From Candidatus Jorgensenbacteria bacterium GW2011_GWB1_50_10 (GTDB taxonomy: Bacteria; Patescibacteriota; Minisyncoccia; UBA6257; GWB1-50-10): a stretch of DNA of 38,927 bases. A program made the position numbers and the translations under genes. This document shows, one piece after another, positions 1 through 38,927 of this stretch. The first letter of the stretch is position 1. Every line of letters starts with the position of its first letter. The stretch spans positions 1 to 38,927 of the forward strand of contig LCQK01000001.1 in assembly GCA_001004105.1 (NCBI GenBank). The letters are read 5' to 3'. A model generated the notes under the pieces. That model searched no databases. It was not told the DNA's origin and was given only the letters and a program-made list of their open reading frames with translations.

Positions 1-1788
1 AACCGTGCCTTTGACGGTTAAGGTCTTGGTGGCGTCTTTCGCGACAAGCCAGTTCAAGTCCTCAATCACAACATCACCGGCTGCTGCACCCGAACCGATC
101 ACTGAGTAACCGGACGTGCTGCCGATTTGGCTGCCGCCGTCGTAGAGGTAGACCCTTGTCACCTCCGCGGTGGAAGTAGCCGCTGCTGCTGTGGACGAAT
201 CGTTATTGACAAGAAGTTTTAGCTTCTTGACCGTGAGCGCTTCGTTTGCCGCCGTGAAGCGGAACTTGCTCAAAACCTGCTGGGTTGCGCCGCCGTCGGT
301 GACAACGATGCCTGCTTTACTGTCAACGTCATCCGGAGCCGTGGCAACGCTCATACTACCCGCGTTCAAAACTGTGATAACCGGACCTGATATTTCATCG
401 AAGCCCGTATATGTTGGCTCGTTGCCATTCGGGTCAACGGCGACTATATCAACACCGGATACGTCGGCAACGTCCGCAACCTTCAAGGCGTATTTATTGT
501 TTGTTGTCGCAATACTGGATAAGTCCGCTTTCACAATGAGAGTTTTAGATGCGCCACTCGAAATTGTGTAATCCAGAGAAGAAAATATCGCGGATGGAAT
601 TTCTGTACCAGTAAGTGACCCTGTAGCACCAATCTGAGTATCACCATCAAACAATTTCAAGTTTAGAACATCGGATTTTAATTCATCTGCCGTGCCAACG
701 ACGGTGGATGCGGAAACCTTAATAGAGTTGATTTTTATATCGTGATTAACAGCCCTAAGAGTAATACCCAAAAATCCAACTTCAGTAGCGCCTTTGACAA
801 AATTAGTCGACGTGGGCGTACTGGCTAAGGCAATATCTAATTGAGGGGTGGGGTTAATAGTGAAATTGAATTCGCCAGACGTACCTCCGCTCGGAGCCGG
901 ATTGAAAATTGAAATCTTTACAGTGGTGCTTGCAGCCACGTCCGAGGCTAAAATCAATGCGCTAATTTGCGTAGACGAAACGTAAGTTGTTTCTTTATCA
1001 GCTCCATCCCAACGCAATGTGGAGCTAGGCGTAAAATTATAGCCATTGACCGTCAAGACAAATTCACCTGTCCCGGCAATCACAGAAGTCGGTGAAATAC
1101 TCAAAATCACGGGTTGAAAGTCAGTATTCTGAAATCCACTGTAAAGGGCTTCTTCTTTCGTGATATAAACCGCGTATCCTTTTGTTTCCCGGAAATCGTT
1201 CAAAGAATTCAAATCATTCGGCACAGCGGCTTTCCAAGTATCTCCCACGCGAACTGAAGAGGGGCTTGTATTAAAATCCGAATCAGTAAAATCGATTACC
1301 GTACTGTGATTACCATTCAAAGAATCTAAAATGCTAGTGACGTTGTTCGTGTCCGCGGTGGCGGCATTTTGCACCACGGCGTACGTTGGGTTTGCAACAC
1401 CTATGGAATACCAACCGGTTTTGGTGAACTTTCTTTCAAAAAGACGTTCATTCGGAGTTGTGTCATCTTTAAAATTGAGTGTTAAAATCTGAGTCATATT
1501 CGTTTTGTTATTTATAAAATACCCATAAAGCGGAGTAAATTCCGACTGTCCTACTTCCGCCATAGTTGACCACCCGGCAACACTTGCCGCGTTCACAAGG
1601 TAAATGTCAAAGTTTGAAAAGTCCTCGGTCGCTGAAAAAGCGTGATTGGCAACCACCCGTGAGGTAGAAACAATATTCCAGCCAGGAACGAGACCGATAT
1701 CTTGACTGGCGGCATTGGCAATACCAAGAAAAACTGAGCCAAGTAGAGTCATCGCAAATACCGTTATGAAACTGATTGGTGTTCTCAT
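1..1788 (-). CDS. Secreted/surface protein with signal peptide and IPT/TIG-like domain (partial, runs off left edge)
   Basis: Reverse strand is open from ATG at 1788 (MRTPISFITVFAMTLLGSVFLGIANAASQDIGLVPGWNIVST...) through PVILSISPTSVIAGTGEFVLTVNGYNFTPSSTLRWDG (TIG-like) to base 1. Absent from the ORF track because no stop lies in the window. Confidence 0.85.
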   Translation of the reverse strand, partial: MRTPISFITVFAMTLLGSVFLGIANAASQDIGLVPGWNIVSTSRVVANHAFSATEDFSNFDIYLVNAASVAGWSTMAEVGQSEFTPLYGYFINNKTNMTQILTLNFKDDTTPNERLFERKFTKTGWYSIGVANPTYAVVQNAATADTNNVTSILDSLNGNHSTVIDFTDSDFNTSPSSVRVGDTWKAAVPNDLNSLNDFRETKGYAVYITKEEALYSGFQNTDFQPVILSISPTSVIAGTGEFVLTVNGYNFTPSSTLRWDGADKETTYVSSTQISALILASDVAASTTVKISIFNPAPSGGTSGEFNFTINPTPQLDIALASTPTSTNFVKGATEVGFLGITLRAVNHDIKINSIKVSASTVVGTADELKSDVLNLKLFDGDTQIGATGSLTGTEIPSAIFSSLDYTISSGASKTLIVKADLSSIATTNNKYALKVADVADVSGVDIVAVDPNGNEPTYTGFDEISGPVITVLNAGSMSVATAPDDVDSKAGIVVTDGGATQQVLSKFRFTAANEALTVKKLKLLVNNDSSTAAAATSTAEVTRVYLYDGGSQIGSTSGYSVIGSGAAAGDVVIEDLNWLVAKDATKTLTVKGTV

Positions 1789-1935
1789 AGAATGTTTTCG
1801 CCTCTATTAATTTCTATTATACCTGCTACAGCTTCTGTCAATAGAATGATGTTTACCTTTCTCCTTTAATTCGCGCGAATTAGAGAAAATGACTTGGGAA
1901 AATATTATGCGTCAGGAAGAGGTATAATTAAGCTG

Positions 1936-2820
1936 ATGGCCGAAATCCAAAAACTTTTGAAGGAATATTTGGACTATCTGGAGATTGAAAAAAACCGGTC
2001 ACCGCTCACGCGGGAAAACTACGAACGGTACATAAATCTGTTTTTGAAAAGCACCGGGGTGACGAATCTCAAAGACCTAGACGAGGAAGTAATCAGGGAT
2101 TTCCGATTGAAGCTCGCCCGCGGCAGTTTGAAGAAAATCACCCAAGGATATTACGTAATCGCTCTCCGGCAATTTTTGAAATTTCTGGTGAAGCGCGGCT
2201 ACAAAGTCGTGCCGCCGGAGACAATAGAACTCCCTAAAATTTCCCGCCGCGACATTGAAACCTTGGATTACGCCGAACTGGAGCGACTGATGGACGCCCC
2301 GAAGGGCAGGACGCTCCGCGCCCTGCGGGACAAGGCGATTTTGGAAACGTTTTTCTCAACCGGCCTGCGGCTCTCCGAACTCTGCAATCTGAACAGGAAC
2401 ATAGATTTGAAGCGCGGCGAGATTTCGGTGCGCGGCAAAGGCGATAAATTAAGGGTGGTTTTCCTCTCCGACCGCGCCAAAGGAGCGATTAAAAATTATC
2501 TGGAAAAACGCGAAGACGTGGATGAAGCGCTTTTTGCGAGCTTGACCAAGCAAGGCAAGGCCATCGGCCGGATTACGCCCCGGGCGGTAGAACGGATGAT
2601 TGATGGCCGCGGCCGTGAAGCTGGTATCGCAAAAAAGGTACACCCTCACATGATACGCCACCAGTTCGCCACCGACCTTCTAATAAACGGCGCGGACTTG
2701 CGTTCGGTCCAGGAATTATTGGGCCACGCAAACATCGCCACTACCCAAATCTACACTCACATTACCAATAAAGAACTTAAAGAAGTCCACGAAGCGTTTC
2801 ACGCCCGCCGCCGCAAATAG
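1936..2820 (+). CDS. Tyrosine recombinase, XerC/XerD-like
   Basis: Phage-integrase fold: N-terminal SAM-like core domain, then ...STGLRLSELCNL...HPHMIRHQFATDLL...LRSVQELLGHANIATTQIYTH (catalytic R..HxxR..H..Y). Start moved from 1894 to ATG 1936 because TATAAT lies at 1923-1928. Confidence 0.93.
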   Translation: MAEIQKLLKEYLDYLEIEKNRSPLTRENYERYINLFLKSTGVTNLKDLDEEVIRDFRLKLARGSLKKITQGYYVIALRQFLKFLVKRGYKVVPPETIELPKISRRDIETLDYAELERLMDAPKGRTLRALRDKAILETFFSTGLRLSELCNLNRNIDLKRGEISVRGKGDKLRVVFLSDRAKGAIKNYLEKREDVDEALFASLTKQGKAIGRITPRAVERMIDGRGREAGIAKKVHPHMIRHQFATDLLINGADLRSVQELLGHANIATTQIYTHITNKELKEVHEAFHARRRK

Positions 2821-2825
2821 CTCTT

Positions 2826-3704
2826 ATGAAAATGTTTGAAAAAATAAAAAGTTCTCTTCAATCGCCAGCCAGGTTTATTGTCTCTTATATATTTGTGAAC
2901 CTTATTTTTTTCTGGGTGATTGGAATAATTAATAATTTCAATTATGCGGTATTTTGGAGTTGTGATTTTTTTTGGGGATGCTGGCCTTCTCTTTTAGGAA
3001 TAGTCAGATATATACTAATTTTTGGAATCCCTCTTTTAGCTATCCCACTTTTTGGACTAACAAAGAAGTTTTTCTTTTCATTAATCTTTATCTTGATAAT
3101 TTTAACAATATTCAATTTTGGAGTTTTTAATTATTATTCTAAGCAAGTGGATACTGTTGCTGATATCAGGTCTATTGGGTCAATGGAGCATCTTTCTGTA
3201 GAGAATTTCTCTTATCAATTAAATGACGGTTCTAATCTTACTGTTGATTTCATTATTAATACAATATCCCTTAAGCCATCAAAGAATTATGTTTTCCGTT
3301 TGGTATTCAGCTCTGAAGAAAATGGCGAAGAGATTAAACTATCAAATTTCAATTATTACATTTTTGACGATTATTATCCCCTTTCATTTAATATATCCAA
3401 AGAAGATGATGGGGCTCATTTTCAAGAGATTATAACCAAAAGAGGAACTAAAAAATATATTCCTTATATCATTTTAGGAAGAGATGAATCATCTGCCATA
3501 CAAAAATTAGAACCAAAAATTAGAAAGTCAGAGTATCTGTGTTCATTGGCAATTGTGTGTGGTCAGGATATGTTTAAGCTAATTCATCCATCTTACATTT
3601 ATGCGGGCTCTCCTTTATTTTTCAATGATAACAATATTTTTTTCGATAAAAACATAGTTGATATTGGAATAAAGAAAATTAGAGACCCCTTACAAATTCC
3701 ATAA
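2826..3704 (+). CDS. Hypothetical membrane protein, AT-rich
   Basis: 292-aa ORF with several N-terminal hydrophobic helices; visibly more AT-rich than its neighbours; starts 6 nt after the recombinase stop. Confidence 0.65.
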   Translation: MKMFEKIKSSLQSPARFIVSYIFVNLIFFWVIGIINNFNYAVFWSCDFFWGCWPSLLGIVRYILIFGIPLLAIPLFGLTKKFFFSLIFILIILTIFNFGVFNYYSKQVDTVADIRSIGSMEHLSVENFSYQLNDGSNLTVDFIINTISLKPSKNYVFRLVFSSEENGEEIKLSNFNYYIFDDYYPLSFNISKEDDGAHFQEIITKRGTKKYIPYIILGRDESSAIQKLEPKIRKSEYLCSLAIVCGQDMFKLIHPSYIYAGSPLFFNDNNIFFDKNIVDIGIKKIRDPLQIP

Positions 3705-3735
3705 ACAAAAATCCAAAGGGGGGAATAAGTTGTGC

Positions 3736-3808
3736 GTTCAATCCTCTCACAAATAAAATAACTCACAATTGTGAGTTATTTTATTTGTGCGCGCTGAGAG
3801 GATTGAAC
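3736..3808. repeat. Long interrupted inverted repeat; probable bidirectional terminator mirroring the tRNA-Val 3' end
   Basis: Perfect 40-bp palindrome ACAAATAAAATAACTCACAATTGTGAGTTATTTTATTTGT (3749-3788), flanked by GTTCAATCCTCTCA (3736-3749) and its reverse complement TGAGAGGATTGAAC (3795-3808). Confidence 0.9.
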
Positions 3809-3859
3809 TCCCGACCCTCGCAGTGTAAATGCGATGCTCTACCACTGAGCTAAGCGCGC
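3788..3859 (-). tRNA. tRNA-Val (anticodon UAC)
   Basis: Reverse strand GCGCGCTTAGCTCAGTGGTAGAGCATCGCATTTACACTGCGAGGGTCGGGAGTTCAATCCTCTCAGCGCGCA: cloverleaf, anticodon loop TTTACAC, no encoded CCA. Confidence 0.93.
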
Positions 3860-3905
3860 ATTTGTAGTTAAGTTAAGCTAAAACAAGATTTACCGCAAAT
3901 AATGA

Positions 3906-3949
3906 GTGTGTTATAATGAACAGGTAATCAGTGGTTAATATAATCACTG
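3906..3949 (+). promoter_or_regulatory. Promoter with extended -10 (TGTTATAAT) and palindromic operator candidate
   Basis: TGTTATAAT with TTTACC 17 nt upstream of TATAAT; inverted repeat CAGTGGTTA-ATA-TAATCACTG (3929-3949) ten nt before the ATG at 3959. Confidence 0.5.
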
Positions 3950-3958
3950 CTCTATAAC

Positions 3959-4621
3959 ATGGCCCGACTTAAAGACAGACAACATGCTCTTATTCTACGG
4001 AAAGAAGGAAAAAGCTACAGTCAGATAAAATCTTCTATCGGTGTAAGTAAAGGTACTCTAAGCTACTGGCTTAGAGATTTTCCATTACCAGAGGAGCGAA
4101 TTCGTGAACTCCGAGATTGGAGCCAACAACGGATAGAACGCTACCGGCAAACGAGATTAAGAACAAAGGAAGATAGGTTAAATAAAATTTATTTTGAACA
4201 AAAGAGGATTATTTTCCCGCTTTCTAAAAGAGATCTATTAATCGCTGGCCTCTTTCTTTATTGGGGCGAAGGTTCAAAATCAAAATTACCGGAATTAGAA
4301 GTTGCTAACACGGATCCCGCAGTACCAAAATTCTTTATTTACTGGGTCACAAAATTTCTAAAATTAGAAAAATCAAAAATAAAAGCCCATCTTCATCTCT
4401 ATAACGATATGGACGTTGCGAAGGAAATAAATTTTTGGTCTTCTGCGCTTGATATTCCAAAAACACAATTCACGAAACCGTATATCAAGAAGAATTCTTC
4501 TGAATTAATAAATCGTGGAACTTTTGGACATGGTACTTGTACTATCCGAATTGGAAACGCAAGAGTTGGCGAAAAGGTCCAAATGGGATTAAAATCAATC
4601 CGAGATCGATTCGGCCCGTAG
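3959..4621 (+). CDS. HTH protein with LAGLIDADG-like C-terminal region
   Basis: N-terminal HTH (ALILRKEGKSYSQIKSSIGVSKGTLSYWLRDF); C-terminal LLIAGLFLYWGEGSKSK...AKEINFWSSALDI resembles LAGLIDADG (xxAGLxxxxGEGS). Stop TAG is inside the downstream tRNA. Confidence 0.6.
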   Translation: MARLKDRQHALILRKEGKSYSQIKSSIGVSKGTLSYWLRDFPLPEERIRELRDWSQQRIERYRQTRLRTKEDRLNKIYFEQKRIIFPLSKRDLLIAGLFLYWGEGSKSKLPELEVANTDPAVPKFFIYWVTKFLKLEKSKIKAHLHLYNDMDVAKEINFWSSALDIPKTQFTKPYIKKNSSELINRGTFGHGTCTIRIGNARVGEKVQMGLKSIRDRFGP

Positions 4622-4684
4622 CTCAACGGTGGAGCAGGCGTCTTATACACGCAAGGCTTGTAGGTTCGAATCCTACCGGGCCGA
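4612..4684 (+). tRNA. tRNA-Ile (anticodon UAU)
   Basis: CGGCCCG-TA-GCTC AACGGTG GAGC-A-GGCGT CTTATAC ACGCA-AGGCTT-GTAGG TTCGAAT CCTAC-CGGGCCG-A; U33 and A37 fit anticodon UAU; 27:43 would be a G-A mismatch; no CCA. Confidence 0.8.
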
Positions 4685-4688
4685 CAAA

Positions 4689-6530
4689 TTATCTAATCGC
4701 TATCGGTTTAAGATTATAACTTTTTACGATTTTGTAAAATTCTTCCTGTTCCAGCGTCTCTTTTTCCATAAGGGCTTTGGCTATCGCTTCAAGGATTTTT
4801 CCTTTGGTGGAGACGATTTTTTTGGCGAAGGAATGGGCTTTGTTTATCAAACTATTCACTTCCTCGTCGATCACGGAAGCGATCTTTTCCGAATAATCCT
4901 TTTCGGTGGAAATTTCGCGGCCTAAAAAAATCAACTCCTGGGTCTTGCCAAAAGTCCGCGGCCCAAGCTTATCACTCATCCCGAATTGCGTGACCATCTT
5001 GTGAGCGAGCATCGTTGCCTGCTTGATGTCGTTTGAAGAACCGGTTGAAAGGTCCCTGAATTTGAGCATTTCGGCCGCATAGCCGCCGAAGGCAACGGCC
5101 AGGTCGGCTAAAAACTGGGCCTTGGTCTTCAGACGCCGCTCTTCGGTCGGAAGCTTCAGGGTATAGCCGCCGGCAATGCCGCGAGAGACAACCGAAACTT
5201 TGTGAACCGGGTCCGCATCTTTTAAGCTTGCCGTAACCAGGGCATGGCCAGCTTCGTGATAAGCGGTGATTTCTTTTTCTTTTTTGGAAATCACCCGGCT
5301 CTTGCGTTCCGGTCCCAAAATGATTTTTTCAATGGAATCGAGCAGATCGTTCTGAATCACGATTTTCCGGTTCTGCCGGGCCGTCAAAATCGCCGCTTCA
5401 TTTACGAGGTTCGCCAAATCGGCGCCGGAAAATCCCGGAGTGCGGACCGCGACTACCCTCAAATCGACGGATTTATCGAGCGGCATTTCCCGGGCGTGGA
5501 TTTTCAGAATCGCTTCCCGGTCGTTGATATCGGGCATATCCAAAATCACCCGCCGGTCAAATCGGCCGGGCCGCAATAGCGCCGGGTCTAAAACATCCGG
5601 TCGGTTCGTCGCCGCCATCACAATTACGTTTGTGTCGCGTTCAAAGCCATCCATTTCCACCAAAATCTGGTTCAAGGTCTGTTCCCGCTCGTCGTGGCCT
5701 CCGCCCAAACCGGCGCCCCGCTCGCGGCCCACGGCGTCAATCTCGTCAATGAAAACAATGGAGGGCGCCGTTTTTTTGGCAGTCTGGAACAAGTCGCGGA
5801 CGCGGGAAGCGCCCACCCCCACGAACATTTCCACGAACTCGGAGGCCGAGATATGAAAGAAGGGTACGTTGGATTCGCCGGCGACCGCCCGGGCAAGTAA
5901 AGTTTTGCCGGTGCCGGGCAAGCCCATCAGAAGCACGCCGCGAGGAATGCGCGCGCCGATCGACAAGAATTTTTTCGGATTCTTCAGAAAATCAACGACT
6001 TCCTCCAATTCTTCTTTGGCTTCCTTCAGGCCGGCCGCATCTTTGAAGGTGTAGCGCCGCTGAGAAGCCGTAAAAAGTTTGAGGTTTGCTTTGCCGAAAG
6101 TGAAGGCCTGGTTTACGCCGGTTTTCGCCTGCCGCAAAATCCACCAGAAAATCAAAACTATCACAATAATGGGGAGGAGGGCGGGAATGAGAACGCCGAG
6201 CCAGAATTTCAGGCCGCTTTCGTCTTTAACGGATAATTCCACGGCCCGGAGCGCCTCCGGCGAGACGCCGTAATTTTTGAGCGTCTCGGTGAGCCCCGAT
6301 TCGTTTTCTTTCCGGGAAACGGCTTTGATGCCGTCCTGCAAAACTATCTGGAGGGTGTTGCCGGAGACAGCGATTGATTTCACCTGCGCTTCGTTGATTT
6401 TTGAGGCCAAAACGTCAAGCGCAAAAACCGGCGTCTTTTCGGAGGCGAAATTAATCAGATTGGAGAAAAGAAGCGCGATGAGAATGAAGGTCAAAACCGC
6501 CCACAATAAATTTTTGCCGAAAGTACCCAT
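4689..6530 (-). CDS. ftsH: ATP-dependent zinc metalloprotease FtsH
   Basis: Walker [21 protein letters not shown] region, HEAGH zinc motif; start moved to [15 protein letters not shown]. Confidence 0.97.
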
Positions 6531-6589
6531 AGAAATTTCAGGTTCTTTCAATATAACCAAATCAAGAGTGGTTGTAAACAAAAAGCGAA

Positions 6590-6611
6590 GAGCCACCATT
6601 GCTGGTGGCTC
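6590..6611 (-). terminator. Intrinsic terminator
   Basis: On the minus strand: GAGCCACCA GCAA TGGTGGCTC then TTCGCTTTTTGTTT. Confidence 0.7.
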
Positions 6612-6637
6612 AACTTGCTGCTCTTCCAACCCAACCG

Positions 6638-7324
6638 TCAGTTTGAAGCGACGGCGTCGGGCGCGATTGAAGCGATGAGACGAACGACCTCCTTGCGATG
6701 TTCGGAAATCGTCTTCTCTCGCAGCTGCCGGAGCCGGTCTTTTAGGTTACGGCGCCTATCACCCGAGATACTTACGACCTCGTCCCGGTACTTTTCCAGG
6801 TCGGCGAGAATCGCCTCCACCCCCTCCGCAATCTGAATAAACTTGCGGAGTATGGCGATGTGATCGTCCATGGTGAGTTTCTCGTCATCCCGGATGAGAA
6901 GCATTGCTTCCGAGAGTTCATCCGGCCCGCTTGCGAGCGCCCAGAGCCAAGCTTGGACGGAAATCCCAAGCTTCTCCCGGGAAAGAGTTCTAGGGTCAAA
7001 CTCTTTCTCGCCCCTAAGAACCGGAACGCACGTCTCCACGAAAGCGAGTCGACCCAAAACGGAGCTTGCTCTCTCGGCCATCTGCTCGCGCAGCCAGCCC
7101 ACCGGCACCCTCGCTCTGAGGTCCTCAACGATCTGGGAGAGATCGGCTTTAGTATGAACCACAGCTCCCGTGTCCCCGTGAACGACGTGTCTTGTTGCCT
7201 GTTTCGAGAGACGTAGGGCTTTCTTCAGGAGGGAGTAACCTTCCCTCACGCCTTGGTTCACGCTATCGAGCGTCTTCTCCACAGGCCCTCCTGCCCGCCC
7301 TAACTCATCGCGTATATTGCTCAT
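6638..7324 (-). CDS. Hypothetical helical protein
   Basis: ORF trimmed from 7717 to MSNIRDELGRAGG at 7324; the upstream 131 aa are low-complexity read-through over the 7426-7707 gene. Own terminator downstream. Confidence 0.6.
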   Translation of the reverse strand: MSNIRDELGRAGGPVEKTLDSVNQGVREGYSLLKKALRLSKQATRHVVHGDTGAVVHTKADLSQIVEDLRARVPVGWLREQMAERASSVLGRLAFVETCVPVLRGEKEFDPRTLSREKLGISVQAWLWALASGPDELSEAMLLIRDDEKLTMDDHIAILRKFIQIAEGVEAILADLEKYRDEVVSISGDRRRNLKDRLRQLREKTISEHRKEVVRLIASIAPDAVASN

Positions 7325-7384
7325 ATGAGAACCGTTCCTGGAAAGGAGTTGGCGCAGTACGCTGTCAATGTGCGAAAATAAAAT

Positions 7385-7401
7385 AGCATCTTTTAGATGC
7401 T
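7385..7401 (-). terminator. Terminator hairpin for the 7426-7707 gene
   Basis: Minus strand AGCATC TAAAA GATGCT followed by ATTTTATTTT. Confidence 0.5.
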
Positions 7402-7425
7402 CTGTCAAACAAAGAGATTTGAAAG

Positions 7426-7707
7426 CTATTGATTCAGAAGGTCGTCCAAATTCTGGCTTTCCTCTTCCAAACCGCTGAAACCGTCGGGCACGGCTGGGGC
7501 CGGATTCTGAACTTCTTCCGTTGTGGTTGCGGCGGGTGTTTCCGGCGGCGCAAGGTTCGCGTCCAGGTTTTGCGGGGCGGGATTTTCCAAACCGTTCGGC
7601 GCGTTGGTTTTCGGCTGAAAAAGAAGCGGCACATAAGCCATCACCAAGCCAAGAACGACAAGCAGAACGACAAAGATGGCAATATTGCTGTTTGGTTTTA
7701 ACTTCAT
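7426..7707 (-). CDS. Hypothetical single-TM protein with Pro/Ala/Thr-rich tail
   Basis: MKLKPNSNIAIFVVLLVVLGLVMAYVPLLF + disordered tail; abuts the exonuclease gene at 7720. Confidence 0.65.
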   Translation of the reverse strand: MKLKPNSNIAIFVVLLVVLGLVMAYVPLLFQPKTNAPNGLENPAPQNLDANLAPPETPAATTTEEVQNPAPAVPDGFSGLEEESQNLDDLLNQ

Positions 7708-7719
7708 GGTAATTCAATT

Positions 7720-8286
7720 TTAGAAGAGACCGTTCTGCGGCGCAACTTCCTCCTTATAGACGAGGTTTAACTTGACCATATCGGGCAAATCGCGCTGGGG
7801 AATCCAGAGATAACCTTTGTCTCTGATTAAATCAAAAATCTCTTTGGTGATTTTCACATCCTGCAGGCAGTAACTTTTGAGCTTTTCTATCTCGCCGCGC
7901 TTGTACATTTCTATCGCTTCCAAGCCATGCCCGGTTTTGCCGACGCCTAAATTCGCTTGGGCGAGCACTCCCAAGCCGATCCGGCGACCGAACGATTTTT
8001 CAATCTCCTCAAGAATGTCAAAGTGGGGAATGCTCGTAAGTTTGAAATCAAAGTGCTTTTCCAGAACCGGAATATCAAAACGCTTACTGGAAAAGCCGAC
8101 TAAAAGCCCGGCGCGCTTCAAGAGCGGTACCAAACCCCCAAGTTCGTTCTCGCCGAAGACGTAATATTTGTCCTCATCGTAAGAATAGGCGCCGACGACC
8201 GACACTAAAAGGTCTCTCACGTTCTGGTCGCCGCCGACATCCTGAAAGGAATTTTTGGTTTCTATATCAAAAACAATCTTATCCAT
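7720..8286 (-). CDS. Predicted DEDD-type 3'-5' exonuclease / RNase H-like protein
   Basis: IVFDIETKNSF, GFSSKRFDIPVL, YCLQDVKITKEIF motifs. Confidence 0.75.
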   Translation of the reverse strand: MDKIVFDIETKNSFQDVGGDQNVRDLLVSVVGAYSYDEDKYYVFGENELGGLVPLLKRAGLLVGFSSKRFDIPVLEKHFDFKLTSIPHFDILEEIEKSFGRRIGLGVLAQANLGVGKTGHGLEAIEMYKRGEIEKLKSYCLQDVKITKEIFDLIRDKGYLWIPQRDLPDMVKLNLVYKEEVAPQNGLF

Positions 8287-8769
8287 CTAAACATGTCTAT
8301 CCGCCACCTTACTTGCGGCGTAGCTTTCCGGTTTGGTTTTCGCTTCGAAGTTTGAGGCCCGAATCATGCCAACCACTTCTTGAATCAACACAGAGGTCGG
8401 GCCGTTTTCGCCGACGTCGGCGTGGATTTCAAAACTCCAGTTATCTGATTTCTGGCTGACTTTCAACTCGGAGAGAATGAGCCGCGCCACTTCAAGTGAG
8501 AGGAGAACTTCCCTGATAATGCGGTCGCGGATGGTGTGAAACTTACCCAATTCCAGCCGGCGCCAGAAATAACGGCCACCGTTCCCCACCCGGTGGACGA
8601 CGACCGCCGTCACAAAATCGGCGTTTTTATCCAAAAGGAGTTCTGAATCGGTGCCAATGACGATTTTGTATTCCCGCTTCGGGTCGCTCTCCATAAAACG
8701 CAAAATCTCGGCGACCACGTCTTTCACGCCGAGTTCCAATCCGAATGCACTCAAAAATTTCAAATCCAT
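8287..8769 (-). CDS. RNase H-like YkuK/DUF458-family protein
   Basis: YKIVIGTDSE...FVTAVVVHRVGNGGRYFWRR...EIHADVGENGPTSVLIQEVVGMI resembles the YkuK family. Confidence 0.7.
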   Translation of the reverse strand: MDLKFLSAFGLELGVKDVVAEILRFMESDPKREYKIVIGTDSELLLDKNADFVTAVVVHRVGNGGRYFWRRLELGKFHTIRDRIIREVLLSLEVARLILSELKVSQKSDNWSFEIHADVGENGPTSVLIQEVVGMIRASNFEAKTKPESYAASKVADRHV

Positions 8770-8881
8770 TGTTTCTTAAAATTATTCTTCTCCTTTCTTT
8801 TTGTCAATTATTAATAGAAATCGGAAGCCTGCGGCATTTGCCGCCGCCTGCTGGAAGGAGAGAATTAAGATTTAGTCTATC

Positions 8882-9265
8882 CTACACGTCAACGCCTGAT
8901 GGGAACGTTGGTGTTTCACACGCTGGGATATCAATATTCAGAATGTCCAAAACAACTACCGGAATGAAGAAAGCGGCGGCCGCTACAACAATTGCGACGA
9001 CGGCATAAAGTAAGGACTTTCTTGCGGAGGATACTTTTTCTTCGTTGCCGCCAGAGGTCAGGAAATTAAAAGCAGCGATAATGATAAAAATAACTGAAAC
9101 AATAACAAGCAACCCTGCTAAGAAACTGGAAATTCTCTTAAGGACGCCAACAAGCCATCTCACGCCTTCCCCGCCGCAAGAATCTTCTGCTCCGCTCGCT
9201 ATCCTAGCAAGCCCCAAAACGGAGAGGGTTATAACACTGACAATCAATCGCGGTGATAATCTCAT
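8882..9265 (-). CDS. TrbC/VirB2-like small membrane protein
   Basis: Signal/TM followed by AAFNFLTSGGNEEKVSSARKSLLYAVVAIVVAAAAFFIP, matching the pattern in 11304-11678. Confidence 0.75.
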   Translation of the reverse strand: MRLSPRLIVSVITLSVLGLARIASGAEDSCGGEGVRWLVGVLKRISSFLAGLLVIVSVIFIIIAAFNFLTSGGNEEKVSSARKSLLYAVVAIVVAAAAFFIPVVVLDILNIDIPACETPTFPSGVDV

Positions 9266-9308
9266 TTGCTCCTAATAATTATAACAACTGGGTTTCCCTG
9301 TCAATCGG

Positions 9309-9390
9309 TGGGCAGGGAGGGATTTGAACCCTCAACCCTTGCGGGACAGCGTCCTAAGCGCTGCGCGTGTTCCAGTTTCGCCACCTGCCC
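9309..9390 (-). tRNA. tRNA-Leu (anticodon UAG)
   Basis: Minus strand GGGCAGGTGGCGAAACTGG...CAGCG CTTAGGA CGCTG TCCCGCAAGGGTT GAGGGTTCAAATCCCTC CCTGCCCA; long variable arm. Confidence 0.93.
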
Positions 9391-9423
9391 AGATTGGTTA
9401 GATTATATAGGTGAAAAATAAAT

Positions 9424-9452
9424 TTGACAAATACTATAATATGTGATATTTC
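9424..9452 (+). promoter_or_regulatory. Promoter candidate for the CxxC protein
   Basis: TTGACA (9424-9429) with 17-nt spacer to TATTTC. Confidence 0.45.
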
Positions 9453-9514
9453 ATAGGCAGATGTTTAATTTCTGAACACTACCTACGCGCCCTGTGAGCA
9501 AAGGAGGTTATACT

Positions 9515-9712
9515 ATGCGTCAGCAACCGGAGAGAAAACTGTGCCGAGGTTGCGGAGGTCTCGGAAGCTGTCTAAGCTGCAATAAAGACGGCGTCTGTCC
9601 ACTCTGCGGTGGAAGAAGCGAAACCTGTTCACGGTGTCGTGGTAGTGGGAAGTGCACCAAGTGCGAGGGTACGGGCCGATGTCGAGCCTGTGGCGGAACT
9701 GGCTGGGTTTAA
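9515..9712 (+). CDS. 65-aa DnaJ-zinc-finger-like protein with six CxxC motifs
   Basis: AAGGAGG SD then ATG 9515; MRQQPERKLCRGCGGLGSCLSCNKDGVCPLCGGRSETCSRCRGSGKCTKCEGTGRCRACGGTGWV. Confidence 0.88.
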   Translation: MRQQPERKLCRGCGGLGSCLSCNKDGVCPLCGGRSETCSRCRGSGKCTKCEGTGRCRACGGTGWV

Positions 9713-9749
9713 AAACTCACACTCTTCTGACTCCGATTCCCCAAGCACA

Positions 9750-9775
9750 ACGCCATCAGTTTTCACTGGTGGCGT
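9750..9775 (+). terminator. Intrinsic terminator
   Basis: ACGCCATCAG TTTTCA CTGGTGGCGT then CTGTCTTTT. Confidence 0.6.
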
Positions 9776-9802
9776 CTGTCTTTTATAAAGAACTTCCATT
9801 AT

Positions 9803-9831
9803 TTGACAAATCGCACGAAAAGTGCTAAATT
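9803..9831 (+). promoter_or_regulatory. Sigma70-like promoter for the SPFH operon
   Basis: TTGACA - 17 nt - TAAATT. Confidence 0.65.
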
Positions 9832-9904
9832 ATGAGGCAGCAAACTCGTCAACTGCATACTACCGAACCTGAACAATACAACGCCCAATGGGCAGGGAGT
9901 AACG

Positions 9905-10684
9905 ATGGCAGTATCCTTGATCGGCGCAGGCATTAGCCTCGTCGTATTGGGAACGATTGCACCATTTTTTTTGGTGCTCGTTCCGGAGGTGACCGGTCTC
10001 GTGGTTCTCAACTACTTCACGGGAAAATTGAGAGCTATAAGACCAGGACTTCGCCCCCGGTGGCCGTGGGAAGTTGTGAGAAAAGACAACTACTTTTCTC
10101 TCGAACTCGTCACACGGGAAGTGCTTGAAGAGACGTATGCCGCCAAAGATGGGCCGCAGATGAAGGTCAAGTGGTCAATTCAGTACCGCCCCGACGAGGG
10201 TAAGCTCACGAGCTACATCGCGGTGGATGCGACAACAATCGAGAAGGGGTTCCGCGATGTCATTAGCAGTGCTCTCTCCGCTGAGATCGCCAATATGGAC
10301 GCAGAACCTGCTCGTCGGGGAATTAAGGCAATCGAGCAAGCGGTGTTGAGAGCTCTGGAAAAAGAGCCGATGAGATCACACGGTATGGACGCTTCCACTA
10401 AGGAGAAGCTTGAAGGAGAGTACGGCGTCAATTTTGTTCTTTTCAAGATTGCCGACATCGATTTCTCTGATGATTACCAGCAGGCAAGAGCTGGCCAAGC
10501 TCGGATGCGGGTAATCACCGAAGCGGCTTCAAAGGTCTCAACTGGTCCTGACGGGAAACCAACGAAAGACGCCATAAACGCCGTTCTCGTGGAGCAGGGC
10601 AAGGCCAAGAAAAACATCTTCGAGGTAGAGGGCTTAACCGAAGTCGCAGGCGCGATCGCCCGCGCTTTCAGAGGAGGTAACTGA
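9905..10684 (+). CDS. SPFH/Band 7 domain membrane protein
   Basis: N-terminal TM; Band-7-like VPEVTGLVVLNYFTGKLRAIRPGL..., VKWSIQYRPDE, VISSALSAEIAN; SD GGGAG. Confidence 0.75.
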   Translation: MAVSLIGAGISLVVLGTIAPFFLVLVPEVTGLVVLNYFTGKLRAIRPGLRPRWPWEVVRKDNYFSLELVTREVLEETYAAKDGPQMKVKWSIQYRPDEGKLTSYIAVDATTIEKGFRDVISSALSAEIANMDAEPARRGIKAIEQAVLRALEKEPMRSHGMDASTKEKLEGEYGVNFVLFKIADIDFSDDYQQARAGQARMRVITEAASKVSTGPDGKPTKDAINAVLVEQGKAKKNIFEVEGLTEVAGAIARAFRGGN

Positions 10685-10686
10685 CA

Positions 10687-11205
10687 ATGCCTCACCACTC
10701 TGAAAAGGTTGAGGAATCAAGGCGGAACCTAAAGAGAGCGGCAACAGCGGTTATCGCTGTTGGAGTCACTCTTGCCATCATCGGTCTTGGAATCTGGCTC
10801 TCCCGCGAGAAACCGAAAACCGAACCGGCAGCGCAAGCAGCCGCTGTTAATCCCTGCGAGGCGTGGGAGAAAATTCACCCGGTCATTGCCGGCAACGCTT
10901 TCCCGCTCGACACCGCAAGGCAGGTCGGGCGGGGCGGAAGAGTCCGCTTGGTCGTCTCACGGACACTCTATGTGAGGCGCGGCGAGACATGGGTGATTCG
11001 GCTCATTCCCGCCGACACAACCGGCTGGGTGAAGTTTGACCCGACGGCTCCCAAGAATTGGTCAGATCCGTCGAGGGAAATAAAGATGTGCTATCCCGAC
11101 GGCCTCTGCGTTGCGGATGCCCCCGGGAAGCAAATCAAAACCCGTGGACGCAACGTCCGCCGCTTCCTCGGCGATGGGTGCGTTCTGGTCCGAGCAGCAA
11201 GTTGA
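10687..11205 (+). CDS. Hypothetical single-TM protein, operon partner of the SPFH gene
   Basis: SD GAGGAGG; N-terminal TM (TAVIAVGVTLAIIGLGIWL), then globular domain. Confidence 0.75.
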   Translation: MPHHSEKVEESRRNLKRAATAVIAVGVTLAIIGLGIWLSREKPKTEPAAQAAAVNPCEAWEKIHPVIAGNAFPLDTARQVGRGGRVRLVVSRTLYVRRGETWVIRLIPADTTGWVKFDPTAPKNWSDPSREIKMCYPDGLCVADAPGKQIKTRGRNVRRFLGDGCVLVRAAS

Positions 11206-11212
11206 AGCACGA

Positions 11213-11242
11213 GCGCCGTGTGGCACACCAGCCACACGGCGC
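11213..11242 (+). terminator. Intrinsic terminator
   Basis: GCGCCGTGTGGC ACACCA GCCACACGGCGC then TTCAAGTTTTT. Confidence 0.8.
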
Positions 11243-11260
11243 TTCAAGTTTTTAAAAATC

Positions 11261-11286
11261 AAAACCGCGCCAGACGGCGCGGTTTT
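11261..11286. terminator. Terminator hairpin (likely bidirectional)
   Basis: AAAACCGCGCC AGAC GGCGCGGTTTT between convergent genes. Confidence 0.7.
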
Positions 11287-11303
11287 GGAAAAATCAACTT
11301 GAA

Positions 11304-11678
11304 CTAAGGAACCACTGGTTCACCAAAACCAAGAATATTGAAGATCAACCTTGGTATGGCAAAAGCGAGCGCGGCAACGATAATCGCCACAATCGAAAAG
11401 ACAATTTTGTTCTTGGCCGAAGCAACTTTTTCCTGATCGCCGCCTGACGTAAGGTAACCAAAGGCCGCAAGGACGATGAAGATCACGGCCACGGCGAAAA
11501 AGATTATCGCAATCCAAGTTGCAACCTTTTGAATCAGATCAAGCAAGCCCTGGCCCGTTTCGGGAACACCGCTAATGGGGTTGGGCGGGATAACTTGAGC
11601 CATACCCATAAGCGGCAGGGTTAAAAGCGATGCGACTGCCAAATCAGTGGCGACTCGTTTAATTTTTTTGAGATTCAT
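11304..11678 (-). CDS. TrbC/VirB2-like pilin-type membrane protein
   Basis: Signal-like N-terminus, two TMs, FGYLTSGGDQEKVASAKNKIVFSIVAIIVAALAFAIP. Confidence 0.8.
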   Translation of the reverse strand: MNLKKIKRVATDLAVASLLTLPLMGMAQVIPPNPISGVPETGQGLLDLIQKVATWIAIIFFAVAVIFIVLAAFGYLTSGGDQEKVASAKNKIVFSIVAIIVAALAFAIPRLIFNILGFGEPVVP

Positions 11679-11728
11679 GCTTTTGATAATTTCTTTCGAC
11701 CTTTTAGCTACGCTTACATTTTAGCATA

Positions 11729-12091
11729 TCAGGGACCGCCGGAAACACCCAAAATGTCTTTAATAACGCTCGCCAAGCCCAACGCCAGCAATATAATAAC
11801 GTAGCCAATCACGGTGTAGAGAATCGTTTTCTTACCGGTTTCAAATTTTTCCGGAGAGCCGCCCGCAAAAAGCATCTGATAAGCGCCGATGATAATCATA
11901 AGGGTCGCGACCGGCGCGCCGGCCGCCACCAAAAACTTAAGAATGCCCTGAATAAGTTCCGCAATATTGTCAGCTTTTAACGGGTTTTCTAATTTAATTG
12001 GAACGCTTGTATCTTCGGTAGCGGCCGAACCGTAAGAGAAAACACCAAACCAGAGGATTAATGTAACAACGATTAGAGTCAGGAATTTCAT
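11729..12091 (-). CDS. TrbC/VirB2-like pilin-type membrane protein
   Basis: Signal-like N-terminus, GAYQMLFAGGSPEKFETGKKTILYTVIGYVIILLALGL. Confidence 0.8.
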   Translation of the reverse strand: MKFLTLIVVTLILWFGVFSYGSAATEDTSVPIKLENPLKADNIAELIQGILKFLVAAGAPVATLMIIIGAYQMLFAGGSPEKFETGKKTILYTVIGYVIILLALGLASVIKDILGVSGGP

Positions 12092-12108
12092 AAATTCATT
12101 ATATCAGT

Positions 12109-12513
12109 TCATCTGTTGCAAGTGATTTCATTCCAAACTTCAACTGTTGCGTCTTTAGCCAAGACGTGGAGAACGGTATTTACAATAACCCAGGCGGATA
12201 AAGCAATTACTAAACCAACCACCGCGCTCGTCATAATGTGACGGGCGTTTCTCACCTGTTCTTCGGAGGCGGCGGAAATCATCATCCGAATGGCGCCGTA
12301 GGCGATCATAGCAACGGTAATTGGTATCGCGATTTGAAAAAGAAATTGAATGATATTCTGGGTAGCAATTAAAGCATCGCAGAAATCACAGGGACCAACG
12401 ACGTTGCAGGTTTTATCGCCGCCCTCACCCGTGCCCTCCCAAATAAAACCTTGAGCGAAGACGGTGGCGCCGGAAAGCAGAAAGTAGAAAATAGAAAATA
12501 GAAATTTTTTCAT
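12109..12513 (-). CDS. TrbC/VirB2-like membrane protein
   Basis: Signal peptide MKKFLFSIFYFLLSGATVFAQG; IRMMISAASEEQVRNARHIMTSAVVGLVIALSAWVIV. Confidence 0.78.
   Translation of the reverse strand: MKKFLFSIFYFLLSGATVFAQGFIWEGTGEGGDKTCNVVGPCDFCDALIATQNIIQFLFQIAIPITVAMIAYGAIRMMISAASEEQVRNARHIMTSAVVGLVIALSAWVIVNTVLHVLAKDATVEVWNEITCNR
12473..12507 (-). repeat. Heptanucleotide repeat encoding the signal-peptide core of a pilin-like protein
   Basis: Plus strand GAAAGCA GAAAGTA GAAAATA GAAAATA GAAATTT; encodes KFLFSIFYFLLS on the minus strand. Confidence 0.85.
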
Positions 12514-12514
12514 C

Positions 12515-13813
12515 TTATAGTCGCTTTTTCAATAAATCCGTCACTTTGTCTTCGGCCTCCTGTAAGGCGCTCCGCGAGCTTATCATGCCGGCCAAAACCG
12601 ATTCAATCATATCGCTCAAAATGCCGCCGGTTTTATTGTAATCCACTTCCCCCCAGGCGCGAGCGGTTAACGCTTGCTTTGCAAAAACAGTAAGATTCGG
12701 ATCATTTAACGATTGACTAATGAGCGAGCGGAGTGCCGGCGGTTTTCCCGTCGCCGTGAAATAATTTTTTGCGTTCTCGCTTTTGGTCGTAAGATTCAAC
12801 ACAAAGTCCCAAGCAGTGTTCGCGTACCGGCTCTGGCGGGAAACGGCGTAGCCCCAGTAATTGCCGAATGTAATCGCTCTTTCGGCACCCGCGGGTTGGG
12901 GCACCTCTGCTATGCCCAAATTCAGAAGAATATTTTTTGATCTGATTTGAGATACGGCGCTTGCATAATCGAAAATCATTGCCGCCTCACCGGCGGCAAA
13001 GGCCTCGCGCGCTTTTTTCATTTCGTCGTTCCAAGTGTAGGCGGCGTTTTTAGAGTCAGAAAACTTCAGATAAAAATTAAGTGCTTCCTCGCCGTCCGAG
13101 GAAGAAAAAGAGGCCGAGCTGAAATCACGCGAGATCATCTCCGTCCCCGACTGGAGCATGAGCATGCTCAAAACATCCGGCGCCGTTTCCATTGATTTCA
13201 AGGAACCGCCGAGGGCCGCCGCTGCCCGGGTCACGCTTGCACCATTTTTCCTCACAAGTTTGGGAATGAGCGCCTCAAACTCGGTCCAAGTTTTGGGCGG
13301 GGTGGTAATCGCGGCATCGTTCCACAGATCCTGGTTGTAAATCAGTGCCAGCGTATCAATGGAAAGCGGCAAACCGTAAATATTCTTGCCGTCCGGCGCA
13401 AAATCGCTCTCCACGATTTGCGGGAAAAGATTGCGGAGTCCCAGCAGAGAAAATTTTATTGCCGGTACCGGCGCGATTTTGGTGATGTCCCGCAAGAGAT
13501 TCAAATTTCGCACCATGAAAATATCCGGGCCCTTGCCGGCGGCCAAAGCGTTCAAAAGGGCGGTTTCGTAGTCGGCCTCATTTGAAAATCCGCGGTAATT
13601 TACTTCCACGCCAGGATAAATTTTCCCGAAATCGGCAATCGTACCCTCGTAGGCGCGCATGCTGTCATAAACGCCCCAGAATTGAAGGGTGGCTTTTATC
13701 TGATTCGTTTCTTTTTTCAAACCCGGCAGGACGCCCACCAAAATCAAAAGAAAGATAACGACTAAGAAAGCGGCTGCGCCTATTAAAATCTTCTGATTGC
13801 GTGATAAATTCAT
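12515..13813 (-). CDS. Extracellular solute-binding protein (family 1-like)
   Basis: N-terminal TM, ATLQFWGVYD...YPGVEVNYRGFSNEADYETALLNALAAGKGPDIFMV...PLSIDTLALIYNQDLW. Confidence 0.88.
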   Translation of the reverse strand: MNLSRNQKILIGAAAFLVVIFLLILVGVLPGLKKETNQIKATLQFWGVYDSMRAYEGTIADFGKIYPGVEVNYRGFSNEADYETALLNALAAGKGPDIFMVRNLNLLRDITKIAPVPAIKFSLLGLRNLFPQIVESDFAPDGKNIYGLPLSIDTLALIYNQDLWNDAAITTPPKTWTEFEALIPKLVRKNGASVTRAAAALGGSLKSMETAPDVLSMLMLQSGTEMISRDFSSASFSSSDGEEALNFYLKFSDSKNAAYTWNDEMKKAREAFAAGEAAMIFDYASAVSQIRSKNILLNLGIAEVPQPAGAERAITFGNYWGYAVSRQSRYANTAWDFVLNLTTKSENAKNYFTATGKPPALRSLISQSLNDPNLTVFAKQALTARAWGEVDYNKTGGILSDMIESVLAGMISSRSALQEAEDKVTDLLKKRL

Positions 13814-13819
13814 ACCAGA

Positions 13820-16273
13820 TTAAAGGCAAACAATGCCTACCAATTTGTCGCCGATTTTTAAATTCATTATCCGCACGCCTTGGGTGGCGCGGCTGGCCAC
13901 GCGAATGTGCTTAATCTCCGTCCGCAGGGCCTGGCCCTTGGAAGAGAAAGCTACCAATTCAACGCTTTCCGGCTCCAGTATTGTCGCCGAGATAAGCGGA
14001 CCGGTTTTCTCGGTCACTTTTCCGGTTTTCACGCCCCCACCACCCCGCCGCTGGAGTTTATACTCCTTCAAAGGGGTTTGTTTGGCAAAACCGTTTGCCG
14101 AGACGACTAAAAGTTTCCTCTCCGCCATTTCTTTTCCTCTTATTATACCAAGCCCGGCAACTACGTCGTTTTTCTTCAAACGGATGGCGGCGACCCCGGA
14201 GGTACTCCGACCCAAGGGGCGCGCATCTTTTTCTCTGAAGCGGATGGCCTGCCCACCGGAAGTCACGAGAATCACCTGGTCGTCACCCAAAGAGAGTTCA
14301 ACCCACCGCAGAGTGTCATCGGTTCGGAGTTTTATCGCAATAATCCCCGTGCGTCGGACGTTCGTGAAATCCGAAAGGGCGGTCCTTTTAATGAGGCCGC
14401 GGGAAGTCGCCATAACGAGAAAGCTCTTCCCGGACGCCAATTCTTCCCTAGAGTAAGCGACAAGAGCACTGATTTTTTCGTTGGGAGGAATTTCCAAAAA
14501 ATTATGGATGGATTTGCCTTTGGCGGTGCGGGAGCCGGCCGGAATTTCGTAAACCTTGGTCTGGAAAACCCGGCCTCGGTCGGTGAAGAAAAGAATATTG
14601 TCGTGGGTGCTTGCGGAGGTCAGGTGTTCAATTGCGTCCTCTTCCTTCAATTCGAAACCGATAAGCCCCTTGCCGCCGCGCTTCTGGGCCCGGAAAGAAG
14701 TCGGGGAGAGGCGCTTGATGTAACCGCCTCGGGAGAGAGTGATAATCACGTCCTCTTCGGGAATCAAATCCTCCTCGCGGAACTCTTTTAAGCCACCGGA
14801 GACGAGTTTCGTTTTCCGTAGCCCTGAAAAATTTTTCTTCAGTTCCCCAAGTTCGCCGTCAACGATGCCCGCGATTTTTTGGGGACTCTTCAAAATAAGA
14901 GTCAAGTTCGCGATGAGTTTTTTCTTTTCTTTCAATTCCTCCTCGATTTTCTCCCGTTCGAGAGCCGCGAGCGTTGCCAGTTTCATTTCCAAAATGGCGT
15001 TTGCCTGAATGGCCGTAAATTTGAAAATCTTCACTAAATTGGCGTGGGCCGTTTCCTTGTCCTTGGATTTCTTGATGGTCGCAATCACTTCATCTATTTC
15101 GTTCAGGGCTTTATGGAGGCCCACTAAAATATGGGCGCGTTCCTCGGCTTTTTTGAGGTCAAATTCCGTCCGCCGCCGAATCACGATTTTGCGGTGGTTC
15201 AGGTAATGCAAGAGAACGTCCTTCAAAGAAAGGGTTTCGGGTTGGAGGCCGTTAACGAGCGCCAGCATATTGAAATAAAAATTTTTCTGAAGCTCGGAGT
15301 ATTCGTAGAGCTGGTTCAAAATTTTCTGGGGCGTGGCGTCGGTCTTGAGTTCAATCACAATCCGCAAACCCTCGCGGTCGGACTCATCCCGGATGTCGCG
15401 AATACCTTCTATCTTTTTACCTTCCGCGAGATGGGCAATTGTCTCAATTAAAGTCGATTTATTGACCTGGTAGGGGATTTCCGTAACTACAATCTGGTGG
15501 CCACCACCTTTTCGCTCTTCCACTTCCGCGACCGCCCGGGTGGTGATGGAACCGCGGCCCGTGGAGTAGGCCTCTTCAATGGATTTTTTGTCGTAAATCA
15601 CGCCGCCGGTGGGAAAATCAGGGCCCTGAACGAACTGCATCAGGTCCTTTACGGTTGCATCCGGGTGACTGTTCAAATGAATGGCGGCCTCCGCCACTTC
15701 GCCCAAATTGTGGGGCGGAATGGAGGTGGCCATGCCGACCGCGATGCCGACCGTGCCGTTAATCAAAAGGTTGGGGAGTTTGGCCGGCAGATATTTCGGT
15801 TCAAGTCGCGAATTGTCGTAGTTCGGTTGCCATTCTACCGTTTCTTTTTCAATATCCGTTAAAAGTTCTTCGGCGACTTTGGAGAGCCGCGCTTCCGTGT
15901 AGCGCATCGCGGCCGGGCTGTCGCCGTCCACGGAACCCCAGTTGCCCTGGCCGTCGATAAGCGGGTAGCGGAGGGAGAAATCCTGGGCCATCCGGGCCAG
16001 CGCGTCATAGACCGCGATGTCGCCGTGGGGGTGGTACTTGCCGAGCACTTCCCCAACCACGTTCGCCGATTTTTTGAATCTCGCGGAATGGGTCTGACCC
16101 GCATCCCACATCGCCCACAAAATCCGGCGCTGGACCGGCTTCAAGCCGTCGCGGACGTCAGGCAGGGCCCGGGCGACGATGACCGACATCGCGTAATCCA
16201 AATAGGACTCACGGAGTTCCTCGGTAATTTCCTTTTCTTCAACTCTCGTTTTAACCGGTTTCTCCTTCTCCAT
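13820..16273 (-). CDS. gyrA: DNA gyrase subunit A
   Basis: [52 protein letters not shown]-terminal beta-pinwheel repeats. Confidence 0.97.
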
Positions 16274-16275
16274 AT

Positions 16276-16641
16276 TTAGGGTTCAATTGTAAACTCTTTT
16301 GTTTCTTTAAAACGACCGACGAAAGACGAAACGCTCTGACTGACACCGGTTTTAAAGTTCTCAAACTCCTTGACCAGACTGTCTTTCAAATTTTTCGCGC
16401 CCCGGCCCAAAACCCGGAAAAAAGAATCGCTTTCCTCTACCTGCGCAGGTAAGGCATCCTCGGGCGAAGTAGAAGCAACTTTAGGCAAGGTCAAACTCAA
16501 ATAGAAAAACCAGAGTAAAACCACCAAAATCATGGCGGCGGCCGAGCTGAAAATCAAATACCGCTTTTTGGTCCTGACATCCGCTCTCTGAACGCGGTGG
16601 AGACGGTCCCGGCCCCCTTCAAACATCTGATTCAAGTCCAT
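16276..16641 (-). CDS. Hypothetical single-TM protein
   Basis: [10 protein letters not shown]...[24 protein letters not shown]; start chosen at 16641 to minimise overlap with the upstream gene. Confidence 0.6.
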
Positions 16642-16646
16642 GGATA

Positions 16647-17225
16647 TTATTTCAAGCATCTCACTTCCATGGCGCCGGCCTTCAAATCTTTCGCCTTCAA
16701 AACGAGCTTCTCCTCCGGGACGCATTCCGACTTATTGAACTCTCTCAAAAAATTTTTCAGTCCACCGGCGGGCGGATTAAAAAGTGTGGGGATAATGAGC
16801 GCCGGCTCGATTTGCCGGACGATCTTGCCGACTAAAGTTTCGGAAAGATACGGCTTGCCGCCGGCTGGGGCGATGACCACGTCCGCGCCGTGAAAATATT
16901 CCTGCGTTTCCGCCGCCGGCTCTTTAACCAGGTGACCCAAAACCAAAACTTTAATGCCCTCCAGTTCAAAGCGGTAGGCGGTTCTCTCCGCCCCGCCCTC
17001 ATACCCCAAGCTTATTCCTTTCAAGGCCAGATCGCCTACCTCGTATTCGCCTTGATTGTCCACGAAAAACGTCTCGCCTTCGTCAGGAACGGCCTCAGCT
17101 GGCTTTAAGGTAGAGAGCACAGCGTTAGCTCCCCGGAAAGAACGGCGATCGCCCGGATCAATTAAAACCGTGAAATTGCCGGATTGGATCTTGAAGTAAT
17201 TGTCGCCGTTATAAGTAATGACCAT
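16647..17225 (-). CDS. Metallo-beta-lactamase-fold hydrolase-like protein
   Basis: MVITYNGDNYFKIQSGNFTVLIDPGDRRSFRGANAVLST...GIKVLVLGHLV...ADVVIAPAGG. Confidence 0.7.
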   Translation of the reverse strand: MVITYNGDNYFKIQSGNFTVLIDPGDRRSFRGANAVLSTLKPAEAVPDEGETFFVDNQGEYEVGDLALKGISLGYEGGAERTAYRFELEGIKVLVLGHLVKEPAAETQEYFHGADVVIAPAGGKPYLSETLVGKIVRQIEPALIIPTLFNPPAGGLKNFLREFNKSECVPEEKLVLKAKDLKAGAMEVRCLK

Positions 17226-17269
17226 CGGTGGAAAATCCCACTATTATAGTAAGTTTAGCGCATTTTCAC

Positions 17270-17297
17270 TTGCTTTTCAAGCGAAATCTGTGATAAT
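17270..17297 (+). promoter_or_regulatory. Promoter of the S1 gene
   Basis: TTGCTT - 16 nt - GATAAT (preceded by TGT); -10 ends 10 nt before the ATG at 17308. Confidence 0.55.
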
Positions 17298-17307
17298 CTG
17301 TCTTCCT

Positions 17308-18405
17308 ATGGCAACCTCGCCGAACAAAGCGCAGGAACAGCAATCGTTCAGGCAGTTCGTAAAAACCAAGCCCGAGCTTTTTGCCGTCTTGAAAAACGGC
17401 GACCTCGTGGAAGGCTGGGTTCTTGAAAAAGGCGCGAATGCCCTCATGGTTGACCTCGGCCGCTACGGCTTGGGAATCGTTTACCGGGAAGAACTCCAAA
17501 ACGCCCGCGAAGCGGTCCGCGGCCTTGAAGTCGGGAGCGTTGTCCACGCCAAGGTCCGGGAAATAGACAATGAAGAAGGTTTGGTGGAACTTTCGCTCAC
17601 CGAGGCCGGCAAACAGAAGGCCTGGGCCGAAGCTCAGGAACTTCAGGAAAAAGACGAGCCCATTAAAGTTTCAATTAAAGGTTCAAATAGGGGCGGCCTC
17701 GTTACGGAAATTGCGGGCCTGCCGGCTTTCCTTCCGGTTTCCCAACTTTCCACCGAGCACTATCCCGTAAAAACTTCCGACGAGAAAAATCCGGCGCCGG
17801 ATATTTTGGAAAAACTAATCGGGCAAGAACTCTCGGTGAAAATTATTGACGTGAATCCACGTCTTAGCAAACTCATCATTTCCGAAAAAGCGGCCACCGA
17901 AATTTCCGCAAAGGAACTGGTGAAAAACTACGAAGTGGGGCAGGTGATTGAAGGCATCGTCTCGGGAGTGGCCGATTTCGGCGTCTTCGTGCGCTTTACC
18001 GAAAATCCCGCCGTGGAAGGTCTCATTCACGTCTCCGAACTATCCCATAAAGCCCTTGAGAACCCCAAAGAAGTGGTGAATGTTGACGACGCGGTCACCG
18101 CCAAAATCGTGGACATCAAAGACAGCAAAATTTCCCTCTCCCTCAAGGCCTTGAAACCGAATCCTTGGGAAGAAGCGGGTAAAAAGTACAAGAGCGGCGA
18201 TGCAGTACAGGGCAAAATCTACGCCCTCTATCCCTTCGGCGCGATTGTGGATTTGGAAGGCGACCTCCAGGGCCAGGTTCACGTTTCTGAATTCGGCGGC
18301 GCGGAGGAGATGAAAGAAAAACTTTCCCTCGGCCAAAAATGCGATTTCGTGATTGAAGACGTGAAACCCGACGAAAAAAGAATAATTCTCAAACTGAAGA
18401 AATAA
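17308..18405 (+). CDS. rpsA: S1 RNA-binding protein / 30S ribosomal protein S1
   Basis: Four S1 repeats (e.g. GQVIEGIVSGVADFGVFVRFTENPAVEGLIHVSELSH); start moved from 17218 to MATSPNKAQ. Confidence 0.88.
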   Translation: MATSPNKAQEQQSFRQFVKTKPELFAVLKNGDLVEGWVLEKGANALMVDLGRYGLGIVYREELQNAREAVRGLEVGSVVHAKVREIDNEEGLVELSLTEAGKQKAWAEAQELQEKDEPIKVSIKGSNRGGLVTEIAGLPAFLPVSQLSTEHYPVKTSDEKNPAPDILEKLIGQELSVKIIDVNPRLSKLIISEKAATEISAKELVKNYEVGQVIEGIVSGVADFGVFVRFTENPAVEGLIHVSELSHKALENPKEVVNVDDAVTAKIVDIKDSKISLSLKALKPNPWEEAGKKYKSGDAVQGKIYALYPFGAIVDLEGDLQGQVHVSEFGGAEEMKEKLSLGQKCDFVIEDVKPDEKRIILKLKK

Positions 18406-18406
18406 T

Positions 18407-18437
18407 TAAAATCCTCCGCTTAGAGCGGGGGATTTTA
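18407..18437 (+). terminator. Intrinsic terminator
   Basis: TAAAATCCTCCGCT TAG AGCGGGGGATTTTA. Confidence 0.8.
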
Positions 18438-18468
18438 AATTTGCCGGTTTTGAAGTAAAGTTAATGGA

Positions 18469-19689
18469 ATGGATAAGGAGATAAGTAAATTAATAAACAA
18501 GGAACTGGCGCGCCAGAACGGAACGATTAATCTGATTGCTTCGGAAAATTATCCCTCCAAAGAAGTACTGGAGGCGCTCGGCTCGGTTTTTACCTCCAAG
18601 TATGCCGAGGGCTACCCGGGCCGCCGCTACTACGCCGGGAATAGCATCTCCGATGAAATTGAAGAACTCGCCAAAAAACGGGCGCTAAAACTCTACAACC
18701 TGCAACCTGCGAATTGGTCGGTTAACGTCCAGCCCTATTCCGGCAGTCCAGCCAACCTCGCCGTCTATTTTGCGCTCGTCCCGCCGGGCGGAAAAATCAT
18801 GGGGCTACGGCTGGATATGGGCGGCCACCTCACCCACGGCCACCGGGTGAGCGCCACGGGCAAACTCTGGACCCAAGTTCCCTACGGCGTGGATTCCAAA
18901 ACCGAAAAAATTGATTACGAGGCGCTTCTTAAAATGGCCAAGCGCGAGCGGCCGAATATTATTGTCGCCGGTTTCACGGCTTATCCCCGGAAAATTAACT
19001 TCCAAAAATTCGGAGAAATCGCCTCAAGCGCCGGGGCCCTGCTCATGGCGGACGTTGCCCACATTGCCGGCCTCATTGCCGCAGGCGTTCACCCTTCGCC
19101 CTTCCCTTACGCCGACGTTGTCACGACCACGACCCACAAAACGCTCCGCGGACCGCGGGCGGCTTTGATTTTCTCCAAAAAGAAGTGGAGCGAGGCGATT
19201 GACAAGGCGGTTTTTCCGGGCCTCCAGGGCGGCCCGCACTTAAACCAAATCGCCGCCACAGCCGTGGCCCTTAAAGAGGCTAAAAGCGCGGATTTCAAAA
19301 AATACGCAAGACAAATATTAAGAAACGCCAAGGCGCTTGCCGCCGAATTGAAACGCCTCGGCTGGCGCATCGTCTCAGGCGGCACCGAGAACCACCTGAT
19401 TCTGGTTGATGTCGCGCGCCGCGGCTTGAGCGGCAAATCTGCAAGCGATTTACTGGAAGGAGCGGGCATTATCGTCAATAAAAACACCATTCCGTATGAC
19501 AAGCGCCTGCCAACCGACCCCTCGGGACTCAGAATCGGCACCCCAGCCATGACCACCCGCGGCATGAAAGAAAGGGAAATGATAAAAATCGCCGAACTCA
19601 TTGATGCCGTACTCCTGAACAAGAAACCCTTTGCCGAAATCAGAAAAGAAGTCCTGGAACTCTCCAAAAAATTCCCCCTTCCCTACTAA
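18469..19689 (+). CDS. glyA: Serine hydroxymethyltransferase
   Basis: NLIASENYPSKEVLEALGSVFTSKYAEGYPGRRYYAG; DVVTTTTHKTLRGPRAALIF. Confidence 0.97.
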   Translation: MDKEISKLINKELARQNGTINLIASENYPSKEVLEALGSVFTSKYAEGYPGRRYYAGNSISDEIEELAKKRALKLYNLQPANWSVNVQPYSGSPANLAVYFALVPPGGKIMGLRLDMGGHLTHGHRVSATGKLWTQVPYGVDSKTEKIDYEALLKMAKRERPNIIVAGFTAYPRKINFQKFGEIASSAGALLMADVAHIAGLIAAGVHPSPFPYADVVTTTTHKTLRGPRAALIFSKKKWSEAIDKAVFPGLQGGPHLNQIAATAVALKEAKSADFKKYARQILRNAKALAAELKRLGWRIVSGGTENHLILVDVARRGLSGKSASDLLEGAGIIVNKNTIPYDKRLPTDPSGLRIGTPAMTTRGMKEREMIKIAELIDAVLLNKKPFAEIRKEVLELSKKFPLPY

Positions 19690-19707
19690 GGGGTCTAGTT
19701 TCCAAAA

Positions 19708-20490
19708 ATGGTTATTGACGGTAAAAAAATCGCGGAAGAGATTTTGGGCGACCTGAAAACCAGACCCCGCCCAGCGAAGTTTTTAGCCGCCGTTTTGGTT
19801 GGCGACGAGCCAGCGATGGTCAGTTTCGTGAAACAGAAAGAAAAAATCGCGCGTGTTTTGAGCGTTGATTTCAGAATTCGGCGATTACCCGAAAATATTA
19901 AAGAAAGTGATCTGCGCACGGAGGTCTTAAAGGTTGCCGGCGATAAAAACTGCGGCGGCTTAATCCTCCAACTGCCGCTCCCGGAAAATGTAAATCGCGG
20001 CGAGATTATTAAAATCATTCCGCCGGAAAAAGACATTGATAATCTAAGCGGAAAATCCTCTGTCTCATCGCCCGCTGTCGGAGTCGTAGAAACAATAATT
20101 CAAAATTTAAAATTCAAAATTCAAAATTCCCGCGTAGCGGTAGTGGGCTTAGGTTTTTTAATCGGTAAACCGGTCGCCGAATGGCTCAAAGGTAAGTGCT
20201 CCGAACTCTACTCATTAGATAGCAGTAATGATTTGGGAATTTTAAAACAAGCGGATCTGGTAATCTCCGGCGTGGGCAAAGCCGGATTTATAAAACCGGA
20301 AATACTAAAAGATGGCGCGACTGTTATTGATTTCGGCTACGATTTCAAAGATGGAAAAATCTCCGGCGACTTCGACGCCGATTCTACAACCTATAACCTA
20401 CAACCTATAACCTATACACCAACGCCGGGCGGCACCGGCCCGATATTAGTGGCCAAACTCTTCGAAAATTTCTATAAGTTAAATTCTTAA
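19708..20490 (+). CDS. folD: FolD bifunctional methylenetetrahydrofolate dehydrogenase/cyclohydrolase
   Basis: GLILQLPLPENV, PPEKDIDNLS, VVGLGFLIGKPVAEWL, TPTPGGTGPILVAKL. Confidence 0.92.
   Translation: MVIDGKKIAEEILGDLKTRPRPAKFLAAVLVGDEPAMVSFVKQKEKIARVLSVDFRIRRLPENIKESDLRTEVLKVAGDKNCGGLILQLPLPENVNRGEIIKIIPPEKDIDNLSGKSSVSSPAVGVVETIIQNLKFKIQNSRVAVVGLGFLIGKPVAEWLKGKCSELYSLDSSNDLGILKQADLVISGVGKAGFIKPEILKDGATVIDFGYDFKDGKISGDFDADSTTYNLQPITYTPTPGGTGPILVAKLFENFYKLNS
20099..20129 (+). repeat. Heptanucleotide repeat tract in folD
   Basis: TTCAAAA TTTAAAA TTCAAAA TTCAAAA TTC. Confidence 0.9.
20384..20415 (+). repeat. Heptanucleotide repeat tract in folD
   Basis: C TACAACC TATAACC TACAACC TATAACC TAT. 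Confidence 0.92.
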
Positions 20491-20509
20491 AGTTGTTGCT
20501 AAAACTTCA

Positions 20510-20533
20510 GGTGGTATACTTAAGTATACCACC
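20510..20533. terminator. Bidirectional terminator/palindrome between convergent folD and recA
   Basis: Perfect 24-bp palindrome GGTGGTATACTTAAGTATACCACC. Confidence 0.65.
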
Positions 20534-20570
20534 CCTGATTTATAATAATCTTCTTACTTTTTAGGGGGTT

Positions 20571-21578
20571 TTATTTTATAGCTTCCAACGTTTTCTTTTT
20601 AATCGCTTCCAGGTTTTTTTTGTCTTCTTTCAATTTCTCGCGGGCGTTGTCAAAACCGACGCCCAATTTCTCGCCTTCGAACGTGTAGCTTGAACCGGAT
20701 TTGGCGACAACGCCGTGCTTTACGGCCATATTCAAAACGTCGGCTTCGTAGGAAATGCCCTCGCCGTACATGATGTCAAACTCGGCGATTTTAAAGGGCG
20801 GCGCCACCTTGTTTTTGACCACCTTGGCTTTGACGCGATTGCCGACCACTTCCTCGCCTTTCTTAATCTGGGCCACCCGCCGGATGTCAATGCGGAGCGA
20901 TGCGTAAAACTTCAAGGCCAAACCGCCGGTTGTCGTCTCGGGATTCCCCCACACGATGCCGATCTTCTGGCGGATTTGGTTGATGAAAATAATAATGGTT
21001 TTGCTCTTGTCAGCGATGGCGGTCAATTTCCGCAGGGCCTGGCTCATCAGCCGGGCCTGGGCTCCCATGTGATGGGCGCCCATCTCTCCTTCAATCTCGG
21101 CTTTGGGTGTGAGCGCCGCGACGGAGTCCACAACAACGATTTGAATCACGCCCGATCGCACCAAGCTTTCCAAGATGTTCAACGCCTCTTCGCCGTTGTC
21201 CGGCTGGGAAATTATCAAATCGTTGATTTTCACACCGATGTTTTTGGCGTATTCCGGGTCCAGAGCGTGCTCGGCGTCGATAAAAGCCGCCCTGCCGCCC
21301 AGGCGCTGAACTTCGGCAATCGCATGAAGAGCGAGGGTAGTTTTCCCTGAGGACTCGGGCCCGAATATCTCAATCACCCGTCCCTTCGGCAAGCCGCCAA
21401 CGCCCAAAGCGATATCCAAAGAAAACGAACCGGAAGGAATGGTTTCAACTTTCATCCGACTGCCTTCGGAGAGCGTCATTACAGCGCCTTCGCCGAAACG
21501 GCTCTTTAGCGATTCCATGAGCGCCTCGAGGGATTCGCCTTCTTCTTTGCCGCTGGGAACAGATTTTTTAGTAGCCAT
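20571..21578 (-). CDS. recA: Recombinase RecA
   Basis: [41 protein letters not shown]. Confidence 0.98.
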
Positions 21579-22238
21579 TTATTGGGTTTCGGTTTGAACG
21601 ACGGGTTGATAGAAAATTTGTTTGGTCAGGGTTTGTTCTTTACCCAGCGCTTTTTTGAAAGTGAAAACAAAAGTGTTGAATCCTTCCTGAAGTTCAACGT
21701 TTTTTTCAAAATTACCATTCTCGTCGGGATAAATCCGCTCGCCGTTTACGGAAAGGGCGTAAACCGAATCAATTCTTCCTTCCAAAGTAAAATTTCTGCC
21801 GCCGACAATCGTTGAATCTTCGCGGGGATTCATCAATTCTAACGCCTTGCCCGAAGAAAATAAAGGCAGCCGGAGAAAAAGAAAAGCCGCGAGGGCAACG
21901 ATTAAAATCCCCAAAAGAACGAACTTGACGTTAATTTTGGGAAGAGCGAAACGGTTCTTGGGAAATTCGTCGCCTCTCCCTGCCCGTTTTATCAAGTCGT
22001 TGTCTTTCAAGTACTCGGCCCAGAGCGCTTCGCCGTCCAATCCCAGAACTTCGGCGATTTTCAAAAGATAGCCGCGGACGTAGGGTTCGGCAGGCAGGGA
22101 ATCGAATTTTTCTTCAACGAGCGATTCCAAAAAACGGTCGGAGACACCGGAAAGGGCCGCCAACTTTTCCGTCGTGAGTCCCTGGGCTTTAATCGCCTGG
22201 ACAAGGATGCTTGAGAAATTTTTTGCCTCGTGCTCCAC
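21579..22238 (-). CDS. RodZ-like HTH + TM protein (GTG start likely)
   Basis: HTH (LTTEKLAALSGVSDRFLESLVEEKFDSLPAEPYVRGYLLKIAEVLGLD), TM, extracytoplasmic beta domain; upstream part of the ORF overlaps ftsK. Confidence 0.75.
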   Translation of the reverse strand: MEHEAKNFSSILVQAIKAQGLTTEKLAALSGVSDRFLESLVEEKFDSLPAEPYVRGYLLKIAEVLGLDGEALWAEYLKDNDLIKRAGRGDEFPKNRFALPKINVKFVLLGILIVALAAFLFLRLPLFSSGKALELMNPREDSTIVGGRNFTLEGRIDSVYALSVNGERIYPDENGNFEKNVELQEGFNTFVFTFKKALGKEQTLTKQIFYQPVVQTETQ

Positions 22239-22245
22239 GGCTATG

Positions 22246-24303
22246 TTAAAAAACTTCCCTCGGTCTCGCGCCCTCGCCCGGGCCGACCACGCCGCGTTCT
22301 TCCATAATATCCAGAAGCCGGGCCGCCCGCGCGTAGCCCACCCGGAGCCGCCGCTGTAAGAGCGAGGCCGAAGCCTTTTTGGCGGAGCGCACAAGTTCCA
22401 CTGCTTCGCTGTAGAGTTCGTCGTCGTCCCCGCTTTCGTAATCTTCAAAATCCGGCATGATGCCGTTTACCCCGCCGTTTCCCATTTCAAAAGAGGGTGA
22501 ATCCTCTTCAACTTCCGCTTTGTTGTTCTCTTTAATAAACGAAGCGACTTTCTTCACTTCTTCTTCAGAAACGTAGGCGCCCTGGATGCGCCGGGGCTTG
22601 GAAAGCTCGGCCGAGACGAAAAGCAGGTCGCCCGAACCCAAGAGCTTTTCCGCACCGGCGTTGTCAAGAATCGTTCGGGAATCCACCTGACTTGCCACTT
22701 GGAGCGCCACCCGGGAAGTGATATTCGCCTTAATGAGACCGGTAATCACTTCTACCGACGGCCGCTGAGTAGAGACGACGAGATGAAGGCCGGTTGCTCG
22801 CGACATCTGCGCGAGCCGGATGATGGAACCTTCCACTTCTCGGCCGAAAGAAGCCATAAGGTCGGCGAGTTCATCTATTACTATAAGAAGGTAAGGCAGT
22901 TTTTCGGAGCCGCTGTTGTAACTTTTGATGTCTCGGGCGCCGGCCTGGAGGAGCAGTTCGTAGCGCCGGTCCATTTCGGAAACGACCCACCGCAAGACGC
23001 CCAATGCTTTCTTGTTGTCGGTGATGACGGGCGAAAGGAGATGAGGAATGCCGTCGTAAACCGAGAGTTCCACCCGCTTCGGGTCAATCATGATGAGCTT
23101 CAGCATCTCCGGGGAATTTTTATAAAGAAGAGAGATGATGAGCGAGTGAATTAAGATGGATTTGCCCGAACCGGTCGCGCCGGCAACCAAAAGGTGCGGC
23201 ATTTTGTCGATGTCAACGAAAATCGGCTCGCCCGAAACATTGCGGCCCAAAATAAAAGTGAGAGGCGCGGATTTCTGAAAATCTGGATAAAGAATTAAAC
23301 TTCCTAACCGGACAAGAGCGGCGGCTTTGTTCGGCACCTCAATGCCGACCAAAGATTTGCCGGGAATGGGCGCCTCAATCCGCACCGGGTGGGCCGCCAA
23401 AGTGAGAGCCAGGTCCTGGTGGAGAGCAGTAAGCCGCGAGAGTTTCACGCCTTCGGCGGGTTTTAAGGTATAACGCGTTACCGTCGGCCCCACGTTAATT
23501 TCCCCCATTTCCACCGGAATGCCGAAGCCATCCAGAGTTCGCTTGATAATATTCGCGTTCGCCCGCAGATCGCCGATTGTTGGTTTCTCCAAAGTTGAGG
23601 ACAGTAAACTGAGCGGCGGCGGCACGTAATTTTTTATTAACGCCCTCCGGGCGAGGATTTTCGGTAGGGATTTGCCGCCGGATTCCATTTTAATCACGGT
23701 TTTTAAAACCTCGTCGTATCTCGGTTCTTTTTCCACTTCGTCAATTTCTCCCTTCATCGGTTCTTCCGGCGGCGCGACAAAAGCCTCATCGCCTCCTTCA
23801 ACTATTTGTTTCTCCCGCTGCCGGAATTTAATCGGCTTATTCAAGACAACGAGGAAAGAAACCAGAAGAACGGTGAGTGTGATGACGAGCGAGGCGGTCG
23901 TCCCAAAAGGATTCTGGAGAGCGCCGACGAGTTCGCCGGCGAGTCCGCCTGCCCCTGGTGAAACAATATCAATGAATCCCAAGCCCGAGGCCACGAATAA
24001 GAGGCCCGCGATGATGGTGAGGCCGAAGATACGCCGCCGCTCGGATTGGATGAAAGAAAAAGCGAGCATCAAAAAAACCAGAGGTAAGAGGTAATAACCC
24101 CAGCCGAGAACCTTGTCAAAGAAAGAATAAAAGCCGCCGCCCAAAGGGCCGGCTTGGCCCGTGCCCGCTAAAATGAAGAGCACGGCCACTCCCAAAAAAG
24201 CGACGAGCCAGACGCTTTTTTTGACGTCCGGATGAAGCTGTATTTCCTCCCTCTCGGTTTCCCGTTCCTCTCCTTGCCTTTCCTTTTTCTTTTTGCGGGC
24301 CAT
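22246..24303 (-). CDS. ftsK: DNA translocase FtsK
   Basis: N-terminal TMs; LLVAGATGSGKSILIHSLI; IVIDELADLMASFGREVEGSIIRLAQMSRATGLHLVVSTQRP; C-terminal winged helix. Confidence 0.96.
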   Translation of the reverse strand: MARKKKKERQGEERETEREEIQLHPDVKKSVWLVAFLGVAVLFILAGTGQAGPLGGGFYSFFDKVLGWGYYLLPLVFLMLAFSFIQSERRRIFGLTIIAGLLFVASGLGFIDIVSPGAGGLAGELVGALQNPFGTTASLVITLTVLLVSFLVVLNKPIKFRQREKQIVEGGDEAFVAPPEEPMKGEIDEVEKEPRYDEVLKTVIKMESGGKSLPKILARRALIKNYVPPPLSLLSSTLEKPTIGDLRANANIIKRTLDGFGIPVEMGEINVGPTVTRYTLKPAEGVKLSRLTALHQDLALTLAAHPVRIEAPIPGKSLVGIEVPNKAAALVRLGSLILYPDFQKSAPLTFILGRNVSGEPIFVDIDKMPHLLVAGATGSGKSILIHSLIISLLYKNSPEMLKLIMIDPKRVELSVYDGIPHLLSPVITDNKKALGVLRWVVSEMDRRYELLLQAGARDIKSYNSGSEKLPYLLIVIDELADLMASFGREVEGSIIRLAQMSRATGLHLVVSTQRPSVEVITGLIKANITSRVALQVASQVDSRTILDNAGAEKLLGSGDLLFVSAELSKPRRIQGAYVSEEEVKKVASFIKENNKAEVEEDSPSFEMGNGGVNGIMPDFEDYESGDDDELYSEAVELVRSAKKASASLLQRRLRVGYARAARLLDIMEERGVVGPGEGARPREVF

Positions 24304-24362
24304 TGAATTCGTACCTTTATTTAAGACCAATTTCCGATGAGTTTCAATATATAATGAATAGA

Positions 24363-24752
24363 ATGAATCAGGACATCTTTAAGGCCTACGATATCCGCGG
24401 CATCTACCCCAGCGAAATTAGCGAAAAAACGGCTTTTGAGATTGGGCTGGGCCTGGGCAGATTCTTCGGTAAAGGGAGGGTTGTTGTTGCCCGCGACGGC
24501 CGCCGCGGCTCACCGAAGCTTTACCAAGCGGTCATTAAAGGACTAAAAACCAACAACTTACAACTTATAACAGTTGGTTTGGCGACGACGCCGATGTTCT
24601 ATTTTTTGGTGGCGAAACTGGGATGCCGCGGCGGCATAATAGTGACCGCCTCCCATAACCCTAAGGAATACAACGGATTTAAGGTCGTAGGGAAAAATGC
24701 GGAGATGATTAGTGGAAAGGAAGTATTAAGAATAATGAATAAGGAATTATGA
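24363..24752 (+). CDS. Phosphomannomutase/phosphoglucomutase, N-terminal ORF of a split gene
   Basis: MNQDIFKAYDIRGIYP...GGIIVTASHNPKEYNGFKVVG (active-site Ser loop); TGA at 24750-24752. Confidence 0.88.
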   Translation: MNQDIFKAYDIRGIYPSEISEKTAFEIGLGLGRFFGKGRVVVARDGRRGSPKLYQAVIKGLKTNNLQLITVGLATTPMFYFLVAKLGCRGGIIVTASHNPKEYNGFKVVGKNAEMISGKEVLRIMNKEL

Positions 24753-24758
24753 ATTACG
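24731..24758 (+). repeat. Heptanucleotide repeat tract at the pmm split
   Basis: GAATAAT GAATAAG GAATTAT GAATTAC. Confidence 0.9.
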
Positions 24759-25555
24759 CAAATCTCTACGTGAATTTTTTAGAAAAACAAGCGAACGTCA
24801 AAAGACAGCTGAAAGCGGTTCTGGATTGTTCGAATGGCCCCGCTGGCCTAGTGCTTAAGAAGCTTAAAATCCCCAATGCCCAATTAATAATTCTTAATTC
24901 CAAAATTGACGGCCGCTTTCCGGCTCACGGCCCGAACCCGCTTAAGGCGCGCGCGCTGGGCGACGTGAAGCGCGAAGTAAAAAAACAAAAGGCAGATTTG
25001 GGCATCGTTTTTGATGCCGACGCCGACCGGGCGGTTTTTGTCGATAATCTGGGAAGAACCGCGCCAGTCCACGCCATTGCTTACCTTTTGTCACTAAAAA
25101 CAAAACCGCCGTATGTCGGCGATTTGTACGTAGCGCAAACCCTAAAGCATCTAAAACTCCTTTCCATCCGTGAATCCCCCGTTGGCACTTATTTCGTAAA
25201 AAAAACGATGAAACGGATTGGTGCAACTCTCGCCGCTGAATTTTCCGGCCACTACTATTTCAAAGAGATGAAAAATGCCGATTCCGGAATACTCGCCGCA
25301 ATAAAAGTCATGAACACGCTCTCGGAACTGCCCTACAAAATGAGTGATTTTTGCGACTTTCTGCCGGAGTTCCATTTTAAACAATGGAACGTCCGGGCCA
25401 AGAGGATTGCCGTTAAATCACGAGTTGCAAAGGATTGGTTCCGTATCGTCCGGCCGTCAAATACCGAGCCGGTGATACGGCTCTTTCTCGGCTCCAAAGA
25501 CAAAAACGTTTTCCAAAAAGAGCTTAAATTTCTTCTTTCTCTTTCTCGGGCTTGA
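24749..25555 (+). CDS. Phosphomannomutase/phosphoglucomutase, C-terminal ORF of a split gene
   Basis: LKAVLDCSNGPAG, GIVFDADADRAVFVDNLG, EFSGHYYF, RPSNTEPVIRLF; ATGA overlap with the upstream ORF, -1 frame. Confidence 0.88.
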   Translation: MNYANLYVNFLEKQANVKRQLKAVLDCSNGPAGLVLKKLKIPNAQLIILNSKIDGRFPAHGPNPLKARALGDVKREVKKQKADLGIVFDADADRAVFVDNLGRTAPVHAIAYLLSLKTKPPYVGDLYVAQTLKHLKLLSIRESPVGTYFVKKTMKRIGATLAAEFSGHYYFKEMKNADSGILAAIKVMNTLSELPYKMSDFCDFLPEFHFKQWNVRAKRIAVKSRVAKDWFRIVRPSNTEPVIRLFLGSKDKNVFQKELKFLLSLSRA

Positions 25556-25628
25556 TTTTGATAACCTCGGCCCAAAGGAGTAAACAAAAGACGACCGCAG
25601 CCGCTATAAAACTCAATAATATTGCCAT
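25524..25628 (-). CDS. Putative 34-aa single-TM microprotein
   Basis: MAILLSFIAAAVVFCLLLWAEVIKIKPEKEKEEI; not in ORF track (below length cutoff); overlaps pmm 3' end antisense by 32 nt. Confidence 0.4.
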   Translation of the reverse strand: MAILLSFIAAAVVFCLLLWAEVIKIKPEKEKEEI

Positions 25629-25695
25629 ATTGATGCTAGCGTCGTTTAGGATAGCACAAATCTCCAAAAATCCTAAATGCTCTGTCTGTTAATAA

Positions 25696-25866
25696 CTACT
25701 TCCAGTCCTTGATTATTATTTCTCTACCTCGTTTTTCCACCAGTACTTCTTTACCAGTTTCCCACTTGAACTCGCGCACTATTTCCATTGGGAGCGTGAC
25801 GTAGTAGCTCCGGCTTACCTTTTGAATTTTCCTAATATTCTCCTCTGTTATTATCCGTCTCCCCAT
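25696..25866 (-). CDS. AbrB/SpoVT/MazE-like DNA-binding protein, 56 aa
   Basis: MGRRIITEENIRKIQKVSRSYYVTLPMEIVREFKWETGKEVLVEKRGREIIIKDWK matches the AbrB swapped-hairpin pattern; TATAAT 6 nt before the ATG; not in ORF track. Confidence 0.8.
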   Translation of the reverse strand: MGRRIITEENIRKIQKVSRSYYVTLPMEIVREFKWETGKEVLVEKRGREIIIKDWK

Positions 25867-25882
25867 AACCGCATTATACCAC

Positions 25883-25924
25883 AGTTGCCCTATATTTTAA
25901 TATAGGGCAACTCCTTTAGTTGCC
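25883..25924. promoter_or_regulatory. 30-bp palindrome over the predicted AbrB -35, plus a third half-site
   Basis: AGTTGCCCTATATT TT AATATAGGGCAACT (25883-25912), then CCTTT and AGTTGCC (25918-25924). Confidence 0.75.
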
Positions 25925-25954
25925 GGGGTTTTTATCGGTATTACGGTGTTATCA

Positions 25955-25983
25955 TTGACAATTAGCGGATAAGATTGTACTGT
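25955..25983 (+). promoter_or_regulatory. Sigma70-like promoter for the 26083 gene
   Basis: TTGACA - 17 nt - TACTGT. Confidence 0.5.
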
Positions 25984-26082
25984 TCATCACAGTTCCAAGG
26001 CGGGAGAAGAACTCTCGCCCCGCAAGAAGAACTTGTGGCCTAACAAACGGTGGTGCTGGAAGAACCAGCAGGGGGAGTGTGT

Positions 26083-26595
26083 ATGTGGAACACATCAACG
26101 AAGTTGGGTCTCGGTCTTCTGATCTTTGGCTTTGCAGCGTTGGCAGTTAGCTTGTACGTGTTCCATCCTGATCAGGTCTGGTGGGTTAGTACCGTGTTGG
26201 CCGGAGGTACCACTCTGTTGGGTACCTACGCACTGCTAGAGGGCGTGGAAATGCCCCGGCAATACAGAATCACCTTCGGAATCGTGCCAGGACAGGACTC
26301 CATCTCAGATGATCAAGTGGTGACTTTCGTGCCCAAAGCCGCCGTGGACAGATCACTCCGCTCTCTCGCAATAACGCTGGACGCGCTGTGCGATCTGGAA
26401 ATGCGGCTCTTGGAAACGAGAGTGCTTCCCGCTGAAATGAGCAAGCATTCCCGCAAACTCCGACAGGTGCGGCGTAACATGCGGACGGCGAAAAACGCCT
26501 TCTGGCGAGCTCACGCGCTTGCCAAAATCTTCGGCCACCGGACGGAAAGATCCTATAAGGATTACCTTCCCCGTAGCGGTGTCATAACCGGCTGA
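26083..26595 (+). CDS. Hypothetical two-TM protein with helical cytoplasmic domain
   Basis: SD-like GGGGGAG; MWNTSTKLGLGLLIFGFAALAVSLYVF...; start moved from 26050. Confidence 0.75.
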   Translation: MWNTSTKLGLGLLIFGFAALAVSLYVFHPDQVWWVSTVLAGGTTLLGTYALLEGVEMPRQYRITFGIVPGQDSISDDQVVTFVPKAAVDRSLRSLAITLDALCDLEMRLLETRVLPAEMSKHSRKLRQVRRNMRTAKNAFWRAHALAKIFGHRTERSYKDYLPRSGVITG

Positions 26596-26604
26596 AACAT
26601 AGCC

Positions 26605-26639
26605 CAAGGCCGAGTGAGTATCGTGCTCACTCGGCCTTG
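26605..26639 (+). terminator. Intrinsic terminator
   Basis: CAAGGCCGAGTGAG TATCGTG CTCACTCGGCCTTG then CTGTTTTT. Confidence 0.8.
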
Positions 26640-26692
26640 CTGTTTTTATAAGGAGGTGGTTTTATCTGAAAAGACCTTACCGAGAGGATCTT

Positions 26693-26977
26693 ATGCGATT
26701 GGACTGGGTTACCATATACGGCGCGGTATCTCTCGTCAGTATGGCGAGTGCGATTGGCTTGGCCTGGCCAACTGTGAAAGCGCTGAACCATGGCGACGAC
26801 GACAAAGGGTTGCCGCTTGCGGCTCTTTCCCTACTGCTTGTTCTTTTCGCTATTGTCGTCGGCGACATCGGCATCGCCCACATGGCCGACCCAGTGGACT
26901 TGTGGCCGGACTCGGCAACCGACCTCATCCCGCCGCCGATGCCCGCGTCTCAACCAACCCCCGTGGTCCGGGCGTGA
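26693..26977 (+). CDS. Hypothetical small membrane protein with Pro-rich tail
   Basis: SD-like AGAGGA; MRLDWVTIYGAVSLVSMASAIGLAWPTVKAL..., three hydrophobic segments; followed by a terminator. Confidence 0.7.
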   Translation: MRLDWVTIYGAVSLVSMASAIGLAWPTVKALNHGDDDKGLPLAALSLLLVLFAIVVGDIGIAHMADPVDLWPDSATDLIPPPMPASQPTPVVRA

Positions 26978-26998
26978 AAACCCTCCTACCTGCGCCAG

Positions 26999-27023
26999 AA
27001 CCGGCTTCCCCAAGAAGCCGGTT
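26999..27023 (+). terminator. Intrinsic terminator
   Basis: AACCGGCTTC CCCAA GAAGCCGGTT then TTTGCTGTTTTT. Confidence 0.8.
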
Positions 27024-27035
27024 TTTGCTGTTTTT

Positions 27036-27098
27036 ACCGAAAAACCATGAAAATCAGGAAAACCTGATTTTATTGAAAAACTTGAAAAACCTGAAAAA
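27036..27098 (+). repeat. Nonanucleotide (9-nt) degenerate repeat array, about 7 units
   Basis: ACCGAAAAA CCATGAAAA TCAGGAAAA CCTGATTTT ATTGAAAAA CTTGAAAAA CCTGAAAAA. Confidence 0.75.
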
Positions 27099-27103
27099 CC
27101 CGA

Positions 27104-27187
27104 TAGTGCGATGAAACCTACATTTTTCATTTTTGAGCATTTTCCTGTCGCAAAACGGACAAGCTGGTAGTGCGATGAAACCTACAT
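27104..27187 (+). repeat. Pair of 20-nt direct repeats separated by 44 nt
   Basis: TAGTGCGATGAAACCTACAT at 27104-27123 and 27168-27187. Confidence 0.9.
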
Positions 27188-27214
27188 CAGACTGTTTTTC
27201 GAAAAACAAAATTT

Positions 27215-27670
27215 TTAACCAAATCCAAAATTTCTGCGATTTTCGTCAAACCAACCGGATTTATAAAGTTTATGAAGCGCCTGCGAATACTCACTTGTGT
27301 CGGAATTACCCATTTTTTCTAACCATTCAGCGAATTGTTTACCTTTATTTCCGTACAGTTTCTTGTAGAAAAATGGGATGATTATGTTCTTAATTTGACC
27401 ATTTTCTCTCACAATAAGCATTGCTTGTTTGGCGTGATTGGGGTTTTTGCGGTTGGCGCTACCGTGCTTATGAACCTTATTTGTAAGGCCTAAAGTGTCT
27501 CTAACGGCGATCAGTAAAGCCTCGTCTCTCTCGTGCATGTTTATCGCAAAAGATGGTATTTTTTCTTTCCCCATTGATCCATCTGGCATCTTTTTTGGGC
27601 GCGTCGAAAAAGTGAAAGTTCCTTCACCTTCTACTAAACCACGAATGTAATCGTAGGAGAGTTCCGGCAT
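27215..27670 (-). CDS. LAGLIDADG-type endonuclease-like protein (free-standing)
   Basis: MPELSYDYIRGLVEGEGTFTFSTRP...SFAINMHERDEALLIAVRDTLGL...NGQIKNIIIPFFYKKLYGNKGKQFAEWLE. Confidence 0.85.
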   Translation of the reverse strand: MPELSYDYIRGLVEGEGTFTFSTRPKKMPDGSMGKEKIPSFAINMHERDEALLIAVRDTLGLTNKVHKHGSANRKNPNHAKQAMLIVRENGQIKNIIIPFFYKKLYGNKGKQFAEWLEKMGNSDTSEYSQALHKLYKSGWFDENRRNFGFG

Positions 27671-27671
27671 A

Positions 27672-27687
27672 TAGTATAATTATACTA
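27672..27687. promoter_or_regulatory. Symmetric bidirectional -10 candidate
   Basis: Perfect palindrome TAGTATAATTATACTA between divergent LAGLIDADG and yraN genes; TATAAT readable on both strands. Confidence 0.55.
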
Positions 27688-27705
27688 GATTTTAAGCGGA
27701 TTTTT

Positions 27706-28101
27706 ATGACTAAAAGGTCAGAATTAGGTAAATGGGGTGAGGATAGGGCTTGTGAATACCTGGTGGACAAGGGTTTTAAGATAATAGAGCGGAATTTCAG
27801 GAAACCCTGGGGTGAGCTGGATATTGTCGCAAAATATAAGGACGGAACCCTGGTTTTCGTGGAGGTGAAGACAGTGAATAACCCGGGACCATCCGGCGTC
27901 ACAGCCGAAGACCAAATGAGCGCGGCGAAAATCCGAAAATTCAAAAAAGCGGCTTCGCTCTATGCCGGCCACCGCCCGGAACTCATAAACGATAAAATAG
28001 GTTGGCGCTTGGATCTAATAACCCTCGTGGTGAATAATATTGAACCATTGACAAAATCAGGAGAAAATTTTCTTATAAGTCATTATCCGAACGTTATCTA
28101 G
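27706..28101 (+). CDS. YraN/UPF0102-family nuclease-like protein
   Basis: KWGEDRACEYLVDKGFKIIERNFRKPWGELDIVAKYKDGTLVFVEVKTV. Confidence 0.92.
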   Translation: MTKRSELGKWGEDRACEYLVDKGFKIIERNFRKPWGELDIVAKYKDGTLVFVEVKTVNNPGPSGVTAEDQMSAAKIRKFKKAASLYAGHRPELINDKIGWRLDLITLVVNNIEPLTKSGENFLISHYPNVI

Positions 28102-28142
28102 GTGTGGCTTTTTTTGTTTATAAAGGATTTAATTAAAGAAAC

Positions 28143-28478
28143 ATGAGTTTATCGGAAAAACAAATTAAAGAATTTGAAACGCGCCTGCTTGCGGAAAAGA
28201 AAGAAATTGAAGAGGGGATAGAAAAAATGAGGGCCGATTTGGATTTCGGCGACGATACCGACCACCTGGACGAAGAAGCGGACGAAACGGAGGAAATGAC
28301 AAAGTTCATCGGCGTCAAAAAGCCGCTGGAAGAAAAAATGGCGGCAATTGACGTGGCGTTGGAAAGAATCAAAAATGGAACTTACGACAAATGCGAAAGT
28401 TGCGGCAAGGAAATTGAATTGGAAGTACTGGAAGCGGCGCCGGAATCCGGCCTCTGCAAATCGTGTAAAATAAAATAA
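28143..28478 (+). CDS. DksA/TraR-type zinc-finger protein
   Basis: Coiled-coil N-terminus; ALERIKNGTYDKCESCGKEIELEVLEAAPESGLCKSCK. Confidence 0.88.
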   Translation: MSLSEKQIKEFETRLLAEKKEIEEGIEKMRADLDFGDDTDHLDEEADETEEMTKFIGVKKPLEEKMAAIDVALERIKNGTYDKCESCGKEIELEVLEAAPESGLCKSCKIK

Positions 28479-28480
28479 TC

Positions 28481-30016
28481 GTGGGAGAAGTTCCGAAGAT
28501 TTATTCCGCTGAACTTGATGGAATAGACGCCGAACCGGTTGAGGTGGAGGCCGACTTGAACGTCGGCCTTCACGCTTTCAATGTCGTGGGGCTCGCCGAC
28601 ACGGCGGTGAAAGAAGCTAAAGAAAGAGTAAACTCGGCGCTCAAAAACTCCGGCATCAAGCCGCCTTCAAAAGAGAACCGGCGCATCACGGTGAATCTGG
28701 CGCCGGCCGACGTGAAAAAAATCGGCTCTCGTTTTGATTTGCCGATCGCAATCGCTTATTTGCTCGCGAGCGGCCAGCTTAAGGCCTTTGAAACTAGGGA
28801 TAAATTATTCGTTGGCGAACTTTCCTTGGATGGCAAACTGCGGCCGATAAACGGCGCGCTGAACATCGCGATACTGGCCAAAAAAATGGGGTTGAAAGAA
28901 ATGTTTCTGCCGGAAGAGAACGCGACAGAGGCAGCGGTTATTGCCGAGGTGAAAGTCGTGCCCGTGAAATCTTTGAAACAACTCGTTGAGCATTTGGAAG
29001 AGATAATGCCGATTGCACCGAAGGCCAAAACCGAAATTGATTTCCACTACCCGCCCTCGCTCCAGAGAGTAAGCGAAATTAAAGGCCAGGCGCAGGGCAA
29101 ACGCGCGCTCCTTGTCGCCGCCTCCGGCGGCCACAACATCATCATGAGCGGGCCGCCGGGCACGGGCAAAACCATGCTCGCCCAAGCGCTCGCCTCCCTC
29201 CTGCCGCCGCCAACAATCCACGAAGCAATCGAAGTGACGAGAATCTGGAGCGCTTCCGGTTTGAATTCGGAAAACCCTTTCATAAACTTCCGGCCGTTCC
29301 GTTCGCCTCACCACAGTTCGTCTCTGGTATCGCTTATCGGCGGCGGAGCCAATCCCCGGCCGGGCGAAATCAGCTTGGCGCATCGCGGCGTGCTTTTTCT
29401 GGACGAAACACCGGAGTTCCACCGCGACGCCCTGGAGGGGTTGCGCCAACCCCTGGAGAGCGGCCGCGTTCACATCTCGCGGGCCAAAAAAAGCCTGGTT
29501 TTTCCAAGCCGATTCCAGCTTGCGGCCGCGATGAATCCCTGCCCCTGCGGCTATTTTGACGACCCAGAGCGCGAATGCCGCTGCACGGCAAACGAAATAA
29601 TGAGGTATAAAAAGAAGCTCTCGGGACCTTTAATGGACCGAATTGATCTCCAAATCGAGGTGCCGCGGATTCCGATTGAAGAGTTGCGGAACACCAAAAT
29701 TGACGAAACGGAGGAGAAATCAATGCGCGAGAAAGTGGCGAAAGCAAGAATGATTCAGGCCAAACGATTTGAAAAATCGGCGCCGAAAATATTCTCCAAC
29801 TCCGAGATGACAGGCCGGCAAACCGACGAGTTCGTCCACCTCGGGAAAGACGCCGAAGAATTTCTGAAAGGCCGGCTCCAAAAATCGTTTCTTTCGCCAC
29901 GCGGCTATTACCGGATCTTGAAAGTCGCCCGGACCATCGCCGATTTGGAAAACTCCGAAGAAGTAAAACAAGAACACCTCGCTGAGGCGTTTCAGTACAG
30001 GATTAAAAACGAGTGA
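28481..30016 (+). CDS. comM: YifB/ComM-family Mg-chelatase-like AAA protein
   Basis: VEADLNVGLHAFNVVGLADTAVKEAKERV, MSGPPGTGKTMLAQALASLLPP, FRSPHHSSS, AAMNPCPCGYF; GTG start. Confidence 0.93.
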   Translation: MGEVPKIYSAELDGIDAEPVEVEADLNVGLHAFNVVGLADTAVKEAKERVNSALKNSGIKPPSKENRRITVNLAPADVKKIGSRFDLPIAIAYLLASGQLKAFETRDKLFVGELSLDGKLRPINGALNIAILAKKMGLKEMFLPEENATEAAVIAEVKVVPVKSLKQLVEHLEEIMPIAPKAKTEIDFHYPPSLQRVSEIKGQAQGKRALLVAASGGHNIIMSGPPGTGKTMLAQALASLLPPPTIHEAIEVTRIWSASGLNSENPFINFRPFRSPHHSSSLVSLIGGGANPRPGEISLAHRGVLFLDETPEFHRDALEGLRQPLESGRVHISRAKKSLVFPSRFQLAAAMNPCPCGYFDDPERECRCTANEIMRYKKKLSGPLMDRIDLQIEVPRIPIEELRNTKIDETEEKSMREKVAKARMIQAKRFEKSAPKIFSNSEMTGRQTDEFVHLGKDAEEFLKGRLQKSFLSPRGYYRILKVARTIADLENSEEVKQEHLAEAFQYRIKNE

Positions 30017-30065
30017 GTAGGTTATAGGTTGTAGTGAGTAGTCTACCACCTACAAACTATCACCT
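30017..30065. repeat. Inverted heptanucleotide repeat tract between convergent comM and M23 peptidase genes
   Basis: GTAGGTT ATAGGTT GTAGTGA GTAGTCT ACCACCT ACAAACT ATCACCT. Confidence 0.85.
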
Positions 30066-31055
30066 AACAGCGAAAGGATTGCGGGCGCCGTAAACTTCAA
30101 AATGCAAATGGCAGCCGGTCGGCCCGTGAGTGTTGCCGGTGTTGCCGATGGTGGCGATCGGGTCGCCTTGCGAAACGTAGTCGCCGACTTTAACCAAGTT
30201 TTTGTCGGTGTGAGCATAACGCGTTTTGGTGCCGTTCGGATGCTCGATCATAATGTAGTTGCCGTAACCCTGATTCCAAAAACCGTTGGACGATTCTTCG
30301 GCAACCAAACCCTCGGCCGAGGCGTAAATCGGTTTGCTGCACTGGTCGGCGATATCCACGGCATTGTACTCGTGAAGTGTGCCCCAGTTCCAGCCGCGCG
30401 CCGGGAGCATGAAATAACTCGCGAGACTCGGCAGGTTTTTGGATAACTCCTTGGCATTATCCAAGGGTTTAGCATAAGGCAAAACCAGAGTCGCGCCCGG
30501 CTCATCGAGAAGCTTCTGGAACCCTGGGTTGTAATCCCCGATGGTTTGGGGGTCTATCTGGTGACGGACGGCAATGGATTCCAAGGAATCGCCGTCGCGG
30601 ACCGAATAAAGAATGCCCGAAACCGGTAAGATTGTGAGCTCTTCGCCGACTTTGAGCACCGACCGTGTGTCGAGGTTAGCCCATTTAATCGTCTGGACGC
30701 TCACGCCAAAACGGGCGGCGATGCTCGAGAGCGTGTCGCCGGAGACGACTTTATACACCTCACGACCATCGCGGGTGGGAATAAGATTGCTCAAAGGATG
30801 GGAACTGCCTAAAATCGCGGCGCCATCAAAAACAACTGGCGCTTCATTTTGGAGCGATTCGTCTTCGGCAATGAGTAATCCGGATTGACCGACGAAAAAT
30901 CCCAGTTCGCCCGCCACTTCTTCCGGTCCGCCGAAAGCCCAGCGCGAATCAATGTTTTTTTCCGGTTGGGAGTCGAAATCCAGCAAATTTCCGGCAAGGA
31001 TAATGGAAAAGATAAAAAACAACGACCAGAGATTCGTTGTTTTGGAAAAACCCAT
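30060..31055 (-). CDS. LysM + M23 peptidase (murein hydrolase-like)
   Basis: YKVVSGDTLSSIAARFGVSVQTIKWAN, second LysM, then HPNGTKTRYAHTDKNLVKVGDYVSQGDPIATIGNTGNTHGPTGCHLHFEVY. Confidence 0.93.
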   Translation of the reverse strand: MGFSKTTNLWSLFFIFSIILAGNLLDFDSQPEKNIDSRWAFGGPEEVAGELGFFVGQSGLLIAEDESLQNEAPVVFDGAAILGSSHPLSNLIPTRDGREVYKVVSGDTLSSIAARFGVSVQTIKWANLDTRSVLKVGEELTILPVSGILYSVRDGDSLESIAVRHQIDPQTIGDYNPGFQKLLDEPGATLVLPYAKPLDNAKELSKNLPSLASYFMLPARGWNWGTLHEYNAVDIADQCSKPIYASAEGLVAEESSNGFWNQGYGNYIMIEHPNGTKTRYAHTDKNLVKVGDYVSQGDPIATIGNTGNTHGPTGCHLHFEVYGARNPFAVR

Positions 31056-31107
31056 GGCAAGGGTTTTGATATGGCCGAAAACCGTACTAATATTTGAATA
31101 TTAGCAT

Positions 31108-31923
31108 ATGACTTACCACCGCTCAAGGATGCTAGGCCAGCATTTCCTGAAAAACAAAGAAAAATTGAGGAAAATTGCGGCTTCTTTAGAGGTTAAAAAA
31201 AACGACACAATTGTGGAAATCGGGCCCGGACACGGGGAACTAACGAAAAAGCTGGTCACTAGACAACAGACACTAAACACTAGAATTATTGCGATTGAAA
31301 AAGATAGTGGGCTAGCAGAGACTCTTAGAAATTCAATGGAGATTTATGGAGATTCAATTGAAATTATTCACGGCGACGCTCTTAAAATTCTTCCGGAAAT
31401 CACTAACAAGCTAACGAAGCTGAAAGCTGAAAGCTATAAACTTGTAGGCAACATCCCTTACTACATCACCGGCAAATTATTGAGGACTTTGAGCGAACTT
31501 GAAACAAAGCCAAAAATAGCGGTTCTAACCGTCCAAAAAGAGGTGGCGGAAAGGGTCGCGGCCAAGCCGCCGAAGATGAACCTCCTTGCCGCAAGCGTCC
31601 AAATCTGGGCCGAACCAGAGATTATTGACTACATTCTCAAAAAGGATTTTCAACCGCCGCCCAAGGTGAATTCGGCGATTATAAAACTGGAAACTAGACA
31701 ACAGACACTAGTCACCAGAAGCGATGACTACTACAGGTTAATCAAAATTCTCTTCAAGCAGCCGCGGAAAACGATACTGAATAATCTGGGCGCCTTAAAG
31801 TCCAAAAAAGAAATTCTGCCCATTCTCGGGAAACTGGGAATAAACCCGAGCAACCGGCCACAGGATTTGAGTTTGAAAAAAATAGAAGAATTAAGCGAGG
31901 TTATTTCCAATCAAGAAGTTTAA
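31108..31923 (+). CDS. rsmA: 16S rRNA (adenine1518/1519-N6) dimethyltransferase RsmA/KsgA
   Basis: LGQHFLKNKEKLRKI, IVEIGPGHGELTKKL, LVGNIPYYITGKLL, KKDFQPPPKVNSAIIKL. Confidence 0.95.
   Translation: MTYHRSRMLGQHFLKNKEKLRKIAASLEVKKNDTIVEIGPGHGELTKKLVTRQQTLNTRIIAIEKDSGLAETLRNSMEIYGDSIEIIHGDALKILPEITNKLTKLKAESYKLVGNIPYYITGKLLRTLSELETKPKIAVLTVQKEVAERVAAKPPKMNLLAASVQIWAEPEIIDYILKKDFQPPPKVNSAIIKLETRQQTLVTRSDDYYRLIKILFKQPRKTILNNLGALKSKKEILPILGKLGINPSNRPQDLSLKKIEELSEVISNQEV
31255..31282 (+). repeat. Heptanucleotide repeat tract in rsmA (copy 1)
   Basis: GTCACTA GACAACA GACACTA AACACTA. Confidence 0.9.
31415..31442 (+). repeat. Heptanucleotide repeat tract in rsmA
   Basis: CGAAGCT GAAAGCT GAAAGCT ATAAACT. 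Confidence 0.8.
31690..31717 (+). repeat. Heptanucleotide repeat tract in rsmA (copy 2)
   Basis: GAAACTA GACAACA GACACTA GTCACCA; shares ACTAGACAACAGACACTA with copy 1. Confidence 0.9.
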
Positions 31924-32562
31924 GACGATGGCGATTAGAAAATGAAGAAAAGCCGCCGGGAGCATTGATTTCGTCTTAAAAGAAAGATAGGCGAAAACAA
32001 GTCCGGAAAAGAAGGCGAAAAATATTTCCCCCGTCGGCTTAGTCGCGTGAAGCAGGGCAAAAAGAAAAGAAGAAAGCCAAAAAGCGTGGTAACCGATTTT
32101 TCGCAACAATCCGAAAAACAAAAACCCCCGAAAAAGAAATTCTTCGGCAAAGTAATAAACAAGCGGCGCCGCAAGACCGGCAACTAAAAATTGCCACAAA
32201 GAGAAGCCGCCAGTTGAATAATAACTTATGAAGTCCGCTTTTTTGCTGAAGAGAAACAGAAACGGGAGCAAAACCAAAAAGGCGAGGGCGGTAAGAACGG
32301 CTGCCGTTCTGATTTTCTCGGGCCAAATCAATCCGTAATCCCTCAAATTTTCCTTAAAGAAGCGTTTCAAAATCCAAACCGGCATAAGAAAAAACGTAAG
32401 GAGCGCCCAAAAAGCGCCGATTAACTGACTTTGCCAATCGTTCAGCAACAACTTCTGCCACTCAAAAAACAAAAATAAAACGTAATTACTCAAAAAAACG
32501 ATAAGGACAGTGAGACCGATTAAAACCGGCGAAGATTCTATGATTTTCAACTTATTTTCCAT
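31891..32562 (-). CDS. CPBP-family intramembrane metalloprotease
   Basis: Multi-TM; YYFAEEFLFRGFLFFGLLRK (EExxxR) and SSFLFALLHATKP. Confidence 0.9.
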   Translation of the reverse strand: MENKLKIIESSPVLIGLTVLIVFLSNYVLFLFFEWQKLLLNDWQSQLIGAFWALLTFFLMPVWILKRFFKENLRDYGLIWPEKIRTAAVLTALAFLVLLPFLFLFSKKADFISYYSTGGFSLWQFLVAGLAAPLVYYFAEEFLFRGFLFFGLLRKIGYHAFWLSSFLFALLHATKPTGEIFFAFFSGLVFAYLSFKTKSMLPAAFLHFLIAIVLNFLIGNNLA

Positions 32563-32585
32563 GTAAAAATTGGCTTAAATTCTGA

Positions 32586-32595
32586 TATAATTATA
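32586..32595. promoter_or_regulatory. Symmetric bidirectional -10 candidate
   Basis: TATAATTATA between divergent CPBP (-) and 32611 (+) genes. Confidence 0.5.
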
Positions 32596-32610
32596 AAGAA
32601 CCGGCTTTCT

Positions 32611-33396
32611 ATGAACAAAGCTAAAATTGTCGCACTTCTAATTCTGGCCTCCGGCCTTGTTGCTTCTTTGGTTATTTTGAAAACGCCCGCCAAAAATGGG
32701 GGTTTTTCTCTAAATTCGTCTTTCCAAGAATCCAATAACCCGAGCTTAGATTTTGAGTCGGCATTAAAACTCTCAAACCAGAAAACGAATCAAGTGAATG
32801 GCGGCGAATCAAGCAGTAATCTCACCGACAACTTAGCGGCCCTTTACGCCGGCGAAGTCGTTAAAAACATCGAAGCAGACGGCTCGTTTAACGGCGACGC
32901 TTTTAATGCCGAGGGCCTGGATTTGGAACAGCTTCTCCAAACGCAAGCTAACGTTTTAGACATACCGGAATACAAGCTTAGCGACATCAAAATCTCAAGC
33001 GATAACTCCGTCCAAAATCAAGTTGCTTATCTGGAAGGCGTTGACATGCTCCTTAAGGAAAATTTCGGCGGCTTCCACAAAAACCTCGCTATCGCTCTGG
33101 ACGAATTTTTCACCAAAAAGGACGCGACTTCTCTGAATTATCTTGTGGAACATATCCCGAACTATCTAAATGGGTTGCTTACGCTTTCGGCGCCGTCTTT
33201 GTGGCAGACCGTTCATCTCCAAATTTTGAATCTCTGGCAGAAAAAGCTCGTAGTTTATCGGGCAATCCTGGATTTTAATTCCGACCCGTTAAAAACCTTC
33301 GCGGCACTGCAATATGTTTTTCCGATCGCGGAAGAAGACATTAACCTTCAAACCGTCATGATTAAACGTTATGAAGAATTAACCTCCAAATCATGA
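32611..33396 (+). CDS. Hypothetical exported/anchored protein, first gene of T4SS-like cluster
   Basis: N-terminal TM (IVALLILASGLVASLVIL), ATGA overlap with next gene. Confidence 0.8.
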   Translation: MNKAKIVALLILASGLVASLVILKTPAKNGGFSLNSSFQESNNPSLDFESALKLSNQKTNQVNGGESSSNLTDNLAALYAGEVVKNIEADGSFNGDAFNAEGLDLEQLLQTQANVLDIPEYKLSDIKISSDNSVQNQVAYLEGVDMLLKENFGGFHKNLAIALDEFFTKKDATSLNYLVEHIPNYLNGLLTLSAPSLWQTVHLQILNLWQKKLVVYRAILDFNSDPLKTFAALQYVFPIAEEDINLQTVMIKRYEELTSKS

Positions 33397-34946
33397 AACT
33401 GTTTCTTAAAAAATCCACCATAACATTCTTACTGGTACTTACCCTTTTAACCGGGTTTGTTTCTCCGCTTAAAACGCACGCCATCTTCGGTCTCGCCGAT
33501 ATTACTGTGAACCCCGAAGGCGTTATCGGTTGGATTTGGAACGTTGGCGAAGTGGCACTCAACACTTTCCTGAAAGCATCTCTAGAGGCGGCAAAAAAGC
33601 GGCTTCTCAATCAAATCACCGACCAAATTGTCAATTGGATTCAAAACGGCCAGGAACCGAGGTTTCTTTCGGATTTTAGCGGGTTCTTGAGCGACACAGC
33701 GCAGGTGGCGGCGGGCGACGTGGCAAGAGACGTTGGGTTAGGCAATCTCTGCACCGGCATCAGTCCGACAAGGATAAGAATTCAATTGGAACAACCATAT
33801 TTCAGCCAGCGGGTAAGCTGTACCTTAAATCAAATCGTCGGCAATGTGGAGAGATTCAGTAACAGCTTCGCAAATGGCGGTTGGATAGGTTATCAGGAAC
33901 TCCTGAAACCGCAAAACAACCGCTACGGCGTTGAACTTTTGGTGCAGGGAGAATTAGAGAAAAGAGTAGGCCTAACCGGAGAAGCTAATAAGCTGGAGGT
34001 GGAAACGGGCCAAGGATTCAAATCCACGAAAGAATGTCTGGAGTGGACACTCTACGCTAACATTAACGGCAAAACCGAGGTTGTCGGACAAATCCACCAG
34101 AACGATGAGGGTTTCAGTCCTGACCCTTCAAAACCACCGGCTGTCGCCGCCGGCGGTGAGACAACCAACCAGCAATGGAGATGCACCGAAGACCGGGCAA
34201 CCACGCCCGGCACGGTAATTGCCAAAGGATTGGAAAAAGCCTTGTATTCCGATATTGACTTCCTGGTTAATTCAAGCGGCGGCAATATCACAACTTATTT
34301 AGGCGTGATTCTTGACGCCGCAATTAACAGGGTTATTAAGGAGGGCGTTAAAGGAGTGCAAAACCTTTCTTCTTTAGGCGATGCGCCGGAGGTTGATTGC
34401 AGCGACCCAAGATTGAATGCGTCGGCCCGCAGCGCCTGTTTGGAATATCAAGCCAAAGCATCCGAACTTGCTGAGCTTACCAATCAGACTCAAAGTCAGC
34501 AAAAAGCTGTCCAAACCTCCGCTGATCTTCTTGCCCTCCGGGCGGCAATCATAAATGCGAGCAGTTCCAACGCTGTTCTTGTTTCAACTATGGAAACTCT
34601 TGCGAATTGTGAATCTGGCCGGTCGCTCACCTGCACCCGCAACCCCGACCTTCCCGCTGTCAAAAATAATTTCACTGTTCTAAACAACTATCTCCTGGAA
34701 GCGCAAAAAATTGATAAAGAAGTTGACGATCTCCAAAACGCCCTTCGCAATGCCGTCGGCATTACCGCTTCGGCCATAACCTCGCGGGTAAACGAGGAAT
34801 TGGATATCCGAATTCAGAGAGTCAAGGAATTGCTGACTTTTGTCCAAACCAAAAGCGACGAAATTTCCACCGCTCTCACGGCCGTTCAAAGCAGCTTAAC
34901 CGCCTGCCAAGATTCCGCTCAAATCTACACCTGCCCGGCGCCCTAA
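33393..34946 (+). CDS. Hypothetical secreted protein of T4SS-like cluster, Cys-containing
   Basis: Signal peptide MKLFLKKSTITFLLVLTLLTGFVSPLKTHA; sits directly before the TrbL-like gene. Confidence 0.8.
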   Translation: MKLFLKKSTITFLLVLTLLTGFVSPLKTHAIFGLADITVNPEGVIGWIWNVGEVALNTFLKASLEAAKKRLLNQITDQIVNWIQNGQEPRFLSDFSGFLSDTAQVAAGDVARDVGLGNLCTGISPTRIRIQLEQPYFSQRVSCTLNQIVGNVERFSNSFANGGWIGYQELLKPQNNRYGVELLVQGELEKRVGLTGEANKLEVETGQGFKSTKECLEWTLYANINGKTEVVGQIHQNDEGFSPDPSKPPAVAAGGETTNQQWRCTEDRATTPGTVIAKGLEKALYSDIDFLVNSSGGNITTYLGVILDAAINRVIKEGVKGVQNLSSLGDAPEVDCSDPRLNASARSACLEYQAKASELAELTNQTQSQQKAVQTSADLLALRAAIINASSSNAVLVSTMETLANCESGRSLTCTRNPDLPAVKNNFTVLNNYLLEAQKIDKEVDDLQNALRNAVGITASAITSRVNEELDIRIQRVKELLTFVQTKSDEISTALTAVQSSLTACQDSAQIYTCPAP

Positions 34947-34948
34947 AA

Positions 34949-37057
34949 ATGAAACGCCTGCTTAAAATAAAAATTAAACCAATCCACTTAGCGGTTCTCG
35001 CGCTTTTTGTTTTTTTGTTGTTTGTGCCGGCAATTTCCAGAGCTGGTTTGGCTGACACCTTACTCCAGGATTTCTTCACTTGGGGGTTCAGAATTATTGC
35101 TTATATCTTTAACTTCCTCGGCGGCATCCTCTTCACGCTGGGTGGTATGCTCACCAACTTGATGCTCGATTTAAACCTCAACGTTCTCAATGACTCAAAT
35201 TCCCTGGTTCATGTCGGTTGGCGAATTGTCCGTGACATCGCTAACTTGGGTTTTGTACTTGTCATAATCGTCATTGCTTTCGCCACGATTTTAAGGTTTG
35301 AACAGTATGGCGTAAGCAAGCTTTTGCCTAAACTTATTGCCGCCGCTATAATCGTGAATTTCAGTTTTGTCATCGCCACAGTTTTTATTAACTTCTCCCA
35401 CGTTCTCACTAATTTCTTTGCGGCAAGGGCTTTGCCTGAAAAAACGGTCAGTGGTTTAAGCGGCTGGGATTTAAGCACTTCCTTATCTGACGCTTTCGGA
35501 CCGCAGAGGTTCTACATTGAAACAGATCCTCTGCCGCCCAATCCTGAGGAAGAAGTTGGTGGGCTTACTGGCTTTAGCACCGCGGTTCTTACCTCAATTG
35601 CCGGATTAATCTTTACGGTTGTCTTCACTTTAATAGGCGCTTTGGTGCTTCTTGCTTTCGCTTTCATGCTACTTATGAGATATCTCTGGCTGACTTTTCT
35701 TGTGATCCTTGCACCTCTTATTTGGCTTTTCTGGGTTATCCCTGCTCTCCAAGGCCAATTCTCAAAATGGTGGAACAAATTTTTGCAGTGGGTTTTCTTC
35801 GCGCCCGCTTCAATGTTCTTCGTATACCTCGCTCTAGTGAGTGTAAAAAGTTTGGGCAGTACCAACTTAGCTTTCCTTGAAAATTCCAATACCTTCGCCG
35901 GCGTAATTAAAAACACAATGATTCAAGGCGCGCAAATGGTTGTCTTGGCTGGAATTTTGATCGGCGGTTTGATTATTGCTCAAAAAATGGGGATTACGGG
36001 TGCCGCCGGAGCTATGGGGATTGCAAGTAAAGCTGGCGGGATAGCTAAGGGTTGGGTTGGAAGGCAGGCAATAAAAGCTGGTTCCCTACCCGCAAGAACT
36101 AAATGGGGCAGAGGGTTAACGGAAGGAATTCAAAAAACTGGGGCTAATTTAACAAGAACGGGAACTAGTATGGGCCGTCTCGGTAAATTCGTCACGGCGC
36201 CAATAAGAGGAGTTGGTAAGGGTTTAGGTCTGGCCGGCGCAGGTTTAAGTACGGCTGGCATCGTTCAGGGTGAAAATTTGGTTAAACAAGCCGAAGATGG
36301 GCAAAAGGGATTATCCGATAAGCAATTAGCTCTACGGATTGGCGCAATGGGCGATGATGAAAGAGTGGCAGCATTGATGAGATTGGCGAAAAACAAAAAT
36401 CTGGAAATGGTCCCGGAAATGGCACGATACATTTCCGATTCAAAAACCAAAGCGATTTTCGAAAGTTACGGCAAGGGAAAAGAATATTCTGATTTGTTGG
36501 AAAAAACGGCCGGTTTTAATACTGCCATGCTTACAGGTAAAGACGAGAAAGGTAGTCCCATAAGCCTTGAAGAAGCAACAAAGAAATTCAGAGAAAGTTA
36601 CTCTATTAAGGATTATGACAAACTCCAACCAAACGTTCTCAGCGCCTTTGATGCCAAGAAAAATAATCTCGGCCTTGATGCAACTAAACATGAAAAGATA
36701 AGAAATGCCGTCAGGCAATCCATTTTTGAGACGCATCCCGGCGCCATATCTAAAGTAAGAACAAAGATGAAAGGCGATGACTTAAGGTCCTTCCAAAAAG
36801 AACTGGATGATTACATTGAAACCTTCGAAAAATCGAACCTTCCTGAAGAATTTAAAAACGAAAAAGGTGAAAAGGTTAAACTAAGAGGTCTCACGGTACC
36901 CGTGAAAGTTAAATTGGATTGGATCGATAAAAACCGACCAGATTCTGGCAACTGGGCAAGAGGAATTTATAATTCCCGGAAGAATTTTGGTTCCACTCTC
37001 TTTGGCGGTTTTGCTCCAATGGCTGCTGAAGAAGGGGAAGCGCCGGCAACAACCTAG
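34949..37057 (+). CDS. TrbL/VirB6-like multi-TM protein
   Basis: Several TMs (FVLVIIVIAFATILRF..., LTFLVILAPLIWLFWVIPALQGQFSKWWNKFLQWVFFAPASMFFVYLALV) followed by a long soluble C-terminus. Confidence 0.78.
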   Translation: MKRLLKIKIKPIHLAVLALFVFLLFVPAISRAGLADTLLQDFFTWGFRIIAYIFNFLGGILFTLGGMLTNLMLDLNLNVLNDSNSLVHVGWRIVRDIANLGFVLVIIVIAFATILRFEQYGVSKLLPKLIAAAIIVNFSFVIATVFINFSHVLTNFFAARALPEKTVSGLSGWDLSTSLSDAFGPQRFYIETDPLPPNPEEEVGGLTGFSTAVLTSIAGLIFTVVFTLIGALVLLAFAFMLLMRYLWLTFLVILAPLIWLFWVIPALQGQFSKWWNKFLQWVFFAPASMFFVYLALVSVKSLGSTNLAFLENSNTFAGVIKNTMIQGAQMVVLAGILIGGLIIAQKMGITGAAGAMGIASKAGGIAKGWVGRQAIKAGSLPARTKWGRGLTEGIQKTGANLTRTGTSMGRLGKFVTAPIRGVGKGLGLAGAGLSTAGIVQGENLVKQAEDGQKGLSDKQLALRIGAMGDDERVAALMRLAKNKNLEMVPEMARYISDSKTKAIFESYGKGKEYSDLLEKTAGFNTAMLTGKDEKGSPISLEEATKKFRESYSIKDYDKLQPNVLSAFDAKKNNLGLDATKHEKIRNAVRQSIFETHPGAISKVRTKMKGDDLRSFQKELDDYIETFEKSNLPEEFKNEKGEKVKLRGLTVPVKVKLDWIDKNRPDSGNWARGIYNSRKNFGSTLFGGFAPMAAEEGEAPATT

Positions 37058-37062
37058 AAATC

Positions 37063-37893
37063 ATGATTACTATACCCCAACAACAAATAATCGAGAGGTG
37101 GAATGATTTGCCAGAAAATCTTAAGAATGTTGTCTTTTCTGAATATTACGGCGACATACTCTGGCGGGTCTGTGAGAACCAGCACCTCTCTGAAGAAAAA
37201 ATTAAAAAAATAGCCACTTTGGTTGGTTATGTTGTGGTGGGATTTCTCTTACCCGATGACCTTGCTCAAGAAATTAAAGACCACCTTGGAATCAACCCAG
37301 AACTGGCAAAAACCATATCCGGTGAAATTGATAAAAAAATACTTGAACCAATAAAAAACGACGTTGTTAATGTTTATTCCCCTTCAACAGAAGCAACAGA
37401 ACTAATTTCCGGCACGAAAAAAGCTGAGACCGGACTGGAGGTGATCACTTTAGGAACAATTGGCCAAGAAAAAGAAACATTACCAAAAGTAACAATCAAA
37501 CCCGGTGGGCAAGAGCTGCCAACCGAAGGCAAACCGCTTATCATCCACCAAGAAGAAACGCTGACTGAGGAGAGAAAAGAACCGTTCAAGGGTCTGGAAC
37601 CTCCGTTCGGATTTTTCGGGAAAGAAGGCGAAGCGGCGCCGTCGGAGCCAGTCAAAGTAAAAGTCGAAGGGTTGGGTGAAAAACCCGCCGCCGCTAAAGC
37701 TAAGGCGGGCAAGGAAGAAAAGCGGGTGGTCCATTACAGCGAGCTCCGGACGCCGCTTACACCCTTCCAGAAACAGGAGGAGATAATCAACTTGGAAACT
37801 TTTGGCCGGAAACCGCCGGAGGTTAAAGCACCGATGCCGGAAACCAAGCCCCAGCCGAAGATTGAAGGTAACATCGTTGATTTGAGCGAATAA
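37063..37893 (+). CDS. Hypothetical protein of T4SS-like cluster
   Basis: 276-aa ORF, tight spacing to neighbours; C-terminal low-complexity Pro/Glu/Lys. Confidence 0.75.
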   Translation: MITIPQQQIIERWNDLPENLKNVVFSEYYGDILWRVCENQHLSEEKIKKIATLVGYVVVGFLLPDDLAQEIKDHLGINPELAKTISGEIDKKILEPIKNDVVNVYSPSTEATELISGTKKAETGLEVITLGTIGQEKETLPKVTIKPGGQELPTEGKPLIIHQEETLTEERKEPFKGLEPPFGFFGKEGEAAPSEPVKVKVEGLGEKPAAAKAKAGKEEKRVVHYSELRTPLTPFQKQEEIINLETFGRKPPEVKAPMPETKPQPKIEGNIVDLSE

Positions 37894-37894
37894 A

Positions 37895-38389
37895 ATGGCA
37901 ACGTTTCAAGTTCCCCAATTCATAGAGCAAAAAGCGAAAATCATCGGGCCGCTCACCTTGGAGCAGTTTATGTATATTGCAGTCGCGGGCGCTTTGAGCT
38001 TCATCGCTTATTACGTTTTCAATTTTTTCTTCTGGCTCATGGTAAGCGCGGTTATGTTTGTCATCGCAGTTGCGCTCGCTTTCGTTAAAGTGAACGGCCA
38101 GAGTATGCCGCAGATAATCCGCGCCGGTTTTGCTTACATCTGGAAACCGCGGACCTACACCTGGCAAAGAGCGATAAATGGGGGGCTAGCCGACTTGTCG
38201 GAACTGGAAAAACTGGAGGAGATAAGAAGCAAAATCGGCTTTCAGCAAAAGCTGAAGTCTATCGCTTTGAATGTCGCGACTGGCAAAATCTTCTCGCCGA
38301 AAAAAATGCGGGAAGAGCAAAAGGACGAATACCGGGTCGTCACCCGCATGACCGGCGAAAAAGAATTGGCGAAAAAAATCAATTACTAA
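37895..38389 (+). CDS. PrgI-family protein
   Basis: FQVPQFIEQKAKIIGPLTLEQFMYIAVAGALSFIAYYVF... typical PrgI-like start with two TMs. Confidence 0.85.
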   Translation: MATFQVPQFIEQKAKIIGPLTLEQFMYIAVAGALSFIAYYVFNFFFWLMVSAVMFVIAVALAFVKVNGQSMPQIIRAGFAYIWKPRTYTWQRAINGGLADLSELEKLEEIRSKIGFQQKLKSIALNVATGKIFSPKKMREEQKDEYRVVTRMTGEKELAKKINY

Positions 38390-38401
38390 TAAAATAAAGC
38401 C

Positions 38402-38927
38402 ATGCCCGAAGTAACATTGCCAACACAAAAATTCGTAGAAGTGGCCGACATTAAAAACGGCGCGGTTTACTTGAAAAAAGGCGGCCTCCGAAAGGTTTTA
38501 ATTGTGGGCGGCGTGAACTTCGATTTAAAATCCGAGGCCGAACAAAACCTCATTCTGCAGAGTTTCCAGAATTTCATGAACACCTTGGATTTCGGCGTCC
38601 AGTTTTTCATCCATTCCAGGAAAATAAACGTAAGCGAATATCTGGAACATTTGAAGACAAGAAAAGAAGAAGAACCGAACGAGCTTTTGAAAATCCAGAT
38701 AGAGGATTACGCCGAATTCATCAGGGTCTTCGTGGCGGAAAATCCAATTATCAGCAAGAGTTTTTTTGTGGTCGTGCCTTACGACCCGGTAGGAATCACT
38801 GCTCAAGTCAAAGGAGTGCTCGGGCTTTTCCAAAAAAAGCCGGCCCAAAAAGAGGTTTTAGCTAAAGAAGAACAGGAAAGAAAAAACATGGAGGAATTAA
38901 ACAGCCGCGCCGACCAAGTAATGAATG
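38402..38927 (+). CDS. TraC/VirB4-associated N-terminal domain protein (partial, runs off right edge)
   Basis: MPEVTLPTQKFVEVADIKNGAVYLKKGGLRKVLIVGGVNFDLKSEAEQNLILQSFQNFMNTLDFGVQFFIHSRKIN...; open to window end, missing from ORF track. Confidence 0.75.
   Translation, partial: MPEVTLPTQKFVEVADIKNGAVYLKKGGLRKVLIVGGVNFDLKSEAEQNLILQSFQNFMNTLDFGVQFFIHSRKINVSEYLEHLKTRKEEEPNELLKIQIEDYAEFIRVFVAENPIISKSFFVVVPYDPVGITAQVKGVLGLFQKKPAQKEVLAKEEQERKNMEELNSRADQVMN

Follow-up and report, generated by a model that had tools for sequence, protein, structure and literature searches.

Target-tailored mirror elements at tRNA gene ends of Patescibacteria and a probable decayed member behind a tRNA-Val gene

Introduction

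Several described systems, among them integron cassettes, share features with the locus considered here. Like these cassettes and their attC sites, the elements described below have a short site that folds and whose outer arms are complementary, contain no recombinase within the unit, and form tandem cassettes in which the inserted unit ends in the site; most of them carry no gene, some do. As in attC, this site folds into an imperfect hairpin, the arm of which contains bases that do not pair. In contrast to attC with its fixed RYYYAAC/GTTRRRY boxes, however, the outer arms of 11-16 nt are copied from the target, the core is conserved in sequence, and T-loops of tRNAs or conserved motifs of proteins serve as targets. 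Arms derived from the T-loop read GTTCRAN / NTYGAAC and thus deviate from the R box GTTRRRY / RYYYAAC, while arms at protein targets differ entirely.

Integrative and conjugative elements (ICEs), prophages, and other integrative elements in tRNA genes also enter near the tRNA 3' end, restore the gene, and leave the old end as a displaced direct copy. Unlike these, the elements described here measure only about 150-200 nt, encode no integrase, carry an inverted target copy and a folded core, and occur with the same core at tens of isotypes. REP/REPIN sequences with RAYT transposases and IS200/IS605 elements are likewise hairpin-based, non-autonomous, and present in many copies, but to our knowledge REPs have no target-tailored arms, and the presence of Y1 transposases tracks the elements described here only weakly. 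Group IIC introns insert behind terminators and attC-like hairpins; the elements, in contrast, have no Rfam intron match, and reverse transcriptase does not track their presence.

The window analyzed here is the whole stretch of 38,927 nucleotides of contig LCQK01000001.1 from Candidatus Jorgensenbacteria bacterium GW2011_GWB1_50_10. A feature behind its tRNA-Val gene is best explained as what decay has left of a tRNA-end mirror element, the name used here for a family of small integrative elements or cassettes of Patescibacteria that are tailored to their targets (probability about 0.68 for the explanation as a whole). This family has apparently not been described so far: the open-access literature that was searched contained no description of it, and a search against Rfam 15 gave only tRNA matches over threshold and no family for the element.

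The tRNA-Val locus

The segment mirrored downstream of tRNA-Val is the 3' half of the gene from the T-loop to the 3' end, with the mirror proper corresponding to the 3' half of T-loop and T-stem (Table 1). As originally predicted, the mirror GTTCAATCCTCTCA is an exact inverse of TGAGAGGATTGAAC at 3795-3808 (14/14 nt; extended arm 21 nt, 86%) and lacks the 7-nt acceptor strand. By our estimate, chance alone would give about 2e-5 matches of 14 nt per tRNA at a distance of up to 200 nt. The adjoining palindrome is indeed perfect, but comprises 42 nt instead of the 40 bp stated originally. Its hairpin (-19.2 kcal/mol) is likely to be a bidirectional terminator for tRNA-Val and for a convergent gene ending at 3704, and relatives have a terminator-like hairpin at the equivalent position.

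Table 1. Positions of features at and near the tRNA-Val locus in the window
Feature	Position	Strand	Basis or remark
Target gene tRNA-Val(TAC)	3787..3859	-	ARAGORN; Rfam RF00005, 70.2 bits
Perfect palindrome, 42 nt (21+21), containing an AT-rich hairpin	3748..3789	.	Arms 3748-3768 / 3769-3789, no loop, 100% complementary
Mirror, TGAGAGGATTGAAC on the minus strand; left arm of the element's P1	3736..3749	-	Homologous mirrors in complete elements
GCACAA directly behind the mirror; putative end of the lost direct copy (...GCGCGCACAA)	3730..3735	-	Sequence
XerC/D-like tyrosine recombinase	1894..2820	+	Only PF00589 match of the genome
220-aa protein with HTH-like N-terminus	3959..4621	+	Between tRNA-Val and tRNA-Ile

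The hexanucleotide GCACAA is probably all that is left of a second, direct copy of the tRNA 3' end, namely its last 6 nt, although 6 nt alone might match by chance. The covariance model R1 for the conserved core of the family (see below) has no match anywhere in the window. The locus is therefore regarded as a remnant, comparable to the tRNA-Gly locus of sister genome G039, which is near-identical to that of G040 and has kept the mirror, while the core present in G040 is gone. At tRNA-Val, core and direct copy would have been lost and terminator and mirror left, and the assignment to the family rests on the mirror and the 6 nt behind it.

Two further genes near the locus are included in Table 1. 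A coding stretch seemingly similar to that of the 220-aa protein lies between the same two tRNA genes in genome G037 (L014).

Anatomy and tailoring of complete elements

In 123 of 134 distinct tRNA genes of this genome and its relatives, the longest mirror of T-arm and acceptor measures 4-8 nt; the other 11 have mirrors of 10-15 nt. As no gene has one of 9 nt, the long mirrors form a separate class. Other tRNA genes had been proposed as places to look for the arrangement, and complete versions are in fact present at tRNA-Tyr and tRNA-Asn of the window's own genome. These consist of the tRNA gene, a mirror of its own T-arm, a conserved folded core of about 85 nt, and the tRNA 3' end repeated in direct orientation. 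The spacer between tRNA and mirror is a terminator at tRNA-Tyr and a few nt at tRNA-Asn, and the conserved core stretch contains GGGAAGGGGGTCGGGGAAACGGGAGTTTCCCCGTGGTGGAAGTACTGAAACCGCAAGGTGTCAG at both.

The covariance model R1 was built from six aligned long-mirror tRNA sequences, in which 18 of the 35 predicted pairs have compensatory changes. In 84 distinct aligned R1 copies, double-sided changes are found in 31 of 35 pairs, with 514 double-change cells versus 149 after shuffling. Pairing is possible in 89.8% of the alignment cells, compared to 75.0% in shuffled and 34-52% in slid alignments, and reaches 97-98% in the core hairpins. Thus, the R1 core is folded and under strong covariation. 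Among the wobbles of the core helices, G.U exceeds A.C (16 vs 6 in A3, 10 vs 4 in A4), which slightly favors the tRNA-sense strand; however, wobbles are scarce and the alignments had been made to fit this very strand, so that the counts do not separate RNA from single-stranded DNA.

Mirror and direct copy together form helix P1, which is interrupted at one position, where the direct copy has T or C in about nine of ten cases; tandem G.A occurs in 27 of the 84 copies. In the displaced copy, the base before the T-stem is T or C regardless of the base in the mirror, suggesting that the end of the displaced T-loop is probably part of the core.

The mirrors are tailored to their targets. They score 11.75 against their own tRNA and 6.96 against other isotypes, and in 2000 permutations the observed sum was never reached, neither with the whole mirror nor with the T-stem/acceptor part alone. 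Furthermore, the fit of the mirrors to the displaced copy is poorer than that to the functional tRNA (p=1e-10). Some mirrors, such as that at tRNA-Ala of G032, match an older T-loop and not the present one.

The same layout is found with a second core. The tRNA-Val elements of G014, G020, and G029 have a core unrelated to R1, and a covariance model for this core family R2 (CGCCGGAGC..GAGGCGGTGCCCAGCCCGA; loci L299-L328 in G029, G015, G023, and G014) has matches in 29 of 99 relatives with up to 24 copies per genome. Behind tRNA genes, R2 cores are also accompanied by a tailored mirror and a direct copy and form arrays, for example at L319 with a spacing of about 178 nt. The layout is thus the underlying principle and is used by more than one core.

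Alleles, arrays, and cargo

Comparison of related genomes reveals different allele states. The tRNA-Ala locus is empty in G036 and G006 and occupied in G032 and G025, with G032 having a second unit in tandem with an identical terminator. At tRNA-Pro, G040 and G021 have different core types, and the locus is plain in G031, the flank of which differs. Tandem arrays of 164-nt units are also present.

Most copies contain only a terminator between target and mirror, but at three loci this space holds cargo of 1.1-2.9 kb, the open reading frames of which do not encode integrases. The 1.1-kb cargo encodes a 277-aa secreted-type protein, the 2.0-kb cargo a 271-aa protein and a protein with metallo-beta-lactamase fold, and the 2.9-kb cargo PsbP-like and NYN proteins. 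At the 2.0-kb locus, the mirror lies 2046 nt away and still fits its tRNA over 15 nt.

Cores tend to group by genome and not by isotype, although many forks of the tree are weakly supported, and G047 has identical cores at tRNA-Asp and tRNA-Lys. Simple isotype-specific cassettes are thus disfavored by the core tree. As clustering by genome is hard to reconcile with a pre-made cassette for each isotype, a part of the route is missing.

Protein-coding targets and a possible role at the RNA level

Apart from plain tRNA genes, elements are found at the ends of protein genes, which were named from their sequence and not by database search. The targets include the 5' ends of fusA (HIDAGKTT), typA (HVDHGKTT), lepA (HIDHGK), rnhA (GG(S/A)RGNPGP), and rplK (NPAPP(I/V)G), where the core is antisense to the gene, as well as the 3' ends of rpmG and mnmA. 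At each site, the respective gene is mirrored and its original end lies displaced on the far side of the core, indicating that gene ends are replaced, not broken. Duplicated tRNA 3' ends and duplicated start regions of fusA, rplK, and rnhA are therefore possible in these genomes. At L268, the element lies directly behind a tRNA-Thr gene called with an intron by ARAGORN, and the tRNA gene with an element directly behind it at L159 probably also bears an intron; both introns have group I-like sequence.

The elements could alternatively be cis-acting RNA switches on tRNA supply. Here, the core would be the sensor, and the mirror would have two alternative partners: the T-arm, in which case the cloverleaf is blocked, or the direct copy that follows the core. 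Such a switch would be in line with the tailoring of the mirror to its own tRNA and with the riboswitch-like covariation of the core. The original prediction had also suggested a fold competing with the cloverleaf, and on paper this fold exists: tRNA, trailer, and mirror of the window fold with -54.0 kcal/mol when left free and with -49.3 kcal/mol when the cloverleaf is enforced, a difference of 4.7 kcal/mol in favor of the misfold. As a function, however, it is unlikely because a terminator-like hairpin precedes the mirror, and among the 56 spacers of 25 nt or more in complete family members, 48 contain a stable hairpin ahead of the mirror. The antisense orientation of the core at the five protein-gene 5' ends makes a single role at the RNA level unlikely as well. 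Together, these two observations suggest that the tRNA misfold is probably a by-product. In addition, cargo of 1-3 kb can separate tRNA and mirror, and presence among sister genomes is sporadic. An RNA switch is thus an unlikely explanation.

Search for a partner enzyme

None of the enzymes considered as partner fits the presence pattern of the elements. The integron integrase model TIGR02249 had no match above cut-off in any of the 99 genomes. Tyrosine recombinases do not track element presence (p=0.28), and none was found in six element-bearing genomes; the same lack of association applies to reverse transcriptase (p=0.55). Y1-type proteins, present in 36 of the genomes, track the elements weakly (p=0.02). 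In G066 and G085, in-frame TGA codons occur in integrase and reverse-transcriptase genes of one family (f26) that are intact in other respects, suggesting that TGA codes for an amino acid in these genomes.

The elements might also be remnants of a conventional integrative element that targets tRNA genes via the att site of a tyrosine integrase, with the hairpins being incidental. This would account for the restored tRNA 3' end, the displaced second end, and the cargo in some copies. It is nevertheless quite unlikely, as the cores are conserved and covary across genera, no integrase gene is found inside, and the same core occurs on many isotypes within one genome. Moreover, we know of no att site of which an inverted target copy is part.

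Proposed route of insertion

For the family of mirror elements, a route can be proposed in which the target strand is read as L|R, with L being about GTTCGAAT and R the remainder of the tRNA 3' end. A unit consisting of R, cargo, mirror, and core would enter between L and R; the new copy of R would restore the gene end, and the old end would be displaced behind the core. Complete elements have the order L-R-(terminator or cargo genes)-R'L'(mirror)-core-R2, where R2 denotes the direct copy and not the core family. By analogy, the hairpin folded from mirror, core, and direct copy may play the part that attC has in integron cassettes and serve as the site of recombination, presumably in single-stranded form and recognized by an enzyme acting in trans. 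The better fit of the mirror to the restored end would be explained because both would derive from the same inserted unit, and the occurrence of one core type on many isotypes per genome implies that the mirror must be re-made from the target. Neither circular intermediates nor movement of the elements were observed.

It is conceivable, at slightly less than even odds, that these are programmable insertion elements, in which the folded core adopts an inverted copy of the gene end it has entered, uses it as a recombination or guide arm, spreads over tens of isotypes and protein-gene ends, and builds cassettes without an integrase of its own. If so, a phylum with tiny genomes would keep a mobile system that enters most essential genes without breaking them and is re-tailored for each target. 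This would provide a route for gene gain in Patescibacteria and a new model of how a target is recognized, namely through an arm that has been copied, and perhaps even a programmable insertion tool.

The suggestion that the tRNA-Val locus is a scar of a foldback or replication event came nearer to these elements insofar as a scar is concerned, yet the scar appears to be that of a widespread element and not of a single foldback. A template switch without any mobile element, in which replication turned back at the palindrome of the terminator and used the T-arm as template, agrees with the perfect palindrome of the window and the mirror abutting it. As a general account it is refuted by the conserved core, the direct copy, and the recurrence at tens of tRNAs and protein genes, and a mirror that fits its tRNA from 2 kb away is also at odds with it. 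This makes it a very improbable explanation, although foldback may have polished the palindrome of the window. A chimeric foldback introduced by the assembly is excluded, since the arrangement recurs independently in dozens of genomes.

Distribution

The covariance models R1 and R2 make the family searchable. Of 99 relatives, 53 have R1 matches (46 of the 88 with good genome quality), with 281 copies among the matches listed, up to 14 copies per genome, and a best E-value of 6e-38. Matches are also found in 35 of 380 genomes sampled across the phylum. For 68 of 84 distinct matches, a tRNA gene on the same strand ends no more than 150 nt upstream of the start, mostly at a distance of 30-60 nt, and 37 anticodons are represented. 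An exact-pattern scan of 84,980 species yielded 72 loci, which are Patescibacterial wherever the title names a lineage (Jorgensen-, Lipton-, Colwell-, Harrison-, Taylor-, Moran-, Uhr-, and Berkelbacteria, among others), except for one metagenome-assembled genome labelled Nanoarchaeota. Viral contigs had no exact match to the core pattern. The R1 copy in the genome labelled Nanoarchaeota lies at the 3' end of mnmA (L250) and reflects either misbinning or transfer across domains. At L210, L238, L241, and L270, the R1 core is intergenic and not at a gene end, and is preceded by ATTCATCATCCGCA or a sequence resembling it, a hairpin, and the mirror of this sequence.
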